Source of the DNA: an uncultured Bacteroidota bacterium
GTDB lineage: Bacteria; Bacteroidota; Bacteroidia; Bacteroidales; P3
DNA: 64,000 bases
Reading direction: 5' to 3'
NCBI GenBank assembly: GCA_902784465.1
Contig: CACZUZ010000021.1
Location: 20,357-84,356, forward strand
The position numbers were made by a program, and so were the translations under genes. Below are positions 1 through 64,000 of this stretch, in pieces; position 1 is the stretch's first letter, and every line of letters begins with the position of its first letter. A model generated the notes under the pieces. That model did no database searches. It saw nothing but the letters and a program-made list of their open reading frames with translations, and had not been told where the DNA came from.

Positions 1-889
1 TCTTGTCGGAATAAAGCAGATTCAACACTTTGGCATCGCCCAAATACTTGAGATATTCCACCACTGTGTCGCGGCCGATTTCAAGTGCTGCAGCAATGCG
101 GTTGGCGTTAAGCTCAAACGGTGTCTCACTGCAAATCATGGCAATCAGGGCCTGGAGTTTTCTGACATTGGACACATCAACCCTACATATTTGGGGCAAC
201 TCTGTCTCGACAATATAACCGACCACCTGTTCAATCTTAGTGTAGTATTCGCCCTCTCCCTCAAGAAGAAACGGGTAATAACCCTTCGTGAGATACTCCT
301 TGAATAGTGCCACTGTCTTGCATTTGGCGGAGACCGACTGCCACAATTCGTAAGGATGGGCCAGAATGTCGTCCAAAGTCCACTTGGGGAACGTCAACCC
401 GTGATAGAAACGCAATGCCTCGCGGAACGAAAGACCTGGCATCGTGTATTTCACAGCCCTGCGCGACAAGTCGGCATCGCCTTCTCGCATACACAGTAGG
501 GAGGACCCGCTCACAATCAGTTTAAGATCCGGAAATAGCTCGTAAATCTCTTTTATCTCGCGGCTCCAATCCGATGTACCTGGTTTGTATTTGTGAATCT
601 CGTCAATTGCCAGCAGTTCACCTCCACGAATCGAGAATTCCTCGGCCAATTCCACCAGCGTACGTGTCGACATATCCACCGTATCGGCCGAACAATATAG
701 CACACGATGGTCACCCGGCTTGTAGTTCTGCTTCAGATGTTGCCTGATGAGGGTGGATTTGCCCACGCCCTTGGCACCTATAATGGTAATGAGTCGGGCA
801 CTCCAATGGATTTCATCCATCTTGTCCCGGATGATGTCCATGCCGGTATTGGCTAACAACCTGTCACTCTTTCTGAATAATGTGTCCAT
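1..889 (-). CDS. AAA-type ATPase of the DUF4143-associated family (3' end cut by window edge)
   Basis: The reading frame starts at the ATG at 889 and stays open to the left edge, giving about 296 residues without a stop. Residues 38-45 read GAKGVGKS (Walker A) and residues 94-98 read LAIDE (Walker B), followed by an SGSS sensor-like segment near 128-131. Later residues look like a winged-helix segment. This order matches the ATP-binding proteins of Bacteroidales that pair an AAA domain with a DUF4143 C-terminus, often found in accessory regions and of unknown substrate; the DUF4143 part would lie outside the window. A TAnnTTTG box (911-918) and a dyad (925-944) sit just upstream. The ATPase assignment is firm; its biological role is unknown. 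Confidence 0.8.
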   Translation of the reverse strand, partial: MDTLFRKSDRLLANTGMDIIRDKMDEIHWSARLITIIGAKGVGKSTLIRQHLKQNYKPGDHRVLYCSADTVDMSTRTLVELAEEFSIRGGELLAIDEIHKYKPGTSDWSREIKEIYELFPDLKLIVSGSSLLCMREGDADLSRRAVKYTMPGLSFREALRFYHGLTFPKWTLDDILAHPYELWQSVSAKCKTVALFKEYLTKGYYPFLLEGEGEYYTKIEQVVGYIVETELPQICRVDVSNVRKLQALIAMICSETPFELNANRIAAALEIGRDTVVEYLKYLGDAKVLNLLYSDK

Positions 890-910
890 ATTGTATTAAG
901 TTTCACGGTG

Positions 911-918
911 CAAAAATA
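911..918 (-). promoter_or_regulatory. Bacteroidetes-type -7 box for the AAA ATPase gene
   Basis: The minus strand reads TATTTTTG, matching TAnnTTTG, 22 nt before the ATG at 889. No good -33 TTTG is present at the usual distance, so support is the -7 box and its position only. Confidence 0.45.
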
Positions 919-924
919 ATAAAA

Positions 925-944
925 ATGTTGCACGTACACAACAT
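925..944. promoter_or_regulatory. Inverted repeat upstream of the ATPase promoter
   Basis: ATGTTG and CAACAT are separated by 8 nt (ATGTTG-N8-CAACAT), immediately upstream of the predicted -7 box. The position fits an operator, but the regulator is unknown and the arms are only 6 bp. Confidence 0.3.
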
Positions 945-1668
945 TTTTTTTTACAAATGCTGTTTTTGTGCAACACGTTTTATTTGTTAACACATATAAC
1001 GATTTGTCATATAATTTAAAATCAACCATATACAACACATAATCATTAGATCGTTTTTCCTTTTCGATTGTTTTATAGTTTATGCCCGTCTTGATGTATT
1101 TCTTCCCTACCAGCGCCAAACACACCAACCGTTCCACGAAAAATACTACTAGTTGGTCATAATTTGGTCATCTTTTAAAAGATTTGTTGGTCATAGCATC
1201 CATTTTTAGTAACTTCACAAATATCTAATATAAATAATATCAGAGAATAAGAAACAACAACGTTTTATTTACGAAGTCCCTCCCGGGGTACTAAACGACG
1301 TGAAAATTTTGGCCGTTTCTCTTTTTTCACCTCTCTCACTAAAGGACTTTTTGCTTTGTCTTATCATCCCCACCCCCATCTTCCGCGCCGCCCCCTCCCC
1401 CTTGACGCCGGAAGCCAGCGGTCAACGGCATAGGCTCCCACCCTCTCCGGCCAAGAATTTCTCGCGCAGGCACGTGAAGAGTGGGAACTATGGGACATTT
1501 GGGGAAGCAGAAAATACACCGCCGTATTAAATAGGCCGTTCCACATAAAATAAAATAAATGCTTTATACTTTACACTGATGTATCAAAACACACCGAAGT
1601 ATCAAAACAAGGGTTTGGAGGTAGGAGAGTATCGACCAGCAAAAATTTTAGTTAAAAGTGAAAAAATA
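945..1668. other. Gene-free stretch between the ATPase and the toxin-antitoxin-like locus
   Basis: No convincing gene is visible in this roughly 0.7-kb stretch. The left part (945-1270) is very AT-rich and holds three TTGGTCAT copies. The middle (about 1370-1460) is unusually rich in C runs compared with its surroundings. The right part holds two copies of GTATCAAAACA at 1581-1591 and 1599-1609. The patchwork composition suggests remnants of past insertions and deletions. Confidence 0.5.
1153..1194 (+). repeat. Three TTGGTCAT direct repeats
   Basis: TTGGTCAT occurs at 1153-1160, 1164-1171 and 1187-1194. Start-to-start spacings are 11 and 23 bp, close to one and two helical turns. A further TTGGTCA (1670-1676) overlaps the -33 box of the downstream promoter. 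They could be binding sites for the HTH protein at 2059-2352, which is an inference. Confidence 0.4.
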
Positions 1669-1700
1669 TTTGGTCAATTCAAAATATATCAGTATCTTTG
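1669..1700 (+). promoter_or_regulatory. Bacteroidetes promoter of the toxin-antitoxin-like locus
   Basis: TTTG at 1669-1672 and TATCTTTG at 1693-1700 are separated by 20 bp, a good match to the Bacteroidetes -33/-7 consensus. The first codon of the locus is 27 nt downstream. A TTGGTCA element overlaps the -33 box, which is a plausible place for autorepression. Confidence 0.7.
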
Positions 1701-1726
1701 CATTTGAAAGTTAAAGGTGCAAGAAT

Positions 1727-2056
1727 ATGAAAGATGCGAAATTACAGCAAGTTATCCTATCCGACAATGTAGGGTTGTACTCAATTTCATTTAATGGTGA
1801 TTTGACTGAGTACAGAAAATTTGTTGAAAAGTTCAAGGGTGATGCCTAGTTGAACAATATGTCAGACCAAGTGTTGATTATCGGCAATGGTGGCGTTAAA
1901 GACACCAAGACCTACGAAGAAAGCGAAGAGTTGAGCGGCTATGTCATGGACTTGCAAAAGTTTGAGAAACTATTGAAGCAAGCAATGTCCGAAGGAACTA
2001 TTAGCATCGAAAGAAATGTTATTACAGGCATTGAGGAGGCTGTCTTTAAGGTATAG
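1727..2056 (+). pseudogene. Broken toxin-like gene (HigB/Gp49-type, suspected)
   Basis: Two open segments lie in the same frame, separated only by a TAG at 1847-1849. The first (1727-1849) encodes 40 residues ending EKFKGDA. The second encodes 68 residues from a TTG at 1850, or from the ATG at 1859, and includes the segment VLIIGNGGVKDTKTYEES. From memory, this second segment resembles the C-terminal part of RelE/HigB-like toxins of Bacteroidales, while the first resembles their N-terminus; the usual middle portion is missing. The simplest reading is one toxin gene with an internal deletion and an in-frame stop. The alternative is two separate small genes. The intact HTH gene follows 2 bp later, as in a toxin-antitoxin operon. 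Confidence 0.5.
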
Positions 2057-2058
2057 TT

Positions 2059-2352
2059 ATGATACAATTCTTTGATGATGTAATACGACAGGAGTTTGAG
2101 AAGATAACTCCACTTGAGCGTTCCACCTACGCAATGACTGACGGCATCGCTGGCCGGTTGGATTCTGTGATGAAGCGGAAGCACATCAGCAAGAGTCAGC
2201 TGGCAAAGATGACTGGCCGTAAGCCCTCCGAGGTGACGAAATGGCTTAGCGGTGGGCATAACTTCACTTGCAAGACAATCGCACTCATCCAGCAGGCAAT
2301 CGGTGAGGATTTGGTGAGAGTGGTTGTGTCAAGGAGACAAGCAGAAAAATAA
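2059..2352 (+). CDS. XRE-family helix-turn-helix protein, antitoxin-like
   Basis: This 97-residue protein has a clear HTH at about residues 44-66 (SKSQLAKMTGRKPSEVTKWL). The N-terminal 30 residues are helical and the C-terminus is short and basic. Size, fold and position directly after a small broken toxin-like gene match HigA-type antitoxins, which bind both toxin and operator DNA. The start is an ATG 2 bp after the preceding stop, implying coupled translation. No separate promoter is seen, so expression should come from the promoter at 1669-1700. Function as a DNA-binding protein is well supported; the antitoxin role is inferred from context. Confidence 0.75.
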   Translation: MIQFFDDVIRQEFEKITPLERSTYAMTDGIAGRLDSVMKRKHISKSQLAKMTGRKPSEVTKWLSGGHNFTCKTIALIQQAIGEDLVRVVVSRRQAEK

Positions 2353-2428
2353 TGTTGTGGCTATGGACGGAATGACACAAGAGCAGATGCTTGACAAAAT
2401 GTGTAATTATGCAAAAAAATTGAAAACG

Positions 2429-2848
2429 ATGAAACGAATACTTATGATGTTTTTGTTTGCAACACTGGCTGTCGGATGCGGCCATTCACAGAATAAGTCC
2501 ACCGCAAAAAATTCAGCCCAAGAAGAGATTTCATCCAATATCTCGACGGTTGGCATCGAAAAATTCACAGAGATTATCAGGCAGAAAGATGTACTGCTGA
2601 TTGATGTAAGAACACCGAAGGAGTATGGCGAAGGTCATATCTACGGCGCGGAGAATATCGACGTGAATGCCAGTGATTTTGCCGAACGCATCAAAAAGAT
2701 TGAGGGTAAGGTTGCCGTCTACTGCCGCAGTGGGAAACGGAGCATGAAGGCTGCCGAACAACTTGCAGCACAGGGCTGTACAGTGTACAACCTCAGAGGC
2801 GGCATGCTCGCATGGAGCAAGGACTGGTGGACAGTAGAGAAACAGTAA
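2429..2848 (+). CDS. Rhodanese-domain lipoprotein
   Basis: The protein has 139 residues from the ATG at 2429. This start gives a typical lipoprotein signal (MKRILMMFLFATLAVGC, lipobox Cys17); the frame is open further upstream, but that extension would bury the signal. Residues 42-135 form one rhodanese domain, with LIDVRTPKEYGEGH at 57-70 and the active loop CRSGKRS starting at Cys99, the expected persulfide-carrying cysteine. It is predicted to be a membrane-anchored sulfurtransferase facing the periplasm or envelope. It lies 13 bp before a CDF metal transporter on the same strand, so the two may be co-transcribed. The physiological sulfur acceptor is unknown. Confidence 0.85.
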   Translation: MKRILMMFLFATLAVGCGHSQNKSTAKNSAQEEISSNISTVGIEKFTEIIRQKDVLLIDVRTPKEYGEGHIYGAENIDVNASDFAERIKKIEGKVAVYCRSGKRSMKAAEQLAAQGCTVYNLRGGMLAWSKDWWTVEKQ

Positions 2849-2861
2849 AGTCTGAGAAATA

Positions 2862-4004
2862 ATGACTGAACAGGAAACAACTAAAACAACTACCAACACT
2901 ACAAATCGTTCCAGTCGGATCATCCGCACCAGCATCATTGGCATTGGAGCCAATGTCTTGCTGGCGGCATTCAAGGCCGCCGTTGGCATACTGGCCAGCT
3001 CGGTGGCCATAGTCCTGGATGCAGTGAACAACCTGAGCGATGCCCTCTCTAGCGTCATCACCATCATTGGTGCCAAACTCTCCACTCGTCCGGCCGACCG
3101 CAAGCATCCTTACGGCCACGGGCGCATCGAATACTTCAGTGCCATCATCATCGCCGTCATAGTGCTTACAGCTGGCATCACCTCGCTCATTGAGTCGGTA
3201 AAGAAGCTCATCTCCCCCACCGAGCCGGAATACTCAACAGTCACTCTGGTGGTAATCATTGTCGCCATCATGGTCAAGCTACTGCTTGGCCGCTACGTTA
3301 AACGACAGGGCGAACTGTTGAAGAGCGATGCCTTGATCGCATCGGGTTCCGACGCCCTCTTCGATGCCATCGTCACCCTCTCCACCCTGGTCTCGGCTGC
3401 CATCATGCTGATATGGGATGTCTCCATCGATGGCATTTTGGGTGCATTAATATCAGTGGTCATCATCAAGGCAGGTGTCGAAATGGTAGCGTCGCCTGTC
3501 AACGAGCTACTTGGTGCAAGGCTTCCCCAAGAGTTGGTGAGCAACCTCAAACGAGAGGTGATGGAGTTCGATGAGGTGCATGGGGTATACGATATTATCC
3601 TGCACAACTATGGCCCCGAAGTTCTGATAGGGTCGCTGCATATCAGCGTCGACGACACCATGAATGCCTATCAAATTCACGGCCTCACCCGCCGTATTTC
3701 GGAGGATGTGTTTAGTCGATATGGCATTATTCTGACCATTGGTGTATATGCCGTATCGACAGGAGCCAACAAACGCACAGAATTGCAGAATACTGTCATA
3801 CAAACCATTAAACCCATCGAGGGTGTTGTACAGGTACACGGATTCTACTATTATGAGAAAGAGAACAGGGTGTCGGTGGACGTTGTGCCCGACATCGCAA
3901 TCCACGACGAGAAAGCTTTCTGCAAGCAACTCACCGACAAGCTGAAAGCTCGTCTGCCACAAATGAATATTACCATAGTGATCGACCACAACTACAGCGC
4001 ATAA
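2862..4004 (+). CDS. Cation diffusion facilitator (CDF) metal efflux transporter
   Basis: This 380-residue protein has about six hydrophobic segments between residues 20 and 205, then a cytoplasmic CDF dimerisation domain. The conserved CDF segments are present: DAVNNLSDA at 53-61 and HPYGHGRIEYFSA at 82-94. CDF proteins exchange protons for divalent cations (Zn, Fe, Mn, Co or Cd) across the inner membrane; the substrate cannot be read from the sequence. The C-terminal part (about 300-380) is longer than in FieF-type proteins and looks like a second copy of the cytoplasmic domain, as in the longer Bacteroidales homologues. It converges on the oppB-like gene with only 7 bp between the stop codons and no visible terminator. 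Confidence 0.88.
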   Translation: MTEQETTKTTTNTTNRSSRIIRTSIIGIGANVLLAAFKAAVGILASSVAIVLDAVNNLSDALSSVITIIGAKLSTRPADRKHPYGHGRIEYFSAIIIAVIVLTAGITSLIESVKKLISPTEPEYSTVTLVVIIVAIMVKLLLGRYVKRQGELLKSDALIASGSDALFDAIVTLSTLVSAAIMLIWDVSIDGILGALISVVIIKAGVEMVASPVNELLGARLPQELVSNLKREVMEFDEVHGVYDIILHNYGPEVLIGSLHISVDDTMNAYQIHGLTRRISEDVFSRYGIILTIGVYAVSTGANKRTELQNTVIQTIKPIEGVVQVHGFYYYEKENRVSVDVVPDIAIHDEKAFCKQLTDKLKARLPQMNITIVIDHNYSA

Positions 4005-4011
4005 AGCGAAC

Positions 4012-5091
4012 TCACCCCAGCCGCACCCGTGGGTCGAGAAGAGCATAGATGATGTCGGTCAGTATGTTGATGACAACCAAGAGGATGCAGATGAAAAGTA
4101 TCGAACCCATAACCACGGGGAAGTCGTACTTCTCCAGTGCGTCGACGATGGCGACGCCCATACCTTTCCAGTCGAAGACGTACTCCACAAAGACGGCTCC
4201 GGCCATCAGACCTGCCAGCCAGCCGGAGGCTGAGGTGACAATGGGGTTCATCGCATTTCGCAGGGCATGACGGAAGATAACACGTCCACTCCCCAGCCCT
4301 TTGGCGCGGGCGGTGCGTATATAGTCCTGGGAAAGAGCCTCAAGCATCGAGTTCTTGGTGAGCTGAATGATTACCGACAGCGGTCGGATGCCAAGCGTGA
4401 TGGCGGGCAGGATGAGGTTGCGGAGATCGATATATTCGCCGCAGCCATAGTCGTCTACACTGTACAGATTACCAAACATGCTGAGGTGTGTCCAGTCGGC
4501 AAGCTTGTAGGCGAAAAACCAGGCTATCAGTATGGCGGCAAAAAAAGAGGGCAACGACATGCCTAACGTAGAGATAAAGAGCGTTATACGGTCAATCCAA
4601 GTCCCCTTGTAGATGGCCGACAGGATGCCGAACAGGATGCCAAGAGTCAGCGCAATGGTCATGGCTGTGAGTGCCAACACTGCCGTCTGGGGAAAGGCGG
4701 CAGCTATTATCTCGGTCACTCGCCGTTTGGTCTGGTAGGAGCGCCGCAGGTATGGCACCTTGACAACAACGGAGGTGCTGCCTATGGAGAATAGGGTGGC
4801 GTAGGGCGCATACTTGTCGGAAGAGAGGTACCAATAGCTGCCTGCATCGGCATTGTTATGCAACGATATGGGCGACAAATCGTTAAGATAACCCACGAAC
4901 TGCTGCCCCACAGGGCGGTCGAGTCCGAGGTCGCGGTTGATGATTTCTATGCTTTCGGCATCGGCTCGCTGCCCAAGCATCATTCGGGCCGGGTCGCCAG
5001 GAAGGATATTGAACAGGGAAAAAACCAGCGTGACAACTCCCAGAATTACCAGAAGTCCGTAGATGAGTCTTTTACCTATGTATCTGAGCAT
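4012..5091 (-). CDS. ABC transporter permease, DppB/OppB type
   Basis: This 359-residue integral membrane protein has an N-terminal helix (residues 8-28) typical of DppB/OppB permeases, followed by a large periplasmic loop (about 50-125) and five further hydrophobic segments. The cytoplasmic EAA loop is present as IRTARAKGLGSGRVIFRHAL near residues 252-271. Such permeases form the pore of oligopeptide or nickel importers together with a DppC partner, two ATPases and a binding lipoprotein. None of those partners is adjacent here; the gene is instead the last of an operon, 5 bp behind a giant AsmA gene. It may work with subunits encoded elsewhere. Family assignment is firm, substrate unknown. 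Confidence 0.85.
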   Translation of the reverse strand: MLRYIGKRLIYGLLVILGVVTLVFSLFNILPGDPARMMLGQRADAESIEIINRDLGLDRPVGQQFVGYLNDLSPISLHNNADAGSYWYLSSDKYAPYATLFSIGSTSVVVKVPYLRRSYQTKRRVTEIIAAAFPQTAVLALTAMTIALTLGILFGILSAIYKGTWIDRITLFISTLGMSLPSFFAAILIAWFFAYKLADWTHLSMFGNLYSVDDYGCGEYIDLRNLILPAITLGIRPLSVIIQLTKNSMLEALSQDYIRTARAKGLGSGRVIFRHALRNAMNPIVTSASGWLAGLMAGAVFVEYVFDWKGMGVAIVDALEKYDFPVVMGSILFICILLVVINILTDIIYALLDPRVRLG

Positions 5092-5096
5092 GACGG

Positions 5097-8000
5097 TTAT
5101 TTATCCAATCCCTGGTATTCGCGTGTCGACTCCTTGACATTGGCTTCCAACACTTTGCGTATGTTCTCTTTGAGTTGCAGCGTTGCTTTGTCCACGCTGT
5201 TGCGTTTGGCAGGACGGAAGAGGTTCTTGTAGCGCAACTTAGTAGAGAGGTCGAAATTGATCTTCGGCATAATGCCTACGACATCGACGGCAAGACGTAC
5301 CGGCAATGGGCTTCGCACTAGTTCGACATGGTAGTCGTACTTGTTCTTGAGGTTGTGGCTTCCCTCGGCCACGATGCTGTACTTGTGGAGCGAGAGGATG
5401 AAGGGGTCGACAATAAGCTCGTCGCGGAACACGCTCATTGTCACATCGAGGCTGTCGACATGTATCTTGCTGTCGTCCTCGCGCCACTTCTTGAGTTGGA
5501 GTAGTTTGGCAATACGGTCGATGTCCTTGTTGTCGAGCACCACAAGGTCTTGTCCCGACAGGGCAGCAGCGGCACGCATGGTGCTAACCTTAGGCTTGTA
5601 GAAAGCGTTGACATAGGTCTCTGCGCAGAGGTGGAAGTCGGCATGTCCCTCCAAATCGTTGAGCATCGGCACAAGGCTGTCGACGTATGGTATCATCTTG
5701 ATGAGTTCCTGGATGTTGATGTCGAGCAGGTGGAAGTCCATTCCCACAAAGATGTGGTTGACACGAGGTGTGCGGTACATGCCGGTGAGCTGCATACGCG
5801 CCGCCTTGCAGACGAAACCGACCTGGTTGAGGACTGCAACGCCGTTCTTAATCTGAACATCGCCAGCCACTTCGCGCAAATCGTTGTCGAAAGCGAGGGC
5901 TTCCTTGATGCGTGTGTGGAGTGTGAAGTCCACGTCGAGCGGCACAATGAATGGTTTGGCAGCGGTGTCAACCTTGTCGGCCTTGCGCTGAGCCTCGAGA
6001 GTGTCGGGGTTGCTGCCCATACCGCTGAAGGCTTCCATCAGGTCGTCGACATTGGTGTAGTTTGAGGTAAGATAGAGGTCGCCACGGAGAAAATCTTCCT
6101 GGCTAAGCCATTTTTCAAGTCCCGTGACAGCACCTTTGAGATAGAAGTCGCTGTTGCCAAAGACGACATTGGCATTGGCTATCTCGCATATTTCGGGTTT
6201 GTAGTTGAACTTGATGTCGGGTATCTGGACGATATAGTCCACCTTTGCCAAGTCGATGTAGCCACGCTTGAAGTCGACGTCGAGATTGGGTGACCACTGC
6301 TGGAGTGTGTTGGGTTTCGACGGGTCGTAGTTTGCACCGCCCTTGATGGATAGTCCGGCGACATCCACTGTGGTGCTGTCGGCAATGGAGCAATGCAATG
6401 CACTGCTTGCGAAATTGACAGCATATTTCACCTTGTCGCTCTTCTTGCCCTGCGGCAGCATCGAGAAGGTTCCCTTGGGTTCGGTGACAGAGGCCTTGAT
6501 GGAATCCATGCCGCCCTTCAACGAGGCGAGGTTGAAATCGCATACCACCTTGAAAGGCTGATTTGTGTCCAAAATGTTGTTGACAGCCAACTTCAGTGTC
6601 GTCGTACCTATCTCACCTTCAATATTCTTATTGGGTAGATTTGCATCAATACTTGAAGCCTGTACTGTGGCAGAAAGCAGCTCGTTGAAGAGGCCTCGTT
6701 TCAACTTGGAGGGCAACTGGACGTTGATGTTGGCCTTGGGAACTTTGGCATAGATGGTGTCGTAGTCGATGTCAATGTCGGAAAGGCCGATGTCACCTGC
6801 AAGTTTCATGTGGGCGAAATCGCTCTTCTTTAGCTGATTGAGGTTGGTACTGGCTTTGAGGTTAAGGTTGGCTTTACCCTCCATCTTGAGGTTCATGTCC
6901 TTGGGAAGCATGGGTTTGGCATCGGCAAGATAGATATTGCCTTTGAGGGCTGCATCCATGTTCATCGCTCCTAGGAGGTCTGCAATGTGTCCGCTCAATT
7001 CCAGGTTGTTGCGGCCGGTGCGAACTGTTATTTTGTTGATGTCGACATTAGAGACACCACCATCATTGAAATCGAGGTCGGAGCCCAGGTCGGCAGTGAT
7101 GCCGCTGAAGGAGTAGGGCAGCATCGAGCGGTCCTCGAATTTGCCATCTTTAAGTATCAGTTTTGCAGTAAGAAGGGGAAGCTTGCCATTGCCCAGTTGA
7201 CCTTTGGCTGTACCCGTCAATTCGGCTTCGGCATCCAGCTTCATCTTGCCCTGCCAGCTGGTGAAGGCTGCCGGAAGAGCGGCAAGCAGCTCATCTACAG
7301 CCCAAGTGTTGGTCGAAAAATTGAGGTCGACAAACATAGGCTTTTCGTCCTTGGCAAGTGCCACATCACCGTCGAGGGCGATGAGGTATTCTTTCAATTT
7401 GAGCTCCAGCTCATCAACCTTGAATTTCAGGTCGTCGATATTGCCCGACAATTTGCCGTCGACATCCAGCAGCTTGCCCTTATGACCATCCATAGCATCG
7501 GTGACAAACTGCTGACCACCAAGCGAGAAACGACCCTTGGGGACGCAAAGGCTCACCTTGCCGGAGACTTCCTTTCCCTTGGTCTCACCCTTTATCTTCA
7601 TCGCCACATCGTTCAAGACCGCGTTGATCGAACTGCTGTCGCTCTTCATGTCGAAGGCAACGCCGTCGACGTCAACCTTAACGTCGGCATCGATATTGTC
7701 GGCACTGTAACTGCCGTCGACAGCAATATTAAGGTCTGCCAGTCGTGCATCAATTTTCGATTTCTTATCCAGATAGTTAGCATTCAGATGATTGATGCGG
7801 ATTGACTTGAGCGAGACAAGCTCGGGCATCTCGAACGAGCTGCTGGTGTCCTCATCTTCCGACGATGGGAAGACATCGTAGTTTGCGGTACCGTTTTCAG
7901 TAGTATAGAGGTTGGCTTCAACATCGTCAAGAACAAGCTTTTTGACCTCTATATTGTTGTTTTTCAAAAACTCGCGAACGTTCAAACCCACACCCAGCTG

Positions 8001-8357
8001 TCTGACGTATGCCACAGTGTCGCTGGGAGCGCCCTCTGTTGGATTGATGAGGACAAAACCCTCGACCTCAAGTCCGACATAAGGGAAGGTCTTGAAGAAA
8101 GTCAAGTCTACATTGTCGAAATGGTTCTCGCAGGTTATAAACTTGTCCGACAACTTGTTGACAACTGAGGTAAGTCGGGCTGGTGTAAGCACCAGCCATA
8201 AGGCCACGGCAACGGTGACGATAATCAAGCCCAGCAGCGAAAATATAGAGATAAGTGCTATCTTCCACCCTTTCTTCATTTTACGCTTGCCGGCTTTATT
8301 GTCCGCCGTGGTAGTGGTTTTGCTCTTTTCTTCAGCTATTATTTCTTCATTCTTCAT
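5097..8357 (-). CDS. AsmA-family envelope protein
   Basis: This 1086-residue protein has a short charged N-terminus, one membrane helix (about residues 31-54) and a very long periplasmic part rich in beta-strand repeats of the form LxLxADLNIxVDGxY. This architecture and the C-terminal segment are typical of AsmA-like proteins. Large members of the superfamily (TamB, YhdP) are proposed to form grooves that move phospholipids between the inner and outer membranes. The start codon overlaps the end of the preceding lipoprotein gene by 11 bp, implying coupled translation, and the oppB-like gene follows after 5 bp. The AsmA assignment rests on architecture and repeat style rather than on a catalytic motif. 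Confidence 0.8.
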   Translation of the reverse strand: MKNEEIIAEEKSKTTTTADNKAGKRKMKKGWKIALISIFSLLGLIIVTVAVALWLVLTPARLTSVVNKLSDKFITCENHFDNVDLTFFKTFPYVGLEVEGFVLINPTEGAPSDTVAYVRQLGVGLNVREFLKNNNIEVKKLVLDDVEANLYTTENGTANYDVFPSSEDEDTSSSFEMPELVSLKSIRINHLNANYLDKKSKIDARLADLNIAVDGSYSADNIDADVKVDVDGVAFDMKSDSSSINAVLNDVAMKIKGETKGKEVSGKVSLCVPKGRFSLGGQQFVTDAMDGHKGKLLDVDGKLSGNIDDLKFKVDELELKLKEYLIALDGDVALAKDEKPMFVDLNFSTNTWAVDELLAALPAAFTSWQGKMKLDAEAELTGTAKGQLGNGKLPLLTAKLILKDGKFEDRSMLPYSFSGITADLGSDLDFNDGGVSNVDINKITVRTGRNNLELSGHIADLLGAMNMDAALKGNIYLADAKPMLPKDMNLKMEGKANLNLKASTNLNQLKKSDFAHMKLAGDIGLSDIDIDYDTIYAKVPKANINVQLPSKLKRGLFNELLSATVQASSIDANLPNKNIEGEIGTTTLKLAVNNILDTNQPFKVVCDFNLASLKGGMDSIKASVTEPKGTFSMLPQGKKSDKVKYAVNFASSALHCSIADSTTVDVAGLSIKGGANYDPSKPNTLQQWSPNLDVDFKRGYIDLAKVDYIVQIPDIKFNYKPEICEIANANVVFGNSDFYLKGAVTGLEKWLSQEDFLRGDLYLTSNYTNVDDLMEAFSGMGSNPDTLEAQRKADKVDTAAKPFIVPLDVDFTLHTRIKEALAFDNDLREVAGDVQIKNGVAVLNQVGFVCKAARMQLTGMYRTPRVNHIFVGMDFHLLDINIQELIKMIPYVDSLVPMLNDLEGHADFHLCAETYVNAFYKPKVSTMRAAAALSGQDLVVLDNKDIDRIAKLLQLKKWREDDSKIHVDSLDVTMSVFRDELIVDPFILSLHKYSIVAEGSHNLKNKYDYHVELVRSPLPVRLAVDVVGIMPKINFDLSTKLRYKNLFRPAKRNSVDKATLQLKENIRKVLEANVKESTREYQGLDK

Positions 8358-8763
8358 TTTCAGGTACTGTTACGGTTATTCTATCGAACGAGTATGTCTC
8401 CCCAAACCTGTCTTCGTACACCAGCTTGCTTTGGTCTAGTTGCTTGATGGTATATACACGGGGAACTGTCCAGTCCTGTGTCATCTCCATCCAGTGGATA
8501 AGTGTCAGGCTGTTGTCGGAATCGTCGTAGCCCCACTTGAATGCCTGTGCCTCTTCCTCGTGGACATCGTCGGCACTATCCCAATAGACACCTGTGCCGT
8601 CACTGTCATAGCGGTAGTACTCAGTGCCCCGGTTCCATTTGCCTGGCAGCAGACTGGAATCGAACGACTTTTTTGTCTCCTTGCCGCACGAAACCATCAT
8701 CAGAATAATTGACAATGAGACCAGAAACAGGCCTCGGGGCATGTAATGTGTTTTGTTTCGCAT
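8347..8763 (-). CDS. Lipocalin-like lipoprotein
   Basis: This is a 138-residue protein. The ATG at 8763 was chosen because it places a lipoprotein signal (MPRGLFLVSLSIILMMVSC) near the N-terminus; the upstream open frame runs into the hpt gene and is unlikely to be used. The mature part contains LLPGKWNRGTEYYRYDSDGTG and alternating hydrophobic strands, resembling the small lipocalin-like domain common in Bacteroidales lipoproteins. No enzymatic residues are evident, and ligand binding is only suggested by the fold family. It begins 25 bp after hpt and overlaps the AsmA gene by 11 bp, so it is an internal gene of the operon. Confidence 0.65.
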   Translation of the reverse strand: MRNKTHYMPRGLFLVSLSIILMMVSCGKETKKSFDSSLLPGKWNRGTEYYRYDSDGTGVYWDSADDVHEEEAQAFKWGYDDSDNSLTLIHWMEMTQDWTVPRVYTIKQLDQSKLVYEDRFGETYSFDRITVTVPENEE

Positions 8764-8788
8764 GGTTGCTTTAGGTAATGTTACATGT

Positions 8789-9319
8789 TTAATCACTAAT
8801 GACATACACGTTTTTGTAGAACCGGCCGCGGTCATCATAATCCAAACCATATCCAAGGATGAAATCATTTGGGATTGAACGGCCTATATAGTCGATATTA
8901 AAGTTGCTCTTGAACGAGTCGGGTTTGAAAAAGAAAGTGGCAACAGATACACTTGCCGGCTCCAGTTTGGAGACCTCGGCAAGCAGATATTCCATAGTGA
9001 GGCCGCTGTCGATAACATCCTCTACAATCACCACATGACGTCCCCGGCAACTGTCGGGGAAAGGAATGATGGTCTTGACGTTGCCGGTGCTTTTCAAGCC
9101 TTCGTAGGAGCTGTACTTGACGAAATACATCTCGGCTTCGAAGTCGAGGGCTCGGGCCAGGTCGCTCATGAACATGAAGGCTCCTGAAAGGACTGGGCAG
9201 AACAGGGGATCCTTGTCTCCCAAGTCTCGCATGATCTCACGGGCCACACGAGTGACCTCTCGCGAGATTTCCTCCTCGGTCATGTAGACCTTGAAATGCT
9301 TATCATGAACTTTAATCAT
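8789..9319 (-). CDS. hpt: Hypoxanthine phosphoribosyltransferase
   Basis: The enzyme joins hypoxanthine (or guanine) to PRPP to give IMP or GMP in purine salvage. It is 176 residues, normal for the family. The PRPP-binding motif VVIVEDVIDSGLT occupies residues 96-108, with the two acidic residues that bind ribose hydroxyls and magnesium. SGAFMF at 45-50 is the pyrophosphate-loop region, and the C-terminal DFILGYGLDYDDRGR segment is the expected base-binding part. It lies 16 bp after the SUMF1-like gene and 25 bp before the lipocalin-like gene, so a housekeeping gene sits within an otherwise envelope-directed operon. Confidence 0.93.
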   Translation of the reverse strand: MIKVHDKHFKVYMTEEEISREVTRVAREIMRDLGDKDPLFCPVLSGAFMFMSDLARALDFEAEMYFVKYSSYEGLKSTGNVKTIIPFPDSCRGRHVVIVEDVIDSGLTMEYLLAEVSKLEPASVSVATFFFKPDSFKSNFNIDYIGRSIPNDFILGYGLDYDDRGRFYKNVYVISD

Positions 9320-9335
9320 AGTCTGTCATCTGTCG

Positions 9336-10412
9336 TCACTCTTCTTCCGGTTCTTCAACGGAGTCGAGAACAAGGCGGAAGCCGTGGAACCCATAGCCAT
9401 AGTCGGGCTGGTACCAGCTGCGGTCGCTTACCGTGCAGCCCCACGAAGGACTGTTGAGGCTGCCGCCACGCATGATGCGGCTCTCGCCATGCTTGGGCCC
9501 TCGGGGATTTGTCTGCTCCTGCGCAGTGTAGGGCTCGTACCAGTCGGAGCACCACTCCCACACGTTGCCGGCCATATCGTGCAGGCCTAGTTCGTTAGCT
9601 TTCTTTTGTCCAACGGGGTGGGTGATGTTGCCGGAGTTCATGCCATACCAAGCCACGGAGCCTGGGTCGCCGTCCTGGCCAGGGTAGACGCAGTTCTTGG
9701 AGAGGTTGCCGCCACGGGCAGCAAACTCCCACTCCGCCTCGGTGGGAAGACGGAAACGGTAGCCCGTCATCTGCGACAGGCGGGCAATAAACATCTGTGC
9801 ATCGCTCCACGACACCTGCTCTACGGGAAGGCTGTCGTTGTATTTCCAACGGCTGGGGTTATCGCCCATAACGGTGGTCCACAAACGCTGTGTGACCTCG
9901 AACTTGCCCATGTAGAAAGTATCGACAGTAACCTTATGTGTCGGAAATTCAGCCTCATAGTTATGCTTAGCACCCGAAGGGCGGGTACAACCCATCGTGA
10001 ATGTGCCACCCGGTACAGGCATCATGCGAAACTTCATGTCTCCCACCTTGATGTCTACCGAGCCGTCGTCGACCTCCACCGAGAAGCGAATCACCGTGTC
10101 GGCGGCATTAAAGCCTGTCGAGTCGGGTTCCCACGGCAACATGCGGAAATCGGGCAGGTCGTAGACGATAATCTTTTTGCCTTTGCCTGCCTTGATGTTC
10201 TTTCCGATGTCGCCACTCATGTTCTGGATATAGTCACCGTAGTAGCGGCCTCCATCAATGGAGACACAGACTCGGATGTTGGCATCCTTGCTGAGGTCGT
10301 AAGTCAAAGTCACCTCCTTATCGCGGCGTTCAAAAGCAACATTTGTAATGTTTTGAGCGTCGACAACGGCAAAGAAAGAAACGAAAAATCCTAATAATAA
10401 TCTATATTTCAT
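9336..10412 (-). CDS. Secreted SUMF1/FGE-sulfatase-domain protein
   Basis: This is a 358-residue protein from the ATG at 10412, chosen because it gives a clean signal peptide (MKYRLLLGFFVSFFAVVDAQ). Residues about 20-120 are a beta-rich domain with DANIRVCVSIDGGRYYGDY. The remainder is an FGE-sulfatase domain: PGGTFTMGC, PTHKVTVDTFYMGKFEVTQ, RLPTEAEWEFAARGG, DMAGNVWEWCSDWY and the terminal GFRLVL. In this superfamily some members make formylglycine in sulfatases while many bacterial ones are structural (for example GldJ/GldK of gliding and type IX secretion). The catalytic cysteine pair of true FGE is not clearly present, so a non-catalytic surface role is more likely. It is the first gene of the leftward operon and has its own promoter. 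Confidence 0.8.
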   Translation of the reverse strand: MKYRLLLGFFVSFFAVVDAQNITNVAFERRDKEVTLTYDLSKDANIRVCVSIDGGRYYGDYIQNMSGDIGKNIKAGKGKKIIVYDLPDFRMLPWEPDSTGFNAADTVIRFSVEVDDGSVDIKVGDMKFRMMPVPGGTFTMGCTRPSGAKHNYEAEFPTHKVTVDTFYMGKFEVTQRLWTTVMGDNPSRWKYNDSLPVEQVSWSDAQMFIARLSQMTGYRFRLPTEAEWEFAARGGNLSKNCVYPGQDGDPGSVAWYGMNSGNITHPVGQKKANELGLHDMAGNVWEWCSDWYEPYTAQEQTNPRGPKHGESRIMRGGSLNSPSWGCTVSDRSWYQPDYGYGFHGFRLVLDSVEEPEEE

Positions 10413-10448
10413 TTTATTATATTGTTTCAAAAGTACAGACTTAACTTG

Positions 10449-10456
10449 CAAATTTA
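10449..10456 (-). promoter_or_regulatory. -7 box of the SUMF1-hpt-lipocalin-AsmA-permease operon
   Basis: The minus strand reads TAAATTTG, an exact TAnnTTTG match, 36 nt before the ATG at 10412. A -33 TTTG is not evident at the normal spacing because the upstream sequence is nearly all A and T. Confidence 0.6.
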
Positions 10457-10489
10457 CACAAAAAAAAACAATAGAAATAAAAATAAATG

Positions 10490-10518
10490 AAAAAAGACAG
10501 CAAGAAGCTGTCTTTTTT
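10490..10518 (-). terminator. Rho-independent terminator after the SRPBCC gene
   Basis: AAAAAAGACAGC and GCTGTCTTTTTT form a 12-bp stem around a 5-nt AAGAA loop, ending in a T run on either strand. It lies 39 bp downstream of the SRPBCC stop codon and upstream of the SUMF1 operon promoter, separating the two leftward units. Confidence 0.85.
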
Positions 10519-10556
10519 CGTGTATATTTGTCAAATAAAACGCCTATAGGATGGCT

Positions 10557-10970
10557 TCAAATACCCGACGAGTAGTATTGTATCTGCTCGGCAATTTTGT
10601 CGAGGGCGGGACGCAGCTTGGGTTTCAGCATCATGGTCATCACCGGGTTGCCGCCTTCAATTTCGGCACAGACAACAACATGGCACGATGTGGCGTCACC
10701 CTCTGTAATCTTGAGTGCCAGACGGAATGGCAACGGCGAGTTGCTGCCCTGTGCCGGAGCTATGGCTACAGTGTGGTAGGGAGTACGCTCTGCATACTGG
10801 AGGGTGAGTTGCATAAACCCTGCAACCTTAAATGTGCAGGTATCTCCGTTGGCTGTAAAGTCCTCAACTTGGGAAGGAAGGAAACGCTGGAAATTGCGGA
10901 AATCACAAGCAAAATTATAGAGACGTTCTGCGCTGCAATGAGCCTCTACTCTTTTCGATTCTGATGTCAT
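10557..10970 (-). CDS. SRPBCC-family protein
   Basis: This 137-residue protein begins with a region typical of START/polyketide-cyclase-like folds (AERLYNFACDFRNFQRFLP), followed by a strand-rich middle and the long C-terminal helix LRPALDKIAEQIQYY. SRPBCC proteins hold hydrophobic ligands in a deep cavity; no catalytic residues identify a reaction here. It follows pyrE by 29 bp on the same strand with a terminator after it, so the two form an operon. The same pairing is, from memory, common in Bacteroidetes, but its metabolic meaning is unclear. Confidence 0.75.
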   Translation of the reverse strand: MTSESKRVEAHCSAERLYNFACDFRNFQRFLPSQVEDFTANGDTCTFKVAGFMQLTLQYAERTPYHTVAIAPAQGSNSPLPFRLALKITEGDATSCHVVVCAEIEGGNPVMTMMLKPKLRPALDKIAEQIQYYSSGI

Positions 10971-10999
10971 CTGAGATTGGTTTTTCTGTTTACTGTTTA

Positions 11000-11644
11000 C
11001 TATTCGCCATGCTGCTCAGACCACAGTTCGGGGTTCTGGCGCCAGGTCTTGAGCGATTCGAGGTCGGCCTCACGGATATAGTCTTGATTGCAAGCCACTT
11101 TAATGAGCTCGTTGTAGTTGGTGAGGGTGTGTAGCTCGACGTTGGCTTCCTCGAAGTTCTTGGCTGCGACAGCAAGACCATAGGTGAAGATGGCCACCAT
11201 ACCCTTGACCACACAACCCTTGTCGCGCAGTGCATGTACTGCTATGAGCGAGCTCTTGCCGGTGGAGACAAGGTCTTCGACCACCACGACAGTCTGACCG
11301 CTATGGATTTCACCCTCTATCTGGTTGGTGAGACCGTGCTTCTTCTCTTCGGAACGGACATAGACGAAAGGCTTGCCGAGTTCCTGGGCCACCAGAGCGC
11401 CCTGGGCAATACCGCCTGTGGCGACACCGGCAATCACATCGACATCTCCGTAATACTCATTAATCATATCCACAAAACTCTGGCGTATATAGGTGCGGAT
11501 CTCGGGATAGGAGAGCGTCACACGGTTGTCACAATAGATTGGAGACTTGCGGCCCGAGGCCCATGTGAAGGGGTGTTCATTGTTCAATTTTATAGCTTTG
11601 ACCTGGAGAAGGAAAGAGCTTGTTTGTTCGGCAGTTTGGTTCAT
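11000..11644 (-). CDS. pyrE: Orotate phosphoribosyltransferase
   Basis: The enzyme converts orotate and PRPP to orotidine 5'-phosphate in pyrimidine biosynthesis. It is 214 residues, the usual bacterial length. The PRPP motif VVVVEDLVSTGKSS lies at about residues 118-131, FTWASGRKSPIYCDNR near the N-terminus is the orotate/PRPP-contacting segment, and YVRSEEKKHG precedes the flexible catalytic loop. A -7 box and an AAAGGAG sequence lie just upstream of the ATG, a rarely strong ribosome site for this window. It is the first gene of a two-gene unit with the SRPBCC gene. Confidence 0.95.
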   Translation of the reverse strand: MNQTAEQTSSFLLQVKAIKLNNEHPFTWASGRKSPIYCDNRVTLSYPEIRTYIRQSFVDMINEYYGDVDVIAGVATGGIAQGALVAQELGKPFVYVRSEEKKHGLTNQIEGEIHSGQTVVVVEDLVSTGKSSLIAVHALRDKGCVVKGMVAIFTYGLAVAAKNFEEANVELHTLTNYNELIKVACNQDYIREADLESLKTWRQNPELWSEQHGE

Positions 11645-11677
11645 ATTGTTCTCCTTTTTTTAGTGTTGTTTAGGTGG

Positions 11678-11685
11678 CAAAATTA
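11678..11685 (-). promoter_or_regulatory. pyrE: -7 box of pyrE
   Basis: The minus strand reads TAATTTTG, an exact TAnnTTTG match, 33 nt before the pyrE ATG. The sequence upstream is AT-rich without a clear -33 TTTG at the expected distance. Confidence 0.6.
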
Positions 11686-11747
11686 CAAATAAATATCGAA
11701 GTGACAGTTAAAAATAGTATATTTTATCAACAAAAAAACATACACAA

Positions 11748-12422
11748 CTATTTTTCAAACAATTGATGGGTAATAATCCGCATTGTGGCATAACTCTCGT
11801 CAAGCATTTTTCGCCATTGTTCCCGTTCAAACCAACCCAATTCGGTGATGCCTTCCTCGGTTTGGGGAACCAACTTGGCAGCCGTGCTGCCGCCATCCAC
11901 GTCATCGTCAGGCAGTTGCGTCATGTCGAACCATGTAGTCTGCTTGAAGTGCCATCCTCCATAAAGATTGTAGATATGGTAGGTTTTCAATCGCAACTGC
12001 CCTAGTGTGGCATTGGCAAGGCCTGTCTCCTCCCCTGTCTCGCGCAGGGCTGCCTGCGCCAGCGTCTCGCCATGCTCGACCTTGCCTTTGGGAAGGTCCC
12101 AACGGTCGTTGCGCCGCATAAGAAGCATTCTGCCTTCGGCATCGGACACTATACCTCCTGCTGCCTTGACAAAGATATAATTACCTCTGATATATTCAAC
12201 AAGTTTACGCATAAAAGACTTGCCGCAAGCTACAGAGAATGAGCCTTCACCTTCGACAAGATGCGAGAAACAGCGTTCGAAACCACTGCCATCGATGCCT
12301 GCATCGGGGAAAAGAGTGGGGAACTGCCTGTCCTCGACAAGCTCCATACAATTATATTGGTAACAAATGAACATTTGAGAATATGTTTTACAGTTTATGG
12401 TTACAATATATACGTCACACAT
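11748..12422 (-). CDS. NUDIX hydrolase
   Basis: This is a 224-residue protein with the full Nudix box at residues 113-135 (GKVEHGETLAQAALRETGEE and following TGL), which binds the divalent metal used to cleave a nucleoside-diphosphate-linked substrate. The catalytic domain is residues 78-224. The N-terminal 75 residues form an extra domain seen in Bacteroidetes members and of unknown role. The ATG at 12422 was chosen because a -7 box lies 45 nt upstream; ATGs at codons 17 and 26 are possible alternatives. Substrate is unknown. It is a single-gene unit divergent from dprA. Confidence 0.85.
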   Translation of the reverse strand: MCDVYIVTINCKTYSQMFICYQYNCMELVEDRQFPTLFPDAGIDGSGFERCFSHLVEGEGSFSVACGKSFMRKLVEYIRGNYIFVKAAGGIVSDAEGRMLLMRRNDRWDLPKGKVEHGETLAQAALRETGEETGLANATLGQLRLKTYHIYNLYGGWHFKQTTWFDMTQLPDDDVDGGSTAAKLVPQTEEGITELGWFEREQWRKMLDESYATMRIITHQLFEK

Positions 12423-12437
12423 GTCACACGGCGTGAC
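12414..12437. promoter_or_regulatory. GTCAC repeat/dyad at the NUDIX start codon
   Basis: GTCAC occurs at 12414-12418 and 12423-12427, and its inverse GTGAC at 12433-12437, forming GTCAC-N5-GTGAC. It straddles the start codon of the NUDIX gene, downstream of the predicted -7 box. A repressor site or translational hairpin is possible; the arms are short. Confidence 0.25.
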
Positions 12438-12467
12438 GGACGATGAAATGAATCATCGAAGGATTTG

Positions 12468-12475
12468 CAAAAATA
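12468..12475 (-). promoter_or_regulatory. -7 box of the NUDIX gene
   Basis: The minus strand reads TATTTTTG, matching TAnnTTTG, 45 nt before the ATG at 12422. Confidence 0.5.
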
Positions 12476-12612
12476 GTGTTTTTTTGTGAAATGAGGTTTC
12501 ATGTGTCGAAAAAAAAGAGATGGATGTTCTCTATCATGTTTTTTAAAGGTAGAAAAAACAGCAAGTTAAAAAAATTGGCGAATAAAAAAATGATGCATTC
12601 CGAAAATATATG

Positions 12613-12620
12613 TAAATTTG
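12613..12620 (+). promoter_or_regulatory. dprA: -7 box of dprA
   Basis: TAAATTTG matches TAnnTTTG exactly. It lies only 20 nt before the TTG start of dprA, so the leader would be short. Confidence 0.55.
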
Positions 12621-12640
12621 CAATTTGTATTTGTTGACAA

Positions 12641-13750
12641 TTGGGAAACGACTATTTATACGAAATTGCATTGACGATGCTGCCTGGAGTGGGTTGCCAA
12701 ACCCAACGCCAGCTGCTTGATATTGTTGGTTCCGCAAAAGAGCTCTTCGAGATGTCCGAGAAAGGGCTAAACGAGCTGTTCGGAACCCACAAGGAGATTG
12801 TCCGTGCCATCAAAAACCGTACGCCGTTCCCGCTGGTGGAGAAGGAGTTGGCATTCATCGAAAAGAACCATATCCATGTCTATTTCTGCCAGGACAACGA
12901 CTATCCGCAGCGTCTCAATCTGCCTGGTTGCGAGGACAATCCAGTCATTATATATGCCCTTGGCAACACCAATCTCAACCCCGAGCGGGCCGTCAGCATT
13001 GTGGGCACACGCAAGGCCACGCCACAAGGTATAGACTTGACACACAGGCTTGTCACTGGCTTTTACGGTGAGGGCATAACCGTATTCAGCGGTTTGGCTC
13101 TGGGTATCGATGCCGCCTCGCACACCGCAGCCCTCAACAACGGGTTGCCCACCGTCGGCGTCCTCGGGCATGGTCTCGACCAGCTCTACCCTCCCCTCAA
13201 CCGCAACCTAGCCAAACGGATGCTGTCGGAGGGCGGCGCGCTGCTCACCGAACGCATGAGCGGCACAGCCTTGTCGCCCAGACTGTTTCCCGCACGCAAC
13301 CGCATAATAGCCGCCCTCAGCGACGCCACCATCGTGGTGGAGGCTTCGAAAACGGGCGGCGCACTGATAACAGCCAACATCGCCAGCAGCTACCATCGGG
13401 AACTCTTCGCCTTCCCAGGTCGCGTTGACGACAAATACTCAGAGGGTTGCAACGCCATAATAGCCTCTTGCAAAGCCATGCTGATACGCAACGCCGACGA
13501 CCTTTTCGTCTCGTTGGGCTGGGAACGCAAAAACGTTATCGCTGGAAAACAGACGAGCCTGTTCCCCGAACTCAACAAAGAGGAGCGTACTATCTACGAC
13601 ATACTGGAAAAGCACCCCGAAATCGGGATGGACAGCATTCGCGAACTAAGTGACCTCCCATTGCCAAAAATCGCCACAATTCTGCTCAACCTAGAACTAA
13701 AAAACGTCTGCCGATGCCTTCCTGGCAAGTTGTATAAAGTAATAGGATAA
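12641..13750 (+). CDS. dprA: DNA processing protein DprA
   Basis: DprA loads RecA onto incoming single-stranded DNA during natural transformation and protects that DNA. It is 369 residues. An N-terminal HhH/SAM-like domain (residues 1-70, LPGVGCQTQRQLLDIVG) precedes the Rossmann-like core with VSIVGTRKATPQG and SGLALGIDAASHTAAL, and a C-terminal winged-helix-like tail follows (about 310-369). The start is TTG at 12641, because an in-frame TGA lies 6 bases upstream and the next ATG (codon 13) would cut into the first domain. No other competence genes are in the window. Confidence 0.9.
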   Translation: MGNDYLYEIALTMLPGVGCQTQRQLLDIVGSAKELFEMSEKGLNELFGTHKEIVRAIKNRTPFPLVEKELAFIEKNHIHVYFCQDNDYPQRLNLPGCEDNPVIIYALGNTNLNPERAVSIVGTRKATPQGIDLTHRLVTGFYGEGITVFSGLALGIDAASHTAALNNGLPTVGVLGHGLDQLYPPLNRNLAKRMLSEGGALLTERMSGTALSPRLFPARNRIIAALSDATIVVEASKTGGALITANIASSYHRELFAFPGRVDDKYSEGCNAIIASCKAMLIRNADDLFVSLGWERKNVIAGKQTSLFPELNKEERTIYDILEKHPEIGMDSIRELSDLPLPKIATILLNLELKNVCRCLPGKLYKVIG

Positions 13751-13814
13751 AACACTTTACAAAATTATAAAATATTTTTTCGTCAAAACAAAACTATTTT
13801 CAAAAGTTTTGTAG

Positions 13815-13822
13815 TAAATTTG
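13815..13822 (+). promoter_or_regulatory. atpD: -7 box of atpDC
   Basis: TAAATTTG matches TAnnTTTG exactly. It leaves a leader of roughly 115 nt before the atpD ATG, long enough for post-transcriptional control, though no conserved structure was recognised. Confidence 0.55.
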
Positions 13823-13928
13823 CAAACTATTTCTTGTTCATCAACACATATAATATATACACCTTCATTCCAACTGCCCCAAGGGGCAAATCATTAAAAC
13901 AGAAAAACATAGAGAATAACCATTATAA

Positions 13929-15452
<1,524 letters not shown>

Positions 15453-15472
15453 TTTACTGTAAACCTCAATAA

Positions 15473-15709
15473 ATGCAAGTCAAAATCATAAAACCAGACA
15501 CCACCTTGTACGAAGGTTCCGCGACGCTCGTTCAGCTGCCGGGGACTGGGGGACTTTTCGAGATACTTGAGAACCACGCCCCTATCATCTCAAGCCTGGC
15601 AGCCGGCAAAATCAGGCTGCAGGCAGAAGGGCAAGAGGAAAAGATTTTCGAAATCAAGGCGGGAGTCGTCAAAGGACAAGAAAACGACATTCTTATCCTG
15701 GTACAATAA
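15473..15709 (+). CDS. atpC: ATP synthase F1 subunit epsilon, short form
   Basis: This 78-residue protein corresponds to the N-terminal beta-sandwich of epsilon: VKIIKPDTTLYEGSATLVQLPGTGG and FEILENHAPIIS. It stops where other bacterial epsilons continue into a two-helix C-terminal domain, so the part that inhibits ATP hydrolysis in E. coli is missing. From memory, short epsilons are usual in Bacteroidetes. It lies 20 bp after atpD and is followed by a strong terminator. Confidence 0.93.
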   Translation: MQVKIIKPDTTLYEGSATLVQLPGTGGLFEILENHAPIISSLAAGKIRLQAEGQEEKIFEIKAGVVKGQENDILILVQ

Positions 15710-15718
15710 TAAGGAATA

Positions 15719-15750
15719 GAAGGCTCCGACAAAAACGGAGCCTTCTTCTT
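15719..15750 (+). terminator. Terminator after atpC
   Basis: GAAGGCTCCG and CGGAGCCTTC form a perfect 10-bp stem around a 7-nt loop, followed by TTCTTT. It lies 9 nt after the atpC stop and separates atpDC from hppA. Confidence 0.92.
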
Positions 15751-15792
15751 TATAGCTCTTGAATAACAACAAATTAAATCAAATATTCTATT

Positions 15793-18219
15793 ATGAAGAA
15801 ATTTCTACCACTTCTGTCGGCACTTGTGCTACCCGCATTGTCATTCGCTAGCGAAGCCGACCTGAAAATGCCCTCCACATGGAGTGATGCACCCGAAAAG
15901 ACTATCCTCTATTGGGGATTTCTAATCGTTGCCCTGGGTCTCCTGTTCGGTTTCTGGCAATTCAGCAAAGTCAGAAAACTGAAAGCCCACAAGTCGATGC
16001 TCGAAATCGGCAACGTTATCTTCAAGACTTGCTCCACCTACCTCAAGCAGCAGGGCAAGTTCCTCATCGTCCTCTTCCTCTTCATCGGAGCAGCCATAGC
16101 CCTCTACTTTGGTGTGCTGAGCGACATGAAAGCCGGCGGCGTGCTGCTGGTGCTGGCATGGACCATCATCGGCATCCTGGGCAGCTACGGTGTTGCCTGG
16201 TTCGGTGTCCGCATGAACACCCTTGCCAACGCCCGCATGGCTTTCGCCTCACTTCGCCGCAAACCCCTCGACCTGCTCAACATCCCCCTGCGTGCCGGTA
16301 TGAGCATCGGCATCGTGCTGATTTGCGTCGAGCTGGTTCTTATGCTCCTCATCCTCCTCTGCATGCCCGAAGACCTCGCTGGCAGCTGCTTCATGGGCTT
16401 TGCCATCGGTGAGAGCCTCGGCGCTTCCGCTCTCCGTATCGCCGGCGGCATCTTCACCAAGATTGCCGACATCGGAAGCGACCTGATGAAGGTTGTCTTC
16501 AAAATTGGCGAAGACGACCCCCGCAACCCTGGCGTCATCGCCGACTGCACTGGCGACAATGCCGGCGACAGCATCGGACCCACCGCCGACGGTTTTGAGA
16601 CCTACGGCGTCACCGGCGTGGCCCTCGTCTCTTTCATCCTCCTTGCCGTTCCCGAACCCGACATCCAAGTGAAGCTCCTTGTCTGGATTTTCGTCATGCG
16701 TATTCTTGGTATCATTGCCTCTGTCCTCGCCTATTATATCAATGGTGCTATCGCCAAGGCCAAATACAACAACGCCGACGACATCAACTTCGAGAAACCC
16801 CTCACCTCTTTGGTCTGGATTACATCAATACTCAGCATCTGCGGCACCTTCCTCGCCAGCTACTTCATCCTCAAGGATATCACCATCGTCGACAACCTAT
16901 GGCTCGCCCTCTCCATCATCATCAGCTGCGGCACCCTCGGCGCTGCCCTTATCCCCGAGTTCACCAAGATTTTCACCTCCCCCACTTCCAAGCATGTCAA
17001 CGAGGTTGTCAAGGCTTCCGAGCAGGGCGGTGCATCGCTCAACATCCTCAGCGGCATCGTGGCCGGCAACATGGGTGCCTTCTGGACTGGCATCGTCTTC
17101 TTCGTGCTGATGCTCATCGCCTACATGGCTGCCACCGGCTTCGGCATCGAACCCGTCTTCGGACCCTTCTTCACCATCTTCGCCTTCGGCCTTGTGGCCT
17201 TCGGTATGCTGGGCATGGGTCCCGTGACCATCGCCGTCGACAGCTATGGCCCCGTGACCGACAACGCGCAGTCTGTATATGAGCTCTCCCTCATCGAGGA
17301 TGACATCGAGAAGACCACCAAGGAGGTCGAAAGCGAGTTCGGATTCAAGCCTGACTTTGAGAAGGCCAAATACTACCTCGAGGCCAACGATGGTGCTGGC
17401 AACACCTTCAAGGCCACTGCCAAACCTGTCCTTATCGGTACCGCTGTTGTGGGTGCCACGACGATGATTTTCAGCCTTATCCTCATGATCCAGAAGGCTC
17501 TCGGCATCGATCCAGCCAGCATCCTCAACCTGCTGAATCCCTACAGCATCCTCGGCTTCATCCTTGGCGGCTGCGTCATCTTCTGGTTCACTGGAGCCTC
17601 GATGCAGGCTGTCACCACTGGTGCCAACCGTGCCGTTGAGTTCATCAAGAACAACATCAAGCTCGACCCCAACGCTCCCAAGAAGGCCGACACCGAAAAG
17701 AGCCAGGAAGTTGTGAAAATCTGCACCAACTATGCTCAGAAGGGCATGATCAACATCTTTATCGCCATCTTCTGCTTCGCCCTCGGCTTTGCATGCATCA
17801 GCTCGCCAGGCAGCATCGGTGGCGAGAACGCCGTCTGCCTCTTCGTCAGCTACCTGATTTCTATTGCCGTCTTCGGTCTCTTCCAGGCTGTCTACATGGC
17901 TAATGCCGGTGGCGCATGGGACAATTCCAAGAAGGTTGTCGAGGTCGACATGAAGGCCAAAGGTACCCCCCTGCACGACGCCAGCGTCGTGGGCGACACC
18001 GTGGGCGACCCCTTCAAGGATACCAGCTCGGTGGCCCTGAACCCCATCATCAAGTTCACCACCCTCTTCGGCGTGCTGGCCATGGAGATTGCCATTGCCG
18101 ACAAGTTCAAGGCTGTCGCACCGTGGGTAGGCATCGTTTTCATCCTCATCGCCCTTGTCTTCGTCTATCGCTCATTCTACAAAATGCGCATCAAAGAGAC
18201 GAATAAAGCAATACGATAA
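15793..18219 (+). CDS. hppA: Membrane-bound ion-pumping pyrophosphatase
   Basis: This pump couples pyrophosphate hydrolysis to H+ or Na+ export. It is 808 residues, longer than the common 650-750, with about 16 hydrophobic segments. Catalytic acidic motifs are present: DDPRNPGVIADCTGDNAGD at 241-259 and ADGFETYG at 265-272. At the site that decides potassium dependence, residues 536-541 read GNTFKA, with Lys540 where potassium-dependent pumps have Ala. Extra features are a signal-peptide-like N-terminus (residues 1-20, ending SFAS) and an acidic insert at about 501-533. It lies between two terminators, so it is transcribed alone or by readthrough from atpDC. Ion specificity cannot be settled from the sequence. 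Confidence 0.93.
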   Translation: MKKFLPLLSALVLPALSFASEADLKMPSTWSDAPEKTILYWGFLIVALGLLFGFWQFSKVRKLKAHKSMLEIGNVIFKTCSTYLKQQGKFLIVLFLFIGAAIALYFGVLSDMKAGGVLLVLAWTIIGILGSYGVAWFGVRMNTLANARMAFASLRRKPLDLLNIPLRAGMSIGIVLICVELVLMLLILLCMPEDLAGSCFMGFAIGESLGASALRIAGGIFTKIADIGSDLMKVVFKIGEDDPRNPGVIADCTGDNAGDSIGPTADGFETYGVTGVALVSFILLAVPEPDIQVKLLVWIFVMRILGIIASVLAYYINGAIAKAKYNNADDINFEKPLTSLVWITSILSICGTFLASYFILKDITIVDNLWLALSIIISCGTLGAALIPEFTKIFTSPTSKHVNEVVKASEQGGASLNILSGIVAGNMGAFWTGIVFFVLMLIAYMAATGFGIEPVFGPFFTIFAFGLVAFGMLGMGPVTIAVDSYGPVTDNAQSVYELSLIEDDIEKTTKEVESEFGFKPDFEKAKYYLEANDGAGNTFKATAKPVLIGTAVVGATTMIFSLILMIQKALGIDPASILNLLNPYSILGFILGGCVIFWFTGASMQAVTTGANRAVEFIKNNIKLDPNAPKKADTEKSQEVVKICTNYAQKGMINIFIAIFCFALGFACISSPGSIGGENAVCLFVSYLISIAVFGLFQAVYMANAGGAWDNSKKVVEVDMKAKGTPLHDASVVGDTVGDPFKDTSSVALNPIIKFTTLFGVLAMEIAIADKFKAVAPWVGIVFILIALVFVYRSFYKMRIKETNKAIR

Positions 18220-18224
18220 GACAC

Positions 18225-18257
18225 AAAAAAAGGTCGGGATAATTCCCGACCTTTTTT
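18225..18257 (+). terminator. Terminator after hppA
   Basis: An A run, then GGTCGGGA and TCCCGACC forming an 8-bp stem with a 4-nt loop, then six Ts. The outer A and T runs extend the pairing, so it can act on both strands; the convergent wlbA-like gene ends 45 bp further on. Confidence 0.92.
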
Positions 18258-18301
18258 GTTTGAACACCATTGCGATATGTATCGATTCCCTGCTTGGCGA
18301 A

Positions 18302-19285
18302 CTATATCTTGACATCCCATCCGAAGGGATGCTTTGCCAACGGCAGCTTGGCAAGCGGATGGTAGTCGCCGACCAAACCCACCGGTGTAGCATTACGTAT
18401 ATCGCTCACTATCTGGATGCTCTCGCGAGCCTCACTGATACGGAAACCATTGCCGGCAAGGATATTCTCGTAACTTTTGGTGTGCAACTCGGTGAAGCCC
18501 TGGCTGAACTCAAATTCCTCGCCGTCAATATTAATCAGTCTGAATGTCCTCTTCCCCTCTCTCACAGCATTTTCGGGCAGGCATTCAGCGTTGATGCTGA
18601 GGAAATAGCGAACGCGGGCCTTCTCCAGCTCCAGATAGCCACCGACGCGGTCAAAACTCATTATGTGGACTATGTTTCTCTTCACCGAGCCAAAGACCCA
18701 TTGCAGCATATCGTAGAAATGTATTCCAATGTTCGTCGCCACACCGCCGCTCTTGGCGACATCTCCTTTCCATGAGGCATAGTACCATTTGCCACGCGAA
18801 GTGATGTAGGTCAAATCAACGTCATAAATCTTGTCCTTGGGACCTTCGTCTATCTTTTTCTTCAGTGCAACAATGGAGTCGTGCAACCTTAGTTGCAGTA
18901 TCGTGTAGGCATTATGGCCCGTCTGCTTCTCCAGCTCAATCAGATTGTCAATATTACGAGGATTCAACACCACAGGCTTTTCGCAGATGACATCACTGCC
19001 GAGACGAAGACCATAGCGGATGAAAGCATCGTGGGTATAGTTGGGCGTGCAGATGCTGACATAATCTATCTTGTTGTCGCCGTCCATCTGCTTGTAACAG
19101 TAGCGGTCAAAACGTTCAAGTTCAGTGAAAAAAGAGCAGTCAGGGAACGAGCTGTCCAACCTCCCGACACTGTCGAACTTGTCGAGCGAAGCGACAAGAT
19201 TATTGCCCGTGTCTGCTATCGCTTTTATATGGCGTGGCGCGATATAGCCCGCAACACCGATTAATGCAAAATTCTTACTTTTCAT
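18302..19285 (-). CDS. WlbA/WbpB-type UDP-sugar dehydrogenase (Gfo/Idh/MocA family)
   Basis: This 327-residue NAD-dependent oxidoreductase starts with a Rossmann segment (FALIGVAGYIAPRH) and carries the family motif ICEKPVVLNP near residue 104. DLTYITSRGKWYYASWKGD and GGVATNIGIHFYDM match, from memory, WlbA/WbpB enzymes, which oxidise C3 of UDP-GlcNAc-uronic acid in making 2,3-diacetamido sugars for surface glycans. The partner enzymes (WbpA, WbpE, WbpD, WbpI) are not nearby. It lies 47 bp after priA on the same strand and probably shares its transcript. The subfamily call is likely but not certain. Confidence 0.82.
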   Translation of the reverse strand: MKSKNFALIGVAGYIAPRHIKAIADTGNNLVASLDKFDSVGRLDSSFPDCSFFTELERFDRYCYKQMDGDNKIDYVSICTPNYTHDAFIRYGLRLGSDVICEKPVVLNPRNIDNLIELEKQTGHNAYTILQLRLHDSIVALKKKIDEGPKDKIYDVDLTYITSRGKWYYASWKGDVAKSGGVATNIGIHFYDMLQWVFGSVKRNIVHIMSFDRVGGYLELEKARVRYFLSINAECLPENAVREGKRTFRLINIDGEEFEFSQGFTELHTKSYENILAGNGFRISEARESIQIVSDIRNATPVGLVGDYHPLAKLPLAKHPFGWDVKI

Positions 19286-19331
19286 GACAATGTTTTTTTT
19301 ATTGATGCGCTAAAGATTCTAAAGTGAGCCA

Positions 19332-21794
19332 TCATTGCGGGTCGACATCGAAGACTATCTGCACCCTCGACAGTTCTTTCTCTTGCAACAACTCGTTTGC
19401 CAATGCCATCATCGTCTTCTTGGCCTCGCTGATAGCCTCGCCCACTGCGAAGCGCACCATTATCTTCTTGAGGTACAGCCCTCTGATTCGTGCTACACTG
19501 GGATATTCGGGACCCATGACACGTCCGTCGAACTGTTGTCGCAACGCAGCAGCAAAACGTGCTGCCGCTGTGTTGACAACCGCCTCATCCTTATGGCGTA
19601 CCATAATGTCTATCAGCCTGTAATAGGGCGGGTAGCGGAATACGCGCCGCTCCACTATCTGGCTCTTGTACATCGACTCATAGTCTCCTGCCATGGCATC
19701 GCGTATCGCTTGATGATATGGCTGATAGGTCTGTATAATCACTTTTCCGCGATGTCCATGCCGACCTGCCCGTCCACTCACCTGCGTCATCTGCTGGAAG
19801 CTGCGTTCGTAAGCCCTGAAGTCGGGAAACGAAATCAGGTTGTCGGCCGACAGGATGCCGACGACGCTCACGTTGTCGAAGTCCAACCCCTTGGTTACCA
19901 TCTGCGTGCCGACAAGGATATCTATTTTGTGGTCTTCGAAGTCGGCAAGCAACTCCATGTAGCGGTTCTTCTGCAAGGTGGAGTCCAAATCCATGCGTGC
20001 AATCTTGGCCTCTGGGAAGAATACCGCCAAATCGTCCTCTATGCGTTCTGTGCCAAACCCACGCATCTTCAGCGTAGTGGAATGGCAGGCTGGACACTCG
20101 GTAGGGACAGGTATGGAGTAGCCACAGTAGTGGCATCTGAGGCTTGACGTAGCCTTGTGGTATACCAGCGACACGTCGCAGTGCTTGCATTGCGGCACCC
20201 AGTGGCATACGTCACACTCAATCCTGAGACTGAAGCCTCTGCGGTTCTGGAACAAAATCACCTGCTCCTTGTTGGCTAGAGCCTCCTTGATGTGGCCTAA
20301 CAGGAACTGCGAGAAGTTCATCTTCACCTCTTTGCGTCTCTGTGCCTCTTTCATGTCGGCACACATGACCTCTGGCATCGCCAGCCCACCGAAACGATGG
20401 GTCATCTGTGCAAATCCATATTTGCCCGTCTGGGCATTGAAATAACTCTCAACCGATGGCGTTGCCGACCCTATCACCGTCTTGGCTCCCCAGCTGTGTG
20501 CCAGCCAGATGGCCGCATCACGCCCATTGTAACGAGGTGCTGGGTCGTTCTGCTTATAGCTGCTGTCGTGCTCCTCGTCGACAATGACCAGACCCAGGTT
20601 GTGGAAGGGCAGGAACACCGCCGACCTGGCACCAAGCAGGAGCTGGTAGCCCCCTTTGCCAGGCATCATGGTGCGTTGCCATACCTCGGCACGCTCTTGC
20701 GTGTTGAACCGCGAATGGTAAACACCGACCTTGTTGCCGAAATATTTCCTGAGCCTATTGATAATCTGTGCCGTGAGTGCTATCTCGGGCAGGAGGAAAA
20801 GAGCCTGCTTGCCTTGGCTCAATGCCATATCAATCAAGCGTATATACACCTCTGTTTTGCCGCTCGATGTCACGCCGTGCAGCAGCGATACCGGCTTGTC
20901 GCATGACGATATGGTTTCAAAAGCCTGCTGCTGTTCGTCGCTGAGCTGGATGGAAGAGACCTGCGTTGTCGATTCATATTCCTGCAGACGACTCTCATCT
21001 CTCTGTATTACATGGAAAACGCCTTTCTTGACCAACGTGTCTAACGCAGACAACGATAGCTCTTTGTTATCCATCAGCTCACGCTTCTTGACCATTTCGC
21101 TACCGAACTTGCTCATCTGCACGAACTTCATCAGCACCAAAAGCTGTTTCTGGTTGCGCTGGTTCTTCTCCAACTGGTCGAAGAGTTCACGCATAGCCGT
21201 CTCATTACGATAGGCCTCGTCGATAGCTATCCATGTGCTGCGTTTCGGAGTGTAGCGTTGCTTCAACTCCTCGTCCATCAGCACTATCTTCTTCTCTATC
21301 ATCGACTTGATGATAGGCATTATCTTGAGGCTTCCGGTGATGCTTGCCACCTCCGACACCTCTATCCTACCCTTTCTGGAGAGAACATCGAGTATCTTTA
21401 TCTCGTTCTCATTCAACTCGCTGTAGTCTCCCTCAAAGTCGGGATGCACCACAATGTAGGAGTCGCTGCTCAGTCTGAAAGCCGACGGAATGGCCACAGC
21501 CATCACATCGCCTGGATAGCACATGTAGTAGCTGGCCATCCACTCCCAAAACTTCAACTGCTTCTCATCCACTATAGGTTCAAGGTCGAGAATAGAGAGG
21601 ATATACTTCGTCGAGTATTGGGGAGCATGGTCGTGGACACGACGCACCAACGCCGAATAGAGACGTTTTGAGCCAAACTGAACCACAACGCGTTGACCCA
21701 CACCTATTGCAGAATTATACTCTGCGGGTATGCGATAGGTGTAGGTTCCTGGCAGGTGGAGAGGCAACAGTACGTCGACAAAGAGGGTGGTCAC
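19332..21794 (-). CDS. priA: Primosomal helicase PriA
   Basis: PriA recognises stalled forks and reloads the replicative helicase. It is 820 residues. The N-terminal 3'-end-binding domain (1-110) is followed by an SF2 helicase core with Walker A GVTSSGKTE and the box DEEH (IVDEEHDSSYKQ). Two zinc clusters lie within CDVCHWVPQCKHC and CHYCGYSIPVPTECPAC. The start is GTG at 21794, which overlaps the TGA of the META gene (GTGA), so translation is coupled to the lipoprotein gene upstream. All expected motifs are intact. Confidence 0.96.
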   Translation of the reverse strand: MTTLFVDVLLPLHLPGTYTYRIPAEYNSAIGVGQRVVVQFGSKRLYSALVRRVHDHAPQYSTKYILSILDLEPIVDEKQLKFWEWMASYYMCYPGDVMAVAIPSAFRLSSDSYIVVHPDFEGDYSELNENEIKILDVLSRKGRIEVSEVASITGSLKIMPIIKSMIEKKIVLMDEELKQRYTPKRSTWIAIDEAYRNETAMRELFDQLEKNQRNQKQLLVLMKFVQMSKFGSEMVKKRELMDNKELSLSALDTLVKKGVFHVIQRDESRLQEYESTTQVSSIQLSDEQQQAFETISSCDKPVSLLHGVTSSGKTEVYIRLIDMALSQGKQALFLLPEIALTAQIINRLRKYFGNKVGVYHSRFNTQERAEVWQRTMMPGKGGYQLLLGARSAVFLPFHNLGLVIVDEEHDSSYKQNDPAPRYNGRDAAIWLAHSWGAKTVIGSATPSVESYFNAQTGKYGFAQMTHRFGGLAMPEVMCADMKEAQRRKEVKMNFSQFLLGHIKEALANKEQVILFQNRRGFSLRIECDVCHWVPQCKHCDVSLVYHKATSSLRCHYCGYSIPVPTECPACHSTTLKMRGFGTERIEDDLAVFFPEAKIARMDLDSTLQKNRYMELLADFEDHKIDILVGTQMVTKGLDFDNVSVVGILSADNLISFPDFRAYERSFQQMTQVSGRAGRHGHRGKVIIQTYQPYHQAIRDAMAGDYESMYKSQIVERRVFRYPPYYRLIDIMVRHKDEAVVNTAAARFAAALRQQFDGRVMGPEYPSVARIRGLYLKKIMVRFAVGEAISEAKKTMMALANELLQEKELSRVQIVFDVDPQ

Positions 21795-22237
21795 TGTCTA
21801 TACTTTTCGAAGGAAATCAACACCTTGCCCTTCTGTGTCAACTCAAGTGTGTATTCGCCAAGGTTGTAACCATCGCAACGACGCAAGAGTGCCATATATG
21901 CTCCCTCCATCTTATGGAACGACTCGGCACATGCCATCTTGGTGGCATTCAACTCGCTGAGTTCCATCTTGCCTTTGCCCAGATCCTTGAAATTGCCAAA
22001 GTAGCGGTTGCAGCCGCTGTGTCCCTGGAAAGTGCCAGCCTCGGGGTTGAACTGGATAGATATCTTCTTCTGGCCCTCGAGCGGTGCAACCTCTTTGCCT
22101 TGCATCTCGCTGAGCAGCCACACCTCGTCGGGGTTGAACTGGGCGGTGGCATTGACCACCACACCCTTATTGCTCTTGCATGCCCCAAAGGCAAGCACCA
22201 CAGACAATAGTATTAATGCGAAAACGTTTTTTTTCAT
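21791..22237 (-). CDS. META-domain lipoprotein
   Basis: This 148-residue protein has a lipoprotein signal with Cys20 (AFGACKSN) and one META domain: DEVWLLSEMQGKEV, ISIQFNPEAGTFQGHSGCNRYFG and LNATKMACAESFHKMEGAYMALL. META domains occur in HslJ-type stress lipoproteins and in many Bacteroidales envelope proteins; no catalytic function is known. Its ATG overlaps the stop of the upstream lipoprotein gene (ATGA) and its stop overlaps the priA start, so three genes are translated as one coupled unit. Confidence 0.85.
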   Translation of the reverse strand: MKKNVFALILLSVVLAFGACKSNKGVVVNATAQFNPDEVWLLSEMQGKEVAPLEGQKKISIQFNPEAGTFQGHSGCNRYFGNFKDLGKGKMELSELNATKMACAESFHKMEGAYMALLRRCDGYNLGEYTLELTQKGKVLISFEKYRQ

Positions 22238-23160
22238 AGATAGATGTATTTTTCACTCTTTTCGACACTTATCGTAACACTGTCGGAGAAGACAGACCGC
22301 GTCAGATACTTGTAGTTCAGCTTACGGCTCGACGGGTAATCTCCATCGTATGTGTAGCTGTATCTGAAATCAATCTCGCTGTTATTCTCAAAAGGCTTCT
22401 GTATCGAGGTGACATTATGCTCCGACAGCATCCTGAAACCGAAGATTGTCTCGTTCAACTCATGGTTCGCAAAAAGCTGGTTGTAAGGGTTCTTCTTGTC
22501 GTCGTAGCTCAGCGTTATCGTGTAAGGCTTCTCCACGCTGCCGCTGACAGCAATGCTCACCACGCTCTCGTGGTCCTTGTCCCATGTCAGTGCATAATGC
22601 ACTTCGGCTGCCGACTTCATAGAACGGGTCTGCTTCATCTGGGCTGCCATGTCGCGACCGATGGCTTCGGCAACACCGTTACCCAGCAGCACCTTCAACG
22701 GCATAGGGGTCCACATAGGCCACAGTATGTCGCTGTCGGCCACAATCCGGCGACAGACTATCTCGTTGACTCCGTCATCGTCATGAATGAAACTCATTGT
22801 TGCCGACAACTTGTCTCTTCTGAACACCTCAATCTGCTCCAGTCTTCTTCCCTCATACTTGAATTCAGACCTCAGATAATAGGCTGGTACTGTTGTCCTG
22901 ACTATCTTTCGACCGTCGTGGAAAAAGTTTTCAGAATATTGGTTCTCACCACGATAGTCGATACGAATCACTTTCTTCCCCTCCCATGTCCATTGCTCTG
23001 CCACATACTCCACCCCTGCGAAAATGGTGTCGGACTCCTGAATTCTGTTCTCCACCGCCAGCACCTTGTCTATTCTTTTTTGCGACGGGACCACACCCTC
23101 CCTCTTGCCACATCCAGCAACGAGCAAGACCACGACAAAGGATAAAATAAATCTTTTCAT
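22234..23160 (-). CDS. Hypothetical lipoprotein with repeated beta-strand segments
   Basis: This 308-residue protein has a lipoprotein signal (MKRFILSFVVVLLVAGC, Cys17). The mature part has repeated Y/W-rich strand segments such as EYVAEQWTWEGKKVIRIDY and RSEFKYEGRRLEQIEVF, reminiscent of the YD-like strand repeats in Bacteroidales DUF4595-type lipoproteins. No enzymatic motif is visible. It is the first gene of the coupled cluster with the META lipoprotein and priA. No TAnnTTTG box was found in the 83 bp upstream, so its promoter is unassigned. Function unknown. Confidence 0.7.
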   Translation of the reverse strand: MKRFILSFVVVLLVAGCGKREGVVPSQKRIDKVLAVENRIQESDTIFAGVEYVAEQWTWEGKKVIRIDYRGENQYSENFFHDGRKIVRTTVPAYYLRSEFKYEGRRLEQIEVFRRDKLSATMSFIHDDDGVNEIVCRRIVADSDILWPMWTPMPLKVLLGNGVAEAIGRDMAAQMKQTRSMKSAAEVHYALTWDKDHESVVSIAVSGSVEKPYTITLSYDDKKNPYNQLFANHELNETIFGFRMLSEHNVTSIQKPFENNSEIDFRYSYTYDGDYPSSRKLNYKYLTRSVFSDSVTISVEKSEKYIYL

Positions 23161-23243
23161 ACAGGATTGAAGTTTAATGTTTTAAAACAGCTCAATAGAT
23201 TGACCGCACGAGTGGAGGACACGCCGTCGTAAGAGGTGGACCA

Positions 23244-24170
23244 CTAATGATGTCTCGACCTTTTCAAGATGTAAGGCTGCATAATCTGGTCGAAACCTTT
23301 TCCAATATCAACAGCCACATAGTCAATATGATACTGCATAGCATGCCTACGCACCGCCTCGGTCTGTTCTCGCATCGTTGCTCGGTAACGCTCCGCTAAC
23401 TCGTTGGGGAACACCTTCAGTCGCCGGTCGCTCTCCATATCAATAAAGTAATAGGGCTTGTTGCCGTAGTTCAGCTCCAACTCCTTGTCGTAGTCCATCG
23501 TATGGAAGAACAGCACCTCATGCTTGCAGTGGCGTAGATGACGCAATGCGTCGAACAGCGGTTCCTGTTCGTCGGCACCCACAAATGCATCGGTGAAAAT
23601 CACCACCAGCGAGCGTCGGTGCATCTTCTCTGCCAGCAGGTGGATGTTCTCGGCTATCGACGTGCCACGTTTCTCGAGCTTGTCACCCGTAACTGGTTTA
23701 AGCAGCTGTTCCAGAAGAGCATAGACATAATGCTGATGCATGGCATTAGACCGCACCTCGGTCTGGAGATCGACCTTGTCTGAGAACAGTGTAAGTCCAA
23801 AAGCATCCCTCTGCCTGACCAGCAACTCAACAATCAATGCTGCCGCATATACCGAAAAAGTCAACTTGTTGGGTTTCTCAAAATTGGCATGCTGCTCTAT
23901 AGGAAAATACATCGACGAAGAATGGTCGATAAGCAACTGGCAACGCAGGTTGGTCTCCTCCTCAAAACGCTTTACGAAGAGCTTGTCGGTACGACCATAG
24001 AGCTTCCAGTCGATATTCTTCGTCGACTCGCCGCTATTATACAGTCTATGCTCGGCAAATTCTACCGAGAAACCATGGAACGGGCTTTTGTGCAGACCCG
24101 TGATGAATCCCTCTACAACTTGCCGAGCAAAGAAATCTAACGACTTGTATTTCTCAATTTCCTGAAACAC
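23244..24170 (-). CDS. DUF58-family protein (MoxR-associated)
   Basis: This 308-residue protein contains the DUF58 signature NSGESTKNIDWKLYGRTDKLFVKRFEEE compressed around residues 45-72 and a von Willebrand-A-like metal site DHSSS at 82-86. Such proteins accompany MoxR AAA chaperones and Bat/VWA proteins and are thought to help assemble or activate periplasmic or metal-containing complexes. In most Bacteroidetes a MoxR gene is adjacent and upstream; here the upstream gene is trxA, 27 bp away, and no MoxR or Bat gene is in view. It probably belongs to the trxA transcript. Molecular role unknown. Confidence 0.82.
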   Translation of the reverse strand: MFQEIEKYKSLDFFARQVVEGFITGLHKSPFHGFSVEFAEHRLYNSGESTKNIDWKLYGRTDKLFVKRFEEETNLRCQLLIDHSSSMYFPIEQHANFEKPNKLTFSVYAAALIVELLVRQRDAFGLTLFSDKVDLQTEVRSNAMHQHYVYALLEQLLKPVTGDKLEKRGTSIAENIHLLAEKMHRRSLVVIFTDAFVGADEQEPLFDALRHLRHCKHEVLFFHTMDYDKELELNYGNKPYYFIDMESDRRLKVFPNELAERYRATMREQTEAVRRHAMQYHIDYVAVDIGKGFDQIMQPYILKRSRHH

Positions 24171-24197
24171 AACAATTCATCCAACACCAGTCATTAA

Positions 24198-24512
24198 TCA
24201 CATAATGGCATTGAGCTTGTCGACGAGGGTAGCCTTGGCAACAAGACCTACCGATTTGTCGACAGCAGCACCATTCTTGATGAAAAGGACTGTAGGCACA
24301 TTGCGGACGCGGAACTCAGAAGCCACACCTGGAGCCTCGTCGACATCGACTTTGCATACGAGGGCCTTGCCGTCATATTCGTTGGCAATCTCCTCCACAA
24401 TGGGAGCCAGAGCCTTGCAGGGGCCACACCATGTGGCACCAATATCAAGCAAAATAGGGAGGTTTGACTGCTTTATCTCAGCAAAATTTTGATCATTAAC
24501 TTCAACTACCAT
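24198..24512 (-). CDS. trxA: Thioredoxin
   Basis: This 104-residue cytoplasmic disulfide reductant has the active site WCGPC with Cys29 and Cys32 and the cis-proline segment RNVPTVLFIKNG. There is no signal peptide. It is likely reduced by thioredoxin reductase and serves as general electron donor. A -7 box lies 39 nt upstream. The DUF58 gene follows after 27 bp, so the two can be co-transcribed. Confidence 0.96.
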   Translation of the reverse strand: MVVEVNDQNFAEIKQSNLPILLDIGATWCGPCKALAPIVEEIANEYDGKALVCKVDVDEAPGVASEFRVRNVPTVLFIKNGAAVDKSVGLVAKATLVDKLNAIM

Positions 24513-24550
24513 AGCTTTTTAGAATTAAAGGATTAAAAAAATTATTTCTG

Positions 24551-24558
24551 CAAATATA
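24551..24558 (-). promoter_or_regulatory. trxA: -7 box of trxA
   Basis: The minus strand reads TATATTTG, an exact TAnnTTTG match. A TTTG at 24582-24585 (minus strand) lies 23 bp further upstream, slightly more than the usual spacing for a -33 box. Confidence 0.65.
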
Positions 24559-24611
24559 CAAAAAAATTATTTTTTCACAGCCAAACAACATAAAGTATCA
24601 AAAAAAGATTG

Positions 24612-24619
24612 TATCTTTG
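24612..24619 (+). promoter_or_regulatory. -7 box of the OmpA-family gene
   Basis: TATCTTTG matches TAnnTTTG and lies 27 nt before the ATG at 24647. It is divergent from the trxA box, so both promoters share about 60 bp. Confidence 0.65.
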
Positions 24620-24646
24620 CACTTGGTATACTAATTCACAATAAAA

Positions 24647-25984
24647 ATGAAAAAAATTATTATATCGTTGGTTTTCATATCCTTAATTTGTTTTATGGGA
24701 GAAGCCAACGCTCAGAACAAAGGTAAAAACAAAGGCAAAAAAAACAACAAACCCACCATTGTTGAGCCTGAATACACGCAGCTTCCTGCCAACAGCAACG
24801 ACTGCCTCTTCGCCATCGAGCTGAACCCCGATGTGGCTTACGGTCCCACCACACCACCCAAGGATGCCGGACGCCTCATGGAGATAACACGCGACAAGAA
24901 CAACCCATTCGCATTCGAATGCGAGCACAACTCCGTATGGTACAAGTTCACAGCCCCCTACAGCGGCAACCTCGAAATAAGCATCACCCCTAATAGCGAA
25001 TGGGACGACTACGACTTCATGGTCTATCGCTACACCGATGTCTATTTCAGCAACCACCTCATCCAGAACAGAATAAAGCCCCTCGCCGCCAGCATCGCAC
25101 GCAAAGACACCACCGGCATTGCTGCCGCCACTCCTCGCGACAAGAAGGGCAACGTCAAAGACAAACCTCGTAGCAAACGCATGACCCAGCCCACCATGGG
25201 CATGAGCCATGACGGCAAACGCTATTTCATAGCCGCCAACGAGAGCGAGGAATTCCTCAAATCCTTGGCCGTCAAGAAAGGTGAAGTCTACTATATAGTC
25301 CTCGACAACAAGAACGCCAACGGCATGGGCCACACCATCAAGGTCTCCATTCAGGTTGAATCGTTCGAGCCCCTGGTTGTCTTCTACGACCCCACACTCA
25401 AACGCAACATCGATGTCGATCTCCTCATTCAGGAAAAGAATACCGGCAACCGCCCCATCGTCAAGAACCCTGCATTCCGCGGTGGCAAAATCAAGTTCGT
25501 CCCTGGTTTCAACTATTCACTCTATGCCAAGAAAGACGGCTATTTCACAATATTCAAGGAGTTCAACTCCAACATTTTCAAGGATGACACCCTGCTGCGT
25601 TTCAACCTCAACAAAACCGTAAAGGGTACTGTATTCCCCATTACCGACATCTATTTCGACGACGATGCCAAGCTGTTGCCCGAGTCCGACACCTCGCTCC
25701 TTAACTACATACAGATGTTTAAAGGGCATCCCGAACTCACCTTCCAGATTAAAGGCTACGTCCAGTCTTACGCCATCGACATCGAAGCGGAGCAGAAAAT
25801 CTCCATCGCCCGCGCCCAGAGTGTCAAGGAGTTCTTCGTCGCCCACGGTCTTTCTGCCGACAAGATTACTATCGCCGGCATGACCCAAAACGAAATCAAG
25901 CGTGCCGCAGCAGCAGCCCTCAACAAGCATCAAGTCTTTAAAGACACCAAAGTGGAGCTTATCATCACCGGCATAAACAAATAA
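24647..25984 (+). CDS. OmpA-family outer-membrane protein with degenerate peptidoglycan site
   Basis: This 445-residue protein has a signal peptide (residues 1-22, ending ANAQ), a Lys/Asn-rich stretch (24-36), a beta-sandwich-like region (about 50-240) and a C-terminal OmpA domain (329-443). OmpA domains bind diaminopimelate of peptidoglycan through a conserved Asp and Arg. Here the Arg is present (IARAQSV, Arg389) but the usual GHTD is GYVQ at 370-373, so the Asp is missing. Arg389 alone may not hold the wall. Residues 417-425 (IKRAAAAAL) are encoded by a 29-bp sequence that recurs at 28682-28710. Confidence 0.85.
   Translation: MKKIIISLVFISLICFMGEANAQNKGKNKGKKNNKPTIVEPEYTQLPANSNDCLFAIELNPDVAYGPTTPPKDAGRLMEITRDKNNPFAFECEHNSVWYKFTAPYSGNLEISITPNSEWDDYDFMVYRYTDVYFSNHLIQNRIKPLAASIARKDTTGIAAATPRDKKGNVKDKPRSKRMTQPTMGMSHDGKRYFIAANESEEFLKSLAVKKGEVYYIVLDNKNANGMGHTIKVSIQVESFEPLVVFYDPTLKRNIDVDLLIQEKNTGNRPIVKNPAFRGGKIKFVPGFNYSLYAKKDGYFTIFKEFNSNIFKDDTLLRFNLNKTVKGTVFPITDIYFDDDAKLLPESDTSLLNYIQMFKGHPELTFQIKGYVQSYAIDIEAEQKISIARAQSVKEFFVAHGLSADKITIAGMTQNEIKRAAAAALNKHQVFKDTKVELIITGINK
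25894..25922 (+). repeat. 29-bp direct repeat, copy 1 (inside the OmpA-family gene)
   Basis: This segment, encoding IKRAAAAAL, is identical over 29 bp to 28682-28710. The two copies are 2788 bp apart and bracket the restriction-modification pair. Sequence on either side of the repeat differs between copies. Confidence 0.9.
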
Positions 25985-26122
25985 GTTCCGCAGAATCGGT
26001 ACTCTATCACTCCCACTTCCAGTATCATCTATGGGGACAGCCCATCCTAGTTTTCAAATAATCGCCACTGGACGGTGGTGTTCCTCATTGATTTACCTTT
26101 GCCACCAATATGATAATAGTTT

Positions 26123-26152
26123 AACGCCCTACACAATATAATGTAGGGCGTT
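26123..26152. terminator. 11-bp inverted repeat between the OmpA-family and methyltransferase genes
   Basis: AACGCCCTACA and TGTAGGGCGTT form a perfect 11-bp stem with an 8-nt loop. It is followed by TTTCC on the plus strand, a weak U tract. It lies 138 nt after the OmpA-family stop and 28 nt before the methyltransferase ATG, so it is either a terminator or an operator or leader hairpin of the RM module. Confidence 0.6.
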
Positions 26153-26179
26153 TCCGTTAGTAAAGGGTAATTATTTGTC

Positions 26180-27505
26180 ATGGCAACTAAAAATAAGAAA
26201 ATAGCACTTATAGATTTCCCCGAGGAGGTGAGCGAGTCGTGCAACATGAATGTTAAAGTATATGGCGAGACCTCTTACGAGAACCAGATGGCTGTGCTGA
26301 GTCACTACCTGCACAACCACCGCAAGGACCTCGACCATGATGAACAGGCCGAGATTGTCGATGCCATCCGCGACTTCCTCTCGCGCAAAGAGTTGAAACA
26401 GAAGGTTGACATCAGCGACTGGAGCGACGAACAGGTGCTGTCCGCCGCCGAAGATCCAGCACAGTACGGCCTCTTCTCTGAGTTCTTCGACATCCCCTTC
26501 CCCTCGCCACAGAATCCGAAATTTACTTTCATCGACCTTTTTGCCGGTGTCGGCGGTATCCGTCTTGGAATGCAGGAGGCTGGCGGCAAATGCATTTACT
26601 CTTCCGAGTGGAACTGCCAAGCACAAAGAACATACCTCACCAATTATGGTGAAATGCCATTTGGCGACATCACAAAGGAATCAACCAAGAACTATATCCC
26701 CGACAATTTCGATGTACTTTGTGCTGGTTTCCCATGCCAGCCGTTCAGTATTTCGGGCAAACAAAAAGGCTTCGAGGACACACGCGGAACGCTTTTCTTC
26801 GACATTTGCAGCATTGTTTCTTTGAAGAAACCAAAGGTCATCTTCCTCGAAAACGTGAAGCACCTTGTACATCATGATGAAGGCAACACGTTGAAAACCA
26901 TTTTGACCAAGCTAAAGGATTTAGGGTACAATGTTACGTGGCGTGTACTGAACGGTTCCGACTTTGGTGTGCCACAAAACAGGGAACGTATTATTATTGT
27001 TGGCACACTTGAAGGACAGTTCGATTTCGGCAAGGTCAAAAAGAAACCACGCACTCATCTGATAGATTATTTGGACAAGGAGGGAAACTTCGAGTATCTT
27101 GCCCCCGAAGAATACACCTTGCTTGACAATCCAAAGGAACAACCAGAATCGGGATTGATATTTGCGGGCTATCGCAACAAGTCCATCCGTAAAGCTGGTG
27201 TTAGGCCAGGCACCGAGCATCTGTCGAGAGTACACAAGCAACCTAACCGCATCTATTCAGTATACGGCATCCATCCAACGCTACCATCGCAGGAGTCTTC
27301 GGGTAGATTCTTTGTACTGACCGAAGACCGCCGGGTCAGGAAACTCACCATAGACGAATGCTGGCGTATCATGGGATTCCCGGAAAAATACAAGAAAGTT
27401 AGCCCCGTTGGCGATCAATACAAACAGTTAGGCAATTCAGTATGCATCCCCATGATTGAGGCTGTTGCAAATGAAATCAATAACCAATTCTTCTCAAACA
27501 GATGA
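26180..27505 (+). CDS. Type II DNA (cytosine-5) methyltransferase
   Basis: This 441-residue enzyme carries the ordered C5-methylase motifs: I (FIDLFAGVGGIRLG, 117-130), IV (GFPCQPFS at 183-190, nucleophile Cys186), VI (ENV, 224-226), VIII (QNRERI) and X (GNSV near the C-terminus). It transfers a methyl group from SAM to cytosine C5 in a specific DNA site. Residues 1-115 are an additional N-terminal region. The stop overlaps the start of the downstream endonuclease gene by 4 bp (ATGA). It therefore protects host DNA against its partner. The recognition sequence cannot be derived from the motifs. Confidence 0.95.
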   Translation: MATKNKKIALIDFPEEVSESCNMNVKVYGETSYENQMAVLSHYLHNHRKDLDHDEQAEIVDAIRDFLSRKELKQKVDISDWSDEQVLSAAEDPAQYGLFSEFFDIPFPSPQNPKFTFIDLFAGVGGIRLGMQEAGGKCIYSSEWNCQAQRTYLTNYGEMPFGDITKESTKNYIPDNFDVLCAGFPCQPFSISGKQKGFEDTRGTLFFDICSIVSLKKPKVIFLENVKHLVHHDEGNTLKTILTKLKDLGYNVTWRVLNGSDFGVPQNRERIIIVGTLEGQFDFGKVKKKPRTHLIDYLDKEGNFEYLAPEEYTLLDNPKEQPESGLIFAGYRNKSIRKAGVRPGTEHLSRVHKQPNRIYSVYGIHPTLPSQESSGRFFVLTEDRRVRKLTIDECWRIMGFPEKYKKVSPVGDQYKQLGNSVCIPMIEAVANEINNQFFSNR

Positions 27506-28605
27506 CTCACACAGAGGTATTACAAGGAATATACAATATCGCGATTGACGAGGTGACCAAACAAGACTATTCAACCCCTCTTCCCGACGAAACAGCGGAA
27601 CAGATCCGCTTATTGGTTTCTCGTTCAGAAGCCAGCAAAGGAATGATGACTGTGTTGATAACACTGTTTACGCACAAAATATTCAACCCTCAACAAGATA
27701 TCCGTTACCACCAAGCCCAACAGCCCAGTGGATTTGCAGGCAGAAGCATTGATTCGGAGCATATCACACCTTTTATGAAATCTGTTAGCTTTCCTGCCAT
27801 GTCTGAGTCCGGATGGTTGACACGTTCATTGGAGCAACCTCATCCATACACACTCGATTACCCAGGGAAAATTACACCGCCAGCAGTAAAAGAGGCATTT
27901 CTACAACTCATCGACAAGGTGCAATGCCAAGGAACCTCTGCCGAGGAAGTTTTGAAGTACATAATCAAACTCCTTATCAAACAACGAGACAGTTTAAACA
28001 TTGAATTGGCAAAGCCTCATAGCCTCTCCATCGCTCAAATCATCAAACTGCTCGAACGCCATTTCACCTACAAGTATACGACTCATGGAGCCTCTCGTCT
28101 GCCGACATTGGCTCTCTATGCTGCCTATCAATACATGGCAGTCAACTTTCCTCGATATAAGGACAAAACACTCTGTCCTCTCGAATCGCACAATTCGGCA
28201 GACTCGCAGTCGGGAAGAATCGGAGACATTGACGTGAACAATTCTAATGGCAGTGCATTTGAGGGCGTGGAAATCAAGCATGAAATTCAAATCACGGCAC
28301 AGATGGTCGCAGATGCATACGAGAAATTCAAGGCTAACAGTACCGACCGCTACTATCTTCTCACCACTGCCAACATGGATTCTGCCGACTGGGAGGCAAT
28401 CGAAACCGAGGTGGCTCGTATCAGACAGATACATGGCTGCCAGGTCATTGTCAACGGCGTTTATTCCACGCTGAAATACTATCTGCGTTTGATGGACGAC
28501 CCCGCCGAATTCATCGACAAATACGTTGAATTGCTCAAACACGACGAAACGGTCAAATTCCAGCACAAGACCGTGTGGAACGATTTGGTGAGTAAAGGGG
28601 TTTGA
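27502..28605 (+). CDS. Type II restriction endonuclease, probably SacI-family
   Basis: This 367-residue protein starts inside the methyltransferase stop (ATGA), the typical arrangement for a coupled RM pair. Segments QDIRYHQAQ (65-73), SGWLTRSLEQPHPYTLDYPG (103-122) and GVEIKH (255-260) recall, from memory, the RE_SacI family. GDID (241-244) and EIK (257-259) give a possible PD-(D/E)xK active site with Lys259. It would cut unmethylated copies of the site recognised by the methyltransferase. The SacI-family call is likely; specificity is not proven. GAGCTC, the SacI site, does occur in this window (for example at 15036 and 17281). Confidence 0.75.
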   Translation: MTHTEVLQGIYNIAIDEVTKQDYSTPLPDETAEQIRLLVSRSEASKGMMTVLITLFTHKIFNPQQDIRYHQAQQPSGFAGRSIDSEHITPFMKSVSFPAMSESGWLTRSLEQPHPYTLDYPGKITPPAVKEAFLQLIDKVQCQGTSAEEVLKYIIKLLIKQRDSLNIELAKPHSLSIAQIIKLLERHFTYKYTTHGASRLPTLALYAAYQYMAVNFPRYKDKTLCPLESHNSADSQSGRIGDIDVNNSNGSAFEGVEIKHEIQITAQMVADAYEKFKANSTDRYYLLTTANMDSADWEAIETEVARIRQIHGCQVIVNGVYSTLKYYLRLMDDPAEFIDKYVELLKHDETVKFQHKTVWNDLVSKGV

Positions 28606-28750
28606 AAGAATGTACATGAAAGAATTCACTGCTTCTTCACCACCGGAAAACCGATATGTCTGCCATGGGTGTCGGGTTACGAATCAAGCGTGCCGCAGCA
28701 GCAGCCCTCACTAAGGTGACCCCCCAAACCCTTCATAAGGGTGATATATA
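28606..28750. other. Right flank of the RM module, with a remnant of the OmpA-family gene
   Basis: Between the endonuclease stop and the terminator there is no complete gene. It contains the 29-bp copy of OmpA-family sequence, read in frame from an ATG at 28662 as a 22-residue peptide that carries IKRAAAAAL and ends at a TAA. This appears to be a junction scar rather than a gene. Confidence 0.6.
28682..28710 (+). repeat. 29-bp direct repeat, copy 2 (right of the RM pair)
   Basis: Identical over 29 bp to 25894-25922 inside the OmpA-family gene. It lies 76 bp after the endonuclease stop, in non-coding sequence. Confidence 0.9.
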
Positions 28751-28785
28751 AAAAGGAAATCCGCACATTGGACGGATTTCCTTTT
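28751..28785. terminator. Bidirectional terminator between the endonuclease and pckA
   Basis: AAAAGGAAATCCG and CGGATTTCCTTTT form a perfect 13-bp stem around a 9-nt loop, with T-rich ends on both strands. It serves the rightward endonuclease gene and the leftward pckA gene, which end on either side. Confidence 0.88.
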
Positions 28786-28832
28786 ATTACCTTCGCCGAA
28801 TGCGAAGGGTTCCTTGGTGGATTCCTTGGATA

Positions 28833-30455
28833 TTACAGTTGCGGACCTGCGGGGACGAGGGCCTTGCCGGCTTCGTTGTAGGTGAACTTCTCGAAATTCT
28901 TGATGAAACGAGTAGAGAGGTCCTTGGCTTTCTCCTCCCACTGGGCGGCATCGGCATAGGTGTCGCGGGGGTCGAGAATCTTCGGGTCGACACCGGGCAG
29001 TGCGGTGGGTACCTCGAAGTTGAAATATGGAATCTTCTTGGTCTCGGCTTTGAGGATGGAGCCGTCAAGGATGGCATCGATGATGCCGCGGGTATCCTTG
29101 ATGCTGATACGCTTGCCTGTGCCGTTCCAGCCCGTGTTGACCAGATAGGCCTTGGCACCGCTCTTCTCCATGCGTTTCACCAGCTCCTCGGCATACTTGG
29201 TGGGATGCAGTTCGAGGAATGCCTGGCCGAAGCATGCACTGAAGGTAGGTGTGGGTTCGGTGATGCCACGCTCAGTACCAGCCAACTTGGCGGTGAAGCC
29301 ACTGAGAAAGTAGTACTTGCACTGGTCGGGAGTGAGGATAGAGACAGGGGGCAGCACGCCGAAAGCGTCGGCACTGAGGAAAATGACATTCTCGGCGGCG
29401 GGGCCGGCACTCTTGCCGTGAATGGGCAGAACAATCTTCTCTATATGGTCGATGGGATAGCTCAGACGTGTATTCTCAGTGACGCTCTTGTCCTTGAAGT
29501 CAATCTTGCCGTTGGCATCGACGGTGACGTTCTCGAGGAGTGCGTTACGCTTGATGGCATTGTAGATGTCGGGTTCGCTCTCCTTGTCGAGGTTGATGAC
29601 CTTGGCATAGCAGCCGCCTTCAAAGTTGAAGACACCCTCGTCATCCCAGCCATGCTCGTCGTCGCCGATAAGCAGACGTTTGGGGTCGGTGCTGAGGGTT
29701 GTCTTGCCGGTGCCGGAGAGACCGAAGAAGATGGCAGTATGCTCACCCTTCATGTCGGTATTGGCGGAGCAGTGCATGGCAGCAATACCCTGCAGGGGCA
29801 GGTAGTAGTTCATCATGCTGAACATACCCTTCTTCATCTCGCCACCATACCAAGTGTTGAGGATGACCTGCTCACGGCTGCTGACATTGAAGGCCACGCA
29901 GGTGTCGCTGTTGAGTCCAAGCTCCTTGTAGTCGTCGACCTTAGCCTTGCTGGCGGCATAGACAGTGAAGCTGGGGGTGAAGTTCTTCAGTTCCTCTGCG
30001 GTGGGCTTGATGAACATGTTGGTCACGAAGTGAGCCTGCCATGCCACCTCCATGATGAAGCGGACAGCTATGCGAGTGTCCTTGTTGGCGCCACAGAAAG
30101 CGTCGACGACAAAGAGGTTCTTGCCGCAGAGCTGCTTCTTGGCGAGATCCTTGACATGAGCCCATACCTCTTCGCTCATAGGATGGTTGTCGTTCTTATA
30201 CTCGGGGGTGGTCCACCAAACGGTATTCTTCGACTTCTCGTCCATGACGATATATTTGTCCTTGGGCGAACGGCCCGTGTAGATACCGGTCATGACATTG
30301 ATGGTATCAAGCTCTGTGAGCTGTCCCTTGTCGTAGCCGGTGAGGGCGGGATCCATCTCATACTTGAACAAATCCTCGTATGAGGGGTTGTAGCGGAGCT
30401 CCTGAACGCCAGTGATGCCCAACGCTTCAAGGTCTTTTATGATTTTATCGTTCAT
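28833..30455 (-). CDS. pckA: Phosphoenolpyruvate carboxykinase (ATP)
   Basis: This enzyme interconverts oxaloacetate plus ATP and PEP plus CO2 plus ADP. It is 540 residues, the normal length for the ATP type. The P-loop [13 protein letters not shown] and the metal/oxaloacetate segments [20 protein letters not shown] are intact, as is [12 protein letters not shown] near the N-terminus. In Bacteroidales it usually runs in the carboxylating direction as part of succinate fermentation. ppdK lies directly upstream with a terminator hairpin in between. No TAnnTTTG box was found in the short region before the ATG, so the promoter is unassigned. Confidence 0.97.
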
Positions 30456-30488
30456 AATAATTTGTTTTAGTTATTGTGTATGCGAAAA

Positions 30489-30523
30489 GAGGACTGAGAA
30501 TCGAAAACCGGTTCCCAGTCCTC
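30489..30523 (-). terminator. Terminator hairpin between ppdK and pckA
   Basis: GAGGACTG and CAGTCCTC pair perfectly, extended by GAA/TTC past one mismatch, with TTTTCG after it on the minus strand. It lies just after the ppdK stop and before the pckA start. Confidence 0.75.
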
Positions 30524-30534
30524 AAATTCTCAGT

Positions 30535-31638
30535 TTATTTCTCTCTTGCTTCCTTGATGGCGGCCTGAGCAGCGGCAAGACGTGCCACGGGTACGCGGAA
30601 CGGGCTGCAGCTCACATAGTTCATACCAGCCTTGTAGAAGAACTCGGCAGCTGTGGGGTCACCACCATGCTCACCGCAGACGCCACACTTGAGGTTTGTG
30701 CGGGTGCTACGGCCACGCTCAATACCGATCTTCACCAGCTCGCCAACGCATTCACGGTCGAAGGAGTTGAACGGGTCTGCAGGAATAATCTTCTCGTCTA
30801 CGTATGTCTTCACGATAGCATTGACATCGTCGCGGCTGAAGCCGAAGGTCATCTGGGTCAAGTCATTGGTACCGAAGCTAAAGAACTCGGCAACCTCGGC
30901 AATCTGGTTGGCAACAAGTGCTGCACGCGGAATCTCAATCATGGTGCCGAACTTGTACTCGAACTTCTGTCCGTATTTCTTCTCGACCTCTTCCTTCACC
31001 TCATTGGCGATGGCTTTCTGGTGCTTGAGCTCGGCAGCATTGATGGTCAGAGGTACCATAATCTCGAGCATGGGATGGTAGCCTTCCTTCATCAACTCAC
31101 AAGTGGCACTGAAAAGGGCGCGGAACTGGACGCGAGTAATCTCAGGATAGATGATACCGAGACGGACGCCGCGGAGACCCATCATCGGGTTGACCTCATG
31201 GAGACCGTCGACGCGCTTCTTGACATCCTCATAGCTGATGCCTATACGTTTAGCTGCTTCTTTCATCTTCTCTTCACCCTGCGGGGCAAACTCGTGCAGC
31301 GGGGGATCCATAAGACGGAAGGTGAGAGGCTTGCCATCCATGACTTTGAGTGTGCCCTTGGCACTCTCGCGGATGTAGGGCTCCAACTCGTCGAGAGCTG
31401 CGACACGCTCATCGCGTGTGTTGGCAAGAATCATGTTGCGAAGCTTCTCGAGAGGCTTCTCACTGTTCTCTCCGTAGAACATGTGTTCTATGCGGAACAG
31501 ACCGATGCCTTCGGCACCAAAGTCGATAGCCTTCTGGGCATCTATGGGGTTGTCGGCATTGGTGCGGACACCCATCTTGCGGAACTTGTCGACCAGTTTC
31601 ATCAGTTCCTTGAACAGGGGGTTCTCGGGTAGACCCAA
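30535..31638 (-). CDS. ppdK: Pyruvate phosphate dikinase, C-terminal fragment (frame +1 to the N-terminal part)
   Basis: This 367-residue open frame is the PEP/pyruvate-binding half of PPDK. It includes MGVRTNADNP, the segment FGAEGIGLFRIEHMFYGE and the catalytic CGVCGEHGGDP with Cys321 in the fragment's numbering. Its first possible start is a TTG at 31638, inside the upstream fragment's coding region but in another frame. Together the two fragments total about 900 residues, close to a normal PPDK. Joining requires a frame change near 31602-31638, where about 10-13 residues of the usual interdomain linker also seem to be missing. It could be a true pseudogene, an assembly error or a recoding site. 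Confidence 0.85.
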   Translation of the reverse strand: MGLPENPLFKELMKLVDKFRKMGVRTNADNPIDAQKAIDFGAEGIGLFRIEHMFYGENSEKPLEKLRNMILANTRDERVAALDELEPYIRESAKGTLKVMDGKPLTFRLMDPPLHEFAPQGEEKMKEAAKRIGISYEDVKKRVDGLHEVNPMMGLRGVRLGIIYPEITRVQFRALFSATCELMKEGYHPMLEIMVPLTINAAELKHQKAIANEVKEEVEKKYGQKFEYKFGTMIEIPRAALVANQIAEVAEFFSFGTNDLTQMTFGFSRDDVNAIVKTYVDEKIIPADPFNSFDRECVGELVKIGIERGRSTRTNLKCGVCGEHGGDPTAAEFFYKAGMNYVSCSPFRVPVARLAAAQAAIKEAREK

Positions 31639-33278
31639 CCTTTCGAGCCGTTGAGACTCAGCAAGTCGCCTTCATGGAAGACCTTGCCATTGATGGTGAC
31701 GGTGCCTACTTCCTCTACGTTGACTCTCTTCTTGCCATACTGGTCGGTGCTGACAGAGGTCTTCTCCATCTCGATCTTGACGGCGTCGCATCCGACGATG
31801 CAGCACTTGCCCCAGCCGCGGGCTACAAGAGCAGCATGGGATGTCATACCACCACGGGCGGTGAGGATACCGTCGGCAGCGCGCATGCCCTCGACGTCCT
31901 CGGGGTTGGTCTCCTCGCGGACAAGGATGTTCTTCACGCCGGCAGCCTGATACTCTTTGGCCTTCTCGCTGGTGAGGGCGATGACACCCACAGCGCCTCC
32001 GGGACCTGCGGGGAGACCCTTGGCGATGACCTCGTGCTTCTTCTCGTCGGAAGCGTCGAGGATGGGGTGCAGAAGCTCGTCAAGCTGGGCAGGGCTTATG
32101 CGCATCACCACCTCGCTTTCGTCAATGAGACCTTCCTTGAGCATATCCATTGCCATGGTGAGGGCTGCAACACCGGTACGTTTTCCAACACGGCACTGGA
32201 GCATGTAGAGCTTGCCATCCTGGATTGTAAACTCGATGTCGAGCATGTCGTGGTAGGCCTTCTCGAGGATGGTGCGAATGTCGCAGAGTTCCTTATATGT
32301 GTCGGGCATAAGCTCTTGCATCGAGTGCATGTGCTTGTTCTGCTCGTTCTTGGTATCGTCGTTAAGTGGGTTGGGAGTACGGATTCCGGCAACGACATCC
32401 TCGCCCTGGGCGTTGATGAGCCACTCGCCGTAGAACTGGTTGTCGCCGGTGGCCGGATTACGGGTGAAGGCAACGCCGGTGGCGCTATTGTCGCCCATGT
32501 TTCCGAAGACCATAGCCTGCACGTTGACGGCGGTACCCCAATCGTCGGGAATGCCCTCGATGCGGCGGTAGCTGATGGCCTTTTTGCCGTTCCAGCTCTT
32601 GAAGACAGCCTTGATGCCGCCTTCCATCTGAGCCTTGGCATCGTCGGGGAACTCGGTGCCGAGAACCTCTTTCACCTTCTTCTTGAATTCCTCGGCGAGG
32701 AACTGGAGGTCGTCAGCAGTGAGGTCGGTGTCGCTACCGTAGCCCTTCTTGGCTTTGTACTCGTCGAGCATGTCGTCGAGCTGCTTGCGGATACCCTTGC
32801 CGTCGGCAGGTTCAATGCCCTCAGATTTTTCCATGACAACGTCGGCGTACATCATGATGAGGCGGCGATAGGAGTCGTATACGAAACGCGGGTTGCCGGT
32901 CTTCTTCAGCATACCGGGGATGGTCTTGCTACTGAGGCCGATATTGAGGACGGTGTCCATCATGCCCGGCATCGAGCTGCGTGCGCCTGAACGGCATGAG
33001 ACCAACAGGGGATTCTCAGCGTCGTCGTAGCGCATGCCCATGATTTTCTCAACATTCTTCATTCCATTCCAAACCTCCTCCATGAGGCCAGAAGGCAGCT
33101 GGCAGTTGTTGTCATAATATGCGGTGCAGCATTCTGTGGTGATGGTGAGTCCTGCGGGTACGGGGAGTCCCAACAGACACATCTCGGCGAGGTTAGCGCC
33201 TTTTCCTCCAAGCAGATTTTTCATGTCGGCTTTGCCTTCGGCAGTTTTGCCTCCAAAAGTGTAAACGTATTTTGTCAT
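31602..33278 (-). CDS. ppdK: Pyruvate phosphate dikinase, N-terminal fragment (ends by frameshift)
   Basis: This 558-residue frame has the ATP-grasp half and the phosphohistidine domain of PPDK: LLGGKGANLAEM, GARSSMPGMMDTVLNIGL and RGGMTSHAALVARG with the phosphorylated His481. It goes normally to SLNGSKGWVY, then changes to PRTPCSRN and a TGA. Normal PPDK continues into a linker and then the C-terminal domain, which is present in the next frame at 30535-31638. PPDK converts ATP, phosphate and pyruvate into PEP, AMP and PPi. The two parts are otherwise free of stops, so the break is either recent or a sequence error. Confidence 0.9.
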   Translation of the reverse strand: MTKYVYTFGGKTAEGKADMKNLLGGKGANLAEMCLLGLPVPAGLTITTECCTAYYDNNCQLPSGLMEEVWNGMKNVEKIMGMRYDDAENPLLVSCRSGARSSMPGMMDTVLNIGLSSKTIPGMLKKTGNPRFVYDSYRRLIMMYADVVMEKSEGIEPADGKGIRKQLDDMLDEYKAKKGYGSDTDLTADDLQFLAEEFKKKVKEVLGTEFPDDAKAQMEGGIKAVFKSWNGKKAISYRRIEGIPDDWGTAVNVQAMVFGNMGDNSATGVAFTRNPATGDNQFYGEWLINAQGEDVVAGIRTPNPLNDDTKNEQNKHMHSMQELMPDTYKELCDIRTILEKAYHDMLDIEFTIQDGKLYMLQCRVGKRTGVAALTMAMDMLKEGLIDESEVVMRISPAQLDELLHPILDASDEKKHEVIAKGLPAGPGGAVGVIALTSEKAKEYQAAGVKNILVREETNPEDVEGMRAADGILTARGGMTSHAALVARGWGKCCIVGCDAVKIEMEKTSVSTDQYGKKRVNVEEVGTVTINGKVFHEGDLLSLNGSKGWVYPRTPCSRN

Positions 33279-33342
33279 AAAGAACTTGTAATAAATTAAG
33301 TTATAATACTTTGAATTAATTTTCCAATAAATCTAGAAACTG

Positions 33343-33350
33343 CAAATATA
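33343..33350 (-). promoter_or_regulatory. ppdK: -7 box of ppdK
   Basis: The minus strand reads TATATTTG, an exact TAnnTTTG match, 65 nt before the ppdK ATG. Confidence 0.6.
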
Positions 33351-33406
33351 CGCATTTTTTGCGAAATAAACAGTTTTTGGGGAAGATTAATTTTTAGTAT
33401 CCAAAC

Positions 33407-34543
33407 TTATTTATCCTGCTGAAGGCTGTCGAGAAGGATTTTGGCATTCGCCCTGTTGCTGTAACCGGATATCAGAATGGGCGTTCTGAACTCGATGTCT
33501 TGCTTCGTAAACGGCTTAGCCATAAGGCCATCGAGTGCTGCCCGCATTGCCTCTGCAGTATCGGCAACAGTACAGAGTTTTCCAAGCTGTGTACCGGCCA
33601 CCATCTTGCTATTCACCAAACAGTGGCGACCGGCATACAGCGAATTTAGAAGTTTTATTTTCAAGCCTGTAGCCTGGTTGGTAAACAATATGTTGACTTG
33701 AGCATTTGCCACAAGTTCCTGCATTGTCCTGTCATCCGGATTGGCTATCAGTTCCACATTGCCTGTTTTTGCAAGCAGCTCCCTGACTGCCTGCACCGGA
33801 TTTCTGCCTGCCACCACGAAACGGTGTTTCGACTGAGTGAAAACATTGTTGACCAAGTATTTGACAGCATCGACATTCTCCGTCACCGACAGGTCGGCAT
33901 GATAGAGGGCATAGCTTCCCTGCCCTGTTTTGCACACCACCTCGTCGCAGGTGTGCGATATCGGCATTGTGTAGACTTTTTCGCATCCCAGAGAACGGAA
34001 ATGGTCAGCATCGGAATCGGTAACAGCAAACACCGCATCTGCCTTGAGTATCACTGGCTCAAACCGCTGCAGCTTGCGCGCATCCATGCGGTAATAGGCT
34101 CGTTTGAAGGGATTGGTCTCAGCTTCGGCGAGGCTGTTGTAATAGTCCTGCTCCACATTGTGCATACGTACAAACACCTTGCGACTTTCGAGTTGTCCCA
34201 GCAAAGAACAGCAATGCAGTCCCTCGAGCAGCACCGGCTCCCTGTCTTTCCGCAGGTTGTCAAGCAAGGCTTTATTCTCGCGCGAGGCGACAATGAATGG
34301 CTTGCGAGACAGCATGTTGACGAAGCTCATATCGCGGCGGTAGTAATACACTTTCTTGCAATAAGACTCCAACTGTGTGGCCTCCTGCCGTCCGTAGGCA
34401 TAGCAATGGAGCGTAATCTCAACGCCCATCTCGGCAAGTGCCTTCATACGGTAGAAGACATCAATAACACCCCCATAGTCGGCTGGATAAGGGATATTGA
34501 ACGATACTATGTGAAGCTTGTTTGACAATGGGCGGTTTATCAT
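33407..34543 (-). CDS. Glycosyltransferase, GT-B fold (GT4-like)
   Basis: This 378-residue protein has the two-domain look of GT-B enzymes. The N-terminal half begins LHIVSFNIPYPADYGGVIDVFYRM, here read as residues 10-33, and includes FVRMHNVEQDYY. The C-terminal half has RFVVAGRNP and TGLKIKLLNSLYAG, where the acidic EX7E motif of GT4 enzymes is not fully evident. The acceptor and sugar are unknown. It follows the MBL gene by 36 bp and probably shares its transcript; no other glycan genes are adjacent. Confidence 0.75.
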   Translation of the reverse strand: MINRPLSNKLHIVSFNIPYPADYGGVIDVFYRMKALAEMGVEITLHCYAYGRQEATQLESYCKKVYYYRRDMSFVNMLSRKPFIVASRENKALLDNLRKDREPVLLEGLHCCSLLGQLESRKVFVRMHNVEQDYYNSLAEAETNPFKRAYYRMDARKLQRFEPVILKADAVFAVTDSDADHFRSLGCEKVYTMPISHTCDEVVCKTGQGSYALYHADLSVTENVDAVKYLVNNVFTQSKHRFVVAGRNPVQAVRELLAKTGNVELIANPDDRTMQELVANAQVNILFTNQATGLKIKLLNSLYAGRHCLVNSKMVAGTQLGKLCTVADTAEAMRAALDGLMAKPFTKQDIEFRTPILISGYSNRANAKILLDSLQQDK

Positions 34544-34579
34544 AAGTTGTTGACCTTCAGAAAGCAGACTGGATTGTGG

Positions 34580-35365
34580 TCAGAGGTCTGAAATCGTCAG
34601 GTTGTCGTATGCGAGATGGACGTTTGGGGGCAGACTTGCCTCCACGGCAGCATGGAAACCCATCTCGTGGCTCATGTGGATCAGATATGCCCTGCCTGGT
34701 TTGCACTGGGCTATGACAGCGAGTGACTCGGGCAGGCAGAAATGGGAGAAATGCTTCTGCCGACGCAACGAGTTGATGACCAGCAGGTCGAGCGATTCAA
34801 GTTTGGCCATTTCCCCACTGTCGATATAGTTCATGTCGGTGATGTAGGCCATACTTTTGCCGCCATGTTCATCCATACGATAGCCCATCACCGGCAGGTC
34901 CTTGTGCATGCCGCGTATAGGTGTGATTGTCAGTTTTCCCACTTCAAAAGGATAGCAATCCGACACATCGTGCAACGTCACCTCGGGAAGCCCAGGATAG
35001 ATGTGTGGCTCGAAAATATAATGGTAGTCGTGTTGCAGCGACTTGATGGTCTCGCTGTTGGCATAGACCTCCATGTTGCGGTGCTGCACCCAATTCAAAG
35101 GGCGTATGTCGTCGATGCCTCCCACATGGTCGCGGTGGGCATGGGTGATGAGTATCGCTTCAAGATGGCGGACATCGTGGGACAACATCTGGTTGCGGAA
35201 GTCGGGTCCGATGTCGACTAGCACATTGTTGCCCTCACGGTCGGTGACCAGTGCCGAGGTACGCAACCGTTTGTCGCGAGGGTCGTCGGAATGACAGACC
35301 TCACAAGGGCATGCTATAACGGGCACTCCCTGTGAAGTGCCCGTTCCAAGAAAAGTGATGGTCAT
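34580..35365 (-). CDS. MBL-fold metallohydrolase, PhnP-like
   Basis: This 261-residue protein starts with FLGTGTSQGVPV and has the metal-binding motif HAHRDHVGGIDD at about residues 75-86, with a further His in IRGMHKD and DMNYI near the C-terminal half. This matches the PhnP/lipoate-associated subgroup of metallo-beta-lactamase-fold phosphodiesterases. A cysteine pair CPCEVCHSDDP near residues 19-29 resembles the structural zinc-binding loop found in PhnP. The likely activity is hydrolysis of a cyclic phosphate or phosphodiester; the true substrate is unknown. Confidence 0.82.
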   Translation of the reverse strand: MTITFLGTGTSQGVPVIACPCEVCHSDDPRDKRLRTSALVTDREGNNVLVDIGPDFRNQMLSHDVRHLEAILITHAHRDHVGGIDDIRPLNWVQHRNMEVYANSETIKSLQHDYHYIFEPHIYPGLPEVTLHDVSDCYPFEVGKLTITPIRGMHKDLPVMGYRMDEHGGKSMAYITDMNYIDSGEMAKLESLDLLVINSLRRQKHFSHFCLPESLAVIAQCKPGRAYLIHMSHEMGFHAAVEASLPPNVHLAYDNLTISDL

Positions 35366-35385
35366 ACTTTAGGAAGAAAGGATTC

Positions 35386-35420
35386 TCGGATATTTGGATG
35401 TACGGATTATCGGATTATCA
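35386..35420 (-). repeat. Octamer array (NNNNATCC) overlapping the response-regulator stop
   Basis: Read in the gene direction from the stop codon, the sequence gives GATAATCC, GATAATCC, GTACATCC, AAATATCC, GAGAATCC: five 8-bp units with constant ATCC ends. The stop codon TGA is part of the first unit. The same octamers recur in the array next to ruvC at 62629-62722. Confidence 0.75.
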
Positions 35421-36119
35421 ACCCTCAACTTTTTGTGTCAGCTTGAAACCAACGCCGTGGACATTGACAATCTGTACAGAGGGGTCAGCCTTCAGGTATT
35501 TGCGAAGCTTGGTAATGTAAACATCCATGCTGCGGGCGGCAAAGTAGGAGTCGTCCTTCCATATCTTCTGCAACGTGCTCGACCTGTCGATGAGCTGGTT
35601 GAAATTGATGCAGAACAGGCGAAGCAGTTCGCTCTCTTTCGATGTCAGGCGTTGTGGCTCTTGGCCTTCCAGCGTGAGTGTCTGATAGTTATAGTCAAAC
35701 TTAAACTTACCTATGTTGAACTGGTTGTTCTCGGGCTTGTTCTCGTCAAAGGAGCGGCGTATGGTGGCGTTGATACGGGCCAGAAGCTCTTCCATGCTGA
35801 ATGGCTTGGTGATGTAGTCATCAGCACCCACCTCGAAGCCTTTCAGCTTGTCGGCCTCGAGCGACTTGGCAGTGAGGAACAGGATTGGAATATTCTTGTC
35901 GATGCGGCGTAACTCCTTGGCGACCGTGAAGCCATCCTTGATAGGCATCATTACGTCGAGAATGCATGCGTCAACGTTGGCCTCCTTGTACAGGTCCAGA
36001 GCCTGTTGTCCGTCGGTGGCAAGGAAGACGGTGTAGCCCTTTTGGGTAAGAAAGGCCTTGAGAATGGTTCCCATGTTGGGGTCATCTTCTGCTATCAACA
36101 ACTTGATACCTAAATTCAT
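35418..36119 (-). CDS. OmpR/PhoB-type response regulator (orphan)
   Basis: This 233-residue two-domain regulator has a receiver domain with the acidic pair at 11-13 (EDD), phosphoacceptor Asp55 (CILDVMMP) and Lys in YITKPFS. A winged-helix DNA-binding domain (about 130-228) follows, with RLTSKESELLRLF and DVYITKLRKYL. It resembles RprY of Bacteroides, which normally neighbours the kinase RprX. No histidine kinase is present next to it or elsewhere in the window, so its partner must be encoded elsewhere or it acts alone. A possible -7 box lies about 160 bp upstream. Confidence 0.9.
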   Translation of the reverse strand: MNLGIKLLIAEDDPNMGTILKAFLTQKGYTVFLATDGQQALDLYKEANVDACILDVMMPIKDGFTVAKELRRIDKNIPILFLTAKSLEADKLKGFEVGADDYITKPFSMEELLARINATIRRSFDENKPENNQFNIGKFKFDYNYQTLTLEGQEPQRLTSKESELLRLFCINFNQLIDRSSTLQKIWKDDSYFAARSMDVYITKLRKYLKADPSVQIVNVHGVGFKLTQKVEG

Positions 36120-36274
36120 AATCCTTTGAGTGTTTAATTATAATAAATCTACTGTGGTTTTTCGGTTTGCCTGATTGTCTTCTTATGCCTCTATCTAAAT
36201 ACTCTGAAAAAAACTACAGATGTTAATTACGTTTTCAATAACATAAATTGGTATTAATTATTGTGCAAAAATTG

Positions 36275-36282
36275 CAAAAATA
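36275..36282 (-). promoter_or_regulatory. Possible -7 box of the response-regulator gene
   Basis: The minus strand reads TATTTTTG, matching TAnnTTTG, within a 245-bp AT-rich gene-free stretch. It would give a leader of about 150 nt. No -33 element at the proper distance, so support is modest. Confidence 0.35.
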
Positions 36283-36364
36283 ATTAATTTTTTTAAGTTA
36301 ATTTTATTATTATTCTGATTATCAAATACAATTAAATGTTAAAAAAGTCATCTGCTCTTTAACT

Positions 36365-39300
36365 TCAATTTCCAATACTCAATCTCTCTGCCGGACAGAG
36401 AGCGCGGAACTCGGGTGCATAGAGGCACTGGATGGTTGTGGGAGCTGTCACGTATGTACCGGCATTATTGACATACATGTCGTACTCTACCACATATTGC
36501 CCTTTGTTGAGACGGTCGATGTAGAGGGTCTGTGCGGCGTTGGTGACGGCGAGGTAGTAGCTCAGTCCTCCGTTCCAGTTCCAACCGCTGGCGGTGCTGA
36601 CAGGTTCCATAGCGGCGCAACGGGGGTCCTTGAGCTCCAGATATTCGAGGTTGCGGTCGCAAGCAATCTCTATGCGTACACGTACCTTGTCGCCCACCTT
36701 GAGGCCATCGGTTCCGGCAATCTTGCTGAGCTTGCCGTCGCGCTCCACACGGTAGAGGGTTCGCTTCAGCGTCACACCCATGCTGCTGGAGGGTATCTTG
36801 TCTATCTGCTCGAAATACTGCCAGTACATGGCTCCCCACGCAATGCCGTCATCCTCCTTACGCACGGTCAGTTTGCCGTCGGATGGCGACACCTCGCCCT
36901 TGCCCAACCGCTGGCTGATGTGCAGCTGGTGGCGTGATGTGTCGGTGGCAATCTGGTGGCTGCCGAAGGCGACTGTCATCTTCGATGGTTCGATGCGGAC
37001 GGGCGAACTGATGTCGCTCTTCTCTCCGCCCATCAGCAGTGCCTGTATTGCATTGACGGTCGAGACATCGGTATTCCAGTTGGTTGTCTGCTTTTGCTTG
37101 AGAATCCACTGCTGCATCTTGGCTATACTCTCTTTGTCGCCCAACACCTCGTCCATGGTGCGGACCAGCATGGCCTGCGTCTCGATGGGGCGCTCGCTCC
37201 AACTCCATCCGCTGACATTGTCACGCCAATACATGCCCATCTCGTCGCTGTATAGTGCCTTCTCCTTGATACGCTTGGCCATCTCCTGCGCCAACTTGAT
37301 GTCGCCCTGGCGGTTGAAGATGACGCTGAGCATCGACTGCGTGTAGAGCGACCTGTAGCTCTCGTTGTATTTCTTGGCATTGTTGTAGAAGAAGTCATAG
37401 GCTTCTTTCTGCTTCTTGCTCAGTTTGTTGTCGGGATAGTAGCTGCGTACATACAGATAGTCGAGGTTGACGACATCGTAGCCCTTGTTCTTTATGTATT
37501 CCTTGTAATAGGTGTAGGTCTCGCGGTCGACAAAATCCATAGCCTTGTCGAGGGCTTGACGGGTCTTGCTGTCGAGGGACACACCTTGTCTTTGCAGCAA
37601 GCCGAAGGTCTTGAGGATATATTGCGTTGTATATAGGCAGGAGTAGCGTCCACCCTCTATCCAGCTCCATCCGCCGTCGACTCGCTGGGCAGCCAGCAGA
37701 CGGCTGGTCTCTTTACGCAGTTGGTTTTCTAGTGCTGCCTTGTTGAAGAACCTGGCCACATCGCGATGGCGTTGCTCCTCGTTGTTGGCATCGAGCAGCC
37801 AGGGCGTCTCGCTCATGACGGTCTGCTTGAGGTCGCTATTGCGGTCTAGCTCGGACATGAAGGCATCATTCCCCACTTTTTCCCACTCGCGGAAAATGGT
37901 CTCTATCTGCGGGTTGTTCTTGACGATGGCATACGAAAGGCTGTTGGTGTAGATCGAGTTGACGAGGTAGATGTTCGAAGGGTTCTGGCGTTGCTTGACG
38001 TAGGGAAGCGACTGCATGGCCATCCAGATGGGGTTGGGCGTGAGGTCGACGGTTAGTCCCAAGGTGGAGAGCGTAAAGTCGGCCGCCGCAGTGTCGAGCT
38101 GGGTGAGGTGCTTCATCTCGTATTGTTTCTCCCCTTTCCCGTTGATATAGAAGGCCATGGATTCGGTCACCAGCTGACGGCTGGGCAGCAAGGGGATGGG
38201 AGCAAGCTCGCCGTCGCTGCAGCCCTGCCCGCGTGCAACAACCATGTAGTTGGCAACATATAATGGGGCACGTGGCACGGCAAGGGTGAAGCTCACCTCG
38301 CCGCTGCGACCGGCAGCAAGGGTAATGTTACGCACGGTATCGCCAACAATCATGGACAAGGGTCTGCCGTCGGCAGCAGGATTGGTCATGCGTAGGGTTA
38401 CGGCAATGGTCTGCTCCTTGTCGTCCATGTTGCTCACCTTGACCGAGAAGATGCATGTGTCGCCATGACGCAGGAATCTGGGAACGTTGGGCACCACCAT
38501 GAGGCGTTTCTGGGTGATGGCCGTCTCGGAGAATGCCCCCTCTTTGAGGTCCTTAGTCCATGCAAGGCCTCTGATATTCCATTTGGTAAGCAGGTCGGGG
38601 GCATTGAATGAGAGCTCCACAAACCCGCTGTCGTCGCTCCTCAGCGTAGGCATGAAGAATGCCAGCGTGCTGAGGTTTTGACGGACATGGAGAGGCTCAT
38701 CAACAGCCTGGTTGTTAGCATCCTCTCCTTCATCAACAGAGAGTCTCGAACCCGATTCGGCACTTCCCACTTCTATAACAGGCACTTTATTAGCGGCAAC
38801 GGCAACATCTTTCAACTGCGCACCATATACCTCTTTCTCAGCTGCAAGCTCATTCTCGATTACGGCATCATCTTCCACAACTTCAAGAGATAATGCAACT
38901 TCACCACTTTCGCCACGAGCTGTGCCGCTTTTACGCAGGGCATAGCTATTATAGCGGCGAATTGTCGAATATATGCCGTTCTTCAGCATCAGGATATGAA
39001 ATTTGTATGGGTTTGGCAATATCTTGTAAGCCAATTCCTTCTGATATGCATAACGACCCATTGCTTTTCCGTTGATTTGACTGAAGACGCTGGAGGTGTA
39101 GCTTTGTCCCCATATTGTCATATACATTCCAAGATGGCCGTAATTGTCGAGAGCGGCATCATACATGGTCATCAACAGGTTGGCTTTGGCAGGCAGGCCG
39201 CTATATTTCTCCTTGACACAGAGAGTCCATCGCTCGGGAGTGCCAGGAGTCAGCTTGTTGCGGAAAGTCTCAAAGGTGACATCCAGCTCCTTGTGGCGGT

Positions 39301-42300
39301 AAGGCACCGAGACCGACCAGTTGTCGTATTCGAAATGGTTCTCCTTCATGGCGGCAACCTCGACGATAAAACCGCCCAAGAGGCTGTCGGTAACAGGTAT
39401 GGCAATATCGGTATAGCCACGCGAGACTTTGTATATGTCATGACGATACATCACCTTGCTCTTGCGCACCAGCACATAGAGTGTCACGTCGTCGAAGCGG
39501 CTGCCGACCTTGAGATGGACGGTGTCGCCAACGGGACAAGAGTTCTTCTCGAGGTGGCCTACGATGAGGTCGGACTTGAAGGGCATTTTGCCGCCCGTGG
39601 GTTCATAGACCTTATAATATAATGAATTAAGCGTGTCGCCTTGTTCGGTTATCATCATGGCCGTAACCTTGTAAACTCCCATAGGACGGCCTTTAAGACT
39701 GAACGTGAACGGCTTGTCGGGTGCCATATCGCCCATGCCGTCAAAGAGTTTCTTGTCGACCGGCCAATGGGTGTAGTCGGCTGTACTGTCCATGTAGTCG
39801 TAGAGAGGGAACATTTTCTCAAACTCGGCAGGAGTATAAGGCATCTCATAGTTGTCGCGTTGTATCATATCGTTGTGCAGCAGTGGCTTGGATGGCATCT
39901 TGAGGAGTTCGACGGTAATTTTGGCGCGACCGCTAAGTTCTTCGCCATCGAGGTTGTTGCGACTCACTGCCAGCGTATCGAAGTAGTAGTTGGTTTCGAG
40001 ATAGCTGTTGACATATCCCACCGAGAGCCGTGTGGAAGCCTCATGGGTCTCGCCATTGACATCTGTTACTGAGGCATATACCGAATAATAGAAAGCAGGC
40101 TTGCGACTCAGGTCGCTGACCGAGTCGGGTTGTGGAACAAACTCGATGGTGAACAGTCCCTGGTCGTCGGTTGTCAGCTCGCCTGTTGCCACGACCTTGT
40201 TTTCACTGCTTCCCCACCACTGGTTCCAGCCCCAACGCCATGTTGGTTGTCGCTCGGAACGGACAACACGATAGGTGACTGTGGCCCCATTGAGCGGCAC
40301 AGAGGTATAGGAAGCTGCGATACCCTCGACATGGGCTGGCTTGCCGAATTGACGCAGCTCTGCCGGCTTGGAGAGGGTGACGGTAAACTTGGGCTGCTTG
40401 TAGGACTCGACCTTGAATGATCTGCTATCGTTGTCGTACTTCACTCTCCAATAGCCGGGCATGGCATCGGCAGGAATGGCAAACTGGCCTTGGCATACGC
40501 CAAACTCGTCGGTAGCAAAGGGAATGGTGTCCTGTGCCTTGCCGTTGATGTCGCAAACCACAAACAATCCTTTGTGACCCTTGACGGCATGGCCTTCGTA
40601 ACGGTCTTTGGAGTACTTGAAGAGCGAGAAATGGACTGTGTCGCCAGGCTTGTAGACCGGACGGTCGAAGAAGAACTCTACAACCTCCCTGTCTTCGCTC
40701 GGTTCATAATAATAAAAATCATCGATAGATTCCTTAATTTCCAACCCTTTATAATTGACCAAGAACCATTTGTAGTAGGCCTCTTTTACCTTTTTGGAAT
40801 AGTTGGGGAACTCAAAATGGCCGTGACGGTCGGTCTTGGTCGTGGCAAGAACCTCTTTCTTGCTGCCATAGCTTTTCTGTATCTGCAGCTTCACCACCTC
40901 GCCCACTATCGGCTCTCCACTTTTGCGGTCGACAAGGAAACCTGAGCTATGTTTGGCATCGCCCTTCACGAGAGCCACATCCTCCACTTTCAGACTCACC
41001 TTATCGATAATGGTGTCGAAAGCCCTGTTGCTGGATGCAATCAGCAAGTAGTGGCCTTGCGCCATGGGCGGGATTGCAAAGTAGAGTCCACGTGACAAGT
41101 AGTCGTGACGGTCGCCGACATAAAGCGCCCACTCTTTGCGTACTGTACTCTTCATAAGTCTTTTACACATCCCCTCCTGAGATGTGTAATCTTCCGAAAC
41201 GGGGTCTACAATACGGAAAAAGAGGGTGTCGACATTGGAGACCGAAACCATAGCAAGGGCGTTGCGGCCAGAAGGCATCTTGGATGGTATCTCCATGTGT
41301 ATTGATGGACGCAAGATGCGCTGTTTCAAGTTGTAGCAATTAACGGCACCATAACTTTCGGGGTGCAGGGCTATGGCGGAATCGATGACAGCTACAGCAT
41401 CAACATATTTAGCATTGTCGTTGTAGTTTGACGCAAGCAAGTAATACAATTCTGTTATTGAGGGGTCGTTGGGAATGCTATAATAGCTGATTACAGCCGG
41501 CAACTGACTCATTCTTGTCTCTTTAATGTCCGAGAAATTGACATAATAGTTTACATTGGAAACTCTGTTGAGAAAAAGCTTGGTCATCACACGGGGGGTG
41601 CTTTTTCGAGACAGATGCATCTGCTCACGTTCCTGATTGAGTTTCAGCATAAAATCGGCCATCATCTGGACGGAGTCAATATCCTTTGTCTTGATTTTGG
41701 CGAATTGTTCAGTTGTGGCAAACAGGTTGTCGATGGCACTGAAATTCCTGTCGTTCAGTTTTCTGTAATACATATAGCTGAACAACTTATTGGCTTTGAG
41801 CACAAGGACATCGAAAACCGTGGGAGTAAGGTCGCCATCTTTTCCATTCCCTTCAAGCTCGACGAGGTTGCCCAACGATTCGGCATCAGCGCTTTTTAGC
41901 AGGTTAATGTCGGCAAAGGCGGCACGGATATAGCTCTCGACCACAGCATGGTAGCGGTCTTTATCCCAAAGCTTGTAGTCGAGGTCGTTCTCATCGGTAA
42001 CCTTGTTCCTGTTTATCAACCAGCTGTTGTCGGAGTAATAGTTGGCATAGAAGGTAGCCAGGAGCATGTTGCATACAGCCTTTTCCTTGCCAGTAAGCTT
42101 TGGCAGCAGCCGCAGGTAGCGGACAAGCGACGAGTCACTGTTGTCCTCCTTGAACTTGGCCCCTGTCATCGAAAGATAGTGGGCGGCGACAAGACTCTGC
42201 CAAGAGTTCTGCGAGCGAAGGGCATTATCGTAGAGTCTCTGCGACCTGTCGAAAGCCTGCGAATAGTATTGTTTTTTGACTAGGCTGTCAACAGCCTTCC

Positions 42301-42394
42301 ACTCTTTGGCATAATCCTGCCCCTGCGAGAAGCAGGGGGAGAATAGTACGGCTACATAAAATGCAGCGAGAAGAAAAATCCTCGAAAACTTCAT
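36365..42394 (-). CDS. Giant alpha-2-macroglobulin-like secreted protein without thioester
   Basis: About 2009 residues from the ATG at 42394, which gives a signal peptide (MKFSRIFLLAAFYVAVLFSP and cleavage after FSQ); an ATG four codons upstream is also possible. The N-terminal 350 residues are a helical TPR-like region. Then come macroglobulin domains, including FFFDRPVYKPGDTVHFSLF and FFMPTLRSDDSGFVELSFN, and an alpha-barrel-like region with GGWSWIEGG. The CxEQ thioester of protease-trapping A2M is not seen. Homologues are common in Bacteroidales, where they are thought to act at the cell surface; trapping would have to be non-covalent. Confidence 0.85.
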   Translation of the reverse strand: MKFSRIFLLAAFYVAVLFSPCFSQGQDYAKEWKAVDSLVKKQYYSQAFDRSQRLYDNALRSQNSWQSLVAAHYLSMTGAKFKEDNSDSSLVRYLRLLPKLTGKEKAVCNMLLATFYANYYSDNSWLINRNKVTDENDLDYKLWDKDRYHAVVESYIRAAFADINLLKSADAESLGNLVELEGNGKDGDLTPTVFDVLVLKANKLFSYMYYRKLNDRNFSAIDNLFATTEQFAKIKTKDIDSVQMMADFMLKLNQEREQMHLSRKSTPRVMTKLFLNRVSNVNYYVNFSDIKETRMSQLPAVISYYSIPNDPSITELYYLLASNYNDNAKYVDAVAVIDSAIALHPESYGAVNCYNLKQRILRPSIHMEIPSKMPSGRNALAMVSVSNVDTLFFRIVDPVSEDYTSQEGMCKRLMKSTVRKEWALYVGDRHDYLSRGLYFAIPPMAQGHYLLIASSNRAFDTIIDKVSLKVEDVALVKGDAKHSSGFLVDRKSGEPIVGEVVKLQIQKSYGSKKEVLATTKTDRHGHFEFPNYSKKVKEAYYKWFLVNYKGLEIKESIDDFYYYEPSEDREVVEFFFDRPVYKPGDTVHFSLFKYSKDRYEGHAVKGHKGLFVVCDINGKAQDTIPFATDEFGVCQGQFAIPADAMPGYWRVKYDNDSRSFKVESYKQPKFTVTLSKPAELRQFGKPAHVEGIAASYTSVPLNGATVTYRVVRSERQPTWRWGWNQWWGSSENKVVATGELTTDDQGLFTIEFVPQPDSVSDLSRKPAFYYSVYASVTDVNGETHEASTRLSVGYVNSYLETNYYFDTLAVSRNNLDGEELSGRAKITVELLKMPSKPLLHNDMIQRDNYEMPYTPAEFEKMFPLYDYMDSTADYTHWPVDKKLFDGMGDMAPDKPFTFSLKGRPMGVYKVTAMMITEQGDTLNSLYYKVYEPTGGKMPFKSDLIVGHLEKNSCPVGDTVHLKVGSRFDDVTLYVLVRKSKVMYRHDIYKVSRGYTDIAIPVTDSLLGGFIVEVAAMKENHFEYDNWSVSVPYRHKELDVTFETFRNKLTPGTPERWTLCVKEKYSGLPAKANLLMTMYDAALDNYGHLGMYMTIWGQSYTSSVFSQINGKAMGRYAYQKELAYKILPNPYKFHILMLKNGIYSTIRRYNSYALRKSGTARGESGEVALSLEVVEDDAVIENELAAEKEVYGAQLKDVAVAANKVPVIEVGSAESGSRLSVDEGEDANNQAVDEPLHVRQNLSTLAFFMPTLRSDDSGFVELSFNAPDLLTKWNIRGLAWTKDLKEGAFSETAITQKRLMVVPNVPRFLRHGDTCIFSVKVSNMDDKEQTIAVTLRMTNPAADGRPLSMIVGDTVRNITLAAGRSGEVSFTLAVPRAPLYVANYMVVARGQGCSDGELAPIPLLPSRQLVTESMAFYINGKGEKQYEMKHLTQLDTAAADFTLSTLGLTVDLTPNPIWMAMQSLPYVKQRQNPSNIYLVNSIYTNSLSYAIVKNNPQIETIFREWEKVGNDAFMSELDRNSDLKQTVMSETPWLLDANNEEQRHRDVARFFNKAALENQLRKETSRLLAAQRVDGGWSWIEGGRYSCLYTTQYILKTFGLLQRQGVSLDSKTRQALDKAMDFVDRETYTYYKEYIKNKGYDVVNLDYLYVRSYYPDNKLSKKQKEAYDFFYNNAKKYNESYRSLYTQSMLSVIFNRQGDIKLAQEMAKRIKEKALYSDEMGMYWRDNVSGWSWSERPIETQAMLVRTMDEVLGDKESIAKMQQWILKQKQTTNWNTDVSTVNAIQALLMGGEKSDISSPVRIEPSKMTVAFGSHQIATDTSRHQLHISQRLGKGEVSPSDGKLTVRKEDDGIAWGAMYWQYFEQIDKIPSSSMGVTLKRTLYRVERDGKLSKIAGTDGLKVGDKVRVRIEIACDRNLEYLELKDPRCAAMEPVSTASGWNWNGGLSYYLAVTNAAQTLYIDRLNKGQYVVEYDMYVNNAGTYVTAPTTIQCLYAPEFRALCPAERLSIGN

Positions 42395-42470
42395 AATAAA
42401 AGGCATTTCGAGGAAAACGGAGAAAAAAAGGAAAAATTGTATGAAAAGAAAAGATGACTTGCTAGTAATA

Positions 42471-42528
42471 CTAGAAAGTCTAGAAAGTCTAGAAAGTCTA
42501 GAAAATCTAGAAAATCTAGAAAGTCTAT
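42471..42528. repeat. 9-bp array (CTAGAAAGT/CTAGAAAAT, six units) after the tRNA terminator
   Basis: Six contiguous 9-bp units: CTAGAAAGT three times, CTAGAAAAT twice and CTAGAAAGT once, then CTATCACA. On the strand of the tRNA the units read NNNTTCTAG-like. It lies immediately downstream of the tRNA-Arg terminator and upstream of the macroglobulin gene. Confidence 0.9.
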
Positions 42529-42531
42529 CAC

Positions 42532-42560
42532 AAAAAAAAAGAGGAAACTACTTTCCTCTT
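42532..42560 (-). terminator. Terminator of tRNA-Arg
   Basis: On the minus strand AAGAGGAAA and TTTCCTCTT form a 9-bp stem with a 4-nt loop, followed by a long T run. It lies directly 3' of the tRNA. Confidence 0.88.
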
Positions 42561-42567
42561 CTTTTAG

Positions 42568-42641
42568 TGACTCCTGCAGGATTCAAACCTGCAACCTTCT
42601 GATCCGTAGTCAGATGCTCTATTCAGTTGAGCTAAGGAGCC
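42568..42641 (-). tRNA. tRNA-Arg (anticodon ACG)
   Basis: A 74-nt cloverleaf folds on the minus strand: acceptor GGCTCCT with AGGAGTC (one G-U pair), D arm with the loop around AGCTC, anticodon loop CTACGGA (anticodon ACG, A34 probably edited to inosine for CGU/CGC/CGA) and T arm GGTTTGAATCC. The discriminator is A; CCA is not encoded. A matched promoter lies upstream and a terminator follows. Confidence 0.95.
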
Positions 42642-42691
42642 ATCAATGATTTCTGTCAAAAAAATGTTTTTTTCTCTCTCGAAATCGGGTG

Positions 42692-42722
42692 CAAAAGTAC
42701 ACACATTTTCAATACTGGCAAA
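42692..42722 (-). promoter_or_regulatory. Bacteroidetes promoter of tRNA-Arg
   Basis: On the minus strand TTTG (42719-42722) and TACTTTTG (42692-42699) are 19 bp apart, the best -33/-7 pair in the window. The -7 box is 51 nt before the mature tRNA 5' end, so a processed leader is implied. Confidence 0.75.
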
Positions 42723-42788
42723 ATTTTTTTTAATTATTTTCAAAAAATACCATATAAAAAACTGATTTTACGAGAGAAACAAAACAAA

Positions 42789-43322
42789 TTATTTTTTCTG
42801 TGGACCTTTATAATGGTATACTTCACGGTATAAAATGTCGCGCATTTCGTCAAATTCGCCGTCATCCAGTTCATATTTTGACATCACAATCATCTGCAAA
42901 ACGAGCTTGTTTTTGCCGCGGTAGGATGGCTGCCAATATTCCTGGGGATTGCGCGTGAATCCAAGGTCGGTGTAGAACTCCAGACGGTGGTCGGCCTGTT
43001 CGGTCGACGGCAACTCAGTCTCGAGCACCACCTGGTCGGGGTACTGCGACATGAAACTGAGCATAGTGGCCTTGCCAAGACCCCTGTTGCGGAACTCCTT
43101 GTCGATGGCAAAATGTTCAATATAAGCAAACTCCTCGAAGACCCAATAGGTCAATATTCCAAGCGGCTCGTCATCTAATGTAGCCACAAGAAAATGAAAC
43201 CTCTCGTCTCGGTCCTCGAGGCTTCTAAACGGAGGACGCTCTTCTTCGGGAAATGCCGATTCGAAGAGCTTTTCTGCAAAATGGCTGTGTCTGCTTTCAG
43301 ACAATGGTTCAAAATCTATCAT
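42789..43322 (-). CDS. GNAT-family N-acetyltransferase
   Basis: This 177-residue protein has a GNAT fold: the acetyl-CoA pyrophosphate-binding motif EFRNRGLGKATM (about residues 76-87), preceded by the strand YIEHFAIDK, and the late helix-strand segment RLEFYTDLGFTRNPQEYW. It transfers an acetyl group to an amine on a small molecule or protein; substrate unknown. It lies 67 bp after the outer-membrane-protein gene, with a tandem array between them, so it may be separately expressed. No close promoter was recognised. Confidence 0.85.
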   Translation of the reverse strand: MIDFEPLSESRHSHFAEKLFESAFPEEERPPFRSLEDRDERFHFLVATLDDEPLGILTYWVFEEFAYIEHFAIDKEFRNRGLGKATMLSFMSQYPDQVVLETELPSTEQADHRLEFYTDLGFTRNPQEYWQPSYRGKNKLVLQMIVMSKYELDDGEFDEMRDILYREVYHYKGPQKK

Positions 43323-43349
43323 TTATATTGTTTAAAGGTTTTGGTTTTT

Positions 43350-43392
43350 TCTAGAATTTCTAGATTATCTAGATTATCTAGATTATCTATCA
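43350..43392. repeat. 9-bp array (CTAGATTAT, four units) overlapping the OMP stop codon
   Basis: CTAGAATTT is followed by three CTAGATTAT units and CTATCA, whose TCA is the complement of the outer-membrane-protein stop codon. In gene direction it reads TGA TAG followed by ATAATCTAG units. The same CTAG-based 9-mer class and the same GATAGA edge occur at 42471-42528. Confidence 0.9.
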
Positions 43393-44361
43393 AAAGAACG
43401 AAAAGTTATTTAGTGCAACATTAAGCTTTACTGCGTGATGTGGGGCGAAGCTGTCGTAGCCCAGAAGGTTTACTTTATTATAATGGAACACATACGATAG
43501 AGTCATCGCCGTTCCAACTGGCAGCGTGAAGCCAAAGGCCACCGACGCATATCCGCCATAGCCTATACCCCCTTGGTTTACATATTCATAGCTGGCCACG
43601 TATGACGACGGCGACTGGCCGCCCCAGATATCGAGTATGCTGTAGGTGATTCCGCCGATTTGTATGTCGCTGCTCTCCACCTTGGTGTTGTTGACATTGC
43701 CGCCAACCGACAATTCGATGTCCATTCCGTTGCGAAGCTTAAATTTGCGTATCAAGCCCAAATCGATGTATATACGCCGTTCCGAGCCCGCTAAAGGGCA
43801 ATCCACATAGCGGTCCTGGTTGGTAAGGTAGACTGTCCCCTTGCCGCTCTCGAGCAGCACCATGCCGACGGAATTGAGTTTGGCAAAGTCGAACTTCAAC
43901 TGCCAAGCCCAATGGCTCAACTCAAAATCGTACCTGAAACCCATACCCAGCTGGAACGCAAGACGATAGTACATGTCGCCATACTCGGCGACTTTGATTT
44001 GCCTGTAGTTGCCTACCGACTCCCCAATCAAATCTTTCGCGCTCAGATTATTCCAAATCTGGTTGCCGTATGTTTCGCTGTATAGTATTCGTCCTAACGT
44101 GTTGACATTGTCAGGATTGCCGTTGTAGAAGTTGGCATGACGGTTGTCGGCACGTAAAACACCGATATCGACTGTCAGCGACAAGCCTCGCAACTGTGTG
44201 GGCTTAAACAATTGAGCATTAAGAGGTGAGGGAAGACAGAACAAAAAGACCACACTGCACAGCAAAGCTATGCAGCCCATGCGACATTTCGATTTATAGC
44301 AGTTTTTTTCAGCGACGGGTCCAGCCTCGTCGCTACATCGGTCTCGGTCTTTATCGTTCAT
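43390..44361 (-). CDS. Outer-membrane beta-barrel protein (hypothetical)
   Basis: This 323-residue protein has a charged N-terminus (about 28 residues), a hydrophobic signal segment (MGCIALLCSVVFLFCLPSP) ending LNAQ, then alternating strands typical of a small outer-membrane barrel, such as LGMGFRYDFELSHWAWQLKF and GGYASVAFGFTLPVGTAMTL, ending in the aromatic FSFF. No enzyme or plug domain is seen. Its start overlaps the ECF sigma stop by 4 bp, so it is translated together with that regulator. A role as sigma target or sensor is a context inference. An alternative start at the second Met (residue 28) would shorten the N-terminus. Confidence 0.7.
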   Translation of the reverse strand: MNDKDRDRCSDEAGPVAEKNCYKSKCRMGCIALLCSVVFLFCLPSPLNAQLFKPTQLRGLSLTVDIGVLRADNRHANFYNGNPDNVNTLGRILYSETYGNQIWNNLSAKDLIGESVGNYRQIKVAEYGDMYYRLAFQLGMGFRYDFELSHWAWQLKFDFAKLNSVGMVLLESGKGTVYLTNQDRYVDCPLAGSERRIYIDLGLIRKFKLRNGMDIELSVGGNVNNTKVESSDIQIGGITYSILDIWGGQSPSSYVASYEYVNQGGIGYGGYASVAFGFTLPVGTAMTLSYVFHYNKVNLLGYDSFAPHHAVKLNVALNNFSFF

Positions 44362-44969
44362 ATCGATTCTTTCTTTCCGTTCAATATGTTCCGCAGCAGG
44401 TCGCGAGCCCTGAAAAGCTGTATCTTCACAGTGCCCAACGGCATATTCAGTTCAGAGGCAATCTCCTCGTAGGTCTTCTCGTCGAAGTAGCGCATCTCTA
44501 CCAGCCTCCGGTATCGTGGCTTGAGCTGCCTCACAACCTCGCGCAGCAAGTTGATGCGCTGCTCATGGATAAAACTCTCTTCGGGATTATTCGACTCTGA
44601 AGGTATGGAGTACTCATATACGTCACCCACCGACGTGGTGCAGATGTCGTCCAGATATACCGTCTGTAAGCGTCTTTTGCGGATATAGTCAACACAATTG
44701 TTAGTGGCAATGGAGTATAGCCAGGTGCTGAAAGCGTGGGTAGGAGTGTAGAGATGGAGCGAAGCAAAAGCCTTGCCGAATGTCTCGATGGTGAGATCAT
44801 CGGCCTCTATGGGATTGTTGGTCATCTTGAGCAGCAGCAAGTAGATAGGCTCCTTGTACATCCGCATCAAGTCGGCGTATGCACGCTGGTCGCCATGCTC
44901 CCTTGCCCTCTGCACCAACAAGTAGTCCCTTTGGGCTTTCTCGCTCGTCAGATGTGATTTTACCTCCAT
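44358..44969 (-). CDS. ECF-type RNA polymerase sigma factor
   Basis: This 203-residue group-4 sigma factor has region 2 with the core-binding and -7 contacts (TIETFGKAFASLHLYTPTHA, then FSTWLYSIATNNCVDYIRKR) and region 4 with YEEIASELNMPLGTVKIQLF in its HTH. Between them is a linker of about 60 residues rich in Ser and Glu. It is translated with the downstream outer-membrane protein (4-bp overlap) and with the upstream GT2 gene (10-bp overlap). No anti-sigma gene is adjacent, contrary to the usual ECF arrangement. Targets are unknown. Confidence 0.93.
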   Translation of the reverse strand: MEVKSHLTSEKAQRDYLLVQRAREHGDQRAYADLMRMYKEPIYLLLLKMTNNPIEADDLTIETFGKAFASLHLYTPTHAFSTWLYSIATNNCVDYIRKRRLQTVYLDDICTTSVGDVYEYSIPSESNNPEESFIHEQRINLLREVVRQLKPRYRRLVEMRYFDEKTYEEIASELNMPLGTVKIQLFRARDLLRNILNGKKESI

Positions 44970-46114
44970 TGCTTCTTTTTCCTACGTAACGCGAACAAGG
45001 TCAAAAAAGTATTTGCAATCAGAAAATAAAATTCAAAAAAAGGTGAAAAAAATTGTATCTTTTTGATTTCAAACTTCTTAGCAAGAGACAAAGAGCACAC
45101 TATTTGCCATAAGAATTTCAGAAGAAGCACTCCCAGCAATATCTGCCACGGAAATACCTGCCCTAAAAACAGGAATACCACAGACACAATGAAAAGCAGT
45201 TGCGACAAGGGATATATCAACAGCATCAGCCTGTCTTTCAGTCCGTAATATCTGCGTGTACAAAGACGATGAACTCTATCCTGATGCCACGTCACGAATG
45301 AGTGTCGCGCCTCACTGTACACTGCTGCGTCACCACTCAAAACCAATGCACTGTTACGGCTATTGGCGTTCTGGTTGACAAAGAGGTCATCAGCCCCGTC
45401 GGATATGCTGTAATGGCTGATAAAGCCACCCTGCTTGAAGAAGAAATCGCGACGGTACGACAGGTTTCGCCCAGTGGCGGTAAAGGGGTTCCCCAACATC
45501 GCTGCCCCGAGATAAGAGGCATTGTAGGTCATGTTCTCATATTGCTGGAACGCGCCCAGCAGCTTGCCATTGCCTTTCACAACATTGTAGCCAATAACGA
45601 CCTGTGTGCCACCGCTAAATCCCTGCATCATGCGGCTAATCCAGTCGAATGTGCGCGGCGTGCTCTCCGCCTCGGTGAGCAATACCACATCCTTGGTGGA
45701 CGACTTGATGCCTATCGAGAGGGGATATTTCCTGCCCTGGAACATATTGACGTCATTCTTCAAGGTGATGGGCTTCAGATTATGGTAGTTCTCAGCACAA
45801 ACCCTAAGCACAAACTGAGTGTCGTCGGTAGAAGTGTAGTTAACAACAACGACCTCAAAGTCAGGATAATCTTGCTCCAAAAGATATGGCAGGCTCTTTT
45901 TCAGGAACTCAGCCTCGTTGTGGACAACCATCACCACCGATACCGAGGGCTTATGGGCTGCCACCGAGCCTTGACGGCTCACGACATCCTTTTTGCATCG
46001 CCCCACACGAAGCCACGTAAGCCCATAATAAAGGCATAACACCAAAAAAGACAACACTAGCACAGCAAGCAAAACTAGTGTGTATGTGCTGTTTAACACA
46101 TTTTCAAAATTCAT
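44960..46114 (-). CDS. Membrane GT2-family glycosyltransferase
   Basis: This 384-residue protein has an N-terminal membrane helix (about residues 10-35), a GT-A glycosyltransferase domain starting at VSVVMVVHNEAEFLKKSLPYLLEQ and containing TEAES and QQYENMTYN, and two C-terminal membrane segments (about 300-380). It resembles cytoplasmic-facing processive or lipid-linked GT2 enzymes; sugar and acceptor are unknown. Its stop lies inside the start of the sigma-factor gene, so the three genes form a tightly coupled operon. A TAnnTTTG box precedes it, divergent from tgt. Confidence 0.85.
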   Translation of the reverse strand: MNFENVLNSTYTLVLLAVLVLSFLVLCLYYGLTWLRVGRCKKDVVSRQGSVAAHKPSVSVVMVVHNEAEFLKKSLPYLLEQDYPDFEVVVVNYTSTDDTQFVLRVCAENYHNLKPITLKNDVNMFQGRKYPLSIGIKSSTKDVVLLTEAESTPRTFDWISRMMQGFSGGTQVVIGYNVVKGNGKLLGAFQQYENMTYNASYLGAAMLGNPFTATGRNLSYRRDFFFKQGGFISHYSISDGADDLFVNQNANSRNSALVLSGDAAVYSEARHSFVTWHQDRVHRLCTRRYYGLKDRLMLLIYPLSQLLFIVSVVFLFLGQVFPWQILLGVLLLKFLWQIVCSLSLAKKFEIKKIQFFSPFFEFYFLIANTFLTLFALRRKKKQWR

Positions 46115-46135
46115 TTTCTTTACTTTTTGATTTTA

Positions 46136-46143
46136 CAAAATTA
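46136..46143 (-). promoter_or_regulatory. -7 box of the GT2-sigma-OMP operon
   Basis: The minus strand reads TAATTTTG, an exact TAnnTTTG match, 22 nt before the GT2 ATG. It lies within 30 bp of the oppositely directed tgt box, so the two promoters are back to back. Confidence 0.55.
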
Positions 46144-46165
46144 GTCGTTATTTGTAAAATATTTG

Positions 46166-46173
46166 TAACTTTG
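46166..46173 (+). promoter_or_regulatory. tgt: -7 box of tgt
   Basis: TAACTTTG matches TAnnTTTG. The leader of about 95 nt to the ATG contains GATTTGTT-type repeats at 46219-46240. Confidence 0.55.
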
Positions 46174-46270
46174 CATTTTATTTTAAAAACAATTTATCAA
46201 CAGTTCGAGTGTTAAGGAGTTGATTTGTTGATTTGTTGAACGATTTATTTAATATTGTACACATATTTAA

Positions 46271-47419
46271 ATGCAAAATACCGAGCCGTTCAAATTCACT
46301 ATTGAAAAGGCAGACACCATGACCAATGCGCGTGCTGCCACACTGCATACCGACCACGGCGACATACCCACGCCCATCTTCATGCCCGTAGGCACCGCCG
46401 GCAGCGTCAAGGCTGTGCACCAATCCGAGTTACGCAACGACATCAACGCCAAAATCATACTCGGCAACACCTACCACCTCTACCTGCGCCCTGGCATGGA
46501 GACCCTCGTGGCTGCTGGAGGACTACACCGCTTCATGAACTGGGAACGCCCCATCCTCACCGACAGCGGCGGTTTCCAAGTCTTCTCGCTTGCCGCCAGC
46601 CGCAAGATCAAAGAAGAGGGCTGTACATTCAAGTCGCATATCGACGGCAGCCGCCACACCTTCACGCCTGAGAATGTCATCGAAATACAGCGACAAATAG
46701 GCAGCGACATCATGATGGCCTTCGACGAATGCCCACCTGGCGAGTCGCCCTACGACTATGCCAAGAAGTCGATGGAGCTGACCCACCGCTGGATGGATCG
46801 TTGCGTGAAACGCTACAACGAGACCGAGCCCCTGTACGGACACCGTCAGGCTCTCTTCCCCATCGTGCAGGGATGCAAGTACCCCGACCTGCGTACACGC
46901 AGCGCACACCATGCCGCCGAGAAAAACGCCTACGGCTACGCCATCGGTGGCCTCGCCGTCGGAGAGCCCACAGAGGTGATGTACCAGATGATAGAGGTCG
47001 TCAACGAGATACTTCCCAAAGAGCGTCCCCGCTACCTCATGGGCGTGGGCACCCCTGCCAACCTGCTCGAAGCCATCGAGCGTGGCGTCGACATGTTCGA
47101 CTGCGTGATGCCCACCCGCAACGGTCGCAACGGTATGCTCTTCACCTGGAACGGCACCGTCAACATCAAGAACAAGAAATGGGAGCACTGCTTCGAACCC
47201 ATCGACCCCACCTCGCCGGCCGAAGCCGACCGCGTCTATACCTACGCCTACCTGCACCACCTCATCAAGGCCGAGGAACTGCTCGGCCTTCAGATAGCAT
47301 CCATCCACAACCTCACCTTCTACCTCACCCTCGTCGGCACAGCACGCCAACATATACTGGCCGGCGACTTCGCCTCCTGGAAAGCCTCAGTGATAGGCAA
47401 CCTGATGCGGAGGGTCTGA
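46271..47419 (+). CDS. tgt: Queuine tRNA-ribosyltransferase
   Basis: The enzyme replaces G34 of certain tRNAs with a queuine precursor. It is 382 residues. The nucleophilic and general-base aspartates are in ILTDSGGFQVFS (Asp98) and FDCVMPTRNGRNG. The zinc site of E. coli-type enzymes (CxCxxC then His) is not present: the equivalent region reads VYTYAYLHHLIKAEELLG, with no cysteines, though the His of IASIHNL remains. From memory this cysteine loss is shared by other Bacteroidetes enzymes. It has its own promoter and a following repeat array. Confidence 0.95.
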   Translation: MQNTEPFKFTIEKADTMTNARAATLHTDHGDIPTPIFMPVGTAGSVKAVHQSELRNDINAKIILGNTYHLYLRPGMETLVAAGGLHRFMNWERPILTDSGGFQVFSLAASRKIKEEGCTFKSHIDGSRHTFTPENVIEIQRQIGSDIMMAFDECPPGESPYDYAKKSMELTHRWMDRCVKRYNETEPLYGHRQALFPIVQGCKYPDLRTRSAHHAAEKNAYGYAIGGLAVGEPTEVMYQMIEVVNEILPKERPRYLMGVGTPANLLEAIERGVDMFDCVMPTRNGRNGMLFTWNGTVNIKNKKWEHCFEPIDPTSPAEADRVYTYAYLHHLIKAEELLGLQIASIHNLTFYLTLVGTARQHILAGDFASWKASVIGNLMRRV

Positions 47420-47427
47420 GGAGAAGG

Positions 47428-47529
47428 CGTTATAACGGAATGACGTTATAACGTTATAACGAGGCCTCGGAATAACGAAATAACGTTATAACGTTATAAC
47501 GAAAAAAAATCAACGAAAAAATCAACGAA
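47428..47529 (+). repeat. Octamer array (CGTTATAA/CGNNATAA) and CGAAAAAATCAA units after tgt
   Basis: Starting 9 nt after the tgt stop, CGTTATAA, CGGAATGA, CGTTATAA, CGTTATAA, then (after CGAGGCCT) CGGAATAA, CGAAATAA, CGTTATAA, CGTTATAA, then longer units CGAAAAAAAATCAA and CGAAAAAATCAA. CGTTATAACG is its own inverted repeat. The same unit recurs at 57482-57512. Confidence 0.85.
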
Positions 47530-47568
47530 AAAAAAGAAAAAAATAAAAACAAAAAAAATAAAACCTCA

Positions 47569-49674
47569 ATGAAAAAAACAATTATCGCATTGGCTTCGCT
47601 GGCACTCGTATGCGCCTGCCACAAGCAAGCACCCGAAGAAACCTCATCGAAGGTCATCGGAAAACCTGAAATTCAAATCAACAATGGCCAGTTCACGCCC
47701 GACGTGATGTGGGCTCTGGGCAAGATGGGCGAATATGCCGTCTCGCCCGATGGCAGCAAGCTGGCCTACACCCTCACCTACTACGACATGCAGGAGAACA
47801 AGGGCAACGCCGAGCTCTACGTCATGCCCACCTCCGGCGGCGAGGCCACACGCCTCACCAATACCGCCAGCAGCGAGTTCAACCCAGTATGGAAAGATGA
47901 CAACACGCTGCTTTTCTGCCGCGAAAACGAGATTCGCAGCGTCGATGTCAAAAACAACCAGGAGAACGCAGTCACCACTTTTGAAACCTTCATCGAAGGC
48001 TTCAAGCTCTCGCCCGACGGCAAGCAGGTGATCTTCATCGCCGACCTCCCCGTGAAGCATGCCAACGACGTGGCACCCCTCTTCGATGGCCTCGACAAGA
48101 CCACCGGTCGCATCAACGAAGACCTCATGTACCGCCATTGGGACCAGTGGGTTGACGAATACCCGCAGATATTCCTCGCCGACCTTACGCCCACCATCGA
48201 CATGAAGGATGCCGTCGCCATCGTCGACAGCACTTTTGAGTGTCCCATGCGTCCCTGGGGCGGCATTGAGCAGTTCAACTTCTCGCCCGACGGCAAGCAG
48301 ATTGTCTACACCTGCCGCAAGAAAACCGGCAAGGACTATGCCATGAGCACCAACAGCGACATCTACCTCTACGACATCGCTTCCAAGAGCACCAAGAACA
48401 TCAGCGAGGGCATCATGGGCTACGACCAGAACCCCGTCTTCAGCAACGACGGCTCCAAGATAGCATGGGAGAGCATGGAGCGTGACGGCTACGAGAGCGA
48501 CAAGCTCCGCCTGATGGTCTACGACATAGCCAATGGCACACGCACCGACTACACCGAGGGCTTCGACTACGGCGTGAGCGGCATCACATGGACCAGCGAC
48601 GACAAGGAGATGCTTGCCGTTGTGATGTATCGCGGCATGAACGAAATCTTCGCCTTCAACACCGCCGACAAGAGCATCCGCCAGATCAGCCACGGCTACC
48701 ATGACGTGAACGGCTTCCAGCTCTGTGGCGACAAAATCTACGCCAACCAAGTCAGCATCTCCTACCCCGCCACCATCTACGCCTACAACCTCAGCGACGA
48801 CAAGAAAGAGGGTACCAAGCTCACCACCTTCAACGACGAAGTCCTCTCGCAGGTACGCATGGGCAAGGTCGAGGAGCACTGGATCAAGAGCAGCGACGGA
48901 CAGGACATGCTCACATGGCTCATCTACCCCTACGACTACGACAGCACCAAGGTATACCCTGCCCTGCTCTTCTGCGAAGGCGGTCCCCAGACCATGGTCA
49001 GCCAGTTCTGGAGCACACGCTGGAACTTCCAGGTCATGAGCGGTGCCGGCTACTTCGTCATCGCCCCCAACCGCCACGGTGTCCCTGGCTTCGGCACCAA
49101 GTGGTGTGAGGAAATCAGTGGCGACTATGGCGGACTCTGCATGAATGACTACATGATTGCAACCGACTATTTTGCCGACAATATGAAGCAGATTGACCGC
49201 GAGCGCATAGGTGCCTGCGGCGCCAGCTTCGGCGGATACAGCGTCTACTGGCTCGCCGGACACAACTACGGCGTGAAAGGCTACAACGAGGGTCGCCGCT
49301 TCAAGGCCTTCCTTGCCCACAACGGCATGTTCAACTTCGAACAACAGTGCCTCGAGACCGAAGAGCTGTGGTTCACCAACTGGGACCTCGGCGGCCCCTA
49401 CTGGGCTAATACCCCCCAAACCAAGAAGAGCTACAGCAACTCGCCGCACCTCTTTGTCGACAAGTGGAACACCCCCATCTGCGTAGTCCACAGCGAGTTC
49501 GACTTCCGTATCGTCGCCAGCCAGGGCATGGCAGCCTACAATGCCGCCAAAATCCGCGGACTCGATGCCCGCTACCTCTACTTCCCCGACGAGACCCACT
49601 GGGTACTGCATCCCCAGAACAGCCTCCTCTGGCACCGCAACTTCATCGACTGGTTCAACAAAAAACTGAAGTAG
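47569..49674 (+). CDS. Lipoprotein S9-family prolyl oligopeptidase (DPP-like)
   Basis: This 701-residue protein starts with a lipoprotein signal (MKKTIIALASLALVCAC, Cys17). Residues about 30-430 contain WD-like beta-propeller repeats such as NFSPDGKQIVYTC. The C-terminal alpha/beta-hydrolase domain has the nucleophile elbow GACGASFGGYSVYW, an Asp in SEFDFRI and His in PDETHWV. S9 peptidases cleave oligopeptides after Pro or similar residues; in oral and gut Bacteroidetes the DPP5-type members release dipeptides in the periplasm or at the surface. The propeller gate limits substrates to short peptides. The specificity is a family inference. Confidence 0.9.
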   Translation: MKKTIIALASLALVCACHKQAPEETSSKVIGKPEIQINNGQFTPDVMWALGKMGEYAVSPDGSKLAYTLTYYDMQENKGNAELYVMPTSGGEATRLTNTASSEFNPVWKDDNTLLFCRENEIRSVDVKNNQENAVTTFETFIEGFKLSPDGKQVIFIADLPVKHANDVAPLFDGLDKTTGRINEDLMYRHWDQWVDEYPQIFLADLTPTIDMKDAVAIVDSTFECPMRPWGGIEQFNFSPDGKQIVYTCRKKTGKDYAMSTNSDIYLYDIASKSTKNISEGIMGYDQNPVFSNDGSKIAWESMERDGYESDKLRLMVYDIANGTRTDYTEGFDYGVSGITWTSDDKEMLAVVMYRGMNEIFAFNTADKSIRQISHGYHDVNGFQLCGDKIYANQVSISYPATIYAYNLSDDKKEGTKLTTFNDEVLSQVRMGKVEEHWIKSSDGQDMLTWLIYPYDYDSTKVYPALLFCEGGPQTMVSQFWSTRWNFQVMSGAGYFVIAPNRHGVPGFGTKWCEEISGDYGGLCMNDYMIATDYFADNMKQIDRERIGACGASFGGYSVYWLAGHNYGVKGYNEGRRFKAFLAHNGMFNFEQQCLETEELWFTNWDLGGPYWANTPQTKKSYSNSPHLFVDKWNTPICVVHSEFDFRIVASQGMAAYNAAKIRGLDARYLYFPDETHWVLHPQNSLLWHRNFIDWFNKKLK

Positions 49675-49714
49675 TGAATTGTGAATCGTGAATTGTGAAT
49701 TGTGAATTGTGAAG
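49674..49714 (+). repeat. 7-bp array (TGAATTG) starting at the S9 stop codon
   Basis: Directly after TAG (49672-49674) come TGAATTG, TGAATCG, TGAATTG, TGAATTG, TGAATTG and TGAAGC: five to six 7-bp units in tandem. The stop codon is 0 nt from the first unit. Confidence 0.9.
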
Positions 49715-49757
49715 CTGTATTCAACATCAATCATACGAAACAAATAATAATAAACAG

Positions 49758-50351
49758 ATGAACCTCATCAGATGCAACCATTGCGGTCGCCCATTCTATG
49801 ACAGCGAAAAGGCATGCCCCTTCTGTGGGCATGCCTCCACCCTGTCGGTCAACAACCGCGTCACCAAAGCCATCAGCGACCCCAAATCGCATAAACTCAT
49901 GGAAGACTTCTTCGCCGGCAACCTGCAACACCCCGACATCCGTACCGCCGATGCCGTCCCCGTCACCAAGACAGTGGAACCCGAGGTAAAAGCCAGTCCT
50001 GTAGCCGAAGCGCAACCGGCATCAGAACCTGAACCTACAGCAGAACCCGAACCCATCAACGAGCCCGAGCCTGTCGCCGCCACGCAGCCTGTCGCTGAGC
50101 CAGAAGCCGTACAGCCATCGGAAGCCGTGCTCGACCGTGCCGACTCCATAGCTGCCATCACCGCCGACGCTCCCCTCAACAAAGAGGAGGCACACGACGA
50201 ACAACCCGACGAACTGGAAACCACGCTCCCACGCAAGAAACGCCACGGCTGGATTTGGATTATCATCCTCGTCATCATCCTCGCCCTCGCCGCCGCCGTC
50301 TACCTCAAGTGGGACCTTGTCTACAGCAAAATCTCATCTATCATCAACTAA
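49758..50351 (+). CDS. Zinc-ribbon membrane protein with a Pro/Glu-rich linker
   Basis: This 197-residue protein opens with a zinc ribbon (CNHCGRPFYD...CPFCG, four Cys in residues 1-23). A long linker from about 70 to 150 is rich in Pro, Glu and Ala (PEPTAEPEP, EPEPVAATQP), and a hydrophobic C-terminal anchor follows a basic KKRH (residues about 160-190). This layout is typical of a cytoplasmic metal-binding head tethered by a flexible arm to the membrane. The partner is unknown. It lies 83 bp after the S9 gene, separated by the 7-bp array, and ends at a terminator. Confidence 0.7.
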   Translation: MNLIRCNHCGRPFYDSEKACPFCGHASTLSVNNRVTKAISDPKSHKLMEDFFAGNLQHPDIRTADAVPVTKTVEPEVKASPVAEAQPASEPEPTAEPEPINEPEPVAATQPVAEPEAVQPSEAVLDRADSIAAITADAPLNKEEAHDEQPDELETTLPRKKRHGWIWIIILVIILALAAAVYLKWDLVYSKISSIIN

Positions 50352-50356
50352 TCTTT

Positions 50357-50380
50357 AGGGGCGTACTCCTTGTACGCCCT
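50357..50380 (+). terminator. Hairpin after the zinc-ribbon gene
   Basis: AGGGGCGTAC and GTACGCCCT form a stem of about 9 bp with one bulged G and a 5-nt loop; followed by CTCATTCC, so the U tract is poor. It lies 6 nt after the zinc-ribbon stop codon. Confidence 0.5.
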
Positions 50381-50429
50381 CTCATTCCTATCCACTTATC
50401 CATCACTCTTTTAGCATTTGAAAACCATT

Positions 50430-51866
50430 ATGAAAAGAGTAATCCTCATTTTCCTTTTGCTGCCCATCATCGCCATGGCTCAAAGCAGCAGTCTGTCCAA
50501 TGACCAAAGCAAGCAACTTGTTGGCAAACTGGCAAAACTACTCCAAACATACGATACCCACTATGGATTCGACTTCGAGGCCGACTGCAATTTTGCCATC
50601 TTCACCGACACCAACAACTTGCAAGGCATCGTCGATCTGGACGGCAACGTGCTGCTACCCAACCGCTATCATATATACCGCCAGTATGGCACTTCACTTT
50701 TCCTTGTTGTCGGCGACACGACGATGGGGCTCATCGACAAGAACATGCGTTGGGTGCTACCCATGGAATACGACCGCGACATCGATTGCCTCGAATGTGT
50801 CGACATGTGTGACTTCTTTGGCAACGGCTACGCCTGTCTGCCCAAAGAGTGGACTTACGGTGCCGTCGACACCAATGGCAAAATCCTGGTCCCCTTCAAG
50901 TTCGACCAGCCCTTCGGCATCGACATGGACAACCGCTTACTCTTTTTCTTCAATGCCGAGGAGGAATCCGAAGTCATGACGGTCACCGACTTCGACGGCA
51001 ACAGAAAGATAGGGCCCTACCAATGGATAGACCGTTTCAGCGAAGGGCTGGCAGGCTTCCAGAAGAACGACATGTGCGGATTCGTCGACATGAAAGGCAA
51101 CATCGTCATTCCTGCCAAATATGACTTCACCGGATGGAAATTCGAAAACGGTACTGCTCTGGTAAACAAGGACGAGAAGCAGATGCTGATTGACAAGAAA
51201 GGCAATGTGAAACACCTTTTCGACGAAAGCTACGAAATTCAGAAGCCACTGTGGCAGAATACCATTTTTATCGTAAAGAGATACTCCGATATCAATTTCA
51301 GCCTTGATGGCGAATACGGTGTTGTGGACAGCAAGGGTAAGACGCTGGTGCCAATAGAGTACCAACAGTGCGGTATCATCAACGACAAGTATTTGGTCAT
51401 GTGCAAGGATTATGACTCGTGCGACATCTACGACCGCAAAGGAGCACTTATAGCCTCTTTCCAGAATGCAACAGTAGCCACTTATTTCAACTATGAAGAA
51501 AGCATATTTTCTGTATACAGCGACTACTCCACTGTAATGGAAGACTCTCTGTGGGGCATCGTCGACAGCAACTTCAACATCGTGCTTCCTTGCCGCTACA
51601 AGGAACTGAATTACATGGGAAACGGCTTTGCCAGAACCATCAACGACGACGGAAGCATCTCAGTCATCGACCTTTCAGGCAAAGTAATCATTCAAGGTCC
51701 CTACCAAGACATCTTCACCGTCAACGACCAGTTATTCAAGTTCTACGCCTACGACACCAAAAACTACGATAAAAAGATTGTCGGCTACGTCGACATCTTC
51801 GGGAACACCACCGCCACCGCAACCCAGACCGCCCAAATGAAAGCCTGGATAAAAGCAAAGAAATAA
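50430..51866 (+). CDS. WG-repeat secreted protein
   Basis: This 478-residue protein starts at the ATG at 50430, which gives a signal peptide (MKRVILIFLLLPIIAMAQ); the upstream TTG is not needed. At least five WG-type repeats follow, each a G-[FIVA]-[VI]-D-x-x-[GN] start with a P-x-[KER]-[YF] end: GLIDKNMRWVLPMEYD, GAVDTNGKILVPFKFD, GFVDMKGNIVIPAKYD, GVVDSKGKTLVPIEY and GIVDSNFNIVLPCRY. WG repeats form beta-rich, toroid-like modules in secreted and lipoprotein proteins of Bacteroidetes; their ligands are not known. It lies 78 bp after the zinc-ribbon gene and is convergent with the RecQ-UvrD gene. Confidence 0.85.
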   Translation: MKRVILIFLLLPIIAMAQSSSLSNDQSKQLVGKLAKLLQTYDTHYGFDFEADCNFAIFTDTNNLQGIVDLDGNVLLPNRYHIYRQYGTSLFLVVGDTTMGLIDKNMRWVLPMEYDRDIDCLECVDMCDFFGNGYACLPKEWTYGAVDTNGKILVPFKFDQPFGIDMDNRLLFFFNAEEESEVMTVTDFDGNRKIGPYQWIDRFSEGLAGFQKNDMCGFVDMKGNIVIPAKYDFTGWKFENGTALVNKDEKQMLIDKKGNVKHLFDESYEIQKPLWQNTIFIVKRYSDINFSLDGEYGVVDSKGKTLVPIEYQQCGIINDKYLVMCKDYDSCDIYDRKGALIASFQNATVATYFNYEESIFSVYSDYSTVMEDSLWGIVDSNFNIVLPCRYKELNYMGNGFARTINDDGSISVIDLSGKVIIQGPYQDIFTVNDQLFKFYAYDTKNYDKKIVGYVDIFGNTTATATQTAQMKAWIKAKK

Positions 51867-51902
51867 ACGGACTGTCAACACCCCCAACCCCTGGGAAGAG
51901 GA

Positions 51903-54900
51903 TTACGAGCCTGGTCTTGTGCCAGAGAGAACAACATTCACCAGGCAAACAGCATATTCTGTCTCGGAATTCACTGGTTTCCACGCCAATGTGTAGCTCA
52001 CTTTGGCACTGGCGACCTTGTATCCTTTACCTTTCCATTCATTCAACTTGGTTTTGCCCGACTCAGACAATGCGGCGATAGCCACACCCTGTCCGTTGTA
52101 AAAACAGCCGTTTTTATACTGCAGACTGTCACCACTTCTCAGGCGTAGCACACTCTCCTTGCGACCTTTGAAAAAGTCGAGCCATACGTCACGCATTCCC
52201 AACGCTATCGATATCGACGAATACTCGACTGGAGGTTTCGTGACGAGGAAGAGGTTCCGCTTCGCCCGAGTTAGTCCCACATAATAGGCCCGCATTTCAT
52301 TCACGTCCCAACCATCAGGCACAGACGACAAAAGGTAGACGGTATCGAACTCACGTCCCTTAGCCTTGTGTATCGTACTGACAAAGACCGACTTGTCATC
52401 GGCAGAAACAAAATCTTCTATGTTCGACTCAAAGATAAACTCTTGCAAGTCGCTACGGTAATAAGCCTTGTGGGTTTCCTCGAAATCAGCAAAGAAACGC
52501 TTCATGGCACCAAGCAAGCTGCTTGAACTGTATGTTTCCAGCGTGCGTCTTTTGGCCTCCTGCCACCTCTCTTTTGAAATTGTAGTCCACTCCTCTTCCC
52601 CTATCTGCTTAACAAAATAACGCACCTCAGCAAGGCTGCCAAAGCGGAATCCTCCCATCGACTGTGCAATGGTTGCATGCAGGCCGCGGCACTCCAATTC
52701 GTATGCCACCTGCATTGCTTCCTCGTTGGTGCGGGTAAGCAGGGCTGTGCTTCCTTCCACTTTTATCTCAGCCTCTGACAACGATTTCAACACAGCAACT
52801 TTGCCTTTCTGTCCCGTTGCCGACTGGATAAGTGTGGTCTTCATCCGTCCCGGAATCCGCTGCACAAAACGGTTGGCACACTCCACCACAGCACTCGACG
52901 ACCTGTAGTTGTCGGTCATCTCATACAATCTGGTCCCTTCTTGGTCTACAAGGGATTGCATATATCGGGAATCAGACCCACGGAAAGCATAGACATTCTG
53001 GTCGTCATCGCCGACGGCAATGACTCTCATCTCCTCGTTCTGACGCATCAGAGCCTGAACCAGCCGGAAGTCGTCGGCTCCCATGTCCTGCGCCTCGTCG
53101 ATAACCAGCACGCTCTTGGCTATCTTCGACTTTTCCACCTCGCCTTTTTCAATCATCTCGGCGGCATGAAGCACCACCTCTTTCGCCTCATCAAGGCTTC
53201 CCTGTTTGCCTATGAGGTCAAAGCTATAGGAATGGAAGGTCTTGATGTCCACATAATGGGCGGCATTGCCTACCAAATCGACGAGACGTTTCTTGAACTC
53301 GGTAGCGGCAGCACGCGAGAAGGTCAGCATCAACAGTTGCTCATGCTTCACATCTTCCAAAAGCAAGAGCGATGCGAGTTTGTGCACCAGCACCCTCGTC
53401 TTGCCACTTCCAGGTCCCGCAGCCACTACAATACATTTAGACTGTTTGTCGTCGATAATCTCACGCTGGCGGTTGGAGAGCTGACCGAAGAGTTTGTTGT
53501 ATTTGGCTGGCGTAATGTTCTGGTCTATTTGCACTCGCCTCTCTTCCTTGAAATAATGATTGATGAACCTGCGGAAATCCATCGTGAAGTAGTCGCTCAC
53601 GAAACGCAACGCCGCCTCGTAGTCGCTAACCATAAGGTTGGCATATTCTCCCACTATGTGTATCTGTCGGATGCGCTGCTTGTAGAATTCGTCCAACAGT
53701 CGGTAATGCTCTTTGCCATATCGCGTGCGACGGTCGGCAATACGGTCTATCTGCATAGTGTTGTAGATGACAATGAAGCCTCCTTCTATCTTCATGAGTT
53801 CCATCTTGGTGAGATACAGCAGTGCTTCCTCAATGTCTGCTATCGTAGGCTTCTCATATTCTGCGAACATCGTCTCTTGCCTACTGGCGATGAACTGTTG
53901 AAGTAGCTCCACTATGGATATATTTACCAATGTCAACTCTTTGGCGTTGTCTCGTTGGGGGCCAAGCGTATCCACAACAAAGCGGCAGATATCCATACGG
54001 CGTTCGAACCTTTCCATCGTCGTCTCTGCCGGTGCCTGCCGACGGAGGCTCACACTGTCGCTGTAGCTGTGTTCCTGCTTATAGACATAGCCCTTCAACG
54101 ACAAGAAATGCAGAAGCGTCCTTAGACGTTTGACATTCGAAAAGGACAATCCCGCCCTTTGCGCCTCCTCGTTCAGTTCCTTATAGCTTATCCTCTGCAC
54201 TTCATCTCCTATCCTCTGCAAAAGAAATTGCTCCATTTTCAACACCATATCGAGGTTGCGAAGGGTGGTTCCCCTGGAAATCCATACCTGCATGTCACGA
54301 CTGTCAGCCAACAAGCCTTCCTGCCGCATCAGGTTGACGTTCCTAATCACAGTCTCTTTGGTTAGCCCAAGGATGTCTGCCAGGTAATCGACACGGCTTT
54401 CCGCTTCTGCGCCACGACCTTCGGCTGTGGCATGTGCACTTATCAACGACTTGATGATACGTGCAGCCTCTTCGCGCGACTGTTCGTCGAAGAGACTGGA
54501 AGTCATCAACTTCTGACGTGCCTCTTCCATATTCTTCACCTTTATACCGGTGGCAAAGACATTGGGCGAATTGCTGCCACGCTGGATGAAACCGGCCTCT
54601 TCCAAAGCAGCTATTGCCGCCTTGACACGTGTCTCCAGGTCTTCCACTTCGTCACCCCATCCCGCCTGACGTGCTATGTCCAATGAAGAACAACTGACAT
54701 GGTCACGCTTGAGGGTTAGCTCCTTGACAGCTTTCCACACTTGTTGTATTTCACTGATACTTAACTTAGTCTGATTGAGAAGAATAAAATGCTTGTCGAG
54801 GTCGTTGTCAGCATACAACACAAAGCACTCGGCCTGCATCTGTGGGTCACGTCCAGCTCTCCCTGCTTCCTGGACATAGTTCTCCAGCGAGTCACTGATA

Positions 54901-56606
54901 TTATAGTGCACTACCAGGCCCACGTCTTTCTTGTCTACCCCCATTCCAAACGCCGAGGTGGCGACAATCACCTGTACCTCGCCGCACATGAAGGCATTCT
55001 GGTTTTTCACCTTCTCGGCAGCATCCATCTTGCCGTTATAGGGCAATGCCCGTATGCCGTCGCTGACCAGATGCTCCGCCAATTCGCGAGTGCGTCGTGT
55101 TCGTGAGACATATACAATCGACGAACAGTTGTGGCCCAGTATCAAGGAACGTAATAGGTTGTACTTCTCGTCCGCCGTATCGGCATGAAGCACAGAGTAA
55201 CGCAAGTTCTTTCTTTCTGCATTGGCGGCAAAAATCTTAAGCTCCAGTCCTAGCTTCGTCCTGAAGTAATCGCATATATCACTGATGACCTTCTGCTTGG
55301 CTGTCGCCGTAAAACAGGAGACGGCAATGGGGTTGTCAAGATTTTTCTTTTCCTGCAGCTGGCGTATGAAATCCCCTATATACAAATAATCCACACGAAA
55401 ATCATGTCCCCATGCCGAAAAGCAGTGTGCCTCGTCGATAACGAAGCGTTCCACGTTTCTTCCTGTCAGCAGACGCTCTATGGTCTTGCTACGCAACATC
55501 TCGGGAGAGATATAGAGCAAGTTGGCTGTCCCGTCAGCCACCTGGCTGATGGCGACAGAACGTTCGATAGGGTCAAGCAGTCCGTTGATGGTCACAGCCT
55601 CGCTGACACCACGCGCCGACAAGTTGTCAACCTGGTCTTTCATGAGCGACTGCAACGGCGAAATCACCACGGTGAGTCCATGTGTGTTGCGGCCAGCCAT
55701 CAATGCAGGCAACTGGAACGTGAGGCTCTTGCCACCTCCGGTAGGGAATATGGTCAGCAACGATTCTCCTCGGATTGCCGATTCTACCGCTTGTTGCTGC
55801 ATAGGGATGCCGTCAAAGACTCGGAACTCATCAAAGCCGAAGAACTCCTTCAAACCACTCCTGGCATCCAAACGTTCACGACAATAGTCACATACTCCGC
55901 ACGATGTGTTGCAAAGCATATTCATCACATTGACCACATGAGGATAGTTCCGGCTCACCCAGGCAGGCGTGATGGAGAAAACGTCGTCAGCCCCAATCAC
56001 AGCCAAGCAATATGCCAGCTCTATCGGATATTGTCTTACTAAAGTATCGAAATTCGCATGGCTACACATCCTGCCCTCAAACTCCCTTAGAATCAGTTGC
56101 CTGATATCAGGTTGCTCTCTTAAGTCTATGCCAGGCAGGAATTGTCGAAATGTCGAAGCATACCCAATGTATCTGAAGAATCCCTTGAATTGTTCCGTAT
56201 CATGCAGAAGCTGATAGTATAATTCCTGTCTGTCAAGCGACAACTGGTTCCACGATGCCACCTCGTCGTTCAGCAAATCGCGAGCCTTCATGGAATCGTT
56301 CACGGGATTGTTCAGCTCATCCACCTGCAGCTTGTCATCCTTCACCAAACGATGATAAGGCCGTTTGGGAAACAGCAGGGGCGACAGCACCAGAGTATCG
56401 ACAATGGTGGGATTGCCTGGCAACGAAGTGTATTTCAGGTCGTGATTGATGATGTTGTGACCGCAAACCGTGTCGCACACCGACACAAAAGCATCGAAGT
56501 CGGATTTGGAATGGGAGTGCAAAACAGCGCCATCCTCCCTTACCGCTCCGAAATCCTCCGCCTTCAGAGTGTGCGGATTGACCTCTGTGTCAATGAATAC
56601 AATCAT
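51903..56606 (-). CDS. Exonuclease-RecQ-UvrD fusion helicase
   Basis: This 1567-residue protein joins three DNA-processing modules. Residues 1-115 look like a DEDD exonuclease (Asp6, Glu8 in FIDTE; GHNIINHD with Asp56; Asp110). A Cys cluster at 233, 237, 240 and 243 (CNTSCGVCDYC) follows. Residues about 275-600 are a RecQ SF2 core (PTGGGKS at 289-295, DEAH at 392-395, EAGRAGRDPQ at 581-590). Residues 610-1040 contain several winged-helix segments. Residues about 1045-1550 are an SF1 UvrD/PcrA helicase (AGPGSGKT at 1064-1071, DEAQD at 1171-1175, HKAKGREFD near 1430). All ATPase motifs look intact. Similar fusions occur in other Bacteroidetes, from memory; role in repair or defence is unknown. 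Confidence 0.92.
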   Translation of the reverse strand: MIVFIDTEVNPHTLKAEDFGAVREDGAVLHSHSKSDFDAFVSVCDTVCGHNIINHDLKYTSLPGNPTIVDTLVLSPLLFPKRPYHRLVKDDKLQVDELNNPVNDSMKARDLLNDEVASWNQLSLDRQELYYQLLHDTEQFKGFFRYIGYASTFRQFLPGIDLREQPDIRQLILREFEGRMCSHANFDTLVRQYPIELAYCLAVIGADDVFSITPAWVSRNYPHVVNVMNMLCNTSCGVCDYCRERLDARSGLKEFFGFDEFRVFDGIPMQQQAVESAIRGESLLTIFPTGGGKSLTFQLPALMAGRNTHGLTVVISPLQSLMKDQVDNLSARGVSEAVTINGLLDPIERSVAISQVADGTANLLYISPEMLRSKTIERLLTGRNVERFVIDEAHCFSAWGHDFRVDYLYIGDFIRQLQEKKNLDNPIAVSCFTATAKQKVISDICDYFRTKLGLELKIFAANAERKNLRYSVLHADTADEKYNLLRSLILGHNCSSIVYVSRTRRTRELAEHLVSDGIRALPYNGKMDAAEKVKNQNAFMCGEVQVIVATSAFGMGVDKKDVGLVVHYNISDSLENYVQEAGRAGRDPQMQAECFVLYADNDLDKHFILLNQTKLSISEIQQVWKAVKELTLKRDHVSCSSLDIARQAGWGDEVEDLETRVKAAIAALEEAGFIQRGSNSPNVFATGIKVKNMEEARQKLMTSSLFDEQSREEAARIIKSLISAHATAEGRGAEAESRVDYLADILGLTKETVIRNVNLMRQEGLLADSRDMQVWISRGTTLRNLDMVLKMEQFLLQRIGDEVQRISYKELNEEAQRAGLSFSNVKRLRTLLHFLSLKGYVYKQEHSYSDSVSLRRQAPAETTMERFERRMDICRFVVDTLGPQRDNAKELTLVNISIVELLQQFIASRQETMFAEYEKPTIADIEEALLYLTKMELMKIEGGFIVIYNTMQIDRIADRRTRYGKEHYRLLDEFYKQRIRQIHIVGEYANLMVSDYEAALRFVSDYFTMDFRRFINHYFKEERRVQIDQNITPAKYNKLFGQLSNRQREIIDDKQSKCIVVAAGPGSGKTRVLVHKLASLLLLEDVKHEQLLMLTFSRAAATEFKKRLVDLVGNAAHYVDIKTFHSYSFDLIGKQGSLDEAKEVVLHAAEMIEKGEVEKSKIAKSVLVIDEAQDMGADDFRLVQALMRQNEEMRVIAVGDDDQNVYAFRGSDSRYMQSLVDQEGTRLYEMTDNYRSSSAVVECANRFVQRIPGRMKTTLIQSATGQKGKVAVLKSLSEAEIKVEGSTALLTRTNEEAMQVAYELECRGLHATIAQSMGGFRFGSLAEVRYFVKQIGEEEWTTISKERWQEAKRRTLETYSSSSLLGAMKRFFADFEETHKAYYRSDLQEFIFESNIEDFVSADDKSVFVSTIHKAKGREFDTVYLLSSVPDGWDVNEMRAYYVGLTRAKRNLFLVTKPPVEYSSISIALGMRDVWLDFFKGRKESVLRLRSGDSLQYKNGCFYNGQGVAIAALSESGKTKLNEWKGKGYKVASAKVSYTLAWKPVNSETEYAVCLVNVVLSGTRPGS

Positions 56607-56608
56607 CT

Positions 56609-57457
56609 CTACAGTGAGTCGTACGGCACCGAGAAAGTGTCGCCCTTGCTCATGTCGCCAGTCGAGAGTCCCTTCTTCAGCCAGCGCATGCGCTGGGCAG
56701 AGGTGCCGTGGGTGAACGACTCTGGCGTGGCGTATCCACGGGCATTCTTCTGCAAGTAGTCGTCGCCAATCTTCTGGGCTGCATTGATGGCCTCTTCCAG
56801 GTCGCCATCCTCAAGCGAACCGAACATCTTGTTCTCGTGGTATCCCCACACTCCAGCATAAAAGTCGGCAAGCAATTCGATGCGAACGCTAATCTTGTTC
56901 TTTTCGTTCTTCGAAGCCCTCGACATCTGCTCATGGGCTGGCCCGAGGATGCCGAGCAGGTTCTCCACATGGTGACCAACCTCATGCGCTATGACGTAAG
57001 CGTATGCAAAGTCGCCGCCCGCGCCAAGCGATTTGGGCATCTCGTTGAAGAAATCAAGGTCCAGATAGACACACTTGTCTGCCGAGCAGTAGAAAGGTCC
57101 CATCGATGAACTGGCACTGCCGCAGCCGCTCTGCACGCTGCCGTGGAACAGCACCAGCGTGGGAGCCTCGTAACGCTTACCCATACGCTTGAACTCAGCG
57201 GCCCACACATCTTCCGTGCTGGCTAATATCTGCTCGGCAAAGACGCGGAACTGCTCTTCCTGTTCCGATGGAACATACTCCGTTTGTGTCTGTTGTCCAC
57301 CGAGTTGCTGAACAACTTCCGATGGGTCTCCACCCATCAGCAATGCTAAAAGTGCGGCGATTATCGCACCGCCAATACCGACACCGGCAATTGCGCCGCC
57401 TTTCTTACCACGGCGGTCGTCAACATTGGTACTTCTTCTTCTTCCTGAAAGATCCAT
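56609..57457 (-). CDS. Neutral zinc metallopeptidase (YpfJ family)
   Basis: This 282-residue membrane-anchored zincin has an N-terminal helix (about residues 22-41, GGAIAGVGIGGAIIAALLAL), then the zinc-binding motif HEVGHH at 158-163 within VIAHEVGHHVENLLG and the conserved GSASSSMGPFYC, CVYLDLDFF and LLADFYAGVW segments. This matches the bacterial YpfJ/neutral zinc metallopeptidase family, whose substrates are unknown. Its stop lies 2 bp before the start of the exonuclease-RecQ-UvrD gene, so these two unrelated genes form a tight operon. Confidence 0.92.
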   Translation of the reverse strand: MDLSGRRRSTNVDDRRGKKGGAIAGVGIGGAIIAALLALLMGGDPSEVVQQLGGQQTQTEYVPSEQEEQFRVFAEQILASTEDVWAAEFKRMGKRYEAPTLVLFHGSVQSGCGSASSSMGPFYCSADKCVYLDLDFFNEMPKSLGAGGDFAYAYVIAHEVGHHVENLLGILGPAHEQMSRASKNEKNKISVRIELLADFYAGVWGYHENKMFGSLEDGDLEEAINAAQKIGDDYLQKNARGYATPESFTHGTSAQRMRWLKKGLSTGDMSKGDTFSVPYDSL

Positions 57458-57481
57458 GATATTTATTTTTTTTAAAATTGT

Positions 57482-57512
57482 CGGAATAACGTTATAACGT
57501 TATAACGAAATA
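57482..57512 (-). repeat. Short octamer array (CGTTATAA) after prmA
   Basis: The prmA stop at 57521-57523 is followed, after about 12 nt on its strand, by CGTTATAA, CGTTATAA and CGTTATTC. Same unit as the array after tgt at 47428-47529. It also lies upstream of the metallopeptidase gene. Confidence 0.75.
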
Positions 57513-57520
57513 GAGAACCA

Positions 57521-58366
57521 TCATTTTTTCTCCAACTTGAGGGCTGTCCATTCGTTGCGGCTCTTTTGTAGCACTGGTCGCAAACCGAGTTCCTCGGCAA
57601 CGGCAAGTAGCGCATCAACATCATGCTCGTAGAAACCACTGAGGAAAAGGGTACCGCCAGGATTCAAGACCCTTGCGTAAGCCTTCATATCGCGCATCAG
57701 TATGTTACGGTTGATGTTGGCAAGGATGACATCGAAATGCTTGTCTACCGTCAGCAGCGAGGCATCGCCCAGCAACGGTGTGACCGACACCCTGTTGCGT
57801 TCGAAATTCTCCTTTGCATTGCGGAATGCCCACTCATCCACGTCGATAGCCTCGACGTAGGACGCACCCTTCATGGCGGCAAGTATTGCCAGCACTCCTG
57901 TGCCGCTGCCCATGTCGAGTACACGTCTCCCCTCCAGCTCCTCCTGTTCCAACAGTGAGAGCATCAGGTAGGTTGTTGCATGATGAGCCGTTCCGAACGA
58001 CATCTTAGGCTCTATCTCAATCTCATACTTCACGTCGTCACGGTGCGGATGAAACGGTGCCCGCACCCAGCAGAAACCATCTACAAGCACAGCCTGATGC
58101 TGCCGTTCCCATTCCTCGTTATAGTCCTTGTCGGGCATCTCTTGCACAGCATAGCTGTATTCCAGATGTTCATCCATCGCCTTCAGTTCCTCGAGGCTCG
58201 AAACAAGAAACTCCTCATCGTATTTCTCCGTTTCGACGTAAGCCTTCACTCCATTGGCGGTATTCTCGAAACTGTCGTATGGTCCTTCATCACCAAGACT
58301 GTATATCAGCAAGTCGCGATAAGGATCCGTCTTCGAAATCGTAATTGTTACTTCTGTGTATTTCAT
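57521..58366 (-). CDS. prmA: Ribosomal protein L11 methyltransferase
   Basis: PrmA methylates the N-terminal and lysine residues of L11 using SAM. It is 281 residues from the ATG at 58366 (MKYTEVTITIS); the open frame begins 10 codons earlier, but that start would overlap truA. The SAM-binding motif VLDMGSGTGVLAILAAMKG and the NPPF-like segment (ILANINRNIL) are present, preceded by a substrate-recognition N-terminal domain (1-100). It lies 11 bp after truA on the same strand. Confidence 0.9.
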   Translation of the reverse strand: MKYTEVTITISKTDPYRDLLIYSLGDEGPYDSFENTANGVKAYVETEKYDEEFLVSSLEELKAMDEHLEYSYAVQEMPDKDYNEEWERQHQAVLVDGFCWVRAPFHPHRDDVKYEIEIEPKMSFGTAHHATTYLMLSLLEQEELEGRRVLDMGSGTGVLAILAAMKGASYVEAIDVDEWAFRNAKENFERNRVSVTPLLGDASLLTVDKHFDVILANINRNILMRDMKAYARVLNPGGTLFLSGFYEHDVDALLAVAEELGLRPVLQKSRNEWTALKLEKK

Positions 58367-58377
58367 TATTATATCTT

Positions 58378-59166
58378 TTATTTCAACTTTTCCCATTCAT
58401 ACTCGACATAAGTGAGGAATAGCCCCTGCGCCGGCATGCTCACACCGGCGGCACAACGGTTTTTCTTCTCTATAATCTCACGCAGGCCGTCGAGACTCAA
58501 CTTTCCTCGTCCCACATCAAGCAATGTCCCTGTCACCGACCTTACCATATTGCGAAGGAAACGGTTCGACCTGATTGTGAACACTATCTCGTCATCCTTC
58601 CTGTCCCAGTGCGCCTGTGTCAGGTGACAGATATTGGTCTTGTTGTCAGTATGCAGCTTGGCAAAACTGGTAAAATCGTCGTATTCCATCAGCACTTTCG
58701 CCGCCTCGTTCATCAACTCGACGTCGGGCTTGAAATAGATGCGGCTGTATAGCCCCTGAGCAAAGGGCAGACGTGCATCCGACACATGATACTGATAGGT
58801 GCGCGACAACGCCGAGAAGCGGGCATGAAAATTGTCCACCACCCTGAAAATATCATAGATGGCAATATCCGGCGGCAGATAGCTGTTCAACTTGAAAACC
58901 AGATTACTGTCCGGTTCTCTATCGATGTCGAAGTGGGCATAGAAGTCCGACGCATGCACGCCGGTATCCGTCCTTCCGCACCCCACGACGGCGGTGGGGC
59001 AGCGAAGCAACGTGCTCAGCGCCTGCTCCAGCGTCAGCTGCACGGTGGGCAACTCAGGCTGGGTCTGCCAACCGCAATAGTTGGCTCCGTTATATGCTAG
59101 GTGTATTGCGTATCTCAAGTTAGAAATGGTTTTCTTAGTTGTCAACAGCTGGTATTGGGGACACAT
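58378..59166 (-). CDS. truA: tRNA pseudouridine synthase A
   Basis: TruA makes pseudouridine at tRNA positions 38-40. It is 262 residues from the ATG at 59166, which overlaps the upstream lipoprotein gene by 32 bp. A TTG at 59118 gives MRYAIHLAYNGANYCGWQ, which aligns best with the usual N-terminus, and is the likelier start biologically. The catalytic Asp is in GRTDTGVHA and the conserved FHARFSALSRTYQY follows. It is the second gene of the transglutaminase-like lipoprotein, truA, prmA operon. Confidence 0.9.
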   Translation of the reverse strand: MCPQYQLLTTKKTISNLRYAIHLAYNGANYCGWQTQPELPTVQLTLEQALSTLLRCPTAVVGCGRTDTGVHASDFYAHFDIDREPDSNLVFKLNSYLPPDIAIYDIFRVVDNFHARFSALSRTYQYHVSDARLPFAQGLYSRIYFKPDVELMNEAAKVLMEYDDFTSFAKLHTDNKTNICHLTQAHWDRKDDEIVFTIRSNRFLRNMVRSVTGTLLDVGRGKLSLDGLREIIEKKNRCAAGVSMPAQGLFLTYVEYEWEKLK

Positions 59167-60385
59167 GCTTCCTAAGCACCTCTATGTCAAGCATCTTATA
59201 TGTCGGCTGCAATGTATCGGCGAAAAACACCTTGTTGTTATTGTAGTTTTCTTTCTGGTACTCACTGGCACGGTCGAAGAGATTGTTGGCCACAGCCTTC
59301 TTTATCTCCTCTAGGGTCATGCCTCTGGCCTCATACGAATTCTTTTGTTTGTCTGTCAGATATTTGGCAATCTTTTGATAGTACTTGTCTTCAAGCTTCC
59401 TTGTTGCCTCGTCGTAATGGGCATCAAGCTCCGGCAGGTTCACCCATCCCGTAATGGTGGTTTCCAGCAACGCAATCTTCTTCTTGCTCTTGTCGGTGTA
59501 GTAACCGAGATAGGCGTGACACGGCTCTACAAAAATCAGCGGGTACATCCCTGCCTTCCTCATTATCGACGAGAAGAAGACGCAAGCGTCTATGCAGTTG
59601 GCCTGCCGGTTGTTGTACACATCATCGAAAAACCTTATATACTGCGAGTTTGACTTTCGCGACCCATTCGAGGTACATGTTATCGAGGCGTATGCCATAC
59701 CTCTGTTCAGAGCGTAAAACCAGATGGCACGCATCTGGTTGTCAACTTTCTTCTCGCTCCGCGAACCATCAAACGTGGTGACGATACCCTGCGACAGTAT
59801 CTCGCTCAGCATACCGTCAATCTTAGGATGATCCTCGTTCACGTATGCCGCAAAAAGCCAGCGGTAGTCATGGTACTTGCCGTCGACACCCACCTGCGAC
59901 ATAAGACACTCGTTGACGGGCCTGAAATTGAGCTTCACATTCTTCAAATCGACCTCCTCATCATTGATGAAACAGGTGAACGTCAACACCATGTTTCCCT
60001 GCTGCTTGAGTTTGTAGAGCGACTCATACTTCCATTTGATGACAGGCTCGAAGGTGTAGCGTTCCCCCTTCTTCGGAAGGGTCTCCTGCGTAATGCTCAC
60101 ATAGTTGAGCAATGTAGAGTCGATAACGACTCTAAGCACGGCATTGTTCGACGGTGCCGTCACGGAGACCTGAAACAGAGGCCGTTCCAACCCCTCGTCA
60201 CTGTTCGCCAGCGCCAACAGCATCGAAGGATATAGCACACCCTCGAAATCCTGGTCATATTCTGCGGTGAAATTCGCCACCTTGGGGTCTATTGTCTTCT
60301 TCACGACAATCTCGCCGCACGAAACCATAACGCACGAAACCAAGAAGAGTAACGTTGTCCGAATTATTGTCTTTATATGTTGCAT
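59135..60385 (-). CDS. Transglutaminase-like lipoprotein
   Basis: This 416-residue protein has a lipoprotein signal with Cys23 (FLVSCVMVSCGE). Residues about 250-295 carry a transglutaminase-like active site: Cys264 in QANCIDACVFF and His290 in EPCHAYLGYY, so a papain-type Cys-His pair is present. The N-terminal half (30-160) is a beta-rich domain. Members of this superfamily in bacteria are often amide or peptide hydrolases rather than crosslinkers. It overlaps truA by 32 bp (or is 16 bp away if the TTG start is used) and likely starts the transcript. Confidence 0.75.
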   Translation of the reverse strand: MQHIKTIIRTTLLFLVSCVMVSCGEIVVKKTIDPKVANFTAEYDQDFEGVLYPSMLLALANSDEGLERPLFQVSVTAPSNNAVLRVVIDSTLLNYVSITQETLPKKGERYTFEPVIKWKYESLYKLKQQGNMVLTFTCFINDEEVDLKNVKLNFRPVNECLMSQVGVDGKYHDYRWLFAAYVNEDHPKIDGMLSEILSQGIVTTFDGSRSEKKVDNQMRAIWFYALNRGMAYASITCTSNGSRKSNSQYIRFFDDVYNNRQANCIDACVFFSSIMRKAGMYPLIFVEPCHAYLGYYTDKSKKKIALLETTITGWVNLPELDAHYDEATRKLEDKYYQKIAKYLTDKQKNSYEARGMTLEEIKKAVANNLFDRASEYQKENYNNNKVFFADTLQPTYKMLDIEVLRKHVSPIPAVDN

Positions 60386-60450
60386 TGATTTGGGTTTACC
60401 GTTTGCGGTTCTGTGTTTGTTTTTGCTGGTCTAAATCTCTCCTCGGTTTA

Positions 60451-61239
60451 TCATACAGCATCCTTTGCTCTCTTCCATATTGCAAGTTCCAGTCTCTTGG
60501 GCAGCATTCTTACAAGCATCGGTACGATATAGTTCATCGAGCCTGGTCTCACCACCATTCGCTTGCGGAGCATACCTCGCAATGCCCTCCTCACCAGCCA
60601 TTGCGGCGTGCGTATCAGTCCTATGGCAACACCAATCTTCAACAGTCGCGAATTCAGCTGGTACAGCGGAGTCGCTATCGCACCAGGCATCACCGCGGTC
60701 ACACCGACATTGTAGGGTGCCATTTCAAAAAACATCGACTTGGAATAGCTTTTAAGGTAAGCCTTTGTTGCCGAATAGATGGTTATGCCAGGTGTAGGCA
60801 GATGGGCCGCCATCGACGACATATTGACTATGTAGCCTCTGCGTCTCTTCTTCATCGCCTCGCCGAAAAGCATGGTTAGCTTTGTGAGGGTCATTATATG
60901 CAGTTGCAGCATTGCCAATGCTTTAACTCTCGTCGCAGCATCTATCTCATGGAAGAAGAACATGCCCGCATTGTTGACCAATATGTCGATGGCTATCTGT
61001 TGTTCTTCGCAATAGCGCCACACCTCGCCGGCAGCCTCTTCGCGAGTAAGGTCCACATACAGTCCCCACGCCTTTACTCCATACTCAACGCTCAGTTTGC
61101 CAGGCAGGACCTCTATCAGCTGCTGTTGGTTAGAGACCATCAGGATGTTGCAACCCTTGGCAGCAAGCTGTCTACAGTATTCCAGCCCCATCCCCGACGT
61201 GCCGCCAGTCACAAGTGCATTATATCCCTCAATCTTCAT
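60451..61239 (-). CDS. Short-chain dehydrogenase/reductase
   Basis: This 262-residue SDR has the NAD(P) glycine motif TGGTSGMG near residue 11, NNAGM near 90 and the catalytic Ser and YxxxK (IYSATKAYL) near 155-163. Arg/Lys after the second strand hints at NADP. The C-terminal 60 residues are basic and hydrophobic (RRALRGMLRKRMVVRPGSMN), as in membrane-associated SDRs acting on lipids. The substrate is unknown. It lies 3 bp after the NSS transporter on the same strand, so the two probably work in one transcript. Confidence 0.88.
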   Translation of the reverse strand: MKIEGYNALVTGGTSGMGLEYCRQLAAKGCNILMVSNQQQLIEVLPGKLSVEYGVKAWGLYVDLTREEAAGEVWRYCEEQQIAIDILVNNAGMFFFHEIDAATRVKALAMLQLHIMTLTKLTMLFGEAMKKRRRGYIVNMSSMAAHLPTPGITIYSATKAYLKSYSKSMFFEMAPYNVGVTAVMPGAIATPLYQLNSRLLKIGVAIGLIRTPQWLVRRALRGMLRKRMVVRPGSMNYIVPMLVRMLPKRLELAIWKRAKDAV

Positions 61240-61242
61240 CCG

Positions 61243-62604
61243 TCAGCCTCCTATTATTCCAGCCACAAGGACTATCAGCAGTGCCAACGGCGCCACAACA
61301 CGCGCCAGGATATGGTAGAAAAGCTTGAAGTAGCCTATCTTCACCATCCCGTGGTTCGATAGTTCGTCGATGATATCCTCCTTGTTCATGACCCAACCGA
61401 AGAAGATGATGGTCATCAAAGCACATACAGGAGGCAAGATGGTACCTGTCAACTTGTCGAGCAGGTCGAACAGCGACATGCCGGCAATCTTGAAGCCGCT
61501 CCAGATACCGTCGCCAAAGGAGAACGATGCGGCAGCCGCAAGGAAAATGACCAGCAACGACACCGTCAAAGCCGAGCCCGTGCGACCCAACCGCTTGCCC
61601 GAAAACCACTGTGTGAGGGCCTCAAGCAGCGATATTGCCGAGGTGAGGGCCGCCAGCGACAGCAGCAGGAAGAAGGTAATGGAGAATATACGGCCGATAG
61701 TACCCATCGAATTGAATACCACAGGCAAAACCTGATAGACGAGTCCTGGACCTCCTGTCGGATCCTGCCCACAGGCGAACACTGCCGGAAAGATGGCCAC
61801 ACCCGAGAGTATGGCGATGGCGAAGTCGCACACGGTAATCCATAACGATGTCTTCAGGATATTGTCATCCTTAGGCAGATAAGAGCCATAAACAATCATC
61901 ACTCCCATGCCCACCGACAGCGAGAAAAGCGCCTGTCCGAGGGCGGCAAGCACTCCCTCTCCTGTGAGCTTGCTGAAGTCGGGCTTAAAGAGATAGGATA
62001 GTCCCGCCGAAGCGCCCTCAAGGGTTAACGACCTAACACAAAGCGCAATAAGCAGTACGACAAGTATCGGCATCAACAGTTTCGAGACCCTCTCAATGCC
62101 TTTGTCTACACCACCCACGATGACCAAAGCGGTCAAAGCCAGGAAGATGGCAACACAAAGCAACGGGCGTCCAGCCGAAGAGGCAAACTGTTTGAAATGC
62201 TCACCGAAATCGCTGTCGGCTATGCCGGCAAGCCTGCCCGTCAGCGACTCCCAGAAATAGTTGAGCGTCCATCCCGAGATGACAAGATAGATGGCCAGAA
62301 TGAGGAAACAGGTCATAAGTCCGGCCAGTCCCACATATTTCCACCCAGGCCGTTTGGGTTTCAGGGCGGGGTATGCCTTCATGGGGTCTTCTCCCGAGCG
62401 GCGTCCGATAACGAACTCACCCATCATCAGCACCATACCGATGAAAAGCACAAAGACAATGTATACAATCAAGAAAGCGCCGCCTCCATATTTGCCGCAG
62501 ATGTAAGGGAAACGCCATATATTTCCCAAACCCACAGCCGACCCCGCGGCCGCCATGATTGCTCCAAACGAGCTACTGAATCCTTCTCCTGTTTTTGTTG
62601 CCAT
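61243..62604 (-). CDS. Sodium-dependent transporter of the NSS/SNF family
   Basis: This 453-residue protein has about 11 hydrophobic segments. The first helix has the substrate and sodium site (GNIWRFPYICGKYGGGAFL), typical of bacterial LeuT-like neurotransmitter:sodium symporters. These import amino acids or related amines with Na+. The substrate cannot be assigned. Stop is 3 bp from the SDR gene start. Upstream lies the large tandem array next to ruvC, so the promoter is unassigned. Confidence 0.93.
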   Translation of the reverse strand: MATKTGEGFSSSFGAIMAAAGSAVGLGNIWRFPYICGKYGGGAFLIVYIVFVLFIGMVLMMGEFVIGRRSGEDPMKAYPALKPKRPGWKYVGLAGLMTCFLILAIYLVISGWTLNYFWESLTGRLAGIADSDFGEHFKQFASSAGRPLLCVAIFLALTALVIVGGVDKGIERVSKLLMPILVVLLIALCVRSLTLEGASAGLSYLFKPDFSKLTGEGVLAALGQALFSLSVGMGVMIVYGSYLPKDDNILKTSLWITVCDFAIAILSGVAIFPAVFACGQDPTGGPGLVYQVLPVVFNSMGTIGRIFSITFFLLLSLAALTSAISLLEALTQWFSGKRLGRTGSALTVSLLVIFLAAAASFSFGDGIWSGFKIAGMSLFDLLDKLTGTILPPVCALMTIIFFGWVMNKEDIIDELSNHGMVKIGYFKLFYHILARVVAPLALLIVLVAGIIGG

Positions 62605-62628
62605 GATTTTTTGTATTAATGATTAATT

Positions 62629-62881
62629 TGGATTTTTGGATATTCGGATTTTCGGATTTTCGGATAATTGGATAATTGGATAATTGGATTATCGGATAAT
62701 TGGATTTTCGGATATTCGGATTTTCCGTTCATCCGTCCCATCCGTTCATCCGTTCATCCGATTGTCCGTTCATCCGTCCCATCCGTCCATCCGTTCATCC
62801 GTCCCATCCGTCCCATCCGTCCATCCGTTCATCCGATTGTCCGTTCATCCGTCCCATCCGTTCATCCGTCCCATCCGTTCA
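62629..62881 (-). repeat. Large tandem array (ATCC/GGATG octamers) overlapping the ruvC stop
   Basis: Read on the strand of ruvC from its stop codon (62879-62881): first about 150 bp of GGATG-type units (ACGGATGG, AACGGATG, GACGGATG, ATCGGACA), then about 95 bp of NNNNATCC octamers (GAAAATCC, GAATATCC, AATTATCC, GATAATCC). The total is more than 25 imperfect units of 8-9 bp. GATAATCC and its relatives are the same octamers as in the array after the response-regulator gene. Confidence 0.9.
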
Positions 62882-63472
62882 TCTCTCCACCACCTCTGGG
62901 TTGCTGTTCACAAACTCCGCCCACGACGCTCGTCGCGACTTCGTCTGCTTCTTCTTCTTCACATTCAACTGTTCCTGTATCTCCGCCATAGGGTTCCAAC
63001 GCTCCATATAGCACGTGTATGCCACCGCCAAAGCATCTGTGGCATCGTAATAGCGCGTCTCGTCCGGAAACTGAAGTATGGACCTCAGCATCATCGCCAC
63101 CTGCTCCTTCGTCGCCGTGCCGTTGCCTGTCACCGTCTGCTTTATCGTCGCCGGCTCATATTCCGAGAACGACAGGTCGCGACTCATCGCGGCAGCGATG
63201 GCAACACCTTGCGCCCTACCCAGTTTGAGCATCGACTGCACATTCTTGCCAAAGAAGGGCGCTTCGATGGCTAGATGGTCGGGGTGGAACGTGTCTATCA
63301 GCCTCAACGTGGAGTCGAATATTTTGCGTATGCGAAGGTTAAAGTCGGCTATCTTCTTCAGATACAACACATCAAGAACCATCACACGAGGCTTGTCCCC
63401 GACCACTTCGACGAGGCTGTAACCCAATATCTGCGTACCTGGATCTATTCCTAATATAATCTTCTCTGTCAC
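62879..63472 (-). CDS. ruvC: Crossover junction endonuclease RuvC
   Basis: RuvC cleaves Holliday junctions. It is 197 residues. Four acidic residues expected in the active site are present: Asp10 (LGIDPGT), Glu70 (AIEAPF), Asp143 and Asp146 (YYDATDALAVA). Beyond residue 160 there is a Lys-rich tail (KKKKQTKSRR). It lies 12 bp after polA on the same strand. The stop codon sits in the first unit of a long tandem array. Confidence 0.94.
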   Translation of the reverse strand: MTEKIILGIDPGTQILGYSLVEVVGDKPRVMVLDVLYLKKIADFNLRIRKIFDSTLRLIDTFHPDHLAIEAPFFGKNVQSMLKLGRAQGVAIAAAMSRDLSFSEYEPATIKQTVTGNGTATKEQVAMMLRSILQFPDETRYYDATDALAVAYTCYMERWNPMAEIQEQLNVKKKKQTKSRRASWAEFVNSNPEVVER

Positions 63473-63484
63473 TTTACCTTCTAT

Positions 63485-64000
63485 TTAGTGTGCCTCCAGC
63501 CAGTTCCTTCCAACATCTATCCCCACCTCTACCGGTATCGTGAGCGGCAATGCATGTATCATTTCGTATGCCACAATCTCCTTGACCTGCTCGATTTCAG
63601 GGTTGTAGACATCGAACACCAATTCGTCGTGTACCTGTAGTATCATTTTGGACGACAGCCCTAACTCTTTGAAACGCTTCCATATACGTATCATCGCAAT
63701 CTTTATCATGTCTGCCGACGTACCCTGTATCGGCATGTTCACCGCATTGCGTTCCGCAAACTGCCGCTGGGCGTTGTTCCTGCTGTTGATGTCGTAGAGA
63801 TAGCGACGCCTGCCTAGCAGGGTCTGTGCGTAGCCGTTCTCTCTGGCGAACTCCACGTTCGAGTCTATATATTGTTTGATGGCAGGGTACTGCTGGAAAT
63901 ACTCTTCTATCAGCTCTGCTGCCTCCTTGCGGCTGATGCCCAACTGCTCGGAGAGCCCGAAGGCACTGATGCCATATACAATACCGAAGTTCACCGACTT
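63485..64000 (-). CDS. polA: DNA polymerase I, C-terminal part (5' end beyond window)
   Basis: The frame is open to the right edge, giving about 171 residues. It contains polymerase motif B (NFGIVYGISAFGLSEQLG, with the finger helix), NMPIQGTSADMIKIAMIRIW and motif C (LQVHDELVFDV). These are the fingers and palm of family A polymerase; the 5'-nuclease and proofreading-like domains lie outside the window. It is likely the upstream partner of ruvC in one transcript. Confidence 0.95.
   Translation of the reverse strand, partial: KSVNFGIVYGISAFGLSEQLGISRKEAAELIEEYFQQYPAIKQYIDSNVEFARENGYAQTLLGRRRYLYDINSRNNAQRQFAERNAVNMPIQGTSADMIKIAMIRIWKRFKELGLSSKMILQVHDELVFDVYNPEIEQVKEIVAYEMIHALPLTIPVEVGIDVGRNWLEAH

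Follow-up and report, generated by a model that had tools for sequence, protein, structure and literature searches.

At seven places in the window, which is the whole stretch of 64,000 nucleotides analysed here, short units of 7–9 bp are repeated in tandem, and a first, sequence-only reading had placed six of these arrays directly behind stop codons. It offered three explanations: 3'-UTR elements controlling mRNA ends or stability, protein-binding sites, or replication-slippage hot spots tied to gene ends. What are these arrays, and is the stop codon what places them? The window is part of contig C21 of a draft genome of 2.53 Mb (G000; 88 contigs, 84% complete), and our survey of this genome covered 864 kb, the window plus 40 further stretches. 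Genes were called with a gene finder built for this analysis, which found 50 genes covering 93% of the window; the homology check of gene calls was limited to ten window proteins. Arrays were called by autocorrelation at periods 6–10, a procedure stricter than Tandem Repeats Finder (TRF) at the seven window loci. Three relatives were found by scanning named genomes with one window protein: Bacteroidetes bacterium RUG14161 (G041), Bacteroidales bacterium UBA1223 (G042) and Bacteroidales bacterium RGIG3228 from goat reticulum (G043). The same gene finder and array caller were applied to 487 kb of G043.

Tandem arrays in the window and the genome

All seven arrays are present in the sequence and are listed by TRF with scores of at least 36. 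The stricter caller reports an array at six of the seven loci, missing the one at 35386-35420, and calls the tgt and ruvC arrays in parts only.

35380..35420, minus strand: degenerate CGGATNNT array 3' of the stop codon of the response regulator; listed by TRF with score 36, not by the strict caller
42471..42528, minus strand: CTAGAAAGT 9-mer array with tRNA-Arg (42567-42641) on one side and the gene at 36365-42406 on the other; no adjoining stop codon; same family in the same G043 gap
43350..43392, minus strand: TCTAGANNN 9-mer array directly adjoining the stop codon of the gene at 43390-44361; the corresponding G043 gap has an array of this family
47428..47529, plus strand: CGNNATAA 8-mer array in the gap that separates tgt from the S9 peptidase gene; TRF and caller
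49672..49713, plus strand: GTGAATT 7-mer array beginning at the S9 peptidase stop codon; same family in the same G043 gap
57482..57517, minus strand: CGTTATAA 8-mer array shortly 3' of the prmA stop; the same gap in G043 holds CATTCAAA units
62629..62881, minus strand: two adjoining arrays of opposite orientation in the gap between ruvC and an SNF transporter; TRF and caller

Six of the arrays do lie just 3' of a stop codon, at 0–8 nt according to the originally given coordinates and our gene map (13 nt for prmA by the TRF edge), while no stop codon precedes the tRNA-Arg array. All six are in co-directional gaps, and their far edges are 20–43 nt from the next start codon. The ruvC gap is flanked by genes matching PF02075 (ruvC) and PF00209 (the transporter). 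In gene sense, on the minus strand, CGGATGNN units follow the ruvC stop codon and ATCCNAAN units precede the start codon of the transporter gene, and TRF finds higher-order repeats in the ruvC array.

Such arrays are abundant in this genome. In total, we detected 123 arrays of 6–10 bp units in the 864 kb. As a control, 57 arrays were found in 21 of the 41 stretches against none in Markov sequence of the same stretches. The period is 7–9 in 80 of the 101 intergenic TRF arrays and 2–5 in none; in the relatives, period-11 arrays are also frequent (10/37, TRF). The density is 14 arrays per 100 kb in the own genome and 18 per 100 kb in G043, and among the relatives, contig-start stretches have anything between 0 arrays per 40 kb (G016) and 18 per 40 kb (G002). 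As tandem repeats of 5–11 nt units exceeding the length expected by chance, the arrays are long simple sequence repeats.

Position relative to genes

Of the 123 arrays, 32 lie in called coding sequence and 2 at an edge. The other 89 occupy a gap between two called genes, which in 79 cases is co-directional. Among gaps of at least 40 nt in the own genome and G043, an array is present in 107 of 444 if the flanking genes are co-directional, in 12 of 110 if they diverge and in 7 of 76 if they converge (co-directional versus other gaps, p 4.6e-5). Random placement within the same gaps would leave 26.9 ± 3.1 of the 79 co-directional arrays within 15 nt of the stop codon, where 36 are found, and 26.9 within 15 nt of the start codon, where 29 are found. 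The excess is clearest for arrays abutting or overlapping the upstream stop: 21/79 versus 4.4 expected in the own genome, and 11/41 versus 1.9 in G043. The corresponding figures at the start codon are 5/79 versus 4.4 and 5/41 versus 1.9.

The periodicity sets in within the stop codon itself. For the 49 arrays no more than 10 nt from a stop (own genome and G043), the match to the next period rises from 0.41 through 0.53 to 0.63 over the three stop codon bases and reaches 0.73 at the following base. The whole stop triplet is repeated one period downstream in 14 of the 49, a raw count given without a chance expectation. The idea that the words themselves carry a stop triplet, judged by eye, was set aside.

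The link to stop codons noticed in the window is thus real but partial: arrays abut stops in clear excess over random placement, and they also fill gaps towards the start codon and occur inside called genes. The arrays are not 3'-end elements as such, because they extend towards start codons, are no commoner in convergent than in divergent gaps, and lie in called genes in 32 of 123 cases. Markers of gene ends should be frequent in convergent gaps, in which arrays are infrequent. The proposed role as 3'-UTR elements for mRNA ends or stability is not supported, given this lack of enrichment, orthologous gaps that are often free of arrays, and the recurrence in called genes of identical words that vary at identical positions; an effect on RNA at single loci is possible. 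The suggestion of slippage hot spots at gene ends fares better, with partial support: the match to the next period increases across the stop codon, higher-order repeats are present in the ruvC array, and both the presence of an array and its unit vary by species.

Word families and their grammar

The observation that each unit has a constant and a variable half holds for unit-position variation in both the own genome and G043. Of the intergenic arrays, 69 of 91 in the own genome and 42 of 66 in G043 belong to seven word families defined from the own genome, while only 75 of 455 arrays with permuted unit columns fit them. The same seven families accommodate 22 of 34 coding arrays of the own genome (the 32 called ones and two MutL pieces). 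Free positions were written into the consensus of three families, which favours a conserved core; we therefore repeated the profile comparisons below with families defined without free positions.

Adjacent units differ at 0–19% of core positions and at 26–56% of the freest positions. Besides its core, each word has one to three freer positions. The most variable are positions 5 and 8 in TTGA-D-TG-Y, the last three in TCTAGA-NNN, the last in GTGAAT-D, the third and fourth in CG-NN-ATAA, and the sixth and seventh, together with the first, in CGGAT-DD-T. These profiles agree between the own genome and G043 (Spearman 0.76 over 24 positions in three families; 0.85 over 15 positions in two families defined without free positions), although the letters at free positions partly differ. 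Own intergenic and coding arrays agree as well (correlation 0.85 over 39 positions in five families; 0.78 over 22 positions in three families in the repeated comparison). As the same profiles appear in intergenic and coding arrays, the grammar needs no untranslated setting. A constraint on the word core is not proved by this agreement, because common descent of dispersed units would give the same positions everywhere.

Within an array, neighbouring units resemble each other little more than randomly chosen ones do; differences between arrays are larger. Exact blocks of at least 32 nt are common to 23 locus pairs, against 7.6 ± 3.9 in 20 unit-shuffled sets, and blocks of at least 24 nt to 66 pairs against 36 ± 6. 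The longest block common to two loci, 51 nt, falls inside the shuffled range of 34–55.

Within open reading frames, arrays of 7- and 8-bp words encode peptide repeats such as TENGELK and SNIQTFKH in predicted genes. The following arrays lie inside predicted gene calls:

L024:9067-9160: array inside an open reading frame
L052:1642-1716: array inside an open reading frame
L046:7374-7428: array inside an open reading frame
L053:15126-15188: array inside an open reading frame

A separate motif, ATTTGTC(C/A), stands directly 5' of AATTCAC-type arms, and of arms made of other words in two relatives. ATTTGTC precedes AATTCAC arms at several loci, but it also has 29 coding matches.

L031:3337, L034:11206, L043:5804, L045:11451, L054:14120, L057:13797; also L120 and L082: ATTTGTC(C/A) motif sites

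Comparison with related species

The ruvC array used as a query gives 65 matches in its own genome. In 24 further genomes of the genus it has a single weak match, and in 16 others of the order none. Arrays missing from the same loci in other genomes had been named beforehand as evidence against a role at gene ends, and this pattern is found in part. The ruvC gap of G043 is 30 nt long and free of arrays, and none is called in G041; a three-unit CATATCAA run in the G042 gap is seen only with looser caller settings. Arrays of other words are called after ruvC in G005 (ATCGAAAC), G002, G007 and G014, and in G001 an array lies farther downstream, perhaps inside the next gene.

The gap after tgt tells a similar story. 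The CGNNATAA word of the own genome is replaced by TCTAGANNN in G043 (L083), by TGATATGG together with a second array in G042 (L082), and by a weak 11-mer, recognised by eye, in G041 (L081). At 16 loci of the same genus no array is called within 330 nt after tgt, where the identity of the next gene may differ. Downstream of mutL, 17 of 18 loci in the genus are informative (at one the contig ends), and arrays are called at four of the 17 (own genome, G014, G002 and G015), all with different words; a fifth, in G001, was seen by eye.

Among 51 orthologous co-directional gaps of the own genome and G043, seven have an array in both, eight in the own genome only, five in G043 only and 31 in neither. 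The tgt gap was scored here as own-only since the G043 gene call runs over it, although an array is present there in L083. Orthologous gaps are often array-free or carry another word. We make no claim for conserved array slots between the two genomes: the p value is 0.026 with the strict caller, 0.09 with the looser one and 0.43 if both gaps must be at least 40 nt.

Proposed spread and maintenance at the DNA level

Our preferred explanation, which we consider probable with moderate confidence, is that families of 7–9 bp words multiply and spread at the DNA level in this Bacteroidales genus and are kept where they are tolerated. We have seen directly that words are common to many loci and to called genes, that units vary unevenly along their length, that arrays are gained, lost and change their word, and that they are biased in position and strand. 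Arrays would begin from small duplications or copied-in units and may lengthen by slippage and unequal exchange. Mismatch repair handles loops of at least 7 bp poorly, which would favour such lengthening. Ectopic copying may carry units between loci. Purifying selection would then act as the filter, so that arrays stay in co-directional gaps from the stop codon on, where the cost of insertion is probably low, and in protein linkers as the other tolerated site. Next to start codons, the orientation with a G-poor, weakly folding mRNA strand would mostly be kept.

A linker with arrays is found in a mismatch repair gene.

L248:1402-3438 (G000:C40): mutL, with 8-bp ATCCG-word arrays in the inter-domain linker at L248:2759-2893

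The linker arrays keep the reading frame open, and they are built of different units in different genomes: an 8-mer in the own genome, a 9-mer in G002, a 10-mer in G001 and a 6-mer in G005. A change by one 8-bp unit would shift the frame, and a slippage switch of mismatch repair is therefore conceivable in principle. Loss of mismatch repair was rejected as the cause of the arrays: both MutS and MutL are present in G000 and have no stops.

As to carriers, neither reverse transcriptase nor Y1 transposase is supported across the nine genomes searched. G000, at 84% completeness, has no match to PF01797 of the Y1 transposases, and the array-rich G002 has none to PF00078, which led us to reject reverse transcriptase. 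Four reverse-transcriptase domain matches occur in G000: C21:17375-17989 and C21:5341-5952, left of the window on the same contig, and one each on C42 and C14.

The fixed core is the feature least explained by plain slippage, and slippage alone makes no prediction that the same positions should vary at many loci. This gives ground for a second possibility, unlikely in our estimate: a DNA-level system that recognises the fixed core, accepts variation at the freer positions, and inserts added or copied units between genes and in protein linkers. If such a writing system existed, each species would hold a small vocabulary of words under a common grammar. A related proposal is that the core is bound by a protein which covers the array DNA or modifies it, in line with the binding sites suggested at the outset. 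A fixed core with freer positions, common to two species and to coding arrays, would fit this; however, one genome contains several unrelated cores, relatives switch words, and common descent of units would give the same picture. We judge a binding function to be improbable.

Confidence in multiplication, spread and tolerance of words at the DNA level is held at its moderate level by common descent of units and by the roughly twofold excess of hairpins described below, both of which weigh against it.

Strand and folding near start codons

The arrays nearer to a start codon are biased in strand. In the own genome, G is rarer than C on the mRNA strand in 26 of 35 and commoner in 8, whereas the 44 arrays nearer to a stop are evenly divided (22 with less G, 21 with more). 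Three of six words follow the same division of the gap in the own genome, standing in sense orientation in its first half and in antisense in its second: TTGAATGY (p 1.6e-4), GTGAATTG (p 0.003) and CGGAT (p 0.045). The other three give no significant result. When start-proximal arrays are reversed in silico, pairing of the start region increases in 51 of 70 cases and decreases in 14 (own genome and G043). The same reversal in array-free leaders makes 187 of 273 more and 75 of 273 less paired. Start-proximal arrays obey the general leader rule of a G-poor strand as mRNA, since array-free leaders respond to reversal alike.

This bears on the idea that the arrays are translation elements, the G-poor pre-start arrays forming leaders free of structure or binding S1 or cold-shock proteins, a role proposed for TAACTGA repeats. 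The strand bias near starts speaks for it, as does the lower degree of pairing in start regions beside start-proximal arrays, compared with array-free genes (p 0.0014); TAACTGA arrays, too, lie mostly a few nt upstream of start codons (PMC4679880). Against it stand the identical effect of reversal in array-free leaders, the absence of strand bias in stop-nearer arrays, the recurrence of words and variable positions inside called genes, and the lack of the array in many orthologous gaps. A role in translation accordingly has only a small probability in our view.

Hairpins

A G-rich arm after the stop and an inverse arm before the start could pair into a stem, partly with a conserved loop, which would terminate or protect the mRNA. 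When all arm pairings are ranked, the pairing of a gap's own arms is among the best 10% for 16 of 58 array gaps versus 23 of 170 array-free gaps (p 0.025), and the loop AGTGGCTGRCGCA is found with differing arms in several species. At the top 5% the comparison becomes 10/58 versus 16/170 (p 0.15), a minority at best, and convergent gaps are unenriched. The exact loop occurs in 54 of 120 genomes of the genus, with 45 copies in G011 against 0 in the reversed control, but in G000 with four copies against four; some of its sites appear by eye to be in genes or in a plain terminator. Rfam models at gathering score match only two tRNAs in the five sources searched (window, L050, L056, L059 and L152). 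As a general rule the hairpin was rejected: own arms beat swapped arms (z 4.6), but so do those of array-free gaps (z 7.6, in a larger sample). The hairpin excess in array gaps is about twofold, and we retain hairpins for a minority of arrays only; that they account for the arrays is very improbable.

A core, AGTGGCTG(A/G)CGCA, often stands between differing array arms; exact copies are found in 54 of the 120 genomes from the genus, with 45 in G011 alone, and in G000 it is no commoner than the reversed control. By eye, it resembles an intrinsic terminator in L218, L234 and L235.

L050:13423, L056:12089, L059:2213, L033:10990 and loci L190-L244: AGTGGCTG(A/G)CGCA core sites

The draft state of the genome, with its 88 contigs and incompleteness, might suggest chance or an assembly artefact, a negligible prospect given the complete absence of arrays from Markov sequence and the same families in the independent goat-reticulum assembly, a comparison that already refutes it.

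Comparison with known systems

REP and BIME palindromes, which are associated with RAYT transposases, are intergenic and in part form hairpins. The elements described here are arrays of 7–9 bp units with a hairpin in a minority, and G000 has no Y1 transposase match. The STRR heptanucleotide repeats of cyanobacteria are degenerate 7-bp words in intergenic tandem arrays, and by this description they are similar to our arrays.

Short tandem arrays of bacteria are usually regarded either as a neutral product of slippage or as switches for phase variation. In the present case several families coexist in one genome, and two species have a similar grammar, as do coding and non-coding arrays, while place and word change between relatives. 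This offers a testable case of how repeats disperse in bacteria, how operon gaps and protein linkers absorb them, and whether something acts on the core.

Among the literature matches listed for such arrays in Bacteroidales, with thin coverage of subscription papers, there was none beyond PMC4679880. That paper (MacGregor 2015) describes direct repeats of the heptamer TAACTGA in Beggiatoaceae, Cyanobacteria and five Bacteroidetes, with two sets in Paludibacter. These are arrays of one word, mostly before start codons, with some overlapping stops. TAACTGA is not among our seven families nor among the 22 unassigned intergenic arrays of the own genome. By comparison, our arrays comprise about seven word families with a fixed core and freer positions, are longer, occur in excess at stop codons and in called genes, and change their word between relatives. 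The same text cites long simple sequence repeats of 5–11 nt units, of which 7 nt is the commonest in most genomes (Mrazek 2007, via PMC4679880). As far as they are described there, these resemble our arrays in a unit length centred on 7 nt, a scattered occurrence among species and a proposed origin by slippage, and differ in that ours have word families common to many loci under a common grammar. Most likely, the arrays are of one kind with long simple sequence repeats and TAACTGA arrays, to which they add several words per genome, a grammar and a presence in called genes.
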